The notes under the pieces are model-generated. The model did not search any database. It was not told where the DNA came from and saw nothing but the letters and a program-made list of their open reading frames with translations. Below, one piece after another: positions 1-56,022 of a stretch of DNA of 56,022 nucleotides (within the stretch, counting starts at the first letter, position 1; each line of letters starts with the position of its first letter). Source of the DNA: Acidobacteriota bacterium (GTDB lineage: Bacteria > Acidobacteriota > JAAYUB01); the NCBI GenBank assembly GCA_016935015.1, contig JAFGRT010000201.1:1-56022 (forward strand), in the 5' to 3' direction. Both the position numbers and the translations under genes were made by a program.

Positions 1-84
1 ATATATCTACAATATCACACCGAAAAAAAAGAGACAATACCCAAAACCCCCTTTTATGTCGCAGGCCCGTCGTGGAGGAACAAT

Positions 85-114
85 TTGCCGCCGGCGAAGC
101 AGGAGTGGTAGAAT
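85..114 (+). promoter_or_regulatory. Candidate sigma-70 promoter for the JAB-DinG gene
   Basis: A -35 box TTGCCG (85-90) and a -10 box TAGAAT (109-114) are separated by 18 bases. Transcription would start near 121, leaving a short leader that contains the GGGAGG ribosome-binding site just before the ATG at 139. This is a pattern match only; four of six and five of six consensus bases are met. Confidence 0.4.
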
Positions 115-138
115 GAGGAATTCCGGGAGGGCCGTCGC

Positions 139-2697
139 ATGCAGTCCCTTGAGAAGTATTTTACTCCTGCCGCGGTAATCGAACTTCGTAAACGGATTCG
201 GGAGAACAACGGCATGGAGATTTTTTGCCTGGGCATCCCTGATGAATCATTCCGTATCGTAACCATCCAGGTAATCGCCCGGGGGAATGACATCAGCGTG
301 CCGGCCGTTTTGGAGGTGGCGACCTTCGGTTCTATCGCCATCCACAATCATCCCTCGGGCAATCTCACACCCTCCAACCAGGATGTCGGCCTGGCCGGGG
401 AGTTCGGCAGTCGGGGCGTCGGATCGTTCATTGTCGACAACGATGTCGGACAACTTCACGTCCTGGTGGAACCGTTCCGTTCGCCGGCGATTGAGGAGCT
501 CCAGCCCGAAGATCTGATCCGGATGTTCGAAGCGGACGGACTCCTGGCCAAGGCGTTTGAAGGTTTTGAAATACGCCCCCAGCAAGTGGCCATGGTGCGG
601 GATGTGGTCCAGTCTTTCAACCAAAAAAAGATCGGCCTGATCGAGGCCGGCACGGGAGTTGGGAAATCGCTGGCCTATCTGATCCCCGCCGCGACGTGGG
701 CCATCCGGAATAAACAGCGGGTGGTCGTTTCCACAAAAACCATCAATCTCCAGGAACAATTGATCCTCAAGGATATCCCCTTTCTACAGAAGGGGCTGAA
801 ACTGGATTTTCACAGTGTGCTGCTCAAGGGACGCAGCAATTATCTGTGCCTACGCAAGGCCCATGATCAGAAGAAAGATTTCGGCAAGGAACGCACCGAC
901 GACAATCAGTGGGAACTGGATCTGATCTTTGATTGGATGGAGGCGAGTGGCGACGGTTCCCTAAGTGACCTGAGCATCGTGCCCACCAACGACATCTGGG
1001 ATCTGGTCTGCTGCGAAGCGGACAACTGCAGCCGCGCCCGCTGCCCGTATTTCAACAAGTGTTTTTTCTATCAGTCCCGTCGTGAGGCGGCCAAAGCCCA
1101 GCTGATCGTCGTCAACCATCACCTGCTCATGGCCGATCTGGCGCTGCGCGAACAAACCGGCCGGCAGGTCACGGGCGTCATCCCCGCCTTTCACAAGCTG
1201 GTCATCGACGAAGCACACCACCTGGAAGAAGTGGCCACCTCCTACCTGGGGATGCATGTCACACCCTTCAGTTTTTACCGCAACCTCAGCCGCCTGCAAC
1301 ACATCCGCCATGCCGAGCGGGGCGTGATTCCCGGTATCAGCCTTCGTCTCTATGAGCTGATGAATGCCGGGAATCAGATGGTTGTCGCCCGCCTGCATCA
1401 GCTCATTGACCAAACGCTCTATCCGGCCCGTAAAAAATGCCAGCAAGGGCTGGAAAAGCGGTTTCAGAAACTGATCCGCGGCATCCTGCAGCAGGAAGAG
1501 CGGGCGCTGGGGCGGGGTGAAGAGTTCAAGAAGCGGATTTCCGATCAGGTGGAAGGCAGCGCGCTGTGGCATGAAGTAATTGTTCCCGGAATCAAGGAGA
1601 TTATCGGCGTGGTGGCCGGATTCGTGGAGGTCTGCCAATCCTTGTTACGTGCACTGCGCGAACTGGATCAGCCGGCCCTGGAGCAGCTTGACAGCCGGAT
1701 TCTTGACCTGGAGGCCCTGGTGCTGCGACTCAAGATCCATATGAACTCGTTGGAGGGGTTTCTGGATCACGCCGAGGAAGACTGCCGCTGGCTGGAAATC
1801 CGTCGCCGCAAGGAGGCCTACCATATCGCCTTTCGACAGGCACCGCTGCGCGTGGCGGGCCGGCTGAAATCGTTGCTGTTCGATGCCTACGAAGCCGTGA
1901 TTCTGACTTCCGCCACCCTGACCATCGACGGGAAATTCGATTTTATCAAATCCAGAGTCGGGCTGGATGCGCTGCCATCCGGACGACTGGTGGAATCCAT
2001 GCTGGAATCGCCCTTCGATTACCGACAGCGGGTATTGTTGGGCATCCCTACCGATTTCCCCGATCCCAAGTCTTCCGGTTTTTTGGGTGCGCTGCCGAAG
2101 CTGATTCAGCAAAGTGTAGAAATTACCGAGGGGCGAACATTCGTGTTGTTCACAGCTTACGGCACCCTGCACGCCGTGTACCGGCTGTTGGAAAACGAGC
2201 TGATTCTCAAGGGGTATACTTGCCTGCGCCAGGGACAGATGAACCGGCATCAGCTGCTCGACGAATTTCGCAAAAGTCCGCGGTGTGTGCTGTTCGCCAC
2301 CGACAGTTTCTGGGAAGGCGTCGATGTCCGGGGCGACGCTCTGCAGTGCGTGATCCTCACCAAACTCCCCTTCCAGGTTCCTTCCGAGCCTATCGTGGAG
2401 GCTCGAGTGGAGAAAATCCGGCGCGATGGAGGCGAACCCTTCTTTGAATATACCCTGCCCCATGCGGTCATCAAGCTGAAGCAGGGATTCGGACGCTTGA
2501 TCCGTTCCAAGGAGGATTGGGGCATCGTTCTGATCAGCGATCACCGGTTGATGACCAAGGCGTACGGGCGGGTCTTCTTGAAATCCCTGCCCTTATGCAA
2601 GGACCGGCGGCTGGAGATGGAGCCGCTGCTGGAGGAAGTGCGCCTCTTTCGGGAGCGAATGCAGGGGAGATCGTCGCCTCATCCGGGAAATTCGTGA
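139..2697 (+). CDS. dinG: DinG-family ATP-dependent helicase with N-terminal RadC-type JAB domain
   Basis: This is a superfamily 2 Fe-S helicase of the DinG/XPD type, expected to unwind DNA during repair or replication restart. Residues about 1-125 form a RadC-like JAB (MPN+) domain with an intact JAMM metal motif: E27, H69, H71, S79, D82. The helicase follows: Walker A GTGVGKS at about 171-177, cysteines for a 4Fe-4S cluster at 291/292, 297, 302 and 308, a DEAH box at 357-360, and late motifs with FWEGVD and QGFGRLIRS. Ordinary DinG is about 640-720 residues and lacks the JAB part, so the N-terminus explains the extra length. The ATG at 139 follows a GGGAGG site and keeps the whole JAB domain. 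Function of the helicase is well supported; what the JAB domain cleaves or binds is unknown. Confidence 0.9.
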   Translation: MQSLEKYFTPAAVIELRKRIRENNGMEIFCLGIPDESFRIVTIQVIARGNDISVPAVLEVATFGSIAIHNHPSGNLTPSNQDVGLAGEFGSRGVGSFIVDNDVGQLHVLVEPFRSPAIEELQPEDLIRMFEADGLLAKAFEGFEIRPQQVAMVRDVVQSFNQKKIGLIEAGTGVGKSLAYLIPAATWAIRNKQRVVVSTKTINLQEQLILKDIPFLQKGLKLDFHSVLLKGRSNYLCLRKAHDQKKDFGKERTDDNQWELDLIFDWMEASGDGSLSDLSIVPTNDIWDLVCCEADNCSRARCPYFNKCFFYQSRREAAKAQLIVVNHHLLMADLALREQTGRQVTGVIPAFHKLVIDEAHHLEEVATSYLGMHVTPFSFYRNLSRLQHIRHAERGVIPGISLRLYELMNAGNQMVVARLHQLIDQTLYPARKKCQQGLEKRFQKLIRGILQQEERALGRGEEFKKRISDQVEGSALWHEVIVPGIKEIIGVVAGFVEVCQSLLRALRELDQPALEQLDSRILDLEALVLRLKIHMNSLEGFLDHAEEDCRWLEIRRRKEAYHIAFRQAPLRVAGRLKSLLFDAYEAVILTSATLTIDGKFDFIKSRVGLDALPSGRLVESMLESPFDYRQRVLLGIPTDFPDPKSSGFLGALPKLIQQSVEITEGRTFVLFTAYGTLHAVYRLLENELILKGYTCLRQGQMNRHQLLDEFRKSPRCVLFATDSFWEGVDVRGDALQCVILTKLPFQVPSEPIVEARVEKIRRDGGEPFFEYTLPHAVIKLKQGFGRLIRSKEDWGIVLISDHRLMTKAYGRVFLKSLPLCKDRRLEMEPLLEEVRLFRERMQGRSSPHPGNS

Positions 2698-2707
2698 AGT
2701 ATTGACG

Positions 2708-2724
2708 GGAGAGATTTTTTCTCC
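2708..2724 (+). terminator. Weak hairpin after the helicase gene
   Basis: GGAGA (2708-2712) can pair with TCTCC (2720-2724) across a 7-base T-rich loop, followed by a short T-rich stretch. Only five base pairs form, so it may be a weak terminator or chance. Confidence 0.25.
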
Positions 2725-2741
2725 ATTTTCTGGCTATTCGT

Positions 2742-2770
2742 TTGAACCTCCCGGCGAATTGTGTTAAAGA
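2742..2770 (+). promoter_or_regulatory. Candidate promoter for the mazG operon
   Basis: TTGAAC (2742-2747) and TAAAGA (2765-2770) lie 17 bases apart, just upstream of the GTG start at 2795. The -10 box is poor, so this is tentative. It would drive mazG, the small zinc-ribbon gene and the isomerase gene, which follow in close array. Confidence 0.3.
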
Positions 2771-2794
2771 TAGTAAATTGCAGTTGTCTTCCAG

Positions 2795-3586
2795 GTGTTG
2801 AAATTGACCGATATCGATAAGTTGCTGGTGGTAATGGAACAGTTAAGGGCTCCGGGGGGATGCCCTTGGGACCGGGAACAGACCCACGAGAGCCTGAAGC
2901 CGCATCTCATTGAAGAAGCTTACGAAGTCCTGCACGCGTTGGACGCTGACGATGACGAGGAGCTCCGGGAGGAACTGGGCGACTTGCTACTCCAGATCGT
3001 GTTTCACGCGCAGTTGGCCCGGGAGGAAGGCCGGTTTGACATGCAGGGAGTAATCGATTCCATCCATGCCAAGATTGTCCGCCGGCACCCCCATGTTTTC
3101 GGCGATGTCAAGGTGCGGGACAGCCGGGAAGTACTGGACAACTGGGACCGCATCAAGCAGGAGGAGCGCAGGGAGAAACGGAAGACGCGGGATTCGCTCC
3201 TGGATGGGTTACCGCCAGGTCTGCCGGCGCTGTACGAAGCCTACCAGATGGGTGTACGTGCGGCCCGCGCCGGTTTCGACTGGAATGAGGCCCGGCAGGT
3301 TCTCCCGAAAATCCGGGAGGAACTGGATGAACTGGAGGCGATACTGGCCGGGCCGGATAGGGCGGCCATCCGGGCGGAGGCTGGCGACATTCTATTCGCC
3401 GTGGTCAATTTGTGCCGGAAGTTAAGCATCGATCCTGAAACAACATTGAAAAACACGAATCAAAAGTTTAAGAGACGATTTCATTATATTGAGAAAAAAT
3501 TGGAAGCGAGCGGCCGGAATATTCAAGAATGTCCCATTGAGGATCTGGAAATCATCTGGCAGGAATCGAAGCAATGGGAAAACTGA
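2795..3586 (+). CDS. mazG: MazG nucleoside triphosphate pyrophosphohydrolase
   Basis: MazG hydrolyses NTPs and dNTPs to the monophosphate and pyrophosphate, which cleans damaged nucleotides from the pool and can lower alarmone levels. The 263-residue protein has the usual two MazG repeats. The first has the PWD motif near 24-26 and the metal-binding EE...ExxD set (E40, E41, E60, D63). The second repeat, near residues 175-215, has EELDELE followed by EAGD. Length matches E. coli MazG. The chosen start is GTG at 2795; the next codon, TTG at 2798, could also serve. Its 3' end overlaps the next gene by 13 bases, so the two are probably co-translated. Identification is secure. Confidence 0.95.
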   Translation: MLKLTDIDKLLVVMEQLRAPGGCPWDREQTHESLKPHLIEEAYEVLHALDADDDEELREELGDLLLQIVFHAQLAREEGRFDMQGVIDSIHAKIVRRHPHVFGDVKVRDSREVLDNWDRIKQEERREKRKTRDSLLDGLPPGLPALYEAYQMGVRAARAGFDWNEARQVLPKIREELDELEAILAGPDRAAIRAEAGDILFAVVNLCRKLSIDPETTLKNTNQKFKRRFHYIEKKLEASGRNIQECPIEDLEIIWQESKQWEN

Positions 3587-3831
3587 ACGTGATGCAGCAC
3601 CCCGTTTACGGGGCCGTTCACGTGTGTCGCGGTTGCGGGAAGATCAAACTCGTCACCAAGTGGGTGAAATACGACCCGGCCTACCTCGACGAGGATACCT
3701 ACGTGGTCGCCACTCATTGCCCGGATTGTTTTCGTAACATCATCGCCATCATGGAAGAGAAGAAACGCAAGCGCAGCAATTTGCGTCTTGAACGGAAAAT
3801 TCGAAATAAAATCAAGAAAAAACTCATCTGA
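3574..3831 (+). CDS. Small basic zinc-ribbon protein of unknown function
   Basis: An 85-residue protein with two CxxC knuckles (C18/C21 and C49/C52), which should form a zinc ribbon. The C-terminal 25 residues are strongly Lys/Arg-rich, suggesting contact with nucleic acid. It starts inside the 3' end of mazG with an AGGA site about 8 bases upstream of the ATG, and ends 2 bases before the isomerase gene, so it belongs to that operon. I do not recognise a named family. Codon pattern, spacing and cysteine pairs support a real gene. Confidence 0.75.
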   Translation: MGKLNVMQHPVYGAVHVCRGCGKIKLVTKWVKYDPAYLDEDTYVVATHCPDCFRNIIAIMEEKKRKRSNLRLERKIRNKIKKKLI

Positions 3832-3833
3832 TC

Positions 3834-4424
3834 ATGCGGCGGGAAATTCAAAAGATTTTTCAACAGAATCTTCGGTTGACCGAAGAATGTGCCACCCGGT
3901 TCGGTCCGCGGATCCAGGAAGTGGTTCGGGAAACGGTGGAGCGGCTACGTCGGGGAGGGCACATCTTCCTCATGGGGAACGGGGGCTCCGCGGCGGATGC
4001 CATCCATTGGGCCGGAGAGCTGGTCGGGCGATTTGCCCTCGAGCGGCGAGGCATTCCGGCCGTGGCTCTGGGCACGGATCCGGCAATCCTGACGGCTGTA
4101 GCCAATGATTACGATTTCGCCACGGTATTTGCCCGACAACTGGAATGCCTGGCCGGGGAACAGGACATCATCTTCGCCCTCAGCACCAGCGGGCGCTCGC
4201 CCAACATCATCCGTGCATTGTCCCTGGCAGAGGTTCAGCCCTGCTTCAGAGTAGGATTCTCCGGCGACGGAGGCGGCGACATGGCCTGTCTGGTAAATGT
4301 GCTGTTTGATGTTCCTTCCCGCTCCACCCCACGAATCCAAGAAATACATGGCCTGTTGGGGCATATCATCTGCGGACTCATTGAGCAGGAACTCTTCGGG
4401 AAAAAGACGGAGACCGCCCCATAG
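3834..4424 (+). CDS. gmhA: SIS-domain phosphosugar isomerase, GmhA type
   Basis: Probably sedoheptulose-7-phosphate isomerase, the first step toward ADP-heptose for lipopolysaccharide core. The 196-residue length and single SIS domain fit GmhA. The GNGGSAADA motif (48-56) is followed by a W-A-G-E-L-V-G-R-F stretch matching the GmhA active-site region, with the SIS motif STSGRS further on and the C-terminal HGLLGHIICGLIE helix. The related initiator-binding protein DiaA has a similar fold and cannot be fully excluded. No clear Shine-Dalgarno site is seen; the ATG lies 2 bases after the preceding stop, so coupling is likely. Confidence 0.8.
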   Translation: MRREIQKIFQQNLRLTEECATRFGPRIQEVVRETVERLRRGGHIFLMGNGGSAADAIHWAGELVGRFALERRGIPAVALGTDPAILTAVANDYDFATVFARQLECLAGEQDIIFALSTSGRSPNIIRALSLAEVQPCFRVGFSGDGGGDMACLVNVLFDVPSRSTPRIQEIHGLLGHIICGLIEQELFGKKTETAP

Positions 4425-4521
4425 GATTCTTCCGCCGGCCGAGAGTCGGGACCGGGCAGTCAGGGAAAAGGGCCGTCCGGAGTAATCCTGCCGCCCGGTC
4501 ATCCCGATTGGAGCATCGTCC

Positions 4522-5295
4522 ATGGAGATCACCGGTTCCGCCACCCGCGTGAATGGCGCCCTGCTCCCCCGGCCGGAACAGCTGGATGAGGAGCTGCGGC
4601 ACGGCCGCCTGGCTTATCTGTTCACCCGGCGTTACCTGGAGAAATGGTCGCGGCTGCGGGAAACATTCCCGGAAAAAGGGCGCCTGGCTGATTTTCCCGC
4701 CGTTCATGTGGAGATCGGCTGTGGCCGGGCGAAAAACCTGATAAATCTGTCACCACAGCAACCGCACACCCTATACATCGGAACCGAGCGCGACAATCAC
4801 CGTTTTCAGGCGGCCAGCCGGCGGGCAGAACGCCTGGCCCGGCCCAATCTGCTCATTCTGCGGCGGGATGTCGTGCCGTTGGTCGCGTTTAATTTTCCAG
4901 ACTCTACCGTCGATGAATACGACCTGTTCTATCCGGATCCCTGGCCACGCTACCGGCACCGGCGCCGTCGCTGGTATCGCCATCCCTTTGTGCTGGAATT
5001 GCTGCGGACACTGAAGCAGGGCGGATCCATCCGCCTGACCTCCGACCGCCTGTTTTACGTGCAGGAGGCGGCCTGGATGTTTGGGGTCTATCTCAACTGC
5101 CGGCTGGAACTGCTGGAACACGTCCAGGTCCATTCCAACCGGACGCACTTTGAAAGCAAGTACTTGCAACAAGGCCGCCGGTTGTATGAGCTGGTGGTGC
5201 GTAAAACCGGTGATCCGCCGGCCGATGTCGTGGAACTTCAGCCGGCGCGTAACCGTGTTTGCACCGCGGGCGAGAATCCTTGGGGAAGGGGCTGA
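4522..5295 (+). CDS. trmB: tRNA (guanine-N7-)-methyltransferase TrmB
   Basis: TrmB puts the m7G mark on position 46 of tRNA using S-adenosylmethionine. The SAM-binding motif VEIGCGRAKNLI lies near residues 55-66, and an acidic residue follows in the GTERD segment. The family signature YPDPWPRYRHRRRR lies near 137-150, where the usual K/R residues contact tRNA. The 257-residue length is slightly above the family average because of the N-terminal stretch and a short C-terminal tail. A GGAG site precedes the ATG at 4522. The gene ends 4 bases before the cyclophilin gene. Confidence 0.93.
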   Translation: MEITGSATRVNGALLPRPEQLDEELRHGRLAYLFTRRYLEKWSRLRETFPEKGRLADFPAVHVEIGCGRAKNLINLSPQQPHTLYIGTERDNHRFQAASRRAERLARPNLLILRRDVVPLVAFNFPDSTVDEYDLFYPDPWPRYRHRRRRWYRHPFVLELLRTLKQGGSIRLTSDRLFYVQEAAWMFGVYLNCRLELLEHVQVHSNRTHFESKYLQQGRRLYELVVRKTGDPPADVVELQPARNRVCTAGENPWGRG

Positions 5296-5299
5296 TCAT

Positions 5300-6412
5300 A
5301 TGAAACAAATGATCATCGTTCTTTTATCGTGGGGTTTTTTGCTGGGTGGATGGACTCGTGCTCAGAAGGAGGCCCTCACGCCGACCGCGTCACCGGACAG
5401 CTCCGTACCGGAGGCGGTGCTGGAAACGGATGCCGGCAAGATCATCATCCGCTTTTTTCCAGCCGACGCGCCCCGGCATGTGGCTCATTTCATCGAACAA
5501 TGCCAAAAGGGCACTTTCCAAGGAACTACGTTTTTCCGGGTCATCCGGTACGGGATTATCCAGGGGGGAGATCCCCTTACACGGGATCCCGAGGCCCGCG
5601 AACGCTACGGCACCGGCGGTCTCCACAAACTGAAGTCGGAATTCAATGAACGTCCCTGCCGGCGGGGGATTGTCGCTGCCGTGCTGGTGCCGGGGAACCC
5701 CGACAGCGCCGGTGACCAGTTCTTCATCTGCGTGACGGATCAACTCCAGCTGACGGGCCAGTATACAGTTTTCGGAGAAGTTGTGGCTGGCATGAAGATC
5801 GTTGAGCAGATCAGCCTGGCTCCCACGGATGACAAGAACATCGCCACCCGGCGGGTGGAGATCCGGCGAACACAGGTGCGCCCGGTTCCCCGGCCGCCCT
5901 TTCACGATGCATCCGTGGCGGAGCTGGGCCGCTATCAGGCGGTGATCATGACAGATCTGTGGGAGATCACCCTCCGGTTTTACCCGGAAAAAGCGACGGA
6001 GCATGTCCGCCAGTTCTTGAATTTCGCCCGCAGCGGGTTTTACGACGGCACGAATTTTCATCGCATCGTGCCCGGTTTTGTTGTGCAGGGCGGGGCGATC
6101 CAATACCGGAAACCGCCGTTGGACGAGGAATATGCGGCCTGGCTGCAGCCCCTGCAGGCCGAATTCAATGATATCCCCCATGTTCGGGGGACAGTCGCCA
6201 TGGCTCGTTCGGATGATCCGGACAGCGGTCTTGATTCATTTTTCATCTGTTTGGGTCGCCAACCCCATCTGGATGGCAAATACACGGCTTTCGGCGAAGT
6301 TGTGGACGGGATGGACGTCGTGGAAACCACGGCCGGCCAGGAGATTCAGGATGAAACCCCCGTACAGCGCATCGAGATCAAATCCGTCCGGTTGAAGGAG
6401 GTGGGCCGATGA
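5300..6412 (+). CDS. Exported tandem-cyclophilin peptidyl-prolyl isomerase
   Basis: A 370-residue protein with an N-terminal signal peptide (hydrophobic core from about residue 4, cleavage likely near TRA-Q) and two consecutive cyclophilin domains, about 38-175 and 205-365. Cyclophilins speed cis-trans isomerisation of prolyl bonds during folding, here in the periplasm. Domain 1 has FFRV, QGGD and the SAGDQFFI stretch. Domain 2 has FHRIVPGF, VQGG and DSFFI, where the usual Gln before FFI is Ser. Both keep the catalytic Arg. The reading frame is open further upstream into trmB, but ATG 5300 has a GGAAGGGG site and starts the signal peptide, so I use it. Its end overlaps the next start by 4 bases. 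Confidence 0.88.
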   Translation: MKQMIIVLLSWGFLLGGWTRAQKEALTPTASPDSSVPEAVLETDAGKIIIRFFPADAPRHVAHFIEQCQKGTFQGTTFFRVIRYGIIQGGDPLTRDPEARERYGTGGLHKLKSEFNERPCRRGIVAAVLVPGNPDSAGDQFFICVTDQLQLTGQYTVFGEVVAGMKIVEQISLAPTDDKNIATRRVEIRRTQVRPVPRPPFHDASVAELGRYQAVIMTDLWEITLRFYPEKATEHVRQFLNFARSGFYDGTNFHRIVPGFVVQGGAIQYRKPPLDEEYAAWLQPLQAEFNDIPHVRGTVAMARSDDPDSGLDSFFICLGRQPHLDGKYTAFGEVVDGMDVVETTAGQEIQDETPVQRIEIKSVRLKEVGR

Positions 6413-6852
6413 AATGGGCGGCGATTCTGCTTCTGCTGCTTGTCCTGATGGCTGGGTGGACCGGGCTCAGTCACTTCTCAGCCAGCCGGAACCGGGATAA
6501 TTATCGCGCTGCGGTGGAAAAACTGTTGATCGGCGGTTTCGAGACGGCCGATGAACAGCTGGAGGAAGAAATTGGCCGGTTGGGTGCGGAAATCCACGGC
6601 ATTGATCCGCGACGGCTCGAGATCACCATTTCGCGTAAGCCGCCCGGTGAACACGACTTTCTGGAAGGATTGACCTCCGGCTCCGCCCTGCCATCACAGT
6701 CGCTTCATCTGACGGCCGAGGTCGCGTATACGCAAGATGTCCTGCTGTTAAGGCCCCGCTTTTCTTTTCGGGCAACGGCGGTGCGGCACAAACGGGAACA
6801 TCCCCACAAGTCGCTCATTGAAGAAGCGTTGTCCGGCGCCCGGAATCAGTAG
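6409..6852 (+). CDS. Small single-pass membrane protein, unknown function
   Basis: 147 residues. A hydrophobic segment at about 3-22 is a membrane anchor or uncleaved signal. After it come a helical acidic stretch and a beta-rich half. It overlaps the cyclophilin stop by 4 bases (ATGA) and has an AGGAG site, so it is translationally coupled to that gene. The layout (TM, helix, strands) resembles the small protein encoded at 42042-42428 and recalls DUF4845-type proteins, but I cannot show homology. A role at the envelope is inferred from its anchor and partner only. Confidence 0.7.
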   Translation: MKWAAILLLLLVLMAGWTGLSHFSASRNRDNYRAAVEKLLIGGFETADEQLEEEIGRLGAEIHGIDPRRLEITISRKPPGEHDFLEGLTSGSALPSQSLHLTAEVAYTQDVLLLRPRFSFRATAVRHKREHPHKSLIEEALSGARNQ

Positions 6853-6911
6853 TTATACGCCAGAATCAGGCGCGGTATGCAAACGGCCGGCTGGATGATT
6901 GTTCGAGCCGA

Positions 6912-8723
6912 TCAAATCTTGCCGGAGCCCTCCAGCTGGACATCGATTTCTTCTTCTCCCCGTTTCAGTTTGAGCGACAATTTTTCATCGGGGTTCAGTC
7001 TGAAGCTTTCGTAAATCCGATCAAACACCATGTTTTCCGTCGGGATTTGATTGATCTGGAGCACGGTATCGCCCACCTTGATTCCAGCTTGCCCGGCCGG
7101 CAAGTCATCGACAACATGCTGGACCACAATACTCTGGCCGGACTTGACAACGTAAAGGCCCACGGAATTGAAGGAATCACGCATGTTAAAGCGGTCGTTG
7201 GCCTTCAGATAGAGGGTCGATTTAGGGAAGTCGAAATTCAGGACGAAACGCCGCAACAGGCCGCAGCCCAGCCAGCCTCGGTCGGTCTTGGAGAGTACGT
7301 TGGCAGCGGGATATTCGGCAACATGAACAAATGTATCCGGCAAATCAATGCTGGCGAGGGAGATATTTCGGACGCGGTAAATGTTTTCCGGTACGCCGTA
7401 TTGAAGCCCGTCGGAATGCCCGGCTACGGAGGCACGACGGCGATCGCGAATCACTCGCGCGGCATAGCTGGGTTCCGTCAGCAATAAGGAATCCGCCAGT
7501 GAGGTGGCGATTTCCAGATAAACGTCCACCCCTTCCATCCGGCATGCCACCGAGTAACCGTAATGATTGGGAATGAGGGCGACTCTTTCGCCCAGATCGT
7601 CGTATGCGAATGATTTGGGGTCAAAAATGAACATCTGGTCTTTGGGCAAATCCAGGGTGACGACCAGATCATACAACAGATCACAGCCAATAATGCCATG
7701 GATGGGCATCTGAACGTTGATACTGGTCGGCAGCATGTTGCAACACATAAATACCTTGTTTTTGAATTCGATTTCCCGAAGCAGAAAATTGGGTATCCGC
7801 GTGATGGAGAAATCGGAGGCCGGGTAACGCATGGGGAACGATATCTTGCCGCTGGAATTGATTCCTAACTGGGAGGCGATATTTTCATCGATCACAGAAA
7901 ATGGCAGATTGAGATCCACGAGGAATGTCAAAGCCGGTGAATCTCCGATCCATGCTTTGACCAGGGGCAATCCGAAATACTGGTCCACCGGGAGCCGGCC
8001 CCAGCCCCTTTCGGGTATGGTCAGGGAGAATGGTTTGGGGGAATTGTCAAAACGTCCGGAAGGGATTCCCTGATTGACATAGATATCGGAAAAAGTATAC
8101 TCCGCCGGATTGACGGAGTTCTCCTGGATGATGGTCGGGATAACCAGGCCGGATACGGAGCGGAATCGCTTGATGATAAATTCCCGGGTATACCCCAGAG
8201 TGGAGGTGAAGGAAAATGAGCGGATCAGGTAATTATCCGCATCAAAGACGATTTGCACCGGGAATCCATCGCTGGTCACGTAGCGCGTCTCAATGACTTC
8301 CCCTGCCTCAGTAAGAGAGTCCATGTTCCCGTAGTCTGCGTTGAGATATTGCAGGCCTAGAATGAACTGCAGCACTCTTTCGTCGCGACGGAAAAGGCCG
8401 GTAAGCTCGACGTAGCGTCCGCTCAGCTCAGTAAGGAGAAGATTATTTCCGCTCAGAACATGTTTTTCGAATGTAGTCGGAAAATCCAGGGTCAGGGCAA
8501 AACGGTTTGGCCTCTCATAAAAGATACCGATGCCTCCGCGCATGCCGTATTTCTCGACACTTCCCACCAGGCTGAGATCGGAAAGATTGTTCAGGGCATC
8601 CGCGGAATCAGACACCGCCCGGGCATGACGAATCTCCAGGGTCGTCTTGTCGATAGCCGCAAGAGAAAACAGCGCCGTCCCTGATATCAGGAATAGAAAC
8701 AAACCCAATCGTACCTTTTTCAT
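6912..8723 (-). CDS. Secreted PDZ protein with two degenerate retropepsin-like domains
   Basis: 603 residues from the ATG at 8723, which follows a GGGAG site and opens directly into a signal peptide; a start 30 bases upstream lacks a good site. After an N-terminal beta-rich region (about 20-235) there are two stretches built like bacterial aspartyl proteases: one near 255-370 with VDLNLPFSVID followed by IIGCDLLYDL, and one near 390-505 ending in LGCGLLRRFVLNFDFP. In the first the usual DTG is DLN; in the second no acidic triad is evident, so protease activity is doubtful. A PDZ domain (about 515-600, DLPAGQAGIKVGDTVLQIN) closes the protein. This aspartyl protease plus PDZ layout is common in secreted proteins. 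It probably binds peptides in the periplasm or on the surface. Confidence 0.8.
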   Translation of the reverse strand: MKKVRLGLFLFLISGTALFSLAAIDKTTLEIRHARAVSDSADALNNLSDLSLVGSVEKYGMRGGIGIFYERPNRFALTLDFPTTFEKHVLSGNNLLLTELSGRYVELTGLFRRDERVLQFILGLQYLNADYGNMDSLTEAGEVIETRYVTSDGFPVQIVFDADNYLIRSFSFTSTLGYTREFIIKRFRSVSGLVIPTIIQENSVNPAEYTFSDIYVNQGIPSGRFDNSPKPFSLTIPERGWGRLPVDQYFGLPLVKAWIGDSPALTFLVDLNLPFSVIDENIASQLGINSSGKISFPMRYPASDFSITRIPNFLLREIEFKNKVFMCCNMLPTSINVQMPIHGIIGCDLLYDLVVTLDLPKDQMFIFDPKSFAYDDLGERVALIPNHYGYSVACRMEGVDVYLEIATSLADSLLLTEPSYAARVIRDRRRASVAGHSDGLQYGVPENIYRVRNISLASIDLPDTFVHVAEYPAANVLSKTDRGWLGCGLLRRFVLNFDFPKSTLYLKANDRFNMRDSFNSVGLYVVKSGQSIVVQHVVDDLPAGQAGIKVGDTVLQINQIPTENMVFDRIYESFRLNPDEKLSLKLKRGEEEIDVQLEGSGKI

Positions 8724-8818
8724 ACGAGGCTCTCCCACCAAGGCATTGATCATAAGGTGTTTTAATTCTAGCGTGAGGGGGCGGCATTTGCAAGAGGTTT
8801 TCGGAAAGGTGCGGGGAG

Positions 8819-8842
8819 AGGCATGGGAAGAGGCATGGGAAG
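8819..8842 (+). repeat. Two tandem copies of a 12-base unit
   Basis: AGGCATGGGAAG occurs twice back to back (8819-8830 and 8831-8842) in the gap between two minus-strand genes. It is too short to be called a satellite and no function is evident. Confidence 0.5.
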
Positions 8843-8886
8843 AGCGGGCTGTATTCGGGATTGGGGAATATCCGGGGTGACGGAAA

Positions 8887-9612
8887 CTAATGTTTCACCT
8901 GCAAGGTGATCTGAATGTTTTCGGGTTCGCCGAAAACATCCTCCAGATGCAACTGCATGGGAGACAGTGTTTTAAAGCTCCAGGGCAAATGAAAATAGAG
9001 AAAGCCGGACGCTGAGTCGCCGGGTTTCAGATAGGTCTGGTTGAATTCGTTTTCGAACATGGTGTACACGAATTTCTCCAGGGACATGGGAGGCGCGCCG
9101 CTTTTCCCGATCTTTTTCAAATCGATGAATACGCCTCCGACATTGCCGCGTGGATCCACCATCTCGCCTTCGCGTGTACCGGGGGTGCCGATGACCGTGA
9201 CCGGTCCGGAGATATCGGTCGGAGAGTTGGGATCGGTGGCGTAGGGATTACGGTATACCCGCGGACCGATGTCTTCAGCGTGGGCGAACTCGATCAGCTG
9301 ATCTTCCTCGTCGATGTGCAGCCAGATCTGGTCCAGGTAGAGAAAAACAGGCGTTGAGGATCCGTTGGTGATGGTCATTTCAACAATGAGCAAGCGGCTG
9401 TTGTCTGCGGGGAACTCACGCAGTTCCTTGCACCAGCCTTTCCCCAAATGAAACCGGGCGGCAATTTCACGCTCGCCGGAGGTCGTTCGCAGCAGTTCCG
9501 ATGATGTCCGCTCGGCGATCCGGTCCGGCGCCGGCTCTCCCTGGGCCGATGCCGTTGTGACCATGAGCAGGGCTACCATGGCCCATACGGAAAAATGTGA
9601 ACATCCTTTCAT
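8887..9612 (-). CDS. Secreted protein of unknown function
   Basis: 241 residues. Start ATG 9612 opens a signal peptide with the hydrophobic core SVWAMVALLMVTTASAQG and a probable cleavage after ASA. The open frame extends 48 codons further upstream but that part is Arg-rich and non-hydrophobic, so I exclude it. The mature protein is beta-rich with a stretch typical of an Ig-like or DUF4352-like fold (ITNGSSTPVFLYLDQIWL), often seen in surface proteins. I cannot name a family with confidence. It lies between the DUF72 gene and the PDZ protein gene on the same strand, but gaps of more than 150 bases on each side argue against a tight operon. Confidence 0.7.
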   Translation of the reverse strand: MKGCSHFSVWAMVALLMVTTASAQGEPAPDRIAERTSSELLRTTSGEREIAARFHLGKGWCKELREFPADNSRLLIVEMTITNGSSTPVFLYLDQIWLHIDEEDQLIEFAHAEDIGPRVYRNPYATDPNSPTDISGPVTVIGTPGTREGEMVDPRGNVGGVFIDLKKIGKSGAPPMSLEKFVYTMFENEFNQTYLKPGDSASGFLYFHLPWSFKTLSPMQLHLEDVFGEPENIQITLQVKH

Positions 9613-9786
9613 GATCCCTTCCCTCGGTGTCGAGTGGCGAAGGTGCTTTTCCCGCTGGAACGGTCGCAACGAGAGCCGCAACCACCTACATTCCGTAGTG
9701 TTCGTCATTCGCCGGTCAGCGGAAAATATCCACTCCGGACAACCGTAAATACCCAAAGAATTAGATGGCGAAAAAAGGGGAAAAGT

Positions 9787-10620
9787 TCAACGCACATCCT
9801 CTTCCTTCAATCCCAGGTTATCGGTGTACCCGGGGAGCAGCCGCTCGGCAAGCTGGCCGGCGTTGAGTACGGCCTTGCCGCGGTAATGATTGTTGGTGAC
9901 GATGTAAAGTTCGTCCACGCGTTCCACCATATGGGCGGCGGTTTCTGCCAGCTCACCGATTTCGTGGTGGTCATAGAGGTAGTTGTACCGCTCGTCACGA
10001 CCGGCATTCGCCGCGAACCAGGCCTTCGAGTTGCGGCCATGCAGTCGCAAATAGGCATGGGGCGCCGTGACGTGATGAGTCAGTGGGATGGACGGGCCGA
10101 TGACGGGCTGATCGATGTTGCAGAAGGCCACTTTTTGTTCTTGCAGATAGCGGTAGAACTCCGGAATGTCCCAACTGCGGTGCCTGATTTCCAGGGCCAG
10201 GGGGAAATGGTGAAATGTCCGGATCAGTTTGTGAAGGTAGATCTTGTCCTGGCGCACGCACTTGAAGGACCAGGGAAATTGTACCAACACACACCCCAGT
10301 CGGCCGGCGTGGTGGATCTCTTCCAGGATGGAGCTGACGGCCGTAACGGCTCCCGGATCGAGATCTCGCGCGTGAGTGAAATTCCGGAAGAGCTTGACGC
10401 TGAAGCGGAAATCCGGTCGGAAGGCGACGGAGGCCAGCCAGTGCCGGACTATTTGGATTGCAGGAATCCGGTAGAACGAGGTATTGATTTCCACAAGGTT
10501 GAAATGTGCGGCGATCCAACCCAATTGGGCCCGCCGGCGAACGATGGGGGGAGGATACACCACCCCTTCCCAATCAGGGTAACTCCAGCCGGCCGGTCCG
10601 ATATACACGCATCCTTTCAT
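9787..10620 (-). CDS. DUF72 family protein (YecE-like)
   Basis: 277 residues of the TIM-barrel DUF72 family, whose biochemical role is not established. Family marks are GPAGWSYPDW at the N-terminus, the NLVEINTSFYRIP segment, FRFSVKLFRNFTH, ALEIRHRSW, YLRLHGR and the YIVTNNHYRGKA segment near the end. Two ATG codons are possible, 10629 and 10620. The strong promoter directly upstream would start transcription near 10621, which makes 10620 the likely start and the mRNA nearly leaderless. The gene stands alone with its own promoter. Confidence 0.88.
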   Translation of the reverse strand: MKGCVYIGPAGWSYPDWEGVVYPPPIVRRRAQLGWIAAHFNLVEINTSFYRIPAIQIVRHWLASVAFRPDFRFSVKLFRNFTHARDLDPGAVTAVSSILEEIHHAGRLGCVLVQFPWSFKCVRQDKIYLHKLIRTFHHFPLALEIRHRSWDIPEFYRYLQEQKVAFCNIDQPVIGPSIPLTHHVTAPHAYLRLHGRNSKAWFAANAGRDERYNYLYDHHEIGELAETAAHMVERVDELYIVTNNHYRGKAVLNAGQLAERLLPGYTDNLGLKEEDVR

Positions 10621-10627
10621 AGTCACC

Positions 10628-10656
10628 ATTATACTTGACCCGGTGATGATTGTCGA
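10628..10656 (-). promoter_or_regulatory. Strong sigma-70-type promoter for the DUF72 gene
   Basis: On the minus strand a -35 box TCGACA (10656-10651) and a perfect -10 box TATAAT (10633-10628) are separated by 17 bases. The predicted transcription start, near 10621, is within a base or so of the ATG at 10620, implying a leaderless or near-leaderless message. This is the best match to the sigma-70 consensus that I found in the window. Confidence 0.6.
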
Positions 10657-10742
10657 AAACGGGGTGGATCAGGGGTCGTCGCCGATAGACGGCGCGGGCC
10701 GTCAAGCGCCATAGGGCTGATGCGCTCCTCTGAAATAAACGC

Positions 10743-10772
10743 TTGGTCCATCAAGACAGGATACGATAGAAT
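10743..10772 (+). promoter_or_regulatory. Candidate promoter for the 105-residue protein gene
   Basis: TTGGTC (10743-10748) and TAGAAT (10767-10772) with an 18-base spacer, followed by a GGGAG ribosome-binding site before the ATG at 10803. Tentative. Confidence 0.35.
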
Positions 10773-10802
10773 GCGGAAAAGCACTCACCGGGAGTATAAA
10801 AA

Positions 10803-11120
10803 ATGAATGGTCTGAAGCTCGATGATCTGGTTGGATCCTATGTGTATATAGGATTTAACGAAAAATTGGTGATCGCCGGCTATGAGCCGCCCGGACCGAC
10901 CAAACTGATTTTCGTGAAATTGACGGGGGTATCGGAATTGGGGATTTTTTTTGAACATGATAAGTTTCCACTTACCAATAAAAAAACCGGACTGGTAAAA
11001 TTGTCCCGCACCCAGGTCTTCATCCCCCTGCAAAAGATTTCTCACATCAGTGCCTTTCCCGATATTCCTGATTTTGAGGAATTCTTGCCCACAGATGAGC
11101 CGATTTCATTTCTGAGCTAA
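10803..11120 (+). CDS. Small protein of unknown function
   Basis: 105 residues, no signal peptide, no membrane segment and no recognised motif. The sequence alternates short hydrophobic strands with charged turns and looks like a small soluble beta-rich domain. A GGGAG site sits about 8 bases upstream of the ATG and a promoter-like pair lies before it. The 3' end overlaps the 3' end of the kinase gene on the other strand by 4 bases. Real by codon pattern and translation signals, but no function can be assigned. Confidence 0.6.
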   Translation: MNGLKLDDLVGSYVYIGFNEKLVIAGYEPPGPTKLIFVKLTGVSELGIFFEHDKFPLTNKKTGLVKLSRTQVFIPLQKISHISAFPDIPDFEEFLPTDEPISFLS

Positions 11121-12181
11121 GTGATGGGAATCCCCAGGTGAATGGCGAGTTCATTTTCGGAAGGGCGTTCCACTCGAATATCACCGTTGTGGTCCTTGAT
11201 CAGGTTGTAGACCGTGCTCATGCCCAGGGAATGGATGGCATCCATGCCGTGATTGTCGCCGAAGTTCAGAAAGATGTTTTCCAGGTTTTCCGGAATGATC
11301 AGGAAATCCGAACTGGTGAAGCTCAGGTGGAGATAATTTTCGCTTTGGGAATGGTCCGCCAATATCCGGATCTCTCCGCCGGGGGTGATGGAATCGGCAA
11401 TGTAATGAAGCAGGTTGAACAGAATTTTCTCGAACATGGTGCTCTGTATATGGAGGGGACACGGCTGCCCCTGAACCTGAAAGTCAATCTGAATACCCTT
11501 GACTCTTAAAAATTCCTGGAAAAAGCGCATTACCTTCAGCAGGATGTCCTGGATGTCCTGCAGCTCGCCGTCGGGCACCTCTTCCGAGGCGAAACGCAGC
11601 ATGTAGTCCACAAATTCACGGATCCGTTTGCTGGCGTTGATCATTTTTTCAAAGTCGTTCTTCTGATAGGCGTTCAGTTTGGGATGGCGGTTGTATTCCT
11701 GCAACAAGCCGTAAAGGACCGTCAACGGATTATTGATTTCATGGGCGACGTCACTGGCCAGGTGCGAGAAAAAGCGACGGCTGATCTCCTGGGTACGCCG
11801 ATTCTCTTCGATAAAGTGCTGGGTGTCGTCGATTTGAACCACCATGTAACCGATGATCTCACCATTTGGATCACGACGTGCCTGGACAAAGACGTGGTAG
11901 ATGATCTCCAGGTCGCTGGCTGTTTCGGTGTACGGATCAGGCAGGTCCGATTTCCAGGGATCCATGGGGCAGACGCTGTGACAGGCTCCGTCCTGCCCCC
12001 GGATCAGGCGGAAGGAATAGGTCCCTTCCTGGCGGGGGATCCTTTTGAGAAAACAGTGATGATCGGTGTTGGCCCAGACGATTTCGAAGGATTCATCCAG
12101 CAGAAAGATAGAGATGCCCGACAATTCCCGTAATGCCTGGAATATCTCCTGATATAGTTTTTCCGAGAGGACCTTCTCCAT
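11117..12181 (-). CDS. PAS-domain sensor histidine kinase with eroded ATP-binding boxes
   Basis: 354 residues, no membrane segments, so probably cytosolic. An N-terminal PAS-like sensor domain (about 1-130) contains ISIFLLDESFEIVWANTDH. The H-box ASDVAHEINNPLTVLYG follows, with the phospho-accepting His at 147. The catalytic domain is unusual: the N-box region reads FNLLHYIADSI, the expected DxGxG of the G1 box cannot be found, and the G2 region reads SLGMSTVYNLI. The enzyme may therefore be weak, or work as a phosphotransfer or sensing scaffold. ATG 12181 is used because it starts the PAS domain and a promoter lies just upstream; a longer open frame has no supporting features. A receiver-XRE gene on the same strand at 15749-16348 could be its partner. 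Confidence 0.82.
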   Translation of the reverse strand: MEKVLSEKLYQEIFQALRELSGISIFLLDESFEIVWANTDHHCFLKRIPRQEGTYSFRLIRGQDGACHSVCPMDPWKSDLPDPYTETASDLEIIYHVFVQARRDPNGEIIGYMVVQIDDTQHFIEENRRTQEISRRFFSHLASDVAHEINNPLTVLYGLLQEYNRHPKLNAYQKNDFEKMINASKRIREFVDYMLRFASEEVPDGELQDIQDILLKVMRFFQEFLRVKGIQIDFQVQGQPCPLHIQSTMFEKILFNLLHYIADSITPGGEIRILADHSQSENYLHLSFTSSDFLIIPENLENIFLNFGDNHGMDAIHSLGMSTVYNLIKDHNGDIRVERPSENELAIHLGIPIT

Positions 12182-12198
12182 CGTAACAACCGGTCTAC

Positions 12199-12227
12199 AT
12201 TTTACTCGGGCTGTAAACGGATTACAA
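12199..12227 (-). promoter_or_regulatory. Candidate promoter for the PAS kinase gene
   Basis: On the minus strand TTGTAA (12227-12222) and TAAAAT (12204-12199) are 17 bases apart. Transcription would begin about 10 bases before the ATG at 12181, so the leader is very short and has no clear Shine-Dalgarno site. Confidence 0.45.
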
Positions 12228-12362
12228 CTTATTTTCAGGCGAAGAGCGCCTCGCCGGTCAATGCTTTTCTGGCCTGGATCACTCCGGGACATTACGTTTT
12301 GAGGATAATTATGTTTCAGGAATTCACCTTCACGGCAGGGAGGGGAACCAGTCGAAGCCGAC

Positions 12363-12391
12363 GTGACATTCTCGGGAAAGTAGTGTACAGT
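12363..12391 (+). promoter_or_regulatory. Candidate promoter for the GlnD-like gene
   Basis: GTGACA (12363-12368) and TACAGT (12386-12391) are separated by 17 bases. If used, the message has a leader of about 185 bases containing two hairpins before the ATG at 12582. Confidence 0.35.
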
Positions 12392-12454
12392 GGATATACG
12401 AATCGGCCTTTCTGGCTGAAGGGCAGGAAATCCAGTCCAGGCTTGCATTTGCCG

Positions 12455-12530
12455 CCTTCGGCTCGCGAAGGTTCATCGTGGATGTTACCGACCGGCGGTT
12501 TACGGCGGATCCACAGACAAGGACCGCCGG
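12455..12530 (+). other. Structured leader upstream of the GlnD-like gene (two hairpins)
   Basis: The 400-base gap 12182-12581 has no convincing gene. Its right half contains two perfect stems: CCTTCG/CGAAGG (12455-12460 with 12466-12471, 5-base loop) and CCGGCGGT/ACCGCCGG (12492-12499 with 12523-12530, 23-base loop). Both lie between the candidate promoter and the start codon, so they could shape a regulatory leader. I recognise no known riboswitch. Confidence 0.35.
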
Positions 12531-12581
12531 CAGACCGATCGTTGGGCGAGGGGGCGGATTCACTGACCGGAAAGGGTAATC

Positions 12582-15500
12582 ATGATCGAATCATATGAAG
12601 ATCTCGCCAGTGGTCTGGGCGCCCTCTCCAACTATTTCGACAAGTATTTAAAAATCATCGAACGACACAGCCCTGCATTGCGGAAGCGCCTGGATGAAGA
12701 GGGAATGACGGGCAAGGTCCATCTCTGGCGCAAAGCGCATAATTACAAGCGGCAGATGGCGGCCGTGGTCCAGGTGGCCCGCAACCAGCAAGAAGTACGG
12801 ACATTTCTGGGGACTTATTTCGCGCTGCAGTTGCTTCATCTTCATTTCCTGAACATCCATTGGCTGCGGCGGGAGGCCTCCATCTTCAAGAACCGGCAGA
12901 ATCTTTTCCGCACCATCCTGACCCGGATTCGCCTGCAGTTGCGCACTCTCGTCTCGTGCTACCTGTCGGCCATCGTGGGCGTTTTCGCCGAGGGCCGACC
13001 GCTAGAGGGACTCGCCATCTGCAACGTCGGTATGATCATGGACCAGGACGATCTGGATGTCGGGGTATTCGTTCGTCATGATGTGGACCGCCAGTTCTGG
13101 AACAAGGTGATCAGCCAGACCAGTGCGGAATTCATGAAGTATTCCAATAAGATGCACTTCTATCTGGCGGAGCGCGTGGCCGATGAAACGTTTTTAACCA
13201 CCCTGGACGATTACAAGAACTATCTGCGGCGCGGCGTGCATAATTTTGTTCTGATTTCGGAATTGTTGCTGACCGAACCGCTCATGGGCGATTACAATCT
13301 TATCCGGCAGCTGGAAGAAGAGATCATCGATCAGTTCTATTATGACACCGGAAACCTTCGTTTACATGAGGGCTACCTGCGTGGAATGATCGGCGAAGTC
13401 CAGGAGCTGATGAGGTTTGAGCTGGAATCGCCATGGATCAGTCCAAAAAATCACGGTTTGCGGCTCATTCACAGCATGATGAGCATGCTGAAAACCATCC
13501 ACGGCATTCACGAGCACGGCTCGCGGGACATCATCGACATGTTGCAGGTCCGCGATGCCGAGAGCGCCGATCTGTACGAGAACCTGCAGGGCATCCTTAG
13601 TTTTATCGAGATGTTTTATTATGTGTACCAACTCCTGGTTTCCGTGGAGGACAGCTTTGATTTCAACGACGAGGTCACCATCCGGAATCTGGATGAAGTA
13701 GCCAAAGTCTTGGGATTTAATCAGTTGGGAGTGGTCAAGCCGGGGATGCGGTTGCTGACCCATTACTACGAGCGGATCGACTGGTTGCGCAGCATCGCCC
13801 AAAAGGTCATCGACAAAATCAACAGTCATCTCAAGCGCATCACCGTTTTCAACCAGATTATCGTCGGCGAGAAACCAGCCGGTTATCCCGTGGAATGGGC
13901 GGACAACATCGCCCTGAATATCCTGGCAATGTTCAAGATGTACCGCGGGATGATTTATTGGGACGACATTCTCCAGTTGTTGGCAGAGCAGGACGGCCAC
14001 CGGCTGGAAACCCTCATCCGCAGTCTGGAGGCCCTTGACGAGAACCAGCGCCTGCAAACCTTCGAGCGCTTGCTGCGGCTGCTGGCTTTCGACATGGATT
14101 CCATGGTCACCACAGCTGTGCTCTTTGCCAAGTACGCTCGCAGGCTGAATGTCAAACAGTACGTGGACCACCTCCTCGATTGGCTCATTCGGCTTTTTGA
14201 ATCCCAGCCGCGCCGCCTGTGCGCGCTGTTCTCTCTGATCCCCATCATTCCGGCGACCTTAACGGAATTTCTGTTCCTTTTCAATACCGAGCAACTACTG
14301 GCCCTGCGACGGATGGCCGCCCGCCTGGACACAACCCGGCTTGCCCCCTGTGATCTTCAGGACAAGTTCATCATCCTGTGCGAATTGCTGTCATTCTCCT
14401 CCAACAATTTCCGCTCGTATTATCTGCATGTGGCCCGGACTCGGCCCGAAATCGTCACTTATGTGGACGACCTGAATTTTCTGAACCGCATCTCCGACCA
14501 GGTGTGGGCGGAACTTTCCGATGCGAAAACGCCGGATGAACTCAAACAGAAACTGGTGGTGTATTACGAATGCAACTTTTGCCGTTGTGGTCTCCTGGCC
14601 ATCGATTCGCCTGGCAACCTGCAAGTGTTGTACGGCAGTTATCACTCGTTTTTTCGACGTTATTTCCGTTGGCTTTACCGGGCTTGCCAGTGGGAAGTGG
14701 AGAGCCAGGAATTGTTCGATTTCAATTTTCGGGAGCGGGACGAGGACGATCAGCCTATCGCCATTGTTTGCTCAGGGGGGTATGCCCGGGAGGAGGCCTT
14801 CGAGAACGATATCGACCTGTGTGTGCTGGTGGCGGATGACAATCCTGACCTGAACGATTACGGTTCCCGGATCATCAACAAAATCAACCGGGAATTGAGC
14901 CGGCAGGGGGTGATGCCACATCACCGTATCGCCGAGTTCTTTGATTCATTCATCATCCCATTTCACCGGCTGGACGAATTCCTGTCCCAACCGTACGAAA
15001 ATGATTTCATCGAAATCTCACAACTGCTCAGCTGTCGTCTGCTTATCGGCAGTAAATCGTACGATCATGAAGTGACGAACCTGCTCAACAAGTATCTGTT
15101 TGAGGATCCCCGTCGGTTCATCTGCAATATTATCAATGAAATCAGAAGCCGGGCCCGCTACAAAATTTCGCGGCGGGATCGCGGTGTCAATGTCAAGGAG
15201 GATCCGGGAGCATTGCGTGATATCCAGATGATTGTCACCGCCTGCCAGGCGCTGGTGGGTGATCGGGAGCCGGTGATCTGGAAGGCGTTGCAACGGCTCA
15301 TAGTGGAACTGCCGAATCTGTCGGCCGAATTTCGGACCCTGGACCGCTCTTACCGGTTCTTGCGCTTTTTCCGTGATATTTATTCGCTGTCCCTCTCGGA
15401 GGAGGACGACATCATGCGGGATCGTCTGATCAGTACGGCACACCGGATGGGTTTTGAGGAAGGAGAGCTCACCAGTGAAGTGGGCACGGCTCCCAAACTG

Positions 15501-15662
15501 CTGAGCAGCTATCGGTATCACCGTCGCCGGGCTCGGCGCTCCATTGGACGGATTTCCGATTATCTGATGCAACAGGGGCGGTGTGCCGGTGGTTCACCCG
15601 TGGAAACCGGAGGATCCGGAGGGATCGACCTGGAGAAGCCGCCGGAGTCTGTCAGGCGATGA
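12582..15662 (+). CDS. GlnD-like protein with apparently duplicated nucleotidyltransferase modules
   Basis: 1026 residues, soluble. The C-terminal third carries the DNA-polymerase-beta-type nucleotidyltransferase motif of GlnD: SGGYAREEAFENDIDL with metal-binding D743 and D745, then KEDPGALRDI (872-881), equivalent to the KExxGGLRD signature of the GlnD linker domain. No HD hydrolase or ACT domains follow, so it is not a complete PII uridylyl-transferase/removing enzyme. Residues about 130-310 look like a second, diverged copy: DDLDVGVFV with D157 and D159, then SPKNHGLRLIHSMMSML at about 287-303, which lines up with the C-terminal KEDPGALRDIQ segment. The middle 400 residues are helical and unrecognised. 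A nucleotide-transfer role on a protein or small molecule is inferred. It sits between a sensor kinase and a receiver-XRE gene. Confidence 0.75.
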   Translation: MIESYEDLASGLGALSNYFDKYLKIIERHSPALRKRLDEEGMTGKVHLWRKAHNYKRQMAAVVQVARNQQEVRTFLGTYFALQLLHLHFLNIHWLRREASIFKNRQNLFRTILTRIRLQLRTLVSCYLSAIVGVFAEGRPLEGLAICNVGMIMDQDDLDVGVFVRHDVDRQFWNKVISQTSAEFMKYSNKMHFYLAERVADETFLTTLDDYKNYLRRGVHNFVLISELLLTEPLMGDYNLIRQLEEEIIDQFYYDTGNLRLHEGYLRGMIGEVQELMRFELESPWISPKNHGLRLIHSMMSMLKTIHGIHEHGSRDIIDMLQVRDAESADLYENLQGILSFIEMFYYVYQLLVSVEDSFDFNDEVTIRNLDEVAKVLGFNQLGVVKPGMRLLTHYYERIDWLRSIAQKVIDKINSHLKRITVFNQIIVGEKPAGYPVEWADNIALNILAMFKMYRGMIYWDDILQLLAEQDGHRLETLIRSLEALDENQRLQTFERLLRLLAFDMDSMVTTAVLFAKYARRLNVKQYVDHLLDWLIRLFESQPRRLCALFSLIPIIPATLTEFLFLFNTEQLLALRRMAARLDTTRLAPCDLQDKFIILCELLSFSSNNFRSYYLHVARTRPEIVTYVDDLNFLNRISDQVWAELSDAKTPDELKQKLVVYYECNFCRCGLLAIDSPGNLQVLYGSYHSFFRRYFRWLYRACQWEVESQELFDFNFRERDEDDQPIAIVCSGGYAREEAFENDIDLCVLVADDNPDLNDYGSRIINKINRELSRQGVMPHHRIAEFFDSFIIPFHRLDEFLSQPYENDFIEISQLLSCRLLIGSKSYDHEVTNLLNKYLFEDPRRFICNIINEIRSRARYKISRRDRGVNVKEDPGALRDIQMIVTACQALVGDREPVIWKALQRLIVELPNLSAEFRTLDRSYRFLRFFRDIYSLSLSEEDDIMRDRLISTAHRMGFEEGELTSEVGTAPKLLSSYRYHRRRARRSIGRISDYLMQQGRCAGGSPVETGGSGGIDLEKPPESVRR

Positions 15663-15692
15663 TGAATCGGTGTTTCCGCGTTTTGAGAAGCC

Positions 15693-15743
15693 CGTCGAAG
15701 CGGCAGAAGCCATCACGATCTTGATAAGGAAATCCCTTCGACG
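15693..15743. repeat. Inverted repeat between convergent genes
   Basis: CGTCGAAG (15693-15700) and CTTCGACG (15736-15743) are perfect inverted copies 35 bases apart, between the convergent GlnD-like and receiver-XRE genes. There is no T-run, so intrinsic termination is doubtful; a long-loop hairpin in either transcript is possible. Confidence 0.4.
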
Positions 15744-15748
15744 ATGAA

Positions 15749-16348
15749 CTAGAGATCGCTGAAGAAGTAACCGATCTTGATCCCGAGCGCTGAGGCGATC
15801 TTGTAAAGGGTGGAGACCGAAGCTGAGGTCTTGGCGAGCTCGATCTGGGAAATCAGGCTGACGGACAGGCCGGTGCGGTTGGCCAGTTGTTTGAGGGTCA
15901 GCTCTTTGGCATGCCGTAACGTTCTGATTTTATTCCCGATCTCGATATTGACCCGGGCTTCTGGAGACATGACCAGACCCTTTTCCTTGATGGCCCGGTC
16001 GATAACCGCTCGAAAATCCTCGATGTCAAATGGTTTCTTGATATAATCGAATACCTGCTGCTTCATGGTTTCAATGGCGGTGTCAACGGATGGATAGCCG
16101 GTGTAGATGATAATGCAAATATCTGTATCCACCGACCGGATGGATTTCAGCAGGTCTACGCCGGACAGGCGGGGCATTTTCAGATCCAGAATGACGATCT
16201 GGTACCGGCTGTTTTTGATCTCTTCCAGGACTTTGGTGGGATCGTTGATGGTCCGGACCTCATACCCGTCGCGCTTCAAAAAGGATTCAAGATATTCGCA
16301 AACATCCGGATCATCGTCGACAATGAGAATTCTGACTTTCTTTAACAT
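15749..16348 (-). CDS. Response regulator: receiver domain fused to an XRE-type helix-turn-helix
   Basis: 199 residues. The N-terminal receiver (1-120) has the acidic pair D11/D12, phospho-acceptor D55 in VILDLKMPR, a Thr in YTGYPS and the conserved Lys in YIKKPF, so it should be phosphorylated. After a linker, residues about 137-197 form a Cro/C1-type HTH (LTLKQLANRTGLSVSLISQIE), a DNA-binding domain more usual in phage repressors. Output domains of OmpR or NarL type are far commoner. It is the natural candidate partner for the PAS kinase encoded on the same strand at 11117-12181. A promoter and a dyad lie directly upstream. Confidence 0.92.
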   Translation of the reverse strand: MLKKVRILIVDDDPDVCEYLESFLKRDGYEVRTINDPTKVLEEIKNSRYQIVILDLKMPRLSGVDLLKSIRSVDTDICIIIYTGYPSVDTAIETMKQQVFDYIKKPFDIEDFRAVIDRAIKEKGLVMSPEARVNIEIGNKIRTLRHAKELTLKQLANRTGLSVSLISQIELAKTSASVSTLYKIASALGIKIGYFFSDL

Positions 16349-16394
16349 GATTGAAGCCCTCGATTCCCCGAGAATGAACTTTCTATCTTAGCGG

Positions 16395-16423
16395 ATTTTA
16401 CTTGAATTATATCATAGTTGCAA
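16395..16423 (-). promoter_or_regulatory. Candidate promoter for the receiver-XRE gene
   Basis: On the minus strand TTGCAA (16423-16418) and TAAAAT (16400-16395) are 17 bases apart, about 45 bases upstream of the ATG. The A+T-rich surroundings add some support. Confidence 0.5.
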
Positions 16424-16458
16424 TGAAATTTTATACATATATTTCAATCTTTATGAAA
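16424..16458. promoter_or_regulatory. Dyad TGAAAT-N11-ATTTCA plus a third half-site
   Basis: TGAAAT (16424-16429) and ATTTCA (16441-16446) form a symmetric site abutting the -35 box of the receiver-XRE promoter, and TGAAA recurs at 16454-16458. The region separates the regulator from the divergent membrane protein gene. Such a site would suit a dimeric XRE regulator, but the A+T richness makes chance symmetry plausible. Confidence 0.35.
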
Positions 16459-16486
16459 AGTTCCTGGTTACATCGGAGTGAGGGTG

Positions 16487-18703
16487 ATGCCGTATGACTG
16501 GCTGCCGGCCCTGACACCCTGGGGTGAAGGACTTGTCGCCGCCGCGTGGCTGGTGTTCGTGATGGCGGGTGGGCGGCGCCTGGGGGCCTGGCTGCTCCAT
16601 GTGCTCCAGCTCCAGATCCAACGGGGAAAGGCTGACTTTTTGTGGCGGATCAGCCTGGAAACTACCGTTGGCATCGGCCTGTTTTGCATCGTTTGGCTGT
16701 GGCTAGCGCTGGGAGGCCTCTTCCGTTTCTGGATTCTGGCGGGATTGCTGGGGATGACTTTTATGCTGGGTCGGCATCGCCGGACGGAAACAGCGGGTGA
16801 ACCCGCCGGAAGTCGTCGATTTTCGCCGGCCTGGTGGCTGCTCCCCTTTTTTGTTTTTCCGGCACTGCTCAATACGCTGGTGCCTGAACTGGGCTTCGAC
16901 GCTCACCGGATCCATCTTTGGTTTACGCGGGCACTGGCCGAACAGGGTTCCCTGCCAGTGGATGTGACCAACTGGTTCAGTTTTGTCCCCAATCTGGCGG
17001 CCGTCTGGTTCGCCCTGTCGTATCAGGTGGCCGGTGAGGTCGGGGCCAAGATGGCCAATATGATGCTTGGACTCCTGGCGGCCGGACTGCTGGCCGGATT
17101 CTGGCGCAGTCGGTTACACCGGCCCGGCGGCAGTTGGGCGGCCTTGTTCTTTTTGTCTTTTCCGGTAGTCGCCTGGGAGATGGGCTCGGCCTATATCGAT
17201 CTGGCCATCACGCTGTATGTGTGGGCGGCCTTGGCTTGTCTGCTGCAATGGGATGCAGACCAGCGGGACGGCTGGTTGGTGACGAGCGCCATCTGTTTCG
17301 GTCTGGCGCTGCTCTCCAAGTACAATGCCTTGTTGTGGGTGCCCTTTCTGGGCGGGGCCATTGTCTGGATGGGGTGGCGTCGGCGGCTGGCATTCCCCGC
17401 CCAGGCCGGCCGCCTGATTCTGTTCGGCGGCATCGCTCTGCTGGTGGCGCTGCCCTGGTATGCCCACAACCTGGTGCATACAGGCAATCCGCTGTTTCCC
17501 CTGCCGCTGACTGAATATCCGTCGCCGTTTCTCAGCGAAAACATCGTGGCTGCCATCCGGGCGGATCAGCTCGCCATCGGGCACGGCCGCGATCTGACGG
17601 CGGCGTTGCTTCTGCCGATCCGACTGGTCATAACGCCCGAGGCTTTCCGCGGCAGTCCCGGACTGCTGATTGTTCTGGCCATCCCGCTGCTCTGGCTGAG
17701 CCGTCGTCGCGAGCCTGGGCCGGATGGATTTCTGGCTCTGGCATTCCTTTATTGGCTTGTAATCTGGTTTATTACCGCCCAGGAGATCCGCTATTTCATG
17801 CCGGTGCTGCCGGTCGCGGCCTGGCTGTCGGTGCGGCCGTTGACCGGGGAGGGTGCTGGATGGAACCGTGTCCTGCGGCGTGGTTGGGCCGTCCTGCTGG
17901 CCCTCCACTTGCTGCTGCACAGCGTGCCGGTTTACCGGCATGTCTTTCCGGAAGTGGGATATGTTCCCGCTGTGGAGATGGAACGGTTACGGGTAGCGGC
18001 GGGGATCGATGAGCGCCGTGAATTTCTGGCCACACATGTGCCCTGGGTGCCGGTGATTGAGTGGGCCAACGACCATCTGCAGCCGCCCGTTCGCATCCTG
18101 TGTTTCTACCCGGTGGTGCACTGGAGCCGCTGGCCGACGGTGTACGCCATGTCGGCCGCTACCGAGTTCACCGGCTTTGAGCGGGAACCGGACCGCCTGT
18201 GGCGATATTGCCGACAGGCCGGTCTGACCCATGTTATCGTGAATACGGCCCTCGTCGGGCCGGAAGTGGATCTGGGGAAGGTCCCCATCTTTTTCGATCC
18301 CCGATTTCAGCAGGCCCATTTGCGCCTGGTGTACGAACAAAACAGAGTCAAACTGTTTGCCTTGCCCGGTCTGGCGGACGAACCACGAGGAGGGCAATCA
18401 ATGCTTTCATTTTCAGGAAGAGGGAATCATGGCAATGGGTTTACAGGAACGTGGCGTGCTGGTGATGGCGTCCAGTTCGGGGATCGGCCGGGCGGTGGCC
18501 CGGGAATTTGCCCGGAACAATGCATGGGTGATGCTGTTCGCCCGCCGGGAGGCGCTCCTGGAAGAGGCGGCGGCGGAAATTCTGGCCATTACGGGGCAGC
18601 GCCCTGCTTTCTGTATTGGGGATCTGACCCGTCCGGAGGATATCCGGAGGGTGGTGAGGGAGACGTGCCGGCGGTTTGGGTCGGTTTGGGCCCTGGTCAA
18701 TAA
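16487..18703 (+). CDS. Polytopic membrane glycosyltransferase-like protein, 3' end suspect
   Basis: Open for 738 residues from ATG 16487 (GGAG site 8 bases upstream; in-frame GTG codons at 16478 and 16484 are alternatives). About ten or more hydrophobic segments occupy residues 10-480, and the FDAHRIHLWFTRA loop early in the protein is typical of ArnT/PMT-like lipid-linked-sugar glycosyltransferases. The soluble C-terminal part ends naturally near VYEQNRVKLFALPG (about 18365). Beyond that the frame continues for about 330 bases as a Gly/Pro-rich stretch that overlaps the SDR gene by 275 bases and looks like a shadow of it. The true C-terminus has probably been lost by a stop-codon mutation, frameshift or sequence error. 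The acceptor and sugar are unknown. Confidence 0.7.
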   Translation: MPYDWLPALTPWGEGLVAAAWLVFVMAGGRRLGAWLLHVLQLQIQRGKADFLWRISLETTVGIGLFCIVWLWLALGGLFRFWILAGLLGMTFMLGRHRRTETAGEPAGSRRFSPAWWLLPFFVFPALLNTLVPELGFDAHRIHLWFTRALAEQGSLPVDVTNWFSFVPNLAAVWFALSYQVAGEVGAKMANMMLGLLAAGLLAGFWRSRLHRPGGSWAALFFLSFPVVAWEMGSAYIDLAITLYVWAALACLLQWDADQRDGWLVTSAICFGLALLSKYNALLWVPFLGGAIVWMGWRRRLAFPAQAGRLILFGGIALLVALPWYAHNLVHTGNPLFPLPLTEYPSPFLSENIVAAIRADQLAIGHGRDLTAALLLPIRLVITPEAFRGSPGLLIVLAIPLLWLSRRREPGPDGFLALAFLYWLVIWFITAQEIRYFMPVLPVAAWLSVRPLTGEGAGWNRVLRRGWAVLLALHLLLHSVPVYRHVFPEVGYVPAVEMERLRVAAGIDERREFLATHVPWVPVIEWANDHLQPPVRILCFYPVVHWSRWPTVYAMSAATEFTGFEREPDRLWRYCRQAGLTHVIVNTALVGPEVDLGKVPIFFDPRFQQAHLRLVYEQNRVKLFALPGLADEPRGGQSMLSFSGRGNHGNGFTGTWRAGDGVQFGDRPGGGPGICPEQCMGDAVRPPGGAPGRGGGGNSGHYGAAPCFLYWGSDPSGGYPEGGEGDVPAVWVGLGPGQ

Positions 18704-19217
18704 TTCCGGCGGCCCGCCCCCCGGGCCCTTCGAGCGCTTCGACGACGAGGCCTGGCAGGCGGCCTTTGATCTGACCCTGCGCAGTTATGTCCGAAGCATT
18801 CGCGAGGTAGTCCCCGGAATGAAGGCGGCGGGTGGCGGTCGGATTGTGAATTTGACTTCGTCCTCATCAAAACAGGCTCTGGATGATCTGATCCTGTCCA
18901 ATACCTTTCGTTTGGGAGTGGTGGGGTTGACGAAAACCCTGGCCCGTGAGCTCGGCCCCTTCCACATCCTGGCCAACGTGGTGGGTCCGGGACGCATGGA
19001 CACCGATCGCGTGCGGCAACTCGACCAGCGCCGGGCGGACAGCGGGGGTGTTTCGGCGGAGGAGGTACGCCAGGCTACGGAACAGCGGATCCCCCTGCGG
19101 CGGTACGGTGATCCCGACGAACTTGCCCGCCTGGTGGTGTTCCTTTGTTCGCCCGCCAACACCTATGTCACCGGTCAAACCATTCTGGCCGACGGCGGTC
19201 TGACCGGTGCCTACTGA
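18429..19217 (+). CDS. Atypical short-chain dehydrogenase/reductase-like protein
   Basis: 262 residues with a Rossmann fold of the SDR family, in the region of FabG-like reductases. The nucleotide-binding motif reads ASSSGIGRA in place of TGxxxGIG, and NNSGGPPPGPF replaces the usual NNAG. At the active site the Ser of LTSSSS is present, but the YxxxK pair is replaced around SNTFRLG, so normal hydride-transfer chemistry is doubtful. A group of BKR-like SDRs with such non-standard motifs is known. ATG 18429 follows an AGGAAGAGGG site; ATG 18435 is an alternative. It overlaps the preceding open frame, which I regard as an artefact of that gene. Confidence 0.85.
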   Translation: MAMGLQERGVLVMASSSGIGRAVAREFARNNAWVMLFARREALLEEAAAEILAITGQRPAFCIGDLTRPEDIRRVVRETCRRFGSVWALVNNSGGPPPGPFERFDDEAWQAAFDLTLRSYVRSIREVVPGMKAAGGGRIVNLTSSSSKQALDDLILSNTFRLGVVGLTKTLARELGPFHILANVVGPGRMDTDRVRQLDQRRADSGGVSAEEVRQATEQRIPLRRYGDPDELARLVVFLCSPANTYVTGQTILADGGLTGAY

Positions 19218-19287
19218 CATTACCGGGAGCGCGTGCCGCCAATTGGAATCAGCCCTACGGGGCCGGTGTACTTGCCAGCAGTTGGTC

Positions 19288-19316
19288 TTGAATCCCCATC
19301 GACTCTGGGGTACACT
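19288..19316 (+). promoter_or_regulatory. Candidate valS promoter with an inverted repeat in the spacer
   Basis: TTGAAT (19288-19293) and TACACT (19311-19316) are 17 bases apart. The spacer itself is CCCCA-7 bases-TGGGG, a perfect 5-base-pair dyad exactly filling the spacer. An AAGGA site precedes the ATG at 19346. Confidence 0.4.
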
Positions 19317-19345
19317 GTCCGTCACCTTTTGTAAGGAATCGCATA

Positions 19346-22300
19346 ATGAGCAAAAAGTTCAGCCTGTCGAAATCGTACGAACCCACGGAAAGCGAGGCGC
19401 CCATCTACCGGATGTGGCTGGACTCGGGGGTCTTTCATGCCACGCCCGATGAGCGGCCACCGGAGCGGCGCTATGTCATCATGATGCCGCTGCCCAACGT
19501 CACCGGGGCGCTGCATATGGGGCACGCCATGGACAACTCCATGCAGGACGTCCTGATTCGCTGGCACCGCATGTTGGGAGACAATACCCTCTGGATGCCG
19601 GGGACTGATCATGCGGGCATCGCGACCCAGGCGGTGGTGGAGAAAAGATTGAAGGAGCTGGAGGGCATCACCCGGCACGATGTGGGCCGGGAAGGCCTCG
19701 TGGAGCGCATCTGGGCCTGGAAGGACCAGTACCAGGCGCGGATCATCTCCCAGCTGCAGCGCGTGGGGTGCAGCTGCGACTGGGAACGCCAGCGGTTTAC
19801 GATGGACCGGGTATGCAGCCGGGCGGTCCGGCATACTTTCTTCCGCATGTTCGAGGACGGGCTGATTTTCCGGGGCCAGCGTCTGGTGAACTGGGATCCG
19901 TATTTGCGGACCAGTATTTCCGATGATGAAGTCTACCATGAGACGGTGCAGGGCTTTTTCTGGACCCTGCGTTACCCGGTGATGGATCCCCTGCCGGGCG
20001 AGCCGGAATATGTGGAAGTGGCCACCACCCGCCCGGAAACCATGCTGGGCGATACGGCCGTGGCGGTCCATCCGGACCCGGCGAAGGCCCTGCGGGAAGA
20101 GATGGCTGCTTTGGACGAAGAGATAAAACAGTGTTCCGGCCGCGAAAAGGCCGAACTGGCCGCTGAGCACGAGCGACTCGCGGCACGGGAACGGGACATG
20201 CTGCCCCGCCTGATTCAGCTTCGCGATATGGCCCGGGCCGGCCGGCAGGTTTGCTTGCCCCTGCTGGATCGGCCGATGCCGTTGATCTGTGACGACTGGG
20301 CCAAGCCCGCCCTGGGTACCGGTTGTGTGAAAATTACACCGGCCCATGATTACAACGATTACGATGTCTGGACCCGGCACTGCGAAGAGATCGATATTAT
20401 CAACATCCTGAACGAGGATGGTACCCTGAATGAAAATGCGGGACCCTATGCCGGCCTGGATCGCTATGTCGCTCGCGATAAGGTGGTGGACGACCTGAAA
20501 GCGCAGGGCCTGCTAACGGCGGTGGAGGACCGGCAGATCGAAATCGGTCACAGCGACCGCAGCAAAACACCCATCGAACCGTATTTGTCGGATCAGTGGT
20601 TCATCCGGATGGGGGATAGCCCCGCGGGTGTCCGGATGGGTGAAGGGACCGCCCAAGCGTTCACCGCCCCCGGCCTGGTGCAAGCCGCCATGGATGCCGT
20701 CAACGAAGGCCGGGTGACGTTCCATCCGGAGCGTTTCGTAAAAACTTACCTGGACTGGCTGAGTGAGAAGCGTGACTGGCCCATCAGCCGCCAGCTGTGG
20801 TGGGGACATCGCATCCCCATCTGGAGCCGGACCGTGACGCGGGCTGAATTGCCGAGCCTATTGGCCGATGGGCGACTGGCATTCGTTTACGCCCAACCGA
20901 CGGAAGCCAGGCTGCGGCTGGCGATTCCCGATGCGGAGTATTCCCGGCTGGTGACGTCACCCATCGTGCCGGTGGACCTGCCAAATTCTCCGGTGGATGC
21001 GGTTCTCCTTGATGTGTGTCTGATCGATGATGATGAACAGTATGCCCGACCGCTGGAGGATGCGGGTTTTTGCCGTGACGAGGATGTGCTGGACACCTGG
21101 TTTTCGTCGTCCATATGGCCGTTCTCCACCCTGGGCTGGCCCGATGCCGCCACGGCCGAGGTGGAGGGGGGCGCGCCCCTGGCCGGCCGGGACGGTTATC
21201 CGGATTGTCTCAGTTACTACTACCCCGGTTCGTGTCTGGTCACCGCCCGTGATATCATCACCCTGTGGGTGGCGCGCATGGTGATCATGGGTTTGTATAA
21301 CCTGGGCGATATCCCCTTCTCCGATGTCTTCATCCATGCCAACATCCTGGACGGCAAGGGCGAACGAATGAGCAAGTCCAAGGGGAACGGGATCGATCCG
21401 GTGGACATCATTGAGGTGTATGGCGCCGACGCCATGCGGTATGTCCTGTGCGACATGCAGACAGGCAATCAGGATATCCGGCTGCCGGTGACGGCCGTAT
21501 GCCCGCAGTGCAGTCATCACAACGAGCTGGCCGAGACGAATCATGGCCGCAGCATCTTCACCTACATGTGTGCGGCGTGCAACCGTGAGTTCGACGTCCT
21601 GGGCACCATGCCCGACGTACCGACGGCCAAGTTGCTCAGTGAGCGGTTCCTGGAGGGCCGCAAGTTCTGCAACAAGCTGTGGAACACGGCCCGTTTCGCC
21701 CTGGCCAATCTGGAGGATGTGCCCCATGAACGGGTGATGCGCGAGGACCTGGCGCTGGAAGACCGCTGGATCCTGGCGGCCCTCAATCAGGCCATCCGGC
21801 AGGTTACCGCCGGGTTGGCCGATTACAATCCCAGCGCGGCCATCGGCGCCGCCCGCGATTTCATGTGGAACTCCCTCTGCGACTGGTATCTGGAGCTGAT
21901 CAAGCCCCGCCTGCGGGAGCCCCGTTCCCCCTCCGCCGGTCTGGCCCGCCAAGTGCTCGCCTACTGTCTGGACGTGGTGTTGCGACTGCTGCAACCGTTC
22001 ATTCCCTTCATCACCGAGCATCTGTACCAGCAGCTCAGCCGCCAGGTGGAGCGGCGCGGATTACCCGGACTGACCGATGGCGCGGGGGCGGAGCTTCTCA
22101 TCAACAGCCCCTGGCCCGCCGCTGTTGCCGAACTGGATGATGAGGCCCTGCTGGCGACTTTCTCCTTGTTACAGGAGATCACGACGGCTATCCGTGATGT
22201 CCGAAACAGTCAGAATATCCCATCGACCCAGGGTCTGACCGTAACCTTGAAACCGCCGCAGCAACGCATGTTGGAATTCAGCTCCCGGGGCCATGTCATC

Positions 22301-22615
22301 GAACACCTGGCGGGTGTGGAAACTCTGGCGGTGGATCCAAACGCGCCGCGTCCCCGCGGGGCGGCTTCCGTCGTCGTCGAAGATATCCAGATCCTGGTCC
22401 ACAATGTCATTGATGATGAAGCGGAGCGCGCCCGTCTGCTAAAGGAAAGGCAACGTGTCCAAAAGGAAATCGATATGTTCCGGCGGAAGCTGGCCAACGA
22501 GAACTTTGTTGCCCGGGCCCCGGCGGAAGTGGTGGAGGAGAATCGCCAACGACTCGCCAAGTATGAGTATCAGATGGCGTCCATTCAGACGGACTTGGCC
22601 CGGCTGGAATCGTGA
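19346..22615 (+). CDS. valS: Valyl-tRNA synthetase
   Basis: Charges tRNA-Val with valine. 1089 residues, longer than the E. coli enzyme (951). The class I HIGH motif is HMGH at 57-60 and the KMSKS loop is RMSKS at 674-678. The CP1 editing domain contains TTRPETMLGDTAVAVHP. Two insertions stand out. A charged helical stretch of about 50 residues near 250-300 sits within the editing region. After the KMSKS loop a zinc-ribbon-like segment carries CPQC (C719, C722) and CAAC (C742, C745). The final 70 residues form the usual ValS coiled-coil tail. Overall wording of conserved segments resembles planctomycete ValS. The next gene's open frame starts at its stop codon. Confidence 0.96.
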   Translation: MSKKFSLSKSYEPTESEAPIYRMWLDSGVFHATPDERPPERRYVIMMPLPNVTGALHMGHAMDNSMQDVLIRWHRMLGDNTLWMPGTDHAGIATQAVVEKRLKELEGITRHDVGREGLVERIWAWKDQYQARIISQLQRVGCSCDWERQRFTMDRVCSRAVRHTFFRMFEDGLIFRGQRLVNWDPYLRTSISDDEVYHETVQGFFWTLRYPVMDPLPGEPEYVEVATTRPETMLGDTAVAVHPDPAKALREEMAALDEEIKQCSGREKAELAAEHERLAARERDMLPRLIQLRDMARAGRQVCLPLLDRPMPLICDDWAKPALGTGCVKITPAHDYNDYDVWTRHCEEIDIINILNEDGTLNENAGPYAGLDRYVARDKVVDDLKAQGLLTAVEDRQIEIGHSDRSKTPIEPYLSDQWFIRMGDSPAGVRMGEGTAQAFTAPGLVQAAMDAVNEGRVTFHPERFVKTYLDWLSEKRDWPISRQLWWGHRIPIWSRTVTRAELPSLLADGRLAFVYAQPTEARLRLAIPDAEYSRLVTSPIVPVDLPNSPVDAVLLDVCLIDDDEQYARPLEDAGFCRDEDVLDTWFSSSIWPFSTLGWPDAATAEVEGGAPLAGRDGYPDCLSYYYPGSCLVTARDIITLWVARMVIMGLYNLGDIPFSDVFIHANILDGKGERMSKSKGNGIDPVDIIEVYGADAMRYVLCDMQTGNQDIRLPVTAVCPQCSHHNELAETNHGRSIFTYMCAACNREFDVLGTMPDVPTAKLLSERFLEGRKFCNKLWNTARFALANLEDVPHERVMREDLALEDRWILAALNQAIRQVTAGLADYNPSAAIGAARDFMWNSLCDWYLELIKPRLREPRSPSAGLARQVLAYCLDVVLRLLQPFIPFITEHLYQQLSRQVERRGLPGLTDGAGAELLINSPWPAAVAELDDEALLATFSLLQEITTAIRDVRNSQNIPSTQGLTVTLKPPQQRMLEFSSRGHVIEHLAGVETLAVDPNAPRPRGAASVVVEDIQILVHNVIDDEAERARLLKERQRVQKEIDMFRRKLANENFVARAPAEVVEENRQRLAKYEYQMASIQTDLARLES

Positions 22616-22653
22616 CGCCGTCCCTATGTGCCGGTCTTGACAGGACAGAAAAG

Positions 22654-24453
22654 ATGACGGGAAAACAAAAAAAACGCGATGAACTGCCCGCGGAACTGAC
22701 CTGGGATCTGACCCCGCTTTATTCGTCCGATGCCGCGTGGGAGCAGGCCTTCCAGGTTTTTGCAGGCAGGGAAGAAAAAGTTTTGGTCTTGAAAGGCCGG
22801 CTGGGCAGTTCCGCCGAAAATCTGGCCGCCGCTTTCCGCTGGAGCGACGAGATTGAGCGTGAAGTCAGCAAGCTCTATGTGTATGCGCATCTCCGGTCGG
22901 ATGAAGATACGACCAATACGCGTTACATGGGGATGCAGGACCGGGTCCGCTCGCGCATGGTGCAGGTCGGTGCCGCCCTGGCCTGGATCGAGCCGGAAAT
23001 CATGGCCATCGATGAGGCGACCATCGAGCGTTTCCGGCATGAGGACGTGATGGCGCCCTATCGGTGGGCGTTGACGCTGGTCTTGCGCAAGAAGCCGCAT
23101 ACCCTTTCCGAGAGCGAGGAAAGACTTCTGAGCATGGCCGCCGAACCCCTCGGTACGCCCGCCAAAACATTCAGTTTGCTGAACAATGCGGATCTCCGTT
23201 TTCCGGAGATCAGCGATGAGCAGGGCCAGCCGGTAGAACTGACCCATGGCAATTACATCAAGTTTTTAGAGAACCGGGATCGCTCTGTGCGGCAACATGC
23301 CTTTCTCACCCTGTATGAGACCTATGGCCGCGTCAAGAACACCCTGGCGTCGTTGCTTGACGGGAACGTCAAAAAACATGTTTTTCACGCCCGGGTGCGC
23401 CGGCATGGGTCGGCCCTCCAGGCGGCCCTCTTTGATGATCATATCGATCAGCAGGTTTATGACAACCTGATTGCGACGGTCCATGACTATCTGCCGGATT
23501 TCTACCGCTATGTGGATCTGCGTTGCCGGATGCTGGGACTGGATAAACCGGACATGTTTGATATGTATGTCCCCATCGTGCCTGAAGTGCATTTTGAGGT
23601 GGAATACGAAGAGGCGTGCCGCTGGGTGACAGAGGCGCTCCGGCCGCTGGGGGATGAATACGGGGCCGTGGTCCGGCGGGTATTTACGGAACGCTGGATC
23701 GACGTGCTGGAGTGCCGGGGCAAACGGTCCGGTGCCTATTCATCCGGTTGCTACGACAGCAAGCCGTATATCCTGCTGAATTATCAGGGAACGCTCGATC
23801 ATGTTTTTACCCTGGCTCACGAGATGGGGCATTCCCTCCACTCCTATTTTTCCGATGAGGCGCAACCCCACATCTACGCCCAGTACTCCATCGTCGCAGC
23901 CGAAGTGGCGTCCACCACCAACGAAGCCCTGCTGCATCACTATCTGATGGAGAAGTTTACGGATCCCCATCGCAAAGCCTACCTACTCAATCATCTGTGC
24001 GACGGCTTCAAGGGGACGGTCTTCCGCCAGACCATGTTCGCCGAATTCGAAAAAATGATCCATGATAAAGCGGAACACGGCATCCCCCTGACGCCCGATG
24101 AATTGAGCGAATCGTACTACCAGCTGAACAGCCGATACTATGGCCCGGCGGTGGATGCCCATCGCCACATCGCGCTGGAATGGGCCCGTATTCCGCATTT
24201 TTACTATAATTTTTACGTATACAAATATGCTACCGGATTCGCGGCGGCCCAGGCGCTGGCGGCCGGGATCCTGGACGGTTCGTCTGAAAATGTTGATCGT
24301 TATCTGTCCTTCCTGCGGGCGGGGGGCAGCCGGTTCCCGCTGGACATTCTGGCCCAGGCCGGGGTGGATCTCCGTGATTCCCAGCCGGTACGGGCCGCGC
24401 TGGAGATCTTCCGGCAGACCGTGGCAGAGTTGGGGGCGGCCCTCGGCGCGTAA
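22654..24453 (+). CDS. pepF: Oligoendopeptidase F, M3 family
   Basis: A zinc endopeptidase that degrades peptides of roughly 7-17 residues in the cytosol. 599 residues from ATG 22654, matching the family length of about 600. The HEMGH zinc motif is at 389-393, with the third ligand in the following VASTTNEALLHHYL segment. Other family blocks are ELTWDLTPLY at the N-terminus, GAYSSGCYDSKPYILLNY before the active site and YYQLNSRYYGP near the end. The frame is open back to GTG 22612, but ATG 22654 has an AGGA site and gives the normal family N-terminus. No signal peptide, so it is intracellular. Confidence 0.95.
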   Translation: MTGKQKKRDELPAELTWDLTPLYSSDAAWEQAFQVFAGREEKVLVLKGRLGSSAENLAAAFRWSDEIEREVSKLYVYAHLRSDEDTTNTRYMGMQDRVRSRMVQVGAALAWIEPEIMAIDEATIERFRHEDVMAPYRWALTLVLRKKPHTLSESEERLLSMAAEPLGTPAKTFSLLNNADLRFPEISDEQGQPVELTHGNYIKFLENRDRSVRQHAFLTLYETYGRVKNTLASLLDGNVKKHVFHARVRRHGSALQAALFDDHIDQQVYDNLIATVHDYLPDFYRYVDLRCRMLGLDKPDMFDMYVPIVPEVHFEVEYEEACRWVTEALRPLGDEYGAVVRRVFTERWIDVLECRGKRSGAYSSGCYDSKPYILLNYQGTLDHVFTLAHEMGHSLHSYFSDEAQPHIYAQYSIVAAEVASTTNEALLHHYLMEKFTDPHRKAYLLNHLCDGFKGTVFRQTMFAEFEKMIHDKAEHGIPLTPDELSESYYQLNSRYYGPAVDAHRHIALEWARIPHFYYNFYVYKYATGFAAAQALAAGILDGSSENVDRYLSFLRAGGSRFPLDILAQAGVDLRDSQPVRAALEIFRQTVAELGAALGA

Positions 24454-24615
24454 ACAAACCATCGCCGGGCCTTTCTCAATATTGCCGTAACCGGCGCAGG
24501 GGCCGGCTGCTTGTTCAAAGGATGGTCGGGGGGCAGATCATTGCTCGCCGCCGAGAGGGGGGCGGCTTCAAACCGCATGGCGGCAGGGGTCGGGTACATG
24601 CGGGCGATTCGGCGA

Positions 24616-25371
24616 TCAGGCTTCCGCCATCAAGAGACGCGGGCGCAGCTCCTCCCAGAGAGAGACGAAGGCCTGGGCTGCCGGAGACTGCGGCAGGTAA
24701 TGGGGCACCGGCTGTCGGACCAGACCCATGCGTTCAATATCCGCTAGATAGGGAATGGTACGGCGACACATCCGTCGCAGCTTTGTGGTAAAAAAATCAA
24801 CGTTTTCCCGGTGCAGGCGTTTGCGCGTTTCCACCATGGAAAAGAAGGGGATGATTTTTTCCAGGCCCAAGCCCTTCTGCCGGAAAAAAGTCAACACCTG
24901 GACATATGAGCGCAGACAGAGGGTGGTGGGGATATTGGGCACCAGGAGAAAATCCACTGCACGGAAGATGTTTTCCGACAGCAGGGTGATACCGGGCGGG
25001 CAGTCCAGTATGATCAGTTCATACCGCCGCGTCAAGGGCTTCAGAAACGAGCGCAGGCCGTCTTTTTCTGACTTGGCCCGATTCAGAACGACATCAAGTT
25101 TGCGATAGGAAAAATCCGCCGGCAGGACATCCAGCAGCGGATATGCTGTCCGTTGTACCACACTCTCCCAGTCGGTTTTGGCCTTGAGAAGTTTTTTGGC
25201 GGAAAGGCCGAGCCCGGATTCGAGGTTGAAATAATACGTGGCGGAGCCTTGTGGATCCAAGTCCCACAAAAGAGTGGGCCGCTCCTCCCGGGCTGAAAGG
25301 TAGGCAAAGTTAACGGCGCTGGTCGTTTTGCCGACACCGCCCTTGATGTGATAGACTCCGGCAATGCTCAC
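24616..25371 (-). CDS. Orphan ParA-family ATPase
   Basis: 251 residues with the deviant Walker A KGGVGKTT (10-17), WDLDPQGSAT (about 36-45) and the IILDCPPG Walker B near 127. ParA/Soj proteins use ATP-driven patterning on the nucleoid or on partners to place chromosomes, plasmids or large protein assemblies. No ParB gene or parS-like site is adjacent, so this is an orphan; such copies often position chemotaxis arrays, carboxysomes or pili. Its only near neighbours are pepF and the divergent peptide-sensing operon. A role in placing that signalling system is possible but unsupported. Confidence 0.88.
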   Translation of the reverse strand: MSIAGVYHIKGGVGKTTSAVNFAYLSAREERPTLLWDLDPQGSATYYFNLESGLGLSAKKLLKAKTDWESVVQRTAYPLLDVLPADFSYRKLDVVLNRAKSEKDGLRSFLKPLTRRYELIILDCPPGITLLSENIFRAVDFLLVPNIPTTLCLRSYVQVLTFFRQKGLGLEKIIPFFSMVETRKRLHRENVDFFTTKLRRMCRRTIPYLADIERMGLVRQPVPHYLPQSPAAQAFVSLWEELRPRLLMAEA

Positions 25372-25473
25372 GTGGATGCCTCCTCGCCTGAAGCAGAATC
25401 CGCGCCGAACGGGGAGTGATCACCCGTTCAGCGACCCGGGCGGGTGGAAGATGTCTGCCGGCATTTGACCCAA

Positions 25474-25502
25474 ATTTTATCACAGGCCGTCCGCCGGACC
25501 AA
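25474..25502 (-). promoter_or_regulatory. Candidate promoter for the ParA gene
   Basis: On the minus strand TTGGTC (25502-25497) and TAAAAT (25479-25474) are 17 bases apart, about 100 bases upstream of the start codon at 25371. The -35 box is weak. Confidence 0.35.
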
Positions 25503-25593
25503 CTGTCCGTGTAGCGCTTATTCATCATTTTAATGGTGTGAACCGGCCGGGATAGCCCGGCAGCGGTGACCGCTGTGCGGCCGGAAAGGACAC

Positions 25594-25622
25594 TTGCAAA
25601 GCCCTCCATATTTCAGTATGAT
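25594..25622 (+). promoter_or_regulatory. Candidate promoter for the peptide-sensing operon
   Basis: TTGCAA (25594-25599) and TATGAT (25617-25622) are 17 bases apart. Transcription from here would give a leader of about 290 bases before the ATG at 25919. Confidence 0.4.
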
Positions 25623-25629
25623 ACCCAAT

Positions 25630-25918
25630 TCAACGGAGAAATGCGTTCATCACATCTCTTTGACCAATGGTCCAGGACGCGGGATTTGTTGAGGCCTTCT
25701 TTGCGAGCATGGGCGCGCCAGTGATGGCGCCTGTTGCGGACAGTCGTACCCGGCTGTGGCTGCAGGATGGGCGGCTCGTTATGTGAACCGGTTCGATACA
25801 GGCTGAACAGACGACCGGCTCCCCTTGCCAGGAGCTATCTTGAAAGGCAAAGTGAAGCTGAGTGCCTTTGGAGGGGTGTTTACTTTTTCGCTGGAGAGAA
25901 CAGGGTGAGAGGTTCGTT
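25630..25918 (+). other. Long leader of the peptide-sensing operon, with hairpin
   Basis: The 547-base gap 25372-25918 has no convincing gene. Its right half would be the operon leader. A perfect stem AAAGGCA/TGCCTTT (25843-25849 with 25863-25869, 13-base loop) ends about 50 bases before the start codon and is followed by a T-rich stretch, so it could act as an attenuator. A 27-codon frame at 25641-25724 has poor spacing to its purine-rich site and is probably not a gene. Confidence 0.3.
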
Positions 25919-27616
25919 ATGACTCCCGACGGCGTAACGCGCGGCTATCTTCGAAACGTCGGAAGGCGCTGGGTCCTTCCGGCGGCCGGGATTTGTCTCA
26001 CCCTGGTCGTCGTGGCGTGCCATGCGACACGCGACATGGCGCCGGCGGATCGTTCGCCCAAGGCCGGTGGCGTTTTTCGGTACAGTCTGTCCTATCTGCC
26101 GGAAACACTGGATCCTCGAGAATTGTTGTTCAACCAGGACCGGCAGGTGGCTGCCCTGATTTATGAAGGTCTCGTGGGTTTTGGCGAGGATCCGGACGAA
26201 ATCCGACCGTTGCTGGCGGAATCATGGGAAGTCCAGGCGGATGGTTGCAGCTGGATTTTTAACCTGCGTCCGGACGTGTATTTTCAGGATGATCCATGCT
26301 TTCCCGATGGCCAGGGGCGGCAAGTGGTGGCGGCCGATGTGGAATACTCCATTGGGCGCCTGGCCGCGGAAGAAACGGCCTGGAATCTACTGGCCGGCAA
26401 GATTGTCGGATTTGACGAATTCGAGAGGGGTGCCGCAGACCGGATCACCGGCATCACGGTTCTGGGCGAACGAAGACTGCGTTTCGATCTGGTGAGAGCG
26501 GATGCCACATTTTTGAAAATACTGGCTACCGGCGCCGCCTATATCCTTCCATCAGAAGCGATCCGTCATTATGGTGCCGCCTTTCGACAGCATCCGGTCG
26601 GGACCGGGCCGTTCCGAATGGCCCGCTGGCGGCCGCTGCAGGAAATCCTGCTGGTTCGTAACGATCATTACTGGCAGCGGGATACCGCAAACTGTGGCCT
26701 GCCCTACCTGGAGGCCATAGAGATCCGGCAGGCGGCAAATTTTTCCCAGATTTTCTCCGGCTTTCTGAAAGGGGAAAACTACCTGCTCGAGGTGAACGAG
26801 AAATTTTTCCATACCCAGGTTTTGCCTGTTCTGGAAAAGGAAAAATATGATACACTGATTTGCTCCTGCGGCCTTTCATGCCGATTCTTCGGCTTCGCCA
26901 TGGATCTCGATTCCCCGTTCAGCCGGTATGCCGACGTACGACGGGCTGTAGGTCTGGCCTTTGACCGGGCCCGGCTGGCCGATCTTCTGCCGGGAATGTA
27001 TTACCACCCTCCCGCGACCCTGGTCCCCATGTTGCGACCGGACGACCCTGCGGCCGGCAAAACCGACTACGATCCACAACTGGCCGGAGAATTGTTCCGC
27101 CGCCATGTCCGGGAACTTTCGGATTACCGTACTCTGCGGATCGCGTCCAATCTCGAATATCCGAGCCTGGGTGTATTGCGCCAATCCCTGGCGCCGCTTG
27201 GCATTCACCTCGAATTCAGCATTCGTGAAGTGGCATACTACGACTCGCTTACCAGGGATCGTCCGGACCTGTTGCGGGTCAGTTTCGTGCCTTGCCTGCC
27301 TGACCCCACCCAATACTATCTGCTGTTCTATTCCAGGAGCCCAGCCCATATCAACCTCACGGCATATGCCAACCCCCGTTTCGATCTTATTCTGGAAGAA
27401 TCTCTGATTGAGTCGGATCCGGCCCGGCGCCGCGAATTGTTTGAACAGTTGGAGGAGATTCTGAGGCAGGATTGCCCGGTGATACAGATCAGCCATGCCA
27501 ATCCCCGGTATCTCGTCATGCCGTCTTTTGTGCACGGGGTGAAACTCTATTTTGTATATCCGGATTTCACGGAAGTCTGGCTGGAACAGGAGGGCGGGAA
27601 TCATATTCAGCATTAA
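25919..27616 (+). CDS. Lipoprotein peptide-binding protein (SBP_bac_5 family)
   Basis: 565 residues. An N-terminal signal ends in the lipobox VVAC, with the lipidated Cys at about 34, so it is anchored in the envelope. The rest is the family 5 solute-binding fold of peptide/nickel transporters: GGVFRYSLSYLPETLDP near the start, ALIYEGLVGF, a WEVQADGCSWIFNLRPDV strand and HPVGTGPFRMARW. No permease or ATPase genes are nearby. Instead the next two genes encode a sensor kinase and its regulator, and the kinase frame overlaps this gene, so the protein probably works as a periplasmic ligand sensor and not as a transport component. ATG 25919 follows GAGAGG; an upstream in-frame start lacks the clean signal peptide. 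Confidence 0.88.
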   Translation: MTPDGVTRGYLRNVGRRWVLPAAGICLTLVVVACHATRDMAPADRSPKAGGVFRYSLSYLPETLDPRELLFNQDRQVAALIYEGLVGFGEDPDEIRPLLAESWEVQADGCSWIFNLRPDVYFQDDPCFPDGQGRQVVAADVEYSIGRLAAEETAWNLLAGKIVGFDEFERGAADRITGITVLGERRLRFDLVRADATFLKILATGAAYILPSEAIRHYGAAFRQHPVGTGPFRMARWRPLQEILLVRNDHYWQRDTANCGLPYLEAIEIRQAANFSQIFSGFLKGENYLLEVNEKFFHTQVLPVLEKEKYDTLICSCGLSCRFFGFAMDLDSPFSRYADVRRAVGLAFDRARLADLLPGMYYHPPATLVPMLRPDDPAAGKTDYDPQLAGELFRRHVRELSDYRTLRIASNLEYPSLGVLRQSLAPLGIHLEFSIREVAYYDSLTRDRPDLLRVSFVPCLPDPTQYYLLFYSRSPAHINLTAYANPRFDLILEESLIESDPARRRELFEQLEEILRQDCPVIQISHANPRYLVMPSFVHGVKLYFVYPDFTEVWLEQEGGNHIQH

Positions 27617-29429
27617 ACGCAAATTTTTGTTGTTTGTGGCCGGATATACCCTGCTGTTGTGCGGCGGGATTCTCGCTTATTTCCTGAGCGACGGATATCA
27701 TGATATCCGACGGCGGTCTCGTCAGGACATCGCCCATCTCTCTGGAGTATTGGCCCAGTTGCTCCGGAAGGAAGTACAGGATTGCACAGCCGAGCTGACC
27801 GGCTTCCGTACGACACTGGTGCTGACGGCGGCCGATCAGTCGCAGTGGGACGAAGTGTCGGTGCAACTGATTCAGGAATACGTGGGGAGCTACCCTTACA
27901 AATATGCGGCCTTCATGCTGGTCGATCTGGAATCCGACGTCATGGACACATTTCGACCGGTGATGGAACTGGGGGAAATCCAATTGCTGCGGCAGCAGGG
28001 AAACGTTCCCGCCTCGTTGGTGATGCTGAGCCGACGCTTCCGGCCGGCAACAATGGCGGTAACGGATCAGCCGGAACTGGGGCTTGTGACGGATTCGGAC
28101 ACACTCCGCTTTCTCCTGCCGGTGGGTAATGATCACCCGAACAAATACCTGGCTGTAGAAGTTTTTCTCGATTATATCGTGTCACAAAGTGTGGAAAAAC
28201 TGGCATTGCCACCGGAGCATTCCCTCCTTGTGGCCAATGAGCAGGGTGTTATCCTGCTGGCGGATGACATCACGTGGCTGCATCGGCGTCTGGACAGCGT
28301 CTTTCCCGGGCATACCGGGGTGCCGACTACCTGGTCTCCCCGGAAGGGATGGGGAGAGCATGAGGATGCCCTGCTCTATTGGCTGGGGTTGCCGCAACTG
28401 CGCCTTATGGCTGTGATACGTAAGGATCTGGGAACGGAATTGCGACAATGGTGGAACACGGCGCTGGGGATTTCCGTCTTCACTCTCTTCATGGCCGGTC
28501 TTGCCATGGGGACTATCTGGCTTTTATCGGAACGGATCGCCCGTTCGGTGGGACATGTATCCGAGGTAGCCCGGCGGGTGGCGGCCGGCGATTTTACCCA
28601 GAAAATCCAGCTGGACCGCAAGGATGAGCTGGGTGTGCTCATAGAATCCTTCAATCATATGACCGAGAAGTTACAACTTAGTTATCGGGAATTGCAAACC
28701 GTCAACCAGGAATTGGCCGCTAAAATCCAGGAATTGAGCCGCACGCGCAGGAAGCTTTCTCGGAAAGAGCGACTGGCGGTGCTGGGTGAGGCCATCTCCA
28801 AGATATCACATGAAATACAGAACAAGATCGGCGGCGTCAGTGTCTGGGTGCAAAACCTGGAGCGGTATACGGCCGCCGATGAAAAGGCGCAGTTGTACAT
28901 TCATGAACTGAAAGAGGCCCAGGCGGCGTTTCTGGACATGCTGGTCAATTTTAAAAGATTCTACCGTGAACCAGTGCTGCAGAAAGAAAAGGTCCACTGG
29001 CCGGAACTGCTGGACGAGTCGCTCCGTCATCTACGTCTGGAGATCGAATCCAAGGATTTGCGGGTGGTGCGAAACGAAACGGAAGAACTGGTTGACCTGC
29101 AGGCGGACCCGCGACAACTGATGGACGCCATGGTGAACATCCTGCTGAACGCTGTCTATTTTTCCCCGGCCGGGGGGCGGCTCTACCTGCACCTTTGCCG
29201 GCGGGGAAGGTGGACGATTCTGTCGGTAAAGGATGAGGGGCCGGGGATCCCGGCCGGTTCCGCCAAGCGTCTGTTTACGCCGTTTTACAGCACCAAGCCC
29301 AGCGGCAGCGGACTCGGTCTGGCCATTGTGCACAACATTGTTCGGGTGCATGGCGGCCGGATTCGTGCGCGGAACCGGCCCCGCAGCGGCGCCTGCTTCG
29401 AAATCTGGCTGCCCGGAGAAAAATCATGA
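27552..29429 (+). CDS. Membrane sensor histidine kinase (HAMP, coiled coil)
   Basis: Up to 625 residues. An N-terminal membrane helix (KFLLFVAGYTLLLCGGILAY), a periplasmic sensor region of about 250 residues, a second helix (LGISVFTLFMAGLAMGTIWL), a HAMP linker, a coiled coil and the kinase core follow. The H-box ISKISHEIQNKIGG has its His at 420 (counting from 27552). N, G1 and G2 boxes are intact (NILLNAVYF, DEGPGIP, GSGLGLAIV). The start is uncertain: TTG 27552 is the only standard start before the first helix and lies inside the lipoprotein gene, whereas an AGGAGG at 27588-27593 points to initiation near 27600-27605, where only ATC and ATA codons occur. The stop overlaps the regulator start by 4 bases. 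Confidence 0.88.
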   Translation: MYIRISRKSGWNRRAGIIFSIKRKFLLFVAGYTLLLCGGILAYFLSDGYHDIRRRSRQDIAHLSGVLAQLLRKEVQDCTAELTGFRTTLVLTAADQSQWDEVSVQLIQEYVGSYPYKYAAFMLVDLESDVMDTFRPVMELGEIQLLRQQGNVPASLVMLSRRFRPATMAVTDQPELGLVTDSDTLRFLLPVGNDHPNKYLAVEVFLDYIVSQSVEKLALPPEHSLLVANEQGVILLADDITWLHRRLDSVFPGHTGVPTTWSPRKGWGEHEDALLYWLGLPQLRLMAVIRKDLGTELRQWWNTALGISVFTLFMAGLAMGTIWLLSERIARSVGHVSEVARRVAAGDFTQKIQLDRKDELGVLIESFNHMTEKLQLSYRELQTVNQELAAKIQELSRTRRKLSRKERLAVLGEAISKISHEIQNKIGGVSVWVQNLERYTAADEKAQLYIHELKEAQAAFLDMLVNFKRFYREPVLQKEKVHWPELLDESLRHLRLEIESKDLRVVRNETEELVDLQADPRQLMDAMVNILLNAVYFSPAGGRLYLHLCRRGRWTILSVKDEGPGIPAGSAKRLFTPFYSTKPSGSGLGLAIVHNIVRVHGGRIRARNRPRSGACFEIWLPGEKS

Positions 29430-30823
29430 ACATTCTGCTGGTCGATGATGAGGCTTCCATCCGGCGGGGAATCGCCGCCTTCCTGGAGATGGAGGAGCAT
29501 GACGTCACCGAGGCCTCTTCCGGCATGGAGGCGTTACGCTGCTGTCAGTCGGGGCGCTTCGACCTGGTGATCTCCGACGTGCGCATGCCGGAGATGGACG
29601 GGCTGCGCCTGCTGACCAGTCTGCGGGAACAGGGCCTGGATATCCCGGTCATCATCATGACGGCCTACGCCACAGTGGAGGATGCCGTGAAGGCTGTCCG
29701 GCAGGGAGCCGATGATTATCTCACCAAACCTCTGAATCTGGATGAATTGCAGGTGAAGATTCAACGGCTGGAGTGGAAACTGGATCTGGTCCGGGAAAAC
29801 CGGCAGCTGCGTGAACGGCTGGGACAGCTGGAATTTCCCGATATGATTGGGATCAGCAAGGCCATGCGGGACGTCCAGCATGCCATCGCCCGTGTGGCCC
29901 AGGACCCCGATGTATCGGTCATGATCTGCGGCGAGAGCGGAACGGGCAAGGAGTTGGCGGCCCGGGCGGTCCATACCCGCAGTCCCCGGCGGGAAGAGCG
30001 TTTTCTGGCCATCAACTGTGGCGCCTTTTCCGAGGATCTGCTGGCCAGCGAGCTCTTTGGTTACCGTCAAGGAGCGTTTACCGGGGCTGTCCGGGACAAG
30101 GAGGGCATTTTCCGGGCGGCGCATCGGGGAACGCTTTTTCTCGATGAAGTGGGGGAGATGAGCCCGGGTATGCAGACCAAATTGTTGCGGGTCTTACAGG
30201 AACGGTGTGTCCAGCCGGTCGGTGCGACCGATTCCGTGGCGGTGGATGTGCGGATCATCGGCGCATCCAACAAGGATTTGTGGGGGCTGACGCGCACCGG
30301 GGCCTTCCGCGAAGACCTTTACTATCGACTCAATGTAGTGGAAATTCAATTACCCCCCTTGCGCGAACATCCCGAAGACATTCCGATGCTTATCGAGCAT
30401 TACTTGAGGCTGTATGGCGAAAGCCGCCAGACACCGTTGCGTTTCGCCCGGTCAACATACCGGTTTCTGCAATCCTACCCCTGGCCGGGCAATGTCCGCG
30501 AACTGGAGAACATGGTGCGAATGCTCCTGGTGACCTGCGAAGGGGAAACGGTCCGGCTGGAGGACTTGCCCCGCCAGCTGCGGCGAGCCGACATGGAAAG
30601 GATTACGGCGGAGAATGACGATTGGCTGGAGCTCGATTTCCGGACCGCTCAGCAAGGGGTCCTTCGCCGGTTTGAAGCGTATTACCTGCGCCATCATCTG
30701 GAGAAAAACGATGGCAACATCTCCCGGACCGCGGCCCGGATCGGTCTGTCGCGGGTGGCGCTGCACCGCAAACTCCGCGACCTGGACGACGTGGTATCCG
30801 GTGAGGCATCGTCTGCCAAATGA
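29426..30823 (+). CDS. NtrC-family sigma-54-dependent response regulator
   Basis: 465 residues in three parts. The receiver has D51 as phosphorylation site with T79 and K101. The AAA+ domain has Walker A GESGTGKE (169-176) and an intact GAFTGA loop (216-221), the element that touches sigma-54. The C-terminal Fis-type HTH includes NISRTAARIGLSRVALHRKL. Phosphorylated activators of this class bind upstream sites and remodel the sigma-54 holoenzyme with ATP. It overlaps the kinase gene by 4 bases, so the pair is cognate. A sigma-54 promoter and dyads lie within 240 bases downstream, making the next operon its likely target. Confidence 0.95.
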   Translation: MNILLVDDEASIRRGIAAFLEMEEHDVTEASSGMEALRCCQSGRFDLVISDVRMPEMDGLRLLTSLREQGLDIPVIIMTAYATVEDAVKAVRQGADDYLTKPLNLDELQVKIQRLEWKLDLVRENRQLRERLGQLEFPDMIGISKAMRDVQHAIARVAQDPDVSVMICGESGTGKELAARAVHTRSPRREERFLAINCGAFSEDLLASELFGYRQGAFTGAVRDKEGIFRAAHRGTLFLDEVGEMSPGMQTKLLRVLQERCVQPVGATDSVAVDVRIIGASNKDLWGLTRTGAFREDLYYRLNVVEIQLPPLREHPEDIPMLIEHYLRLYGESRQTPLRFARSTYRFLQSYPWPGNVRELENMVRMLLVTCEGETVRLEDLPRQLRRADMERITAENDDWLELDFRTAQQGVLRRFEAYYLRHHLEKNDGNISRTAARIGLSRVALHRKLRDLDDVVSGEASSAK

Positions 30824-30825
30824 AG

Positions 30826-30850
30826 TGTAAATCCAGATTTACAATGTAAA
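30826..30850. promoter_or_regulatory. Overlapping dyads, candidate activator-binding site
   Basis: TGTAAAT-CCAG-ATTTACA (30826-30843) is a perfect dyad with 7-base arms. Its right arm forms a second perfect dyad, TTTACA-A-TGTAAA (30838-30850). So three half-sites of one motif are packed in 25 bases, about 170-190 bases upstream of the sigma-54 promoter. That is the usual distance and style for an NtrC-type enhancer site. A role in ending transcription of the regulator gene is less likely as the stem is A+T rich with no T-run. Confidence 0.5.
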
Positions 30851-30891
30851 GCCCCGGCGACACCCGCACATTCAGTTCACAAACCATTTAT

Positions 30892-30907
30892 TTATAAAAT
30901 TTTATAA
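30892..30907. repeat. 16-base perfect palindrome
   Basis: TTATAAAATTTTATAA reads the same on both strands and lies between the candidate enhancer and the sigma-54 promoter. Being all A/T it may mark a bend site (for example for IHF-like looping) or be chance. Confidence 0.4.
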
Positions 30908-31017
30908 TATTGCTGACGGGGGAGTGTAACCCTCTCTTCATGCGGGCGCTGGGCACCCTTTGTCATTTTGATTTCTTAAACTATTGAAAAGAAAGAATAA
31001 AAAAGAAATTGCCTGCC

Positions 31018-31033
31018 TGGCATAACGTTTGCC
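31018..31033 (+). promoter_or_regulatory. Sigma-54 promoter for the receiver/dockerin operon
   Basis: TGGCATAACGTTTGCC matches the -24/-12 consensus TGGCAC-N5-TTGC with the invariant GG (31019-31020) and GC (31031-31032) exactly 10 bases apart. The predicted transcription start is near 31044, 24 bases before the ATG at 31068, and a GGGAG ribosome site fits between. It directly follows the NtrC-family gene. Confidence 0.65.
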
Positions 31034-31067
31034 ATGGAACGGTCTATCTCAGTGAAGGGAGCCGTTC

Positions 31068-31493
31068 ATGGCCGATGGAAACGACGACAGGACGGGCAGA
31101 GATCCTCGGCCGCGTGTGTTGATAGTGGATGCCGAGGAGAGCCGCCGTCGCGGGATCTGTTTTGCACTGAGCGAAACAGTGCCGGTGATCAGGGATACTG
31201 CCAGCCCCGTCGAGGCCTTGAAATGGTTGAAGGAAGAAGACTTCGATCTGATTCTGACGGATATCCATTTTCCGGTCATGGACGGGATGCAGGCGGTGAC
31301 CCTGTTTCGGTTGACCTGTCCCCGTGCGCACCTGGTGATCCTGACCAGTTTCATGAATTCCACCCTCCGCCAGCGCCTGCAAGAGATGGGCATTCGATCG
31401 ATCACTGAATCCCCTTTCGCCATACAAGAACTCCGTGACGAGATCATGGCCTTGTTCACCGGGCAAAATCACACATCCGAGGAGATCATATGA
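31068..31493 (+). CDS. Receiver-only response regulator with altered Lys site
   Basis: 141 residues consisting of one CheY-like receiver domain (about 15-130). The acidic residue D21 and phospho-acceptor D65 in ILTDIHFP are present, and a Thr follows in VILTSF, but the conserved Lys before the last strand turn is replaced (ITESPF in place of xxKPF). It may be phosphorylated poorly or signal without phosphate. There is no DNA-binding domain. It is first in the operon behind the sigma-54 promoter, and its stop overlaps the start of the dockerin protein gene by 4 bases. A single-domain regulator translationally coupled to an exported protein is odd. Confidence 0.85.
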   Translation: MADGNDDRTGRDPRPRVLIVDAEESRRRGICFALSETVPVIRDTASPVEALKWLKEEDFDLILTDIHFPVMDGMQAVTLFRLTCPRAHLVILTSFMNSTLRQRLQEMGIRSITESPFAIQELRDEIMALFTGQNHTSEEII

Positions 31494-32701
31494 AATCCAG
31501 ACATGTATGCATGATGGTCCTGTTTGTTTCGTCGGTGATCTGGACGTGGGCGGCATCGCCCAATTTGCTGGTCCACCACCATGTCGTGGATGACACCGCG
31601 GCCGGCTGTGATCAGGACGGGATTGCCGATTACGGCGAGGTGGTTCAATTCCTGCTGTACATTGACAACCGTGGCGATGCCGACGCCACCGATGTGTGGG
31701 TGTCCCTCACGGCGGCGGATTGCCTGATCAGCGGCAAGGTGTCGCTGGGGACCATCGCCGCCGGCCAGGTGGCGGTGGAAGTGTGGTTCGATGTGGAAGT
31801 CAGCGACACGGTCCCTTGTCCCGCTGAAGACTGGGAATTCGAGGCCAGCCTGACCTGCCATGAAACGGGCACAACCCTCGAGCCATTCTATGAAACCGTG
31901 AACGCGGACTGGCGTATGTCCATATTTTTCGATGATATGGAATGCGCCGGCGACGGCGGCTGGACGCATTCCGCCGGGGTCGGCAGCGACGATTGGCAGA
32001 AAGTGACCACCTCCGCCCATTCACCGGTGCAGAGCTGGTTCAGTGCCGATTACCCCTCCGCCAAAGACGTCTATCTGGTGACCCCGGCCCTGTCTCTCTA
32101 CGACAGCGCGAAGATGAGTTTCTGGCACAAGCGCAACATGGAAGTTCAGGGGAACGAATGGGCGTACGACGGCTGTGTTCTGGAGATTTCGACAAATGGC
32201 GGGGGGACCTGGACAGACCTGGGCCCGGACGTACTGCAGGGTGGATACAGCCATACGGTGTTCGACTGGGCGGCGACCAATCCGCTGCACGGCCGGCCTG
32301 TATGGAGCGGCAATATGGATTGGACGCTGGTCAAGGTGGACCTCAGTGCCTACGCTCCGGGGGAAGCCCTGCTGCGTTTCCGGCTGGGCTGCGACGAACA
32401 GGAAACCGCCCCGGGGGAGGCCGGTTGGTGGATCGATGATGTCCGGATCGAGGAAGGACGCTACGACTGCCATCATCAGCCGTGCAGTTCCGACTGCACC
32501 TACGGGGATCTCGATTTCGACGGCTCTTGCGATGCCGACGACGTATTGCTGCTGGCCCACTATTTGGCCGGCAATCCGGCTGGATTCACCTGTGACGAGG
32601 CCTTTGGCGATCTGAACCGCAATGGTGGCGTCGATGGACATGACCTGATCATCCTGTTGAACTTCGTCTGTAACAATATCAGCATCATTCCTTTGCCGTA
32701 G
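31490..32701 (+). CDS. Secreted protein with C-terminal dockerin-like repeats
   Basis: 403 residues. A signal peptide ends near TWAAS. An N-terminal CARDB-like beta domain (about 25-140, with IDNRGDADATDVWVSL) is followed by a jelly-roll region of the immune-inhibitor A / MAM-like sort (SFWHKRN, WWIDDVRIE). The last 65 residues carry two calcium-loop repeats of dockerin type (GDLDFDGSCDADD and GDLNRNGGVDGHD). Dockerins classically bind cohesins; none is encoded in this window, and in many bacteria such C-termini occur on unrelated surface proteins. Coupled to the receiver gene and probably under sigma-54 control. The substrate or partner is unknown. Confidence 0.85.
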   Translation: MKSRHVCMMVLFVSSVIWTWAASPNLLVHHHVVDDTAAGCDQDGIADYGEVVQFLLYIDNRGDADATDVWVSLTAADCLISGKVSLGTIAAGQVAVEVWFDVEVSDTVPCPAEDWEFEASLTCHETGTTLEPFYETVNADWRMSIFFDDMECAGDGGWTHSAGVGSDDWQKVTTSAHSPVQSWFSADYPSAKDVYLVTPALSLYDSAKMSFWHKRNMEVQGNEWAYDGCVLEISTNGGGTWTDLGPDVLQGGYSHTVFDWAATNPLHGRPVWSGNMDWTLVKVDLSAYAPGEALLRFRLGCDEQETAPGEAGWWIDDVRIEEGRYDCHHQPCSSDCTYGDLDFDGSCDADDVLLLAHYLAGNPAGFTCDEAFGDLNRNGGVDGHDLIILLNFVCNNISIIPLP

Positions 32702-32823
32702 TTGCCGAAGATTACCGGTCGGCCCTGTATTCGGATCGTCCGGCGGCGATAAGGCCTACCGCCAGGAGCCCGGCTGGCAGAGGAGACTCGACCATACAAT
32801 ATCTCGATTCCAGGAGGTTAATA

Positions 32824-34476
32824 ATGAGAAAGTTATTGTTTCTGTGGATGATGATTGTGCCCTTCATTCTGGGGTCCGGCCTCATGATCCGGGGGGCGAC
32901 CTACCGCTATTTCGGCCCTCATGTGACGGCCCAGGCGCCATGGATCAACTCCATCGTGGTGTACAACAACGGCGACGCGGCCGGTACTTTTAAAATCACC
33001 GTCCACGATGCGGCGGGCGCGGTGGGGCATCAGCAGGAATACGTCGTGCCCGCCACATCATTCCTGGCGCTGGTCATGTCCAATGACGCAGGCTATATAC
33101 CCGGTCCGGCAGAGGTCTCCCTGACCCCCGTCGAAGGGACGTTTGTCATCGACACGGACAATCCGAAAATCAAAACAAAAGTGGCCTTCCGCTATGGCGA
33201 CAGCGTCTCGCTGTGCGAGTTTTTTCTGTCGGACACCCTGGGCTGGGAGTTTATCCTGCCCAACACAGTTCAAGCCCACTTGGCCTGGACCGGCCTGTCC
33301 CTCATGAATCCGTTCGATGGGCCCTTGACGGTGTGGGTCGAAGCATTTCAGGACGGAGTGTTGGTCGGCCAGAGCGAAATCGCCGACATTCCGCCCGGCA
33401 CCAAGTATGTACGGCTTTCTGACGGCTTCTGGCCGGGGCTGGGCTATGACGACTATGATCAGGTGCGGATTTACAGCCTGCAGCAGGCGTTCCCGCCGCC
33501 CATGTCCATCACCGGCAACAATGACCAAGACCGCCATCTTTTTTTCAATGCGGCCGTTACCGCGCTGACCAATCCCTTCACTCCATATGATGCCGGTGAT
33601 TTGTATGCCACCGATTCCATCGTCGGCAACCTGTTCTTCGTGCCGGCCGGTTCCTTTACCCAGGGATCGCCGGCGGACGAGCCCTGCCGTTTCGAAAACG
33701 AGGGCCCTCGCTTCACCCACGTCCTGAGCCGCCATCTGGCGGTTATGGAAACGGAAGTCACCCGGCGGATGTGGGAGGATCTTCGGGCCTGGCAGCCGGA
33801 CCTGCCGGCGGACCCCAGCAATCTGAATACAACGTCCGGCCTGGATGATCCGGTTCAGTATATGCGCTGGCGCGAGGCGCTGCTGTTTGCCAACCTGCTC
33901 TCCAGCCAGCAGGGCCTGTCCCCCTGCTACTATGTGGACAGTGCCATGACCGACGTTCTGACGGTCAATAATTATGTAAACACTGACTATTATTGTGATT
34001 TTGATGCCGACGGTTACCGGCTGCCCACCGAGGGGGAATGGGAATACTTCTGCCGGGCGGGGACCGACACTCCCTTCTGGGTGGAGGAGCCCGATTATGT
34101 GGACGGCACCTGTGCCGTTTGCACGACCGAGACGATGCCCAATCTGGAAAGCGTCGCTGTCTTTTGCGCCAACCGCCCCGATGGGATATCAGGCGGCAGC
34201 ACCGCACCGGCCGGGAGCAAGGCGGCCAATCCCTGGAATCTGAAAGATGTCCACGGGAATGTAAAGGAGTATTGTTGGGACCTTTTCATCGATGCCTATC
34301 CCTCGGGAACGGTCACGGATTACGTGGGTTGGGAAGCCGGTAACACCATCCGGGTCATGCGGGGGGGCAGTTTTGTTCATACGGCCCAAAAAGCCCGATC
34401 GGCGTATCGGGATCGGCGCAATCAGAGCACGCCGGGATTTGATATCGGTTTCCGACTGGTGCGCACGGTGGAGTGA
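32824..34476 (+). CDS. Secreted SUMF1/FGE-sulfatase-domain protein
   Basis: 550 residues with a signal peptide. The N-terminal 230 residues form an unrecognised beta-rich region. Residues about 270-548 are a formylglycine-generating-enzyme-like (SUMF1) domain: FFVPAGSFTQGS, METEVTRRMWE, YRLPTEGEWEYFCRAG, NLKDVHGNVKEYCWD and RGGSFVH...RDRR, ending GFRLVR. In true sulfatase-activating enzymes a Cys pair sits after the RGGS block; here that stretch reads FVHTAQKARSAYR with no Cys, so it is unlikely to make formylglycine. Many such proteins use the fold for binding. A CAGGAGG site lies before the ATG. The gap of 122 bases from the dockerin gene permits one operon. Confidence 0.85.
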   Translation: MRKLLFLWMMIVPFILGSGLMIRGATYRYFGPHVTAQAPWINSIVVYNNGDAAGTFKITVHDAAGAVGHQQEYVVPATSFLALVMSNDAGYIPGPAEVSLTPVEGTFVIDTDNPKIKTKVAFRYGDSVSLCEFFLSDTLGWEFILPNTVQAHLAWTGLSLMNPFDGPLTVWVEAFQDGVLVGQSEIADIPPGTKYVRLSDGFWPGLGYDDYDQVRIYSLQQAFPPPMSITGNNDQDRHLFFNAAVTALTNPFTPYDAGDLYATDSIVGNLFFVPAGSFTQGSPADEPCRFENEGPRFTHVLSRHLAVMETEVTRRMWEDLRAWQPDLPADPSNLNTTSGLDDPVQYMRWREALLFANLLSSQQGLSPCYYVDSAMTDVLTVNNYVNTDYYCDFDADGYRLPTEGEWEYFCRAGTDTPFWVEEPDYVDGTCAVCTTETMPNLESVAVFCANRPDGISGGSTAPAGSKAANPWNLKDVHGNVKEYCWDLFIDAYPSGTVTDYVGWEAGNTIRVMRGGSFVHTAQKARSAYRDRRNQSTPGFDIGFRLVRTVE

Positions 34477-34532
34477 GCCAGTTTTTATTCTACTGTTCGC
34501 TTCGGTGTTGGAACGTCAGGGGGAAGTCTTTT

Positions 34533-35402
34533 CTACGGATTTTTCGGTGCCTGGCGGTGCTGTCGACGGCGACGAATCAGGCGAATGATCAGCCAGCAGA
34601 TGACCAGAATGAACAGCCAGAGCGGCCACAGATACAACAGGCCGATGATGATCCACTGCAGCCCCTCCCAGCCGCCGGCCAGGGCATCCTTCAACAGGGA
34701 GAAAAAGTCGCGCCCCGGCGGCGAATCGGCGCTCAGTTGCTCATAGACGGACAGATTGACCGTGCTGAACGACACGCGGTGATTTAGATAGCGGAGCCGC
34801 CCCTCCGCTGACTCGATTTCTTCACGAACCTGGCGCAGCTCCGCTTCCACCTTCAGAATATCCGGGACTGTGCGGGCCTGGCGCAGGATATCCTCATATC
34901 GGGCCGCCACCTCCCGTTTGGTGCGCAGGCGGGCCTCCAGATCCACGAATTCTTCGGTGACATCGGTGGCCGTGATGTTTTTACTGTGGACGTACAAGGC
35001 GAGGTGCTGCAACTCCTCGATCAGCGGGTCCAGGCTTTCGGCTGGTACGCGGAGGGTCATCTGGTTCTCGATCACATGCTGGCGCCGGTTCTCGTTCTCG
35101 GCGGCGATATATCCGCCGCGGCGGGCCACGAGATCCACGATCTTCGCATGACTGGCATCATAATTTTCCACCTGCAGGCGGAGGGACGCGTTGCGGATGA
35201 TTTTTTGGGTGATGGCGGCCGAATCGAGGTTGGCGGCATGGACGACATCCGGCGCCGACTGCCCTGATCCCGGCGGGGCGCCGGCCGTTTGCTCCATGGC
35301 CGGCTGGGGCGCCGGCTTTTCTGCCCGATCGGCGGGCGCAAACTGGCCGCAGCCGGCCAGAAGGATGATTCCGGAGATCAGTAAAAATAGTTTACGCTTC
35401 AT
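34533..35402 (-). CDS. DUF4349 lipoprotein with C-terminal membrane helix
   Basis: 289 residues. The lipobox LAGC places the lipidated Cys at 18. The DUF4349 core (about 65-225) has RNASLRLQVENYD, RGGYIAAENENRR, LRVPAESLDPLIEEL and a coiled-coil EARLRTKREVAARYEDIL. A membrane helix (about 243-275) and a short basic tail follow, so the protein is tethered at both ends. The family is widespread and uncharacterised. Its start overlaps the stop of the upstream membrane protein gene by 11 bases, so both are co-expressed. Confidence 0.9.
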   Translation of the reverse strand: MKRKLFLLISGIILLAGCGQFAPADRAEKPAPQPAMEQTAGAPPGSGQSAPDVVHAANLDSAAITQKIIRNASLRLQVENYDASHAKIVDLVARRGGYIAAENENRRQHVIENQMTLRVPAESLDPLIEELQHLALYVHSKNITATDVTEEFVDLEARLRTKREVAARYEDILRQARTVPDILKVEAELRQVREEIESAEGRLRYLNHRVSFSTVNLSVYEQLSADSPPGRDFFSLLKDALAGGWEGLQWIIIGLLYLWPLWLFILVICWLIIRLIRRRRQHRQAPKNP

Positions 35403-36114
35403 GGGGTGCCTCCTCCAGGGCCGGGAAAAGTTTACGATAGGCGATGATGAATGCGGCGATGTTGACGGGAATCACAAAAAACACACCGACATAACAGAAC
35501 ATTACGCCGATGACCGTCAGCAGGGCGAGGAGCAATATGAGGCCCAGCAAACCCCAGAAATTCGCCCAACCCGCGCGGGCGCTCAGCTTGATGGCCTCCC
35601 AGCCTGACAGATGCCGGTCGACGATGAGTGGAAAGACGAAAATGAAGAGGATACTCATCCCCATGATAACCACAAAAAACATCAGAGCGAACAGCAGCAT
35701 GAAGCCCAGGGAAAAAACACCCACCCATTCTGATTCACTGGCGGCGGAGAGAGCAGCTGTACCGAATATGCCGATAAACATGAGAAAATAGACAGGCAGG
35801 ATAACGGCCAGGGAAAATCCTGTGATGATCAGGCCGGCGATAAAGCTCTCCTTGAAATAATCGAAGCCTTGAAAGACCATCTCAAACTTCACGGGTTGCC
35901 GGGCCAGTTTTCTCAGGTAGCACATATTGATACCGCACATCATCGGTCCCATCAGCACGATGGCCAGGGCATTGGCGATGATGAGACCGACGGTGGTGAT
36001 TCCCAGAAACAGCCAGTATTGGTCTTTGACCAGTTCCCAGCCGCGGGTGAGACAGTCTAACGGCTGGATGCCGGCCGGGGGCGAGTGGAACACTTTGGAT
36101 GCCGCAGAGTCCAT
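35392..36114 (-). CDS. Polytopic membrane protein of unknown function
   Basis: 240 residues with about six hydrophobic segments. The arrangement, with a GWEAIKLSARAGWANFWGLL loop between helices and an AYRKLF end, is common in uncharacterised bacterial membrane proteins of the DUF975/DUF4013 sort, but I cannot place it firmly. ATG 36114 follows GGGAGGTG; a TTG four codons upstream has no support. It is the first gene of a two-gene unit with the DUF4349 lipoprotein. Confidence 0.8.
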   Translation of the reverse strand: MDSAASKVFHSPPAGIQPLDCLTRGWELVKDQYWLFLGITTVGLIIANALAIVLMGPMMCGINMCYLRKLARQPVKFEMVFQGFDYFKESFIAGLIITGFSLAVILPVYFLMFIGIFGTAALSAASESEWVGVFSLGFMLLFALMFFVVIMGMSILFIFVFPLIVDRHLSGWEAIKLSARAGWANFWGLLGLILLLALLTVIGVMFCYVGVFFVIPVNIAAFIIAYRKLFPALEEAPHEA

Positions 36115-36259
36115 GACACCTCCCAAAAAGCATTGATTTCGGGTAAAAATATCTGGCCTGTATCTTACCTGAATACGCAGAAGGATGCAGCAAGATTTTC
36201 GTGGCGGCCCCGCAGGGCGTTGGGGAAGGCGTGTCTATCCGGTCGGAAAGCAGAGAGCC

Positions 36260-36296
36260 GGCGGAGAGGCCCGCCCGGGCAGGGAGCCTCACCGCC
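36260..36296 (-). terminator. Hairpin after the S9 peptidase gene
   Basis: Two 11-base arms (36260-36270 and 36286-36296) pair with a single A-A mismatch and a 15-base loop. It starts 27 bases after the stop of the S9 peptidase gene on the minus strand. The stem is very GC-rich and stable; the following T-run is weak, so it may act with Rho or protect the 3' end. Confidence 0.5.
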
Positions 36297-36322
36297 GCTG
36301 AGAATGTTCGGGTATTCGCCGG

Positions 36323-38938
36323 TTATTCCGCCGGGAAGGAGCCCAAGTGCTCCAGAAAGAAAGCCTGGAATTTCTTGTAAATGGCCTTGTTCTTTACGAT
36401 TCCGTTCAGCCCATGCTTGCCGGTGGGATCGAGAAACAGGTCCACCAGGGTCTCCTTGCCGGCCTCCAGCAGGGCCTGGTACACCTTGAGGGTGTCTTGG
36501 TAGAGAACGTTCGGATCCATCATGCCGTGGACCAGAAGCAGGGGATTCTTCAGGTTCTTGGCCAGGGGCAGCAAGGAATACTTGCGCAGGCTCGGCTTGC
36601 CGCGTACCGACGGACCGATGGTCGATCCGGCATACCACGAATTGTAATTCTCCCACTCGGTCACACTGGCCACGGCAATCCCGCAGGCGAAGGTATCGGG
36701 GGAGGAGAACATGGTCTTAAGGGTCTGGTAGCCGCCGAAACTCCAGCCATGCAGGCCAAGACGGTCAATATCCACGCCGAAGCCGTTTTCCAGGTGCTTG
36801 ACCAGGTCCTCCAGATCTTCCACTTGTGTCTGCCCTGGATTTTCCCAATTGGCTTCGGAGAAGCGCCGTCCGAAACCCGATTGGCCCCGCGGGTCGATGG
36901 CGACAGTGACATAACCGTGCTGGACCGCCATCATCATCTGGAAGATATAGCTCAGGGTGCTGAAATTGTCCGTTTCGACGGTGTGTCGGGTGAGCAGCGG
37001 ACCGCCGTAGACATGGACAATGCCCGGACGGCGGTCCTCGGGACGCCAGCCCTCCGGCTTGAATATCATACCTGAAATGGTGTCGCCGTGCCGGTTCTTG
37101 AACTTGAACATCGCCGGTTTGATGAAGTTGAATTTTTCCCAGTCTTCACGATGACTTTGGGTCAATAGCTTGTCTGTCTGGGCCTTCGTGTCCATGAGGT
37201 ATAGCTCTGGTCGCATATCCCAGTTCCCGTACACGGAGGCAATCCATTCACCGTCGCTGGAGACGGCGGTTTCCCGATGCATGCCGCCTGTTTTTCCGAT
37301 GCGGGTCATCTCCCCCGTCGCGACAGTTACACGGTAAACACTATCCATGGCCGGATCCTGCAGGTCGGACTGAACATACATGAATCGGCCGTCGGGACTG
37401 AAATCCAGGATGGGGTAGGACTCGAATTCCCCCTTGATCAGTTCGCGACGCTCACCGCTCGCCAGATCAAACAGAACCGGCTGGCGGAAGCCCTTCTCAT
37501 TGTTGAGAACGGCGGCCAGTTGCTGGCCGTCGGGGGTGAACTTCACATTTCTCTGATAAAAGCTCTTGAAACCGATTTTCTCTTTGGTCTCGTACAGTAT
37601 TTTCGGCCGGGCCTCTGCGGCTGCATCGCCAATCCAAATTTTGAGATCGCCTTTTTCCCGTTCCCAGGTCATAAAGGCATAACGGGTGCCGTCTTCGCTC
37701 CATTCAATATCGCTGAATTCATACCAGATATCCCCGCCCGGAATGGTGAAGACAGGCACCGGCTCGGGACCGTAATTGATTTCAGTCACCGGTCGCAGGA
37801 AGAACTGGTATTCCGGCTCGTTCCGCTTGTCATCGGCCACTTGGCGCTTGACTTTGCTGGCTTCGGCGAACCGCTTCTGAAAATCAGTGATGATAACGTC
37901 GCGCATGGCCGGCTTGCCTTTCTGTTTGGCGCCGATGACCATCATCCACTCCCCGTCCGGAGCGATACTGGTGCGGTACAGTTTTAACTGGGCCTTGTCC
38001 TTGTCATCATCCTTCTTGTCATCTTCCCTGAACTGATGATTGATCTGATGGAGGTAGGATGAATCGAACATCACCCGGAAGACCTGGTTTCCCCGAGAGA
38101 AGTAGTAGCCGTCGCCGGCCGGGGTGTAGGCCACCAGATTCTCCTGGTCGTCGGACATGGTCAGGCGCCGGATGGTGTCGTCCTGCGGAAAATAGCGGTA
38201 CAAGTCTCCCCGGTAAACAAAAATGAGTTCCGGATTAAGCTTGGACCATGCATAATTTCTGACTCCCGGATACAGATCTCCTGGTTTGATTTTTTCGTGC
38301 TCCTTTTTTTCCTGCAGCTTGTCCCGGAGTTCCCATAACTCTAATTCTTTCTTTTCCTCTTCTTTTTTATCCTGCTTCTTTTCTTCCTTGCCGGAGTCTT
38401 TTTCATCTTTCTGGACGTCGTGTCTCTCTTCTGTGTTTTCCGCGCCGGCCTTTTTCTTCTCTTTCTCCTGGCGTTCTTCTTCCAGTTCCTTCTTCAACTC
38501 CTCGATCTCTTCCATTTCAAAACGAAACAGATCCACATCCTTGCCGTCGAGATAGTCCCGCTGGGCAAAAAACAGCTCCTGGAGTTGCGCTTCCTCCTCT
38601 TTCCGTTGCTTGTCCTTGTCAACAAACTTTTGGTGATCTTCGGGCGGGTCAAAGTTTTTCATGCGTTCCAGCGAAGTGACTTGTTGCAAACGGTGGGCCA
38701 CCATGTCGTACACATAGAGGTCATAGCCGGTTTCTTCATAAGGATTCCACAGGAAGGCGAAATAGCGGTCGTCCTCCGTAAAGCGGATCATCCGTGGCGT
38801 TTTGCCCCGAAAGGGTTTGACCGTATAGACTTCTTCCAGTGTCAATTTCCGGGGATCCAGGGGCCCGTCATCCTGCAGATCCACCCCGAACAGGGGGGTG
38901 GGTAAACAAAACAACAGCAGTGTCAGCCATAATCTCAT
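36323..38938 (-). CDS. Secreted S9-family prolyl oligopeptidase/DPP-like peptidase
   Basis: 871 residues with a signal peptide. A seven-bladed propeller-like region covers most of the N-terminal two thirds, and a C-terminal alpha/beta hydrolase carries the catalytic triad: S733 in GWSFGGY, D808 in HGMMDPNV and H842 in GKHGLNG. Enzymes of this family cleave after proline in peptides, often as exported dipeptidyl peptidases. Residues about 100-220 form an extremely Lys/Glu-rich, presumably helical insert within the propeller, unusual for the family. ATG 38938 follows AAGGAG and opens the signal peptide; an upstream in-frame start does not. The gene is preceded by a 17-base palindrome in the shared upstream region. 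Confidence 0.92.
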   Translation of the reverse strand: MRLWLTLLLFCLPTPLFGVDLQDDGPLDPRKLTLEEVYTVKPFRGKTPRMIRFTEDDRYFAFLWNPYEETGYDLYVYDMVAHRLQQVTSLERMKNFDPPEDHQKFVDKDKQRKEEEAQLQELFFAQRDYLDGKDVDLFRFEMEEIEELKKELEEERQEKEKKKAGAENTEERHDVQKDEKDSGKEEKKQDKKEEEKKELELWELRDKLQEKKEHEKIKPGDLYPGVRNYAWSKLNPELIFVYRGDLYRYFPQDDTIRRLTMSDDQENLVAYTPAGDGYYFSRGNQVFRVMFDSSYLHQINHQFREDDKKDDDKDKAQLKLYRTSIAPDGEWMMVIGAKQKGKPAMRDVIITDFQKRFAEASKVKRQVADDKRNEPEYQFFLRPVTEINYGPEPVPVFTIPGGDIWYEFSDIEWSEDGTRYAFMTWEREKGDLKIWIGDAAAEARPKILYETKEKIGFKSFYQRNVKFTPDGQQLAAVLNNEKGFRQPVLFDLASGERRELIKGEFESYPILDFSPDGRFMYVQSDLQDPAMDSVYRVTVATGEMTRIGKTGGMHRETAVSSDGEWIASVYGNWDMRPELYLMDTKAQTDKLLTQSHREDWEKFNFIKPAMFKFKNRHGDTISGMIFKPEGWRPEDRRPGIVHVYGGPLLTRHTVETDNFSTLSYIFQMMMAVQHGYVTVAIDPRGQSGFGRRFSEANWENPGQTQVEDLEDLVKHLENGFGVDIDRLGLHGWSFGGYQTLKTMFSSPDTFACGIAVASVTEWENYNSWYAGSTIGPSVRGKPSLRKYSLLPLAKNLKNPLLLVHGMMDPNVLYQDTLKVYQALLEAGKETLVDLFLDPTGKHGLNGIVKNKAIYKKFQAFFLEHLGSFPAE

Positions 38939-39024
38939 CGGGAACTCCTTCCAGCAGATATTGTGCCGTGCCAAAGAATACCCCATTTCAACCCGGGATA
39001 GGCAATTTTTTCCAACATCCGGTG

Positions 39025-39041
39025 ATCGGCACTGTGCCGAT
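39025..39041. promoter_or_regulatory. 17-base perfect palindrome, candidate operator
   Basis: ATCGGCACTGTGCCGAT has 8-base arms around a single T. It lies in the 289-base gap between the divergent S9 peptidase and ilvE genes, about 87 bases upstream of the peptidase start. Mixed base composition makes it less likely to be chance than an A/T palindrome. Confidence 0.45.
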
Positions 39042-39178
39042 GGTAAGACTTGATCTGTCGTCGGTGGATGGATCCGTAAGGCCGGCGGATAGACGCTTCC
39101 GCTGGATGTCGAGCGAAAAGTCTGGTCAGTTGCAGATGGGGGGAATCGTGGTTCTATGATTTAAAATGTACGTCTGAT

Positions 39179-39207
39179 TTGTTAAAATGAAAAATCCGGT
39201 ACAGAAT
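39179..39207 (+). promoter_or_regulatory. Candidate ilvE promoter
   Basis: TTGTTA (39179-39184) and CAGAAT (39202-39207) are 17 bases apart, followed by a GGGAGAG ribosome site and the ATG at 39228. Four of six matches in each box. Confidence 0.35.
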
Positions 39208-39227
39208 CTTTTTGCGGGAGAGATCAT

Positions 39228-40307
39228 ATGGACATTGACATTATCCCTATTCCAGATGCCGAGTTGAAGCCGCTTTTCGACAATCCGGAGGAACTGGGTT
39301 TCGGCCGGGTTTTCACGGATCGGATGTTCACCATGGAGTATACTCCGGCTCGCGGCTGGCATGCGGCCACCATCCGGAAATACGAACCCTTGTGCCTGGA
39401 CCCGGCCACTCTGGTGTTTCATTATGGGCAGGAGATTTTCGAGGGGATGAAAGCGTTCGCGTCGCCGGGAGGCCAGGCGGTCTTCTTTCGACCAGAAGAT
39501 AACGTGCGGCGCTTCAACCATTCCGCCCGCCGGATGTGTATGCCGGAGCTGGATGAACAATTGATGCTGGATGGTCTCTTTCGTCTGGTTTCCATCGAAG
39601 GACGGTGGATCCCCCAAAAGAGAGGATCCGCCCTGTACATCCGCCCCACCATGATCGCTGCTGAGGTCGGACTGGGTGTCCGGCCGGCCACGAATTATCT
39701 GTACTTCGTTATCCTTTCGCCGGTGGGGCCTTATTTCAAGGAGGGTTTTCGGCCGGTGCGGCTTTGTGCGTGTGACAAGTATGTCCGCGCCGTGGAAGGC
39801 GGGGTGGGGGAAGCCAAGACCGGCGGCAATTATGCCGCCAGCCTGTTGGCCAAACAGGATGCCAAAGAAAAGGGTTATAATGAAGTGCTGTGGCTGGATG
39901 CCAGGGAACGACGTTATGTCGAGGAAGTGGGCGCCATGAATATTTTCTTTGTCATCGACGGAGTGGTTTGTACGCCCGAACTTTCCGGCGCCATTTTGCA
40001 GGGTATCACCCGCAAGTCGGTATTGCAGCTGGCGGAGCATCTGGGTTATCCGGTGGCCGAGCGACGGATCGCCATCGATGAACTCGTGGCCGGAATCATG
40101 TCGGGCCGGGTGTCCGAAGCCTTCGGCGCCGGTACCGCGGCCAGCATCGCCCCGGTCGGCGAAATTGGTTACAAGGAGAAAGATTACACCATCAATATGA
40201 CGGAAGCCGGACCGATCTCCCGCCGGCTCTATGAGGCATTGCAAGCCATTCAGTTCGGGGAGGCACCCGATCCATTCGGCTGGACCCACAAAATCGACTT
40301 GCACTGA
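39228..40307 (+). CDS. ilvE: Branched-chain amino acid aminotransferase
   Basis: Transfers amino groups between glutamate and the keto acids of valine, leucine and isoleucine. 359 residues, the size of the longer (eukaryote-like, BCAT-type) enzymes. The PLP Lys is K197 in EAKTGGNYAAS. Other family blocks are FHYGQEIFEGMKAF, RPTMIA, and the MNIFFVIDG and LSGAILQGITR segments. The ATG follows GGGAGAG. The gene has its own promoter-like boxes and is followed by a stable stem-loop, so it may be monocistronic. Confidence 0.95.
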   Translation: MDIDIIPIPDAELKPLFDNPEELGFGRVFTDRMFTMEYTPARGWHAATIRKYEPLCLDPATLVFHYGQEIFEGMKAFASPGGQAVFFRPEDNVRRFNHSARRMCMPELDEQLMLDGLFRLVSIEGRWIPQKRGSALYIRPTMIAAEVGLGVRPATNYLYFVILSPVGPYFKEGFRPVRLCACDKYVRAVEGGVGEAKTGGNYAASLLAKQDAKEKGYNEVLWLDARERRYVEEVGAMNIFFVIDGVVCTPELSGAILQGITRKSVLQLAEHLGYPVAERRIAIDELVAGIMSGRVSEAFGAGTAASIAPVGEIGYKEKDYTINMTEAGPISRRLYEALQAIQFGEAPDPFGWTHKIDLH

Positions 40308-40315
40308 AGCTTTCC

Positions 40316-40349
40316 CGCCCCGGCAAGGAAGCCGTGTCCTGCCGGGGCG
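40316..40349 (+). terminator. Stem-loop after ilvE
   Basis: Perfect 10-base arms CGCCCCGGCA (40316-40325) and TGCCGGGGCG (40340-40349) enclose a 14-base loop, 9 bases after the ilvE stop. There is no T-run, so termination may need a factor. Confidence 0.5.
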
Positions 40350-40416
40350 TCGGTTACATGATCACCGGATACCCCCTTACCCTGGTTTTCACCCCTCGAA
40401 TTGTGTGGTGATCATG

Positions 40417-40445
40417 TTGACATTTTCCGGGATTAGTTATAGATT
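40417..40445 (+). promoter_or_regulatory. Candidate nhaD promoter
   Basis: A consensus -35 TTGACA (40417-40422) and TAGATT (40440-40445) are 17 bases apart. TATAGA at 40438 gives a 15-base alternative. An AAGGA site precedes the ATG at 40482. Confidence 0.5.
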
Positions 40446-40481
40446 TATTGTCTTTTATTTGGGTTATGCAAGGATGTCTTC

Positions 40482-41897
40482 ATGATTCGCAAGCTGATAC
40501 ATGTTCCCCTGGTGGCGGCCCTCTGGATGATGACCGGCGATTACATTGTGGCGACCGGCGGAACCGGCGGGGAAGCCGCGACGCACTTTGTGCCACCTGT
40601 CTGGGCCGTCATTCCCTTTATCGGAATCCTGATGTCCATCGCCGTTTTCCCGCTGATCAACGCCCACTGGTGGGAACATAATTTCGGCAAGATCAGTTTT
40701 CTCTGGATTGTGATCGCCTATGTGTTGATGTATTTCTCGGTCCCGGCGGGCATACATTTTCTGGACGCTTTCGGCCATGACATCTTTCATGTTTACCTGG
40801 AGGAATATGTCTCCTTCATCATCCTCCTGGGTTCACTGTTTGTGATTTCCGGCGGCATCCTGATCAAGGGATCTCTCAGCGGCAAGCCGGTCTCCAACCT
40901 CGTCATCCTGGCCATCGGCTCCGTGATTGCCAGCTTTATCGGCACAACCGGGGCCGCCATGCTGCTGATTCGACCGCTCATCAAGTCCATTCACTGGCGA
41001 CAGCACAAGATGCATATCATCATCTTCTTCATTTTTCTGGTATGCAACATTGGTGGTAGCCTGACGCCCATCGGCGACCCGCCCCTGTTCCTCGGTTTTC
41101 TGAAAGGGATTCCTTTTGAATGGACGTTTCAGCTGACTCCCATGTGGGCATTTGCGGTGGTGGTCCTACTGGCTGTTTTTTTTATGATGGACAATTATCT
41201 GATGAAAAAAGAGCCGGATGTACCGCACACGGAGAAGAAGGGGATTCAGATCCAGGGAGCGTACAATTTCCTGCTGCTGCTGGGTGTCATCGGTTCGGTT
41301 CTGTACAGCGGTATCTTCGACCATGGGCCCATTCATCTGCACTATGGCAAGCTCATGATTCAGAACCTTGTCCGCGACGGTGCCATGATCGCGCTGGCGG
41401 TGGTCTCCATGCTCATCACCCCGCGACCCGTCCGCCGGGAAAATAACTTTAATTTTTTCCCGATCAAGGAAGTGGCTTATCTCTTTATCGGGATTTTCAC
41501 CACCATGATCCCGGCACTGATGCTGTTGAATGCGCGGGGTGGAGAACTTGGCATCGATACCGCAGCCAAATTCTTCTGGGTCACGGGAGTGCTGTCCAGT
41601 TTTCTTGACAATGCGCCCACCTACATCACGTTTCTAGAGACAGCGCTCGGGATGCTGAAACTCGATATCCAGCAATTATTACTGGATCCGGTCGGCGTAT
41701 CGTTTTTGAAGGGGATCTCGGTCGGCGCTGTTTTTATGGGAGCCAATACCTATATCGGCAACGGACCAAATTTCATGGTCAAAGCCATCGCCGAGCAGGA
41801 AAAAATCAAGATGCCCAGTTTTTTCGGGTATATGATGTGGTCCGGGATTATTTTGCTGCCGCTTTTTGTATTGGTTCACCTGATCTTTTTCCATTGA
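40482..41897 (+). CDS. nhaD: NhaD-type sodium/proton antiporter
   Basis: 471 residues with about 12 hydrophobic segments, in the ion-transporter superfamily with ArsB and citrate carriers. NhaD exchanges cytoplasmic sodium for protons. Family marks are IGTTGAAMLLIRP, GGSLTPIGDPPLFLGFL, and the second-half FLDNAPTYITFLE, a repeat-related pair of ion-site loops. The first 30 residues are partly hydrophobic and could include a signal-like first helix. A sodium-rich setting or sodium energetics is a reasonable inference. It is a single-gene unit with its own promoter. Confidence 0.9.
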   Translation: MIRKLIHVPLVAALWMMTGDYIVATGGTGGEAATHFVPPVWAVIPFIGILMSIAVFPLINAHWWEHNFGKISFLWIVIAYVLMYFSVPAGIHFLDAFGHDIFHVYLEEYVSFIILLGSLFVISGGILIKGSLSGKPVSNLVILAIGSVIASFIGTTGAAMLLIRPLIKSIHWRQHKMHIIIFFIFLVCNIGGSLTPIGDPPLFLGFLKGIPFEWTFQLTPMWAFAVVVLLAVFFMMDNYLMKKEPDVPHTEKKGIQIQGAYNFLLLLGVIGSVLYSGIFDHGPIHLHYGKLMIQNLVRDGAMIALAVVSMLITPRPVRRENNFNFFPIKEVAYLFIGIFTTMIPALMLLNARGGELGIDTAAKFFWVTGVLSSFLDNAPTYITFLETALGMLKLDIQQLLLDPVGVSFLKGISVGAVFMGANTYIGNGPNFMVKAIAEQEKIKMPSFFGYMMWSGIILLPLFVLVHLIFFH

Positions 41898-41984
41898 TCA
41901 ATTCATCCTTATCAGTGGAACCGGAGTCCGGCATACCCATGGCTGCCGGGTTGACGTTTCCATCCGTTGTTTCCATAAATTAGG

Positions 41985-42012
41985 TTGCTTTTGCCGGTGT
42001 ACGGACTAAAAT
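41985..42012 (+). promoter_or_regulatory. Candidate promoter for the small membrane protein and kinase genes
   Basis: TTGCTT (41985-41990) and TAAAAT (42007-42012) are 16 bases apart. A strong GGAGG site precedes the ATG at 42042. Confidence 0.4.
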
Positions 42013-42041
42013 AGTTGACAAAACTGAACCCGGAGGCAGTT

Positions 42042-42428
42042 ATGAAGTTGAATTCCAAAGGGGATAGCAAGCTGGGTTGCATCCTGTCCGTCCTGGTGCT
42101 GGCGGCTGCCATCTGGTGCGCGTACAAAATTATCCCACCTTACTACAACGCCACGTCATTTTTCGACGAAGTGGAGAGTAAGGTCCGTGAAGCCGCGAAC
42201 AATCGCCGCATGGAAAAGGATCTCGAAAAAAATATCTATTTGCTGGCGGATCGCTATGAACAGCCCAGTGCTGCCGAAAATCCCCGCGAAACCATGCACG
42301 TAAATGTCGCGATCGGCGGGCAGTCCATCGCGGTGGACATCAAATATAAACTGCATATTGATTTAGGCGTATATGAGTTCGACTGGCCGCAGGATCGCCG
42401 CATCACTTCCCAACGATTGCGATTCTGA
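42042..42428 (+). CDS. Small single-pass membrane protein, DUF4845-like layout
   Basis: 128 residues from ATG 42042, which follows CGGAGG; a longer frame from 42015 lacks a site. One N-terminal membrane helix (LGCILSVLVLAAAIWCAYKII), then a charged helix and a beta-rich C-terminal half (HVNVAIGGQSIAVDIKYKLHI). The layout recalls DUF4845 proteins. It sits 18 bases upstream of a Ser/Thr kinase start, so the two are probably co-transcribed and functionally linked. Similar in architecture to the protein at 6409-6852. Confidence 0.75.
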   Translation: MKLNSKGDSKLGCILSVLVLAAAIWCAYKIIPPYYNATSFFDEVESKVREAANNRRMEKDLEKNIYLLADRYEQPSAAENPRETMHVNVAIGGQSIAVDIKYKLHIDLGVYEFDWPQDRRITSQRLRF

Positions 42429-42446
42429 TCCCGGTAATTGGAAACG

Positions 42447-43985
42447 ATGACACTTCGCAGTCTCGGTAAATACCAGATTGAAGCGATCCTTGGCCAGGGC
42501 GCCATGGGAGTGGTGTACCGCGCCTATGATCCGGTCATCAAGCGCCGTGTGGCGCTTAAAACCATCAGCGGTGATTTCAAGCAAGATCCCGAACTGCTCC
42601 GGCGATTCTATCTGGAAGCCCAGGCGGCCGGCAGTCTTCGCCACAACAACATTGTGACCATCTATGACCTGGGGGAGGAGCATCATCAACCCTATATCGC
42701 CATGGAATATCTGGAGGGGGAGAATCTCCAGACCCTGATCAAGACGGACCGGGTCGTCACTCTCAACCGGGCGCTTCATTTCATTCACCAATGCTGCAAG
42801 GGACTGCATTACGCCCATGGCCACAACATCGTGCACCGGGACATCAAGCCGGCCAATGTTTTCGTCCTGGATGATGACACGGCCAAGATCGTGGATTTCG
42901 GAATCGCCATGGTGGGATCCTCCACCATCACCAAGACGGGGATGATTCTGGGGACGGTCAGCTACATGTCACCGGAGCAGGTCTCCGGCGAAGAGTTAGA
43001 CGGTCGCTCCGACCAGTTTTCCCTGGGCATTATCCTCTACGAATTGCTCAGCGGCACGAAGCCTTTTGAAGGGGGTACCATTGTTGAGATTTTCAACAAG
43101 ATCATCAATCATGATTATCCGCCCATTCGTTCGGTCTATCCGTCATGCCCGGAGTCACTGGAGTTGATTCTGGATCGTTGTCTTGCCCGGGACCGCAACC
43201 AGCGCTACGACAATCTGGAAGAGATGGCCCGGGACCTGGAGCGACTGTTGAGCAAACTTCCGCGGGAATATTCGCTCTCGGAGGACGTGGTCGTCGAAAC
43301 AAACGAGCATTTGTCCGTCTGGCTGAATGAACTGGACGACATCGCCCAGAAAGTGGATTCCGGGATACTGGATGATGCCGCCTGGCGTCTGGGCCGCATT
43401 CAGGAACGATGGCAGGGTAAGGATCCGCTGCTGGATGCGCGGGTGGCGTCCTTACAGGCACGGATCCGGTTCATGCATGACCGGGAAAAGATCCATCGAC
43501 GCTTAGACAACATCCGGACGCTGGCCCGGGACGGATTGTTTGATCAAGCGGAACATCTACTCGATAAACTGGAGGAGGAATACCCCGAATCCGAGGAAAT
43601 TTTCGATTTGCGGAAAAGCTTGCTGGAAGAAAAGCAGGCGAGTGAAAAATTCCAACATATCCAAGCCCAGGTCTCCCGGGCCACTTTTTTGCTCGCTGAA
43701 AAGGAATATAACCAGGCCCTGCAGACGGTGGAGAGCGTCCTGAATCAGTATCCCGAGGAGAAAGGTCTATTGGGATTCTATCGGCGGATCCTGGATGAGC
43801 GATCCGAATATGAAAAGCAGGTGTTCCGCCAGAATACTTTCCGGGATGCGCAGAACCTCCTGCAACGGGGGGAAATCGGTCCGGCCATCGCGAAGGTGGA
43901 AGAAGCCCTCTCCCGCTACCCGGAGGACGAAAGTTTTCAACGATTTTACCGGACGCTGATGAGCCTCCGCCGAGGCGATCGCTGA
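42447..43985 (+). CDS. Cytosolic Ser/Thr protein kinase with C-terminal TPR-like repeats
   Basis: 512 residues. A complete Hanks-type kinase domain (about 8-270): Gly loop GQGAMGVV (16-23), ATP Lys K38, catalytic HRD at 130-132 with IKPANV, DFG at 150-152 and the SPEQ segment. The C-terminal half is helical with repeated segments such as GLFDQAEHLLDKLEEEYPES, KEYNQALQTVESVLNQYPEE and GEIGPAIAKVEEALSRYPED, typical of TPR repeats for partner binding. No membrane helix is present, unlike PknB-type kinases; the membrane protein just upstream may recruit it. ATG 42447 is preferred over TTG 42438. Confidence 0.93.
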   Translation: MTLRSLGKYQIEAILGQGAMGVVYRAYDPVIKRRVALKTISGDFKQDPELLRRFYLEAQAAGSLRHNNIVTIYDLGEEHHQPYIAMEYLEGENLQTLIKTDRVVTLNRALHFIHQCCKGLHYAHGHNIVHRDIKPANVFVLDDDTAKIVDFGIAMVGSSTITKTGMILGTVSYMSPEQVSGEELDGRSDQFSLGIILYELLSGTKPFEGGTIVEIFNKIINHDYPPIRSVYPSCPESLELILDRCLARDRNQRYDNLEEMARDLERLLSKLPREYSLSEDVVVETNEHLSVWLNELDDIAQKVDSGILDDAAWRLGRIQERWQGKDPLLDARVASLQARIRFMHDREKIHRRLDNIRTLARDGLFDQAEHLLDKLEEEYPESEEIFDLRKSLLEEKQASEKFQHIQAQVSRATFLLAEKEYNQALQTVESVLNQYPEEKGLLGFYRRILDERSEYEKQVFRQNTFRDAQNLLQRGEIGPAIAKVEEALSRYPEDESFQRFYRTLMSLRRGDR

Positions 43986-44052
43986 TTCGATTTCGTCGGC
44001 AGAATGTCCGTGGCATCAGTGAGCATCTTTGTCTCGGGCAGGGTGGAGATCC

Positions 44053-44994
44053 TTGGACAGTGGAAAGAAGAAACTGTTAATCTACAATCCGGCCGCCGGG
44101 CGACGGGTGTCGTCCGTGAATATTGAACGACTGTGCCGGCAGTTCTATCGGGAAGGCTGGACGGTGGAACCCCGGCCGACACCGAAGCCGAATTCCGCCC
44201 AGTCTATCATCCGTGATTGCCGGGAGGAGATTGCGGGAGTTATCGTGTTGGGGGGAGATGGGACCATCAACGAAACCCTGCCCGCGGTGGTAAACACACC
44301 CTTGTTTCTGGCGGTACTACCCGGCGGCACGGCCAATGTGCTGGCGCGGGAAATCAAGATGCCGCGCCGCCTCTCCGCGGCCGTGAGCGCCATTGTTCGG
44401 GGAACTCCCGTCCCGGTGACCATCGGACAGGCCAACGGGCGGTACTTTGTCGCCTTCCTGGGTATCGGTTTCGATGCCCATGTCTCGGCGGAAGTTTCTC
44501 TGGCGCTCAAACGACACATTGGTCGCGGGGCCTATGTATGGGAAGCCATGCGCCAGTTGTTCCGTTATGAATTTCCCGAAGCCCGTTTTCATATCGCCGC
44601 CGATGAGTATCCGGCGGCGTTTGGCGTGGTGGCCAACTCGCGGCTATACGGCGGCAACTTGCTGATGGCCCCGCGAGCGTCTTTGCAGTCGCCGGAACTG
44701 GATCTGTGCCTGTTTCAGGCAGGTCCGCCGGCGTCCTATTTTCGGTATCTGGTTCAGGTTCTGTTCCGGCGGCATCTCGCGGCGAGGGGCGTCCATTATC
44801 GCAAGGCAGATCACATCCGGATCGAGAGCGACCAGCCTGTCCGTTATCAGGTGGATGGAGAGCCGGCCGGTTTCCTGCCGCTGACCGTCCACAGTTTGCC
44901 GGGCGCTCTCCGGCTGGTGCTCCCCGGCGGCTGTGTTTCGTCAAGGACCGGTCAGACGTCAGGGGCCGGTCCGGACGGCCAGGACCCTGACTAA
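44053..44994 (+). CDS. Diacylglycerol/lipid kinase family protein
   Basis: 313 residues of the DagK/YegS/LCB5 family, which phosphorylate lipid alcohols such as diacylglycerol with ATP. Marks are YNPAAGRR near the start, GGDGTINE (67-74) and PGGTANVLARE (90-100), with GIGFDA and the late DGEPAG motif. No ATG is available at the N-terminus; TTG 44053 with an upstream GGTGGAG site gives the family's normal beginning, and an upstream TTG at 44029 is the alternative. The 3' end overlaps the LOG-family gene on the opposite strand by 36 bases. Lipid substrate is unknown. Confidence 0.88.
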   Translation: MDSGKKKLLIYNPAAGRRVSSVNIERLCRQFYREGWTVEPRPTPKPNSAQSIIRDCREEIAGVIVLGGDGTINETLPAVVNTPLFLAVLPGGTANVLAREIKMPRRLSAAVSAIVRGTPVPVTIGQANGRYFVAFLGIGFDAHVSAEVSLALKRHIGRGAYVWEAMRQLFRYEFPEARFHIAADEYPAAFGVVANSRLYGGNLLMAPRASLQSPELDLCLFQAGPPASYFRYLVQVLFRRHLAARGVHYRKADHIRIESDQPVRYQVDGEPAGFLPLTVHSLPGALRLVLPGGCVSSRTGQTSGAGPDGQDPD

Positions 44995-45510
44995 ATCCCG
45001 GGGCAGGTCTGTGGAAAGCGCTGGGGTTGGCTCCAGCGGCCGGCCGGCGGCGAGCAGGGGCACGGACGGAACTTCCTCGGCCAGCAGCTGGAACAAGGGT
45101 TGCCAAAAATTGTCCACCAGTATGGGTTTGACAGCCGCGGATTTGTGACAAAACTCCCATACCAGGCCGAGTTCCACCAGGGTGCCCGTTCCGCCCGGAA
45201 GCACCACGTACAGATCACCCCAGCGGATGAGGGTTTCCAGCCTTTCAAACAAGGTTGCGGTGCTAATCTCCCGGGTCAGGAACGGATTGGGCCGCGCGTA
45301 GGTGAACGTCTGTACGGTGATGCCCGTCACCTGGCCACCGGCCTCTCGCGCGCCGCGGGCGCTCGCCTCCATGGTGCCGCTGTAACCGCCGTTGACCAAC
45401 TCCCACTGATGTTCGGCGATAATACGGCCGATCTGATACGCTTGCTCGTAGCCAGGCGTTCCGGCGACTGGCCGGGAGCTGCCGAAAACAGTGACGCGTC
45501 GCCGGGTCAT
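44959..45510 (-). CDS. LOG-family protein (Rossmann, PGGxGT)
   Basis: 183 residues. The two LOG signatures are GGYSGTMEA (41-49) and PGGTGTLVE (105-113). True LOG enzymes release cytokinin bases from nucleotides; bacterial relatives are nucleotide-monophosphate phosphoribohydrolases or are uncharacterised. The gene starts 4 bases after the elbB stop and is surely co-transcribed with it. Its tail overlaps the lipid kinase gene end by 36 bases. Confidence 0.87.
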   Translation of the reverse strand: MTRRRVTVFGSSRPVAGTPGYEQAYQIGRIIAEHQWELVNGGYSGTMEASARGAREAGGQVTGITVQTFTYARPNPFLTREISTATLFERLETLIRWGDLYVVLPGGTGTLVELGLVWEFCHKSAAVKPILVDNFWQPLFQLLAEEVPSVPLLAAGRPLEPTPALSTDLPRDLVRVLAVRTGP

Positions 45511-45514
45511 GGAC

Positions 45515-46180
45515 TCACCTCAAGAGGCGGAACAGTTCGTCGATGGTTTTGTCGATCCCCGCAGCGACTTCGGAAATCCGCCGGCCGAGCATGTAAGCCG
45601 GGGTGGAGATGACTTTGGTTTCTTCGTCCACAACGAATTCACTCACCGGGCACTGGATATGGGTGCCGCCCATCGCCTCAATGGCTTGACCGGTTTCGGG
45701 ATCGGTGCCGATGGTCAATTTGACGGGCACATGCTCCGCGCCCATCACACGGGCCAATAAAGCCGGGGCGATACACACTGCGACAATGGGCTTGTGGGCG
45801 GCCAGCATTTCCTTTACCAGTCTTTGCACGCCGGGCTCAATGGAGCACTCGGGCCCCTTGAAGGCAAAATCACACAGGTTCTTGGCGGCTCCAAATCCGC
45901 CGGGGAACACGAGAGCGTCGAGATCCGCAGCCGCCACGGTGGCAATATCCCTGATGTCCCCCCGGGCGATGCGGGCCGATTCCACCAGAACATTGCGGGT
46001 CTCCGCCGGAGACTCTTCGCCCGTCTGGTGATTGATGACATGGGCCTGTGCAATATCGGGCGCCATGCAAATTACGGTGGCGCCTTTTCGATCCAACGCC
46101 AGCAATGTCAGCACGGCTTCGTGTATTTCCGCACCGTCATAAACACCGCAACCCGAAAGGACAACTCCGACCTTGGCCAT
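45515..46180 (-). CDS. elbB: ElbB-type DJ-1/PfpI-family glyoxalase
   Basis: 221 residues, matching E. coli ElbB (217). Marks are VVLSGCGVYDGAEIHEAV at the N-terminus, the nucleophile-elbow Glu/Cys region VFPGGFGAAKNL and VCIAPALLA with the conserved Cys, and the late ISTPAYML segment. ElbB has weak glyoxalase activity in vitro and has been linked genetically to isoprenoid synthesis; its real role is unclear. An excellent AAGGAGGGAG site precedes the ATG. First gene of a two-gene unit with the LOG-family gene. Confidence 0.93.
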   Translation of the reverse strand: MAKVGVVLSGCGVYDGAEIHEAVLTLLALDRKGATVICMAPDIAQAHVINHQTGEESPAETRNVLVESARIARGDIRDIATVAAADLDALVFPGGFGAAKNLCDFAFKGPECSIEPGVQRLVKEMLAAHKPIVAVCIAPALLARVMGAEHVPVKLTIGTDPETGQAIEAMGGTHIQCPVSEFVVDEETKVISTPAYMLGRRISEVAAGIDKTIDELFRLLR

Positions 46181-46357
46181 ATTTTTCTCCCTCCTTTACT
46201 CAAGAATACGGATTTCGCGCCATATGTTCGCCCGGCAAGGAACCTGCCGTCGGATGTTTCAATGATGGTGGCGGTGATCAGCGGGCGGCGGGTCCCCGGC
46301 CGGATCCATCACCACTGACTGTACCAGTCCATCCATCCACTCCGCGATCATCGGCGT

Positions 46358-49285
46358 TCAGGTAACATTCACGCTTTGCAATATTTGCAGGTAAAGATTG
46401 ATGATATCCGGATCAAACAGTTCACCTTTTCCCCGCACCAGCTCTTCCACGGCATTCTTGAGGTGGAGGCGCGGGCGATAGGGACGGTCGGAGATCAGGG
46501 CCTTGAACGTATCTACCAAACCGAGGATTCTGGATTCGACAGGAATTTCCTCCTCCTTGAGCTGCCAGGGATAACCGGTACCATTCCAGCGCTCGTGATG
46601 GAATTTGATGATGGACAAGGTTGGAAAGAACATCTTGAAGTTTTTCAGAATCTCCTGAACACCGATATTAACATGCTGCTGAATCTGGAAACGCTCCTCC
46701 TCGCTCAGTTCGCGGGGCGCATAAAGGATTTGGCCGGGAATAGCAAACTTCCCGACATCGTATATTTTGGCGGCGATCTGAAGATAGTGCAGCTTGCTTT
46801 CAGGCATCCCCAGATGGTTTCCGAGGCGGGTGACCAGGTCGGGTACCAGGTGAAAAGTGCTGATTTTCTGATCCGGGTAATCGATGAAGGAGAGGAGCCG
46901 GTACAGAAGATCCGACACCTGGATTTCATCGAGCCCCTCCTCGATCAGATGAGAGATTTCAGCGTTCAGGAGGGTAATGGTATGTGCGCCTGTCTCACCC
47001 GGAGTACCCAGAATGGTTTTTATGAGCTCCTGTGGATCGATCTGCAGGGTCTGTCCTTGAATCAGAAATTCAGGAAAGGCGGTGATGCTGCGGGTATCCA
47101 GTTCTCCCCGCTCGCGGACCAGTGACTCTTCCACGCGATCCAGCGAATCCAGTTTCGACAAATCGTCGACCGTTACATCCGGTTCCGTATGGGTGGGCTC
47201 TGCCGGCGGGTATACCGTGTGCTTCAGCTGATAGGCCCAGCTGAGGAGATCGGCTACCAGTTCGAGATGCGCCTTTTCCGGAGCGCTCACGGCCTGGGCC
47301 CGCTGGCCGCCGCAATCAATCAGCCCCAAAAAGGCATCATTGTACCGTATGGGCACCACAATCCGCTCGGCCCGAACCGGTGCGGATTGATTGAAGGAGG
47401 AATCGTCTTTCGGCCGGGAGGTATAGTGGGTTTGCTGGGTACGGTAAACCTGGCGGTAGACCTTGTCCTCTTCCAGGCTGATGCTGACCATGGTTTCATT
47501 TTCCAGCATCTCCACCGCCGCCGGACGGACCAATTCCATCTTTTCGGCGTTGTACAGATAAATATCGCAAAAATTGAACTCGAAGGCATCCCGAATGATC
47601 ACGGGCAAATCTCGTTGAAGGGCTTCCATGTCGGCGAGGCGGACAATCTCCGCGGTCAGATGTTTGACCCCTTCATCCTGACGCAGGGTGCGGTTGAGCT
47701 CCTGAAAGCGATACGAAAATATCAGACTCAAGCTGAGTTCGGCGCTGAACTGGCCGATCACTTCGACCTGTTCAAGCTGAAATTGTTCCGTATGGCGACT
47801 GCCGATGAGTAGCACTCCGAATCCGCTGACACTGGCCGGGTCCCGCAATGGCAAAAGAATGAAGGAAGATATCCCTGCCTTTTTGTAGAACGGATAATCA
47901 CTCGGTGTTTCGGCTGTTTTGGCACTGAGCTTCAGCGAATTTCGGAAGGAAACATTATTTTTATGGAAGCATCGCCCCATCAGACTGCCGGCCACCGGCA
48001 GGTTCATCCCGGCCTGAAAACGGTGGGGATCCTTGGCGCGGACGCCAATAAGTGTAAATTGGGTTTCCTCCCCGTCGATCTGAAACAGCAGCACATCTTC
48101 CGCCCCAAGAAATTTTTCGCTGAAATCGAAAATGGATCTTAAACTCGCTTCCACATTGTCAGCGTACACGATATGGGTGATCAGCTTGATCGCCAGATCG
48201 GATTTCGAGCGGTCGGTTTCCAAAATACTCATTTTGTGGGAAATCTTGTCCCAAGCGAGCTGCTTGTCTTCGACTTCACGTTGATGATGCAAATGGGTGC
48301 CCGCCATGCGGGCAATCAGCAGGGCGGATTCCCGCTCCTCCTCCAGAAAATCAAGTCCATGACGGGAGATTTTGGCAAAATAGGAATGATCCTTCCCTTT
48401 TTCTTCTTGAAACGGCAAATACATTTCCAGGTATACATCGCCCCAGTGGCCGGTCCGACGGTGCTGGCTGGCGACAGGAAGGGCCGTTTCCATACATTGC
48501 TTAAGCGCCGGACTGCTCTCGAGAGAAAAGTCTTCGGTCAGAGTGTTCTCCGGAGAAAAACGCACGGATACCCGATCGCCGGCAACTTGGAGAATATCCA
48601 CCCCTGCACCGGCCACGGCGCTCTGCAGCAGATCGTAGACGCGATGGTATATTTCACTGGAAGAGCTACATTTGGCGAGATCCGTACCGGCACGAATCAC
48701 CAGGTTCTTGCGGGCCAGGGTTTGGCGGTATTTTTCCTGAATGGCATACTGGGAATTAATGGGGATTCCCAGCTGACCGATATAGAGTGCCGCCGTCACG
48801 ATCAGGATTTCGAAAAGGACCAGCGGGACAATCCCGTATGTTTCCGGGAACAGACGCCCGGGATCGATCCAGCTCTGGCTGACCGAAAGGGGCAACAGCA
48901 AGATATAAAAGGCGGTGATTGCCACCAGCTGTTGGACACTACGACTGAAAAAGGCAATAAAAAAAAACGCGGAAAGAAACAAGGCAAAGATCAGGAAGGG
49001 CAGGTCGCTGAGCAGCAACCCCCACATGAGGAAAATAAAGTCCGCCACAAAGAAGGCCATCCGGAGGACACGGGGATTGATAAAAGAGGCCGGGATAACC
49101 AGGATCAGGTGGCAGGTGAGCATAAAAAAGCCCAACAGCAGGAGATCTCCCCAAATCTCGGTGCTGGTCCGGCTGATGAAAAGACCAAAGACGACAATCC
49201 AGAGCAGGCGAAACCAGAAAATGTCTTTTTTCCTGCTCAGCGAATCGACGGCCTGATTTGTCTCAGGTAGCGAGAGTAAAGCCAT
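46358..49285 (-). CDS. Membrane GAF / HD-GYP-like protein with altered metal site
   Basis: 975 residues. About six membrane helices (25-185) are followed by several GAF-like domains (roughly 205-345, 375-520 and 545-690) and a C-terminal HD-GYP-like domain (about 800-970). HD-GYP enzymes hydrolyse cyclic di-GMP. Here HHE (896-898), GTGYP (902-906) and SDRPYR are present, but the signature HDIGK reads YDVGK (Y842, D843) and the later DxYDAL reads DTFKAL. Loss of the first metal-binding His makes hydrolysis questionable; it may bind cyclic di-GMP or a partner. The ATG start follows AGAGAG. It stands alone on the minus strand with a likely promoter upstream. Confidence 0.88.
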   Translation of the reverse strand: MALLSLPETNQAVDSLSRKKDIFWFRLLWIVVFGLFISRTSTEIWGDLLLLGFFMLTCHLILVIPASFINPRVLRMAFFVADFIFLMWGLLLSDLPFLIFALFLSAFFFIAFFSRSVQQLVAITAFYILLLPLSVSQSWIDPGRLFPETYGIVPLVLFEILIVTAALYIGQLGIPINSQYAIQEKYRQTLARKNLVIRAGTDLAKCSSSSEIYHRVYDLLQSAVAGAGVDILQVAGDRVSVRFSPENTLTEDFSLESSPALKQCMETALPVASQHRRTGHWGDVYLEMYLPFQEEKGKDHSYFAKISRHGLDFLEEERESALLIARMAGTHLHHQREVEDKQLAWDKISHKMSILETDRSKSDLAIKLITHIVYADNVEASLRSIFDFSEKFLGAEDVLLFQIDGEETQFTLIGVRAKDPHRFQAGMNLPVAGSLMGRCFHKNNVSFRNSLKLSAKTAETPSDYPFYKKAGISSFILLPLRDPASVSGFGVLLIGSRHTEQFQLEQVEVIGQFSAELSLSLIFSYRFQELNRTLRQDEGVKHLTAEIVRLADMEALQRDLPVIIRDAFEFNFCDIYLYNAEKMELVRPAAVEMLENETMVSISLEEDKVYRQVYRTQQTHYTSRPKDDSSFNQSAPVRAERIVVPIRYNDAFLGLIDCGGQRAQAVSAPEKAHLELVADLLSWAYQLKHTVYPPAEPTHTEPDVTVDDLSKLDSLDRVEESLVRERGELDTRSITAFPEFLIQGQTLQIDPQELIKTILGTPGETGAHTITLLNAEISHLIEEGLDEIQVSDLLYRLLSFIDYPDQKISTFHLVPDLVTRLGNHLGMPESKLHYLQIAAKIYDVGKFAIPGQILYAPRELSEEERFQIQQHVNIGVQEILKNFKMFFPTLSIIKFHHERWNGTGYPWQLKEEEIPVESRILGLVDTFKALISDRPYRPRLHLKNAVEELVRGKGELFDPDIINLYLQILQSVNVT

Positions 49286-49333
49286 AACTCTCTAACCCAA
49301 ATGAAGATAGTATAATCATATTGCCAGCAAAAT

Positions 49334-49361
49334 ATCATATTCGCCGATTCAATACAAGCAA
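49334..49361 (-). promoter_or_regulatory. Candidate promoter for the HD-GYP-like gene
   Basis: On the minus strand TTGCTT (49361-49356) and TATGAT (49339-49334) are 16 bases apart, about 49 bases upstream of the ATG at 49285. Confidence 0.4.
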
Positions 49362-49472
49362 CTTCAACATCCGGTCCGTGGCGGGTGCTTCTCCGTCTCA
49401 AGTCTACGTTTCCTTCTTAAGCCGATACATGCTATATTTTAGAATATGTTACGCTCCCGTACCGAGGTTGTG

Positions 49473-50030
49473 ATGGTGGAAGCAGTGACCGTAATCATGA
49501 TCCTGGGCGGATTTGGTTGCGTCGTGGTTTCCATCGTCTATTTTTCCATTGCAAACGGTATCTCACCGATGCCCTCCACACCCAAGACGGTGCGGGCCAT
49601 GATCGCCTTGCTGAATGAGGGAGAAATCGGCGGGCAAATCCTGGAACTGGGATCCGGCTGGGGTCATGTGGCCGTGGCGTTGGCGATGGCGTTTCCGTCC
49701 GCCAAAGTGGTGGCCATTGAAAACAGCTGGATCCCCTTCTGGGTGTCATGGTTGCTGAGCGGGGCCGGACTCCGGAAGAATCTCTCTTTTCAGCGGGCTG
49801 ATTTCTATCAGTTCCCGCTAGTTGAAGCCGATGTGCTGGTTTGCTATCTGTTTCCGGGGGCGATGGATCGGTTACAGGACAAGATTCTCCGCGAATGCAA
49901 GGATGGCTGTATCATTGTGAGCAACACATTTGCCATGCCGGGCTGGACAGCCATGCGGCAAATCAGGCTGGGCGGCCTGTGGAATACCCATCTATATGTA
50001 TACCGTGTTGGCGAAAACCGGACAGAGTAA
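49473..50030 (+). CDS. Membrane-anchored class I SAM-dependent methyltransferase-like protein
   Basis: 185 residues from ATG 49473 (GAGG site upstream); ATG 49446 in the same frame is the alternative. A hydrophobic N-terminal helix (VTVIMILGGFGCVVVSIVYF) anchors the protein. A Rossmann methyltransferase core follows with motif I ILELGSGWGHVAVALA, an acidic VVAIENS after strand 2, ADFYQFP and ADVLVCYLFP. Similar short membrane-bound methyltransferases exist but their substrates are generally unknown. A TATATT box at 49433-49438 could be its -10 element. The ABC exporter genes follow after 89 bases on the same strand. Confidence 0.8.
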   Translation: MVEAVTVIMILGGFGCVVVSIVYFSIANGISPMPSTPKTVRAMIALLNEGEIGGQILELGSGWGHVAVALAMAFPSAKVVAIENSWIPFWVSWLLSGAGLRKNLSFQRADFYQFPLVEADVLVCYLFPGAMDRLQDKILRECKDGCIIVSNTFAMPGWTAMRQIRLGGLWNTHLYVYRVGENRTE

Positions 50031-50119
50031 GGTATACTTCCTTGCGGACAGGACGGCCGACATCGAAGGTATAGGCGCCGGAATCATGGTTCCGGCAGAG
50101 AAGACGGCGGTGAGGGCGT

Positions 50120-50878
50120 ATGAAGCAGGCTGTGAGAATGCTGATCGAGTGTGAGGGCATCAGCAAGAACTTTGGTCAAAATACGATTCTGCGGGACATC
50201 TCGTTCCGGCTCATGCCGGGAGAAATCATGGCCGTGGTCGGGCCCAACGGCGCCGGCAAAACCACCCTCCTCAAGATCATCGGCACGTTGGTCTATCCGA
50301 CGGCAGGGGATGTACGGGTGGCCGGCCATTCAATCCGCCAAGCGCCGGCGCGTGTGAGGCAAGCCATCGGCTATGTCTCGGCCGAAGAGCGCAGTTTTTA
50401 CTGGCGATTGAACGGAATACAGAATCTCCGGTTCTTCGCCGCGTTGCACGGCCTGAATGGCCCGGCGCAGGACGAGCGGATTCGTTTTTTGCTGCATGCT
50501 GTCGGCCTGGCGGAAGGCGGCAAGGAACGAATCCGGAATTATTCGTCCGGCATGAAACAGATGCTGGGCATCGCCCGCGGCCTCCTGCATGACCCGCTTG
50601 TGGTGCTGATGGACGAGCCGACCCGCAGCCTCAGTCCGGAGCTGGCCCGAAAGATCCGCATCATGATCAAAAACATGGCTGTCGAGGGGCGGAAGTCCAT
50701 CGTTCTGTCTTCTCATAATCTGGCTGAAGTCGAGGGTCTGGCCGACAGGATCCTCCTGCTCGACCATGGTGTGATCAAGGGGTGCGGGACTATGGCGGAG
50801 CTGCGCCAGGCCGCGGCGCTGGACGCCCAAGCCTCACTGGATGACGTTTTTCACCATCACATCCGCATGGAGGAGTGA
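50120..50878 (+). CDS. ABC transporter ATP-binding protein (ABC-2 exporter type)
   Basis: 252 residues. Walker A GPNGAGKTT (41-49), Q-loop region, signature NYSSGMKQ, Walker B VVLMDEPT and the switch His in LSSHN are intact. The family drives ABC-2 exporters for drugs, lipids, polysaccharides or sodium (NatA/DrrA-like). Its stop overlaps the permease start by one base (TGATG), so the two proteins form one transporter. ATG 50120 is used; ATG 50138 is an alternative. Confidence 0.95.
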   Translation: MKQAVRMLIECEGISKNFGQNTILRDISFRLMPGEIMAVVGPNGAGKTTLLKIIGTLVYPTAGDVRVAGHSIRQAPARVRQAIGYVSAEERSFYWRLNGIQNLRFFAALHGLNGPAQDERIRFLLHAVGLAEGGKERIRNYSSGMKQMLGIARGLLHDPLVVLMDEPTRSLSPELARKIRIMIKNMAVEGRKSIVLSSHNLAEVEGLADRILLLDHGVIKGCGTMAELRQAAALDAQASLDDVFHHHIRMEE

Positions 50879-51684
50879 TGATCCGCAAACTCTGGGCTTT
50901 TCTTCACCGCGATCTATACAACGAGATGAGCTACAAATTGTCATTTGTTTTGCAGATTCTCGGGGTGCTGCCGGCGATCCTGCTGTTCTATTTCCTCTCG
51001 GTGATGATCGGCGCCGGGAATGTGGCGGCCCTCGGACAGTATGGCGGAGAATATTTTCCTTTCGTTCTCATCGGCATCGCCATTCAGAATTATCAGACCT
51101 TCGCCCTGATGAGTTTTTCTTCCATGATGCGTGAGGCGCAGCTTTCCGGAACACTGGAAGCCATCCTGGTCACGCCGGTGGGTACGTCGACGTTTTTATT
51201 CGGATCCGCCATCTACAGCTTTGTGCTGAATTCCTTCCGCATTGTGCTGTATCTCTTCCTGGGGGTCATGCTGTTCGACGTGCGCTATGACTGGTCCCAA
51301 TTGCCCGTCATCGTCATTATTCTGCTGCTGACCATCGCGGCCAGTGCCGGAATCGGCATCCTCTCGGCCAGCTTCATTATTCTGTTCAAAAAGGGGGATC
51401 CGCTGAACTGGGCGTTCAACATGGTGTCATGGCTGCTGGGCGGCGTGTATTATCCCCTCAGTGTCATGCCGGACTGGTTGCAGGCCGTGTCAAACCTGAT
51501 CCCCATCACTCATTCCCTCGAGGTCTTGCGCCAGTGCCTGATTCATGGCGCATCCATCCGGACGATGACCACCCATGTGTGGGCCCTCGCCCTGTGGGCG
51601 CTGATCGGTTTGCCATGCAGCATCACGGTGTTTATGATGGCCATGACCAGAGCCCGGCAACAGGGTACCTTGGGCCATTATTGA
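50878..51684 (+). CDS. ABC-2 type transporter permease
   Basis: 268 residues with six hydrophobic segments in the ABC-2 pattern (LGVLPAILLFYFLSVMIG, VLNSFRIVLYLFLGVMLF, VIVIILLLTIAASAGIGIL, and others). The conserved cytosolic-loop stretch before helix 5 ends in WLLGGVYYPLSVMP, typical of the family. ATG 50878 overlaps the ATPase stop and has a GGAGGAG site. A homodimer with two ATPases is the expected assembly. The cargo is unknown; the convergent PqqD/S26 gene pair next door invites a peptide cargo, but that is speculation. Confidence 0.92.
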   Translation: MIRKLWAFLHRDLYNEMSYKLSFVLQILGVLPAILLFYFLSVMIGAGNVAALGQYGGEYFPFVLIGIAIQNYQTFALMSFSSMMREAQLSGTLEAILVTPVGTSTFLFGSAIYSFVLNSFRIVLYLFLGVMLFDVRYDWSQLPVIVIILLLTIAASAGIGILSASFIILFKKGDPLNWAFNMVSWLLGGVYYPLSVMPDWLQAVSNLIPITHSLEVLRQCLIHGASIRTMTTHVWALALWALIGLPCSITVFMMAMTRARQQGTLGHY

Positions 51685-51705
51685 TAATAAAACATTTGAA
51701 ATCAA

Positions 51706-51948
51706 TTAGATGAGATTCTTTTGGCGGAAGGTCTCCAGGCAGGTCCGAACGTCGGCCAGGACGTCGATGCCGGCCGCTATTTCGTAGCGCTGCCGCAAAG
51801 CCGCGACAATGTCTTCGGGGGACGCCCCTTCGTCATGGCGGGTGAAGATCATCCGGGCGGTCGGGTTGAGAATATGCACTGCGTCCGTCTGTGGATCGTA
51901 CAACAGGAGTTCGTCCGGCAGTTCCCTGGCGACGATGTGTTTCTTCAT
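51706..51948 (-). CDS. PqqD-like small protein (RiPP recognition element fold)
   Basis: 80 residues from ATG 51948, which has a GGAGGCAGG site; the open frame extends upstream only as a shadow of the peptidase gene. The pattern of PqqD family proteins is clear: VARELPDELLLYDPQTDAVH, then LNPTARMIFTRHDEG and a helical DIVAALRQRYE segment. PqqD folds bind leader peptides of ribosomally made, modified peptides (RRE). Its start overlaps the S26 peptidase stop by 4 bases. No radical SAM enzyme, cyclase or HPr-kinase-like gene is visible in the window. Confidence 0.85.
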   Translation of the reverse strand: MKKHIVARELPDELLLYDPQTDAVHILNPTARMIFTRHDEGASPEDIVAALRQRYEIAAGIDVLADVRTCLETFRQKNLI

Positions 51949-52484
51949 AACCTGCCTCCAAGGCTCCGATGGATGATCCGGCTGGGGATTCTGGCCAGCC
52001 GGCCGAGAAAACGCGGTACCCGTTGGCGGGCATCGCCGAAAGACCCTTCGCGCGAAGGGTTTCCTCGGCCGGACCGGGCCCATGTCTCGAACCTCAGGAG
52101 AGAAGCCAGCAGCCGGCCCGGCAGCCGCCACCTTGTCCGCATCAGAACGATCGTCCCCTGCGGCTTGAGGACTGACTCCACTCGGCCCAACAGCCGGTCG
52201 GCATGGATCCATCGACAGGCGCCGCCCTGGTCCCCGCTTTCACGCAGAAAGGTCTTGCCATGTTCTTTTTTTATTTCCAGCAGGCGATGGACCACAAAGC
52301 GTGATTCATTCCAATAAGCGATGATGTCACCCGGACGCAACCGGGCAGGCTCCACCCATGAGATAGTGACCCGATCCCCCTGCCGCAACAAGGGCGTCAT
52401 GCTTCTCCCTTCGATGGGCAGAATATGCCGGCGGCGGCTCTCACGCCACACTTCAATAGTGGGTTTGATATAGGCATCGGGCAT
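51945..52484 (-). CDS. S24/S26-type signal-peptidase-like serine protease
   Basis: 179 residues. The catalytic Ser lies in EGRSMTPLLRQGDRV (S28) and the partner appears to be His in FVVHRLLEI (H66), the Ser-His arrangement of SipW/archaeal-type peptidases, where bacterial LepB has Lys. The GDQGG segment matches the conserved third block. No strong N-terminal membrane helix is seen, so it could act on a cytosolic or membrane-surface substrate. The Arg-rich C-terminal 60 residues are unusual. Translationally coupled to the PqqD-like gene (4-base overlap), suggesting a leader-peptide binder and a leader protease. ATG 52484 is preferred over GTG 52511. Confidence 0.82.
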   Translation of the reverse strand: MPDAYIKPTIEVWRESRRRHILPIEGRSMTPLLRQGDRVTISWVEPARLRPGDIIAYWNESRFVVHRLLEIKKEHGKTFLRESGDQGGACRWIHADRLLGRVESVLKPQGTIVLMRTRWRLPGRLLASLLRFETWARSGRGNPSREGSFGDARQRVPRFLGRLARIPSRIIHRSLGGRL

Positions 52485-52588
52485 GAACAGATCCCCGTGA
52501 TCGACAATCACCCGGATTCGACCATCGACAGGCCCATTGTATCACAGTCCGGGTGGAGCGGCCGGTGGTCATGCGACCGGATCCCCAT

Positions 52589-55500
52589 CTAGTGGTCTGA
52601 AGCCACAAGAAGCTGGGCCAGATAGGTCAGATCCGTCGAGTCAAGATGGCCATTCAGATTAAAATCAGCGGCCGCCGGCTGGGGGCAGGGGTCCCGGTAC
52701 TCCTGAAAAATTCCGGCCAGAACCTGCTTGCCGATGAACAGATCCAGGGCATCGACGTGTCCATCGGCGTTCAGATCCCCCGGAAGCATGGTGAACAGGC
52801 GGGCAGCCGGATCACCGATGAGGACGGATGTAGTCAGCAGATCGACCGTCGCACCGCGGGCGTACGCCTGAATTTTGGCCGACGTGGCGAGGCTGCCCAT
52901 GATGGTATTATGATCCGTGAACATGCCGTCAAAAAGAGCATTGCTGAAAAGTTCGATTTCCCAGGAATACATGGTCCCACTGGGTGACAGGTAGCCGACC
53001 GCCCCACCGTTGGGGGAAATCAGAAATTCTTCGGCGAGACAGTAATAAAACGGTTGGGCGAAGAAGCCGTTGATGCAGTTCATGGCATTGACGAAGGTCA
53101 GCCGGTCATGATTGACCAATTGCGGGATATCCGCTGAATCAAACATGTATTCACCGGCCCAGTTGGTGACCGCGCCGTGACCGAGATAATTGGTAAAGAC
53201 CAGACCGTCATTTATATTCCGGATAATATCCTCCGTGGCCCGGGCCACATCGCTGCCGTATTCCCGCAAGTAGATACGGGAAACCCCAAAATTTTCGGGC
53301 ATTTTTGCGATCAGGGCCTCGGATCGCTCCTCAAAATCCAGGGTATTGTTGTCCGTCACAAACAGAGTGCTTTTGGATAAATCCCAGAAGTTTTGCCGAT
53401 GACCCAGCAACTTGTCCATCATTGCGGTTACCTGGGAAGGCTCGGCGCCGGGCAAGCGGCCGATGAACATGTCCGGCAGCGAATCGTTGCCGTCGACGGC
53501 GACCAGCCAGTTGTCGTCGGGAACCAGGCCGACGTCACGTGTAAACGTGAGGAACGGCGGAACCCGGTTTTTTTTGCCGGTATTGTAATTATCATGATAA
53601 TCAATGTTGGCGTCGCCCACGAGCAGCACATACGTCGGCGCCGGCGGCAGCCAGGTGTTGTAGGCGTGACGCAGAAATATTTTGATCGCCAGCGGATCGA
53701 CGATCCCGCCGTTGAATTGGTCATAGATCTCCTGTGTGCTCACGGCCAGCACCCGAAAGCGCTGCTGACGATAATACTCGACCAAAGGCTCCATGGACGG
53801 CAAAAACGCCGCGGCGGTGATGATGAGGAGATCCGCGCCGTTATCGGGTTCCTGCAGAGCCGTATTTTCCCATCTCTCTATCCGGTCGGGCGTTTTCATG
53901 GCCAGGGAAGACATGGCGCAATAGGTGGCCGTTGCCGGCACATCATCCTCGAAGCGAATCAGGTACCGGCCGGTGTCGGGCGCCCGCTCAACCGTATATC
54001 GGGTGATCAAACGAACACGCGCGGGGTCGGTGATATCGTAGATGCGCACGACCGGTGATTGGAAGTTTTCCAGTTCAAACAACCGCCGGCCTTCGGCCGA
54101 GACGGTAAAGACAAGCTGATCATCCAGGGCTTTGAAGAGACGCCAGTACTCCACCTCGAGGTAATTATGGTAAGTGACGTCGATGGGTGCTCCCGTGTCG
54201 CCCGGCGCTGTAATCAGCACGGCATTGCTACCATCCGCGATCAGGCTGGCCGGAAAAGACTGTTGCTGGACATCCGCTTCATCTCCATCCCAGTATTGAT
54301 CCAGCACCTGCACATTATTGAGCCTGATCTTGTGGTGATGATTGGGGTGGGGCGCCGGGGTGGATCGCCCCTGGGAACTGACGCGGATCAGGGCCTCCTC
54401 AGACGACGGGTCGGGCGCGGGAAGCAGAATGGTGTAGGTGAGGCTGGCGGGGGCGGTCAATCGCTGCCAGAACCAGTATTCCTTAACCGGGGCACCGGGT
54501 CGGGAGGCCCACATAGTCTTGTCTTTCTCGAAGTGCAGGGATTCCCAGAAGGATTCCAGCCGCTGGCCGGTGCCGGTGACGGTGCCGTCACTGATCTCAG
54601 CCCGCAAGCCGGGCCAGGCGTCATCGATTTCCAGTCGATATACGTTGGTCCGAGTGTAGATTGATTCAAAATCCTCGGCATAGAACTCTATCTGATCGCC
54701 GGGCCGGAAATAATCATCATTGGCGATGACGGCAAAAGCAATTTCCTTATCCCCCCGGAACAACCGGAAATCATTATGTTTCGGTGTGCCCAGCGTATCT
54801 CCCAGGGCCACATCGATCTGCTTGTAAGAGAACCGATGGATGCCCGCCTCCCGGGTTTCGATCCTCACGGCCGTCGATCCGGTGATTTTTGCATGCTCTA
54901 CCGAAGGATCCAAATGTCCCGACTTCCGGGCGAAAATCTCTTCAACATCCTTCAGCGGTACGTTAGAGTCGATGAGAATGCGCTCCTGCATCCGGCGGAA
55001 GGGATCCACCAGATGAAAGGGCAACGCCGGCCGGTAGGTGACGCCCTTGTCGATCAACGGGCGCGTGTAGTCGATACGGAGACGCAGATCCTTCATGATT
55101 CGAAGCCGGTTTGTCCGACTATCCCATTGAAATGGATAAATTTTCAAACGGCATACGGGGACTCCCCGCCACCAGGCACGTGGTTCCAAGGCCATGTTAT
55201 TTTCTGGATATATCGTAGGGAAAGCCATCTCCGATAGCGCCGGATCATCGGGCGGTGCTCCCAATTCTTCTTCCTGTTCGATCAGGGTGACCGGTCTCCT
55301 TTTTACCAAAGGTGGCCGGTAATCGGTCATGACGACATCCGACCGGGATAGAATGTCCACCCGGATATCGCCTTCAGGCGGAACCTGCAACATGACCGAG
55401 GTAAAGGGGAGATCCGGATGTCCCGGCTCGCTGGTGCGGGCCCAGCCTGGCAAGGAAATGAGTGATTCCTTTTCAGCCGCTGGTTGCCCGGGGGGCATAT

Positions 55501-55663
55501 GGAACGCCGGTAATCTGAAATGCAGCGTCGCGGCCTGCGAATCGGCTTCTAGCAAGAAGATGGCTTCAGATCGAGCGGAGGTTGCAGACACGGCGCAGGA
55601 CAGGGGCCACGCGAAAAGAGCAAAAAGTATCGAGAATGCTATGAGTGATGGACGATTATCCAT
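52589..55663 (-). CDS. Secreted C25 (gingipain-like) cysteine peptidase with dockerin tail
   Basis: 1024 residues with a signal peptide (LIAFSILFALFAWPLSCAVSA). An N-terminal prodomain-like beta region (about 30-270) precedes further beta domains and the C25 catalytic domain (about 610-930). The catalytic His is H829 in NYLGHGAVTNW and Cys is C863 in NAMNCINGFF; the FIGRLPGAEPSQ stretch is also typical. The last 70 residues hold two dockerin-type calcium loops (GDLNADGHVDALD and ADFNLNGHLDSTD). Gingipain relatives in Bacteroidetes end in a type IX sorting domain; here a dockerin replaces it. ATG 55663 follows AAGGAT. Extracellular proteolysis is the expected role. Confidence 0.9.
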   Translation of the reverse strand: MDNRPSLIAFSILFALFAWPLSCAVSATSARSEAIFLLEADSQAATLHFRLPAFHMPPGQPAAEKESLISLPGWARTSEPGHPDLPFTSVMLQVPPEGDIRVDILSRSDVVMTDYRPPLVKRRPVTLIEQEEELGAPPDDPALSEMAFPTIYPENNMALEPRAWWRGVPVCRLKIYPFQWDSRTNRLRIMKDLRLRIDYTRPLIDKGVTYRPALPFHLVDPFRRMQERILIDSNVPLKDVEEIFARKSGHLDPSVEHAKITGSTAVRIETREAGIHRFSYKQIDVALGDTLGTPKHNDFRLFRGDKEIAFAVIANDDYFRPGDQIEFYAEDFESIYTRTNVYRLEIDDAWPGLRAEISDGTVTGTGQRLESFWESLHFEKDKTMWASRPGAPVKEYWFWQRLTAPASLTYTILLPAPDPSSEEALIRVSSQGRSTPAPHPNHHHKIRLNNVQVLDQYWDGDEADVQQQSFPASLIADGSNAVLITAPGDTGAPIDVTYHNYLEVEYWRLFKALDDQLVFTVSAEGRRLFELENFQSPVVRIYDITDPARVRLITRYTVERAPDTGRYLIRFEDDVPATATYCAMSSLAMKTPDRIERWENTALQEPDNGADLLIITAAAFLPSMEPLVEYYRQQRFRVLAVSTQEIYDQFNGGIVDPLAIKIFLRHAYNTWLPPAPTYVLLVGDANIDYHDNYNTGKKNRVPPFLTFTRDVGLVPDDNWLVAVDGNDSLPDMFIGRLPGAEPSQVTAMMDKLLGHRQNFWDLSKSTLFVTDNNTLDFEERSEALIAKMPENFGVSRIYLREYGSDVARATEDIIRNINDGLVFTNYLGHGAVTNWAGEYMFDSADIPQLVNHDRLTFVNAMNCINGFFAQPFYYCLAEEFLISPNGGAVGYLSPSGTMYSWEIELFSNALFDGMFTDHNTIMGSLATSAKIQAYARGATVDLLTTSVLIGDPAARLFTMLPGDLNADGHVDALDLFIGKQVLAGIFQEYRDPCPQPAAADFNLNGHLDSTDLTYLAQLLVASDH

Positions 55664-55824
55664 GATGATCCTTGCGGTGAAAGCCCGGTCCTCCTTGTCG
55701 GATAATTCATGGCGGACATACCGAACCGCCTGTTCGGCATTGATGGAAAAGTTGCAAGATGAGAAGCCCCCCTCCTCCTGGTTGACCCGCAGTTTGCCCG
55801 CCCCGGCCGACGTTCAACGGGTGA

Positions 55825-56022
55825 TTACAGGGAACAGCCATTGTACCCACCCAGATAATGGGCCAGCACAAGTATATCAGATGCATCGAGAACCCCGTCA
55901 AGGTTAAAATCCGTGTCTTGCGGCTGCCGGCACGGGGGTGTACCCACAGAAATGTTCCCGCTGACCGTGTGGATCAAAATTACCAGGTCCAATGCATCGA
56001 CGGATTGATCGCCGCTGATATC
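55825..56022 (-). CDS. C-terminus of another dockerin-type protein (cut by window edge)
   Basis: Read from the right edge, the minus strand encodes 65 residues then TAA at 55827-55825. The segment has two dockerin-like calcium repeats: SGDQSVDALDLVILIHTVSG and DFNLDGVLDASDILVLAHYLGG, followed by a short tail. The start and catalytic or binding domains lie outside the window. It sits 161 bases upstream of the C25 peptidase on the same strand, so the two may be expressed together or may be duplicates of one gene. Confidence 0.8.
   Translation of the reverse strand, partial: DISGDQSVDALDLVILIHTVSGNISVGTPPCRQPQDTDFNLDGVLDASDILVLAHYLGGYNGCSL

Follow-up and report, generated by a model that had tools for sequence, protein, structure and literature searches.

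A predicted two-component sigma-54 control unit adjoining a receiver/dockerin/FGE-fold operon in an Acidobacteriota genome

Genes at the locus

In the window (the whole 56,022-nucleotide stretch of Acidobacteriota DNA that was analysed), a gene for a family 5 extracellular solute-binding protein of the oligopeptide-binding type (25862–27616, + strand; Pfam SBP_bac_5, E=1.2e-47), preceded by a sigma-70-like promoter recognised by consensus match only (25594–25622), is followed by a gene for a membrane histidine kinase with HAMP and HATPase_c domains (27552–29429, + strand; identified from Pfam and the ORF list, its start codon being uncertain). The kinase gene overlaps by 4 bp that of an NtrC/AtoC-type sigma-54 activator (29426–30823, + strand), in which an N-terminal receiver domain (Pfam Response_reg, 3.8e-33), an AAA+ domain (Sigma54_activat) with a GAFTGA motif and a Fis-type helix-turn-helix (HTH_8) were recognised, as expected of an NtrC-type protein. 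Walker A (GESGTGKE), Walker B and GAFTGA are all intact; the GAFTGA loop, to which the preliminary description had drawn attention, aligned with that of NtrC1 (1ny5), the best solved relative of the activator. Among NCBIfam models, AtoS and AtoC scored best for the kinase and the activator, but the activator obtained 427.4 bits against a cut-off of 714 for the AtoC equivalog (NF008469) and was likewise below the cut-off of the NtrC model. The locus also differs from AtoSC in its target, no acetoacetate genes being present among the operon products. The genome carries about 22 solid AAA+ activators.

Downstream of the activator gene lie three further genes on the + strand. The first encodes a stand-alone receiver-domain protein (31068–31493; Pfam Response_reg, E=5.4e-15) that, on reading its sequence, keeps the phospho-acceptor Asp, with apparent substitutions at the conserved Lys and at the second acidic position. 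It overlaps by 4 bp the gene for a secreted protein with a choice-of-anchor-J-like region (NCBIfam choice_anch_J) and a C-terminal type I dockerin (31490–32701; Pfam Dockerin_1, E=2.3e-7). The third gene, 122 bp further on and with a GGAGG ahead of its ATG, specifies a secreted protein of the SUMF1/FGE fold (32824–34476; Pfam FGE-sulfatase, E=5.3e-33). The signal peptides of the two secreted proteins were judged by eye. No terminator was found between the dockerin and FGE-fold genes, and the gene after the latter is convergent. Since the final GGS...GFRLV segment of the FGE-fold protein contains no Cys, and this is presumably where the catalytic Cys pair of formylglycine enzymes would lie, the protein is probably not itself a formylglycine enzyme but a relative with a binding or structural role. 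Its solved relatives are TvpA and PvdO, the Treponema variable protein TvpA being the closest. A diversity-generating retroelement, considered in view of the likeness to TvpA, was discarded when no second copy of the 3′-end of the FGE-fold gene was found in the genome. Exported, surface-related targets are a general theme of sigma-54 control, and the operon products fit this theme (PMC3162934).

The -24/-12 element and its statistics

A sigma-54 -24/-12 promoter element, TGGCATAACGTTTGCC, is located at 31018–31033 (+ strand), with its GG (31019–31020) and GC (31031–31032) 10 bases apart, a spacing that had been pointed out previously and that the sequence bears out. The element has the TGGCAYR-N4-TTGCW-like form of sigma-54 promoters, apart from the last base of the -12 region, which is a C where an A is usual (of the 22 strict genome matches, 17 end in TTGCA). 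From the position of GG and GC, the transcript is predicted to start near 31044, upstream of a Shine-Dalgarno sequence (AAGGGAG, 31055–31061, + strand) placed 6 nt before the ATG at 31068.

TGGCATAACGTTTGCC is the sole exact -24/-12 match within the 56-kb window, and the strict pattern TGGCAY-N5-TTGCH has 22 matches in the 4.75 Mb genome. Twenty-one of these (95%) are intergenic, as against 38 of 253 (15%) for column-permuted control patterns; intergenic position was scored from genes called by a simple codon-based method in ~500 kb of contigs containing all 22 matches, in which coding density was 86%. The permuted patterns provide a conservative estimate of ~12 chance matches per genome; with 15% of them intergenic, at most ~2 of the 21 would be false. 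A -24/-12 weight matrix served for ranking alone. The preliminary description depended on the genome having an rpoN gene, and one intact copy was found (C218; PF04552, E=1.2e-57). In addition, two species of a sister genus, from the same family, carry -24/-12 elements ahead of groES and lpxC, which argues that the consensus is functional, or under selection, in this lineage. Together with the genome-wide statistics, which back it strongly, these data make a convincing case for TGGCATAACGTTTGCC as a genuine sigma-54 promoter element.

Elements of -24/-12 type were also seen ahead of groES, dnaK, grpE, dnaJ and an hsp20 gene in the same genome (L144, L113, L141, L146 and L138), as well as ahead of groES in the two sister-genus species (L173, L178), which suggests a heat-shock regulon under sigma-54 in the lineage. 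Such a regulon has previously been reported for Bacteroidota and Planctomycetota (PMC12316311). The element before lpxC is conserved across two genera of the family (L140 in this genome; L174 and L175).

The activator-to-promoter gap

The preliminary description had placed overlapping dyads made of TGTAAA half-sites at 30826–30850. The half-sites are indeed present: a third TGTAAA occurs at 30845–30850, and TTTACA-A-TGTAAA (30838–30850) forms an overlapping second dyad. The array is nevertheless better read, from its sequence, as a tandem series of TGT-N12-ACA boxes, two or perhaps three in number, with a 19-bp pitch than as overlapping dyads. Box 1, TGTAAATCCAGATTTACA (30826–30843), begins 2 bp downstream of the activator stop codon, agrees in 12 of 12 positions with TGTAAA-N6-TTTACA, and is a perfect 8+2+8 palindrome. 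Box 2, TGTAAAGCCCCGGCGACA (30845–30862), starts one base past box 1, is set 19 bp from it and scores 9/12. A possible decayed box 3, CCGCACATTCAGTTCACA (30864–30881), keeps the same 19-bp register with a score of 6/12. The centres of boxes 1 and 2 lie 183 and 164 bp from the -24 region on its upstream side, distances within the 80–250 bp typical of the tandem dyadic upstream activating sites of NtrC-type proteins.

As to chance, a perfect palindrome with 8-bp arms appeared in 4.8–5.1% of dinucleotide shuffles of the 194-bp gap (two such, in 0.1%), and palindromes below p=0.05 were present in 14% of ordinary same-strand gaps; the box 1 palindrome on its own is therefore borderline. The exact TGTAAA-N6-TTTACA arose in none of 20,000 shuffles, for a consensus that was picked after the site had been seen. 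A second box of at least 9/12 within 12 bp was obtained in 1.5% of shuffles, and a third at 6/12 in the 19-bp register had an 11% chance, which no more than suggests a real third site.

The class of repeat was informative as well. In 11 activator-to-promoter gaps chosen for having a promoter (seven in this genome and four in relatives), eight TGT-N11/12-ACA boxes were found against ~0.5 expected from shuffles, the class having been sought only once the box in the window was known; two of the eight belong to the window, leaving six without it, and two more come from the congeners L006 and L007 and are not independent. In these gaps no repeats occurred at N6–10 or N14–16, and one occurred at N13; five of them (C113, C153, C78, C49 and L009) were without a TGT-N11/12-ACA box. 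The N12 form has a frequency of 0.24 per kb in ordinary intergenic sequence of the genome. TGT/ACA repeats with 10–12 bp spacers are used by 15 groups of enhancer-binding activators in Clostridiales (PMC6615313).

Box 1 occurs once in the 4.75 Mb genome. The scan for further copies that had been proposed along with the original observation yielded none with 0 mismatches and four with one, which is the control rate. Box 1 is thus not a regulon-wide operator, a genome-wide regulon of the dyad being rejected, and its being the sole exact copy points to a local, single-target activator. One of the one-mismatch sites (C59:13200) was dropped as it overlaps a TTGACA...TATATT sigma-70-like promoter.

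The arms of box 1 are identical to the TyrR consensus, TGTAAA-N6-TTTACA, and share its G-N14-C spacing. Weak TyrR boxes depend on an adjacent strong one (PMC4374768); the window likewise pairs a strong box with a weaker one, box 2, at 9/12, being 'weak' by the TyrR definition. The tandem arrangement also resembles the set of three tandem 18-bp sites, of TyrR-box form, to which GcsR binds (PMC4894688). TyrR and GcsR are activators of the same AAA+ superfamily as that of the window, which differs from the TyrR family in having a phospho-receiver and HTH_8 and in lacking both HTH_50 and a TyrR-type N-terminal sensor region. Its recognition helix is not TyrR-like, and no TyrR-type box was found near its ten best HTH-region relatives (34–53% identical), and these data do not account for the half-site specificity.

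This bears on the possibility that the -24/-12 element is real and driven mainly by another of the ~22 activators, the boxes serving a different regulator such as a TyrR-like protein or a repressor. The number of solid activators, the combination of a TyrR consensus box with an HTH_8 activator, and a TyrR-type HTH_50 match just above the cut-off in the activator of contig C78 would favour it. However, box 1 abuts the window's own activator gene and, being unique in the genome, is unlike a regulon site, while C78 has, for its activator, a separate promoter and different palindromes. We consider this explanation unlikely.

Between the boxes and the promoter, the stretch at 30882–31017 is A/T-rich (36% GC) and includes a perfect 16-bp A/T palindrome, TTATAAAATTTTATAA (30892–30907), overlapping a TATAAT at 30903–30908. 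The idea that the palindrome assists looping was not supported: no IHF-like site was found in the stretch, and the palindrome, with a TATAAT within it, may be a DNA bend or a weak sigma-70 -10 region. The perfect TATAAT, and the failure to find a terminator between activator and operon, would allow the operon to be transcribed from a sigma-70 promoter at the palindrome or through transcripts continuing from the activator operon, with the -24/-12 element as a coincidence. This is very unlikely, as no sigma-70 pair passed the promoter scan, strict -24/-12 matches are 95% intergenic, and the geometry from the predicted start to the Shine-Dalgarno sequence fits. That the dyad, located 2 bp past the stop codon, is a terminator or an mRNA-end hairpin of the activator operon is hardly credible, since just 7–8 weak A/T-rich pairs would form with no U-run after them, and neither a terminator nor an Rfam RNA element was matched there.

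Recurrence of the layout and proposed mechanism

The succession of an activator gene and a -24/-12 element was observed at six other loci of the genome (C115, C217, C113, C153, C78 and C49), giving the layout a base rate of ~7 in 22 solid activators. The targets include pilin genes (C115, pilR-pilA), a glycyl radical enzyme (C217), an OsmC-like protein (C153) and a secreted Gly-rich protein (C78); clear TGT-N11/12-ACA dyads were present at C115 and C217 among the six. Loci L006 and L007, from two species of one genus, contain an activator 44% identical to that of the window, and the gap aligns at 91%. Here a TGTAG-N7-CTACA dyad lies 189 bp upstream of a conserved -24/-12 element; its arms, a second dyad (GTAGG-N5-CCTAC) and the GG and GC are all unchanged, while the spacers of the first dyad and of GG/GC contain variable bases. 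On this alignment, the conservation is a footprint of the same layout and not of the window's locus. With the kinase as query, no orthologous locus was found in 297 genomes of the same phylum or in the GTDB contig collection, and the exact unit of the window is therefore without phylogenetic support; the conservation in relatives that the preliminary description had asked for was seen at analogous loci only.

The array at L006/L007 (2836–3110) precedes a gene whose product has an N-terminal half rich in Cys and a region resembling the GcvH/lipoyl type. TGTGAAC-N4-GTTCACA boxes near the same-family homologues L008 and L011 were set aside because their positions coincide with a TetR-like gene's promoter.

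Taken together, these results are consistent with a local two-component sigma-54 unit in which the kinase acts through the activator, on the boxes and TGGCATAACGTTTGCC, to control the receiver/dockerin/FGE-fold operon; we assign this reading a probability of about 80%. The peptide-binding-type protein encoded just upstream would perhaps inform the histidine kinase, which would phosphorylate the activator. From the position, uniqueness and class of the boxes, activator dimers are predicted to occupy the tandem TGT-N12-ACA sites at 30826–30862, perhaps to 30881, and to assemble there into an AAA+ ring. A DNA loop over 155–192 bp would then bring the ring to sigma-54 RNA polymerase at TGGCATAACGTTTGCC, where it would open the closed complex and allow transcription of the operon (31068–34476). 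The operon may be the only strong target of the activator. The proposal, made in the preliminary description, of a complete enhancer-promoter unit by which the activator controls the operon was thus largely upheld by rpoN, the -24/-12 statistics, the activator motifs and the recurring layout, with binding to the boxes as its presumptive step. A closed single-target cassette, in which the peptide-binding protein feeds the kinase, the activator acts only at the adjacent tandem TyrR-type boxes, the degenerate receiver feeds back on the kinase, and the dockerin and FGE-fold proteins are exported, is a doubtful extension of this scheme.

The unit shares with PilS-PilR-pilA, and with co-localised pairs of Desulfovibrio (PMC4641369) and Clostridiales (PMC6615313), genes for a kinase and an NtrC-type activator, upstream repeats, a -24/-12 element and an adjacent target operon. 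Co-localisation of activator genes with the sigma-54 promoters that they control is frequent in Desulfovibrio (PMC4641369), and in Clostridiales 65% of the activators act on a single operon, in most cases a co-localised one (PMC6615313). The window differs in its target, a receiver/dockerin/FGE-fold operon of which we met no published description, and in an activator that scores too low for both the AtoC and the NtrC model. The unit is ordinary, though well built, for a bacterial control system, and the general picture of sigma-54 control is unchanged. It does yield a testable regulator-target pairing in a lineage represented here by a fragmented assembly with ~22 sigma-54 activators, and TGT-N11/12-ACA boxes in the gap that separates an activator gene from the -24/-12 element after it can help to pair orphan activators with their targets.

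Related arrangements were noticed at other loci. At L117 (7733–8933), downstream of a PilR-type activator, a TGTC-N10-GACA dyad and a -24/-12 element are followed by a tandem pair of near-identical pilin genes. At L125 (3648–6906), a large histidine kinase gene is succeeded by a -24/-12-like element and then by a stand-alone receiver gene, an order that resembles the target layout of the window. Finally, TGTAGATATATATCTACA was found near the ends of several contigs (C100, C129, C140, C209 and C226 of G000), and probably represents the terminus of a repeat at which the assembly was interrupted.
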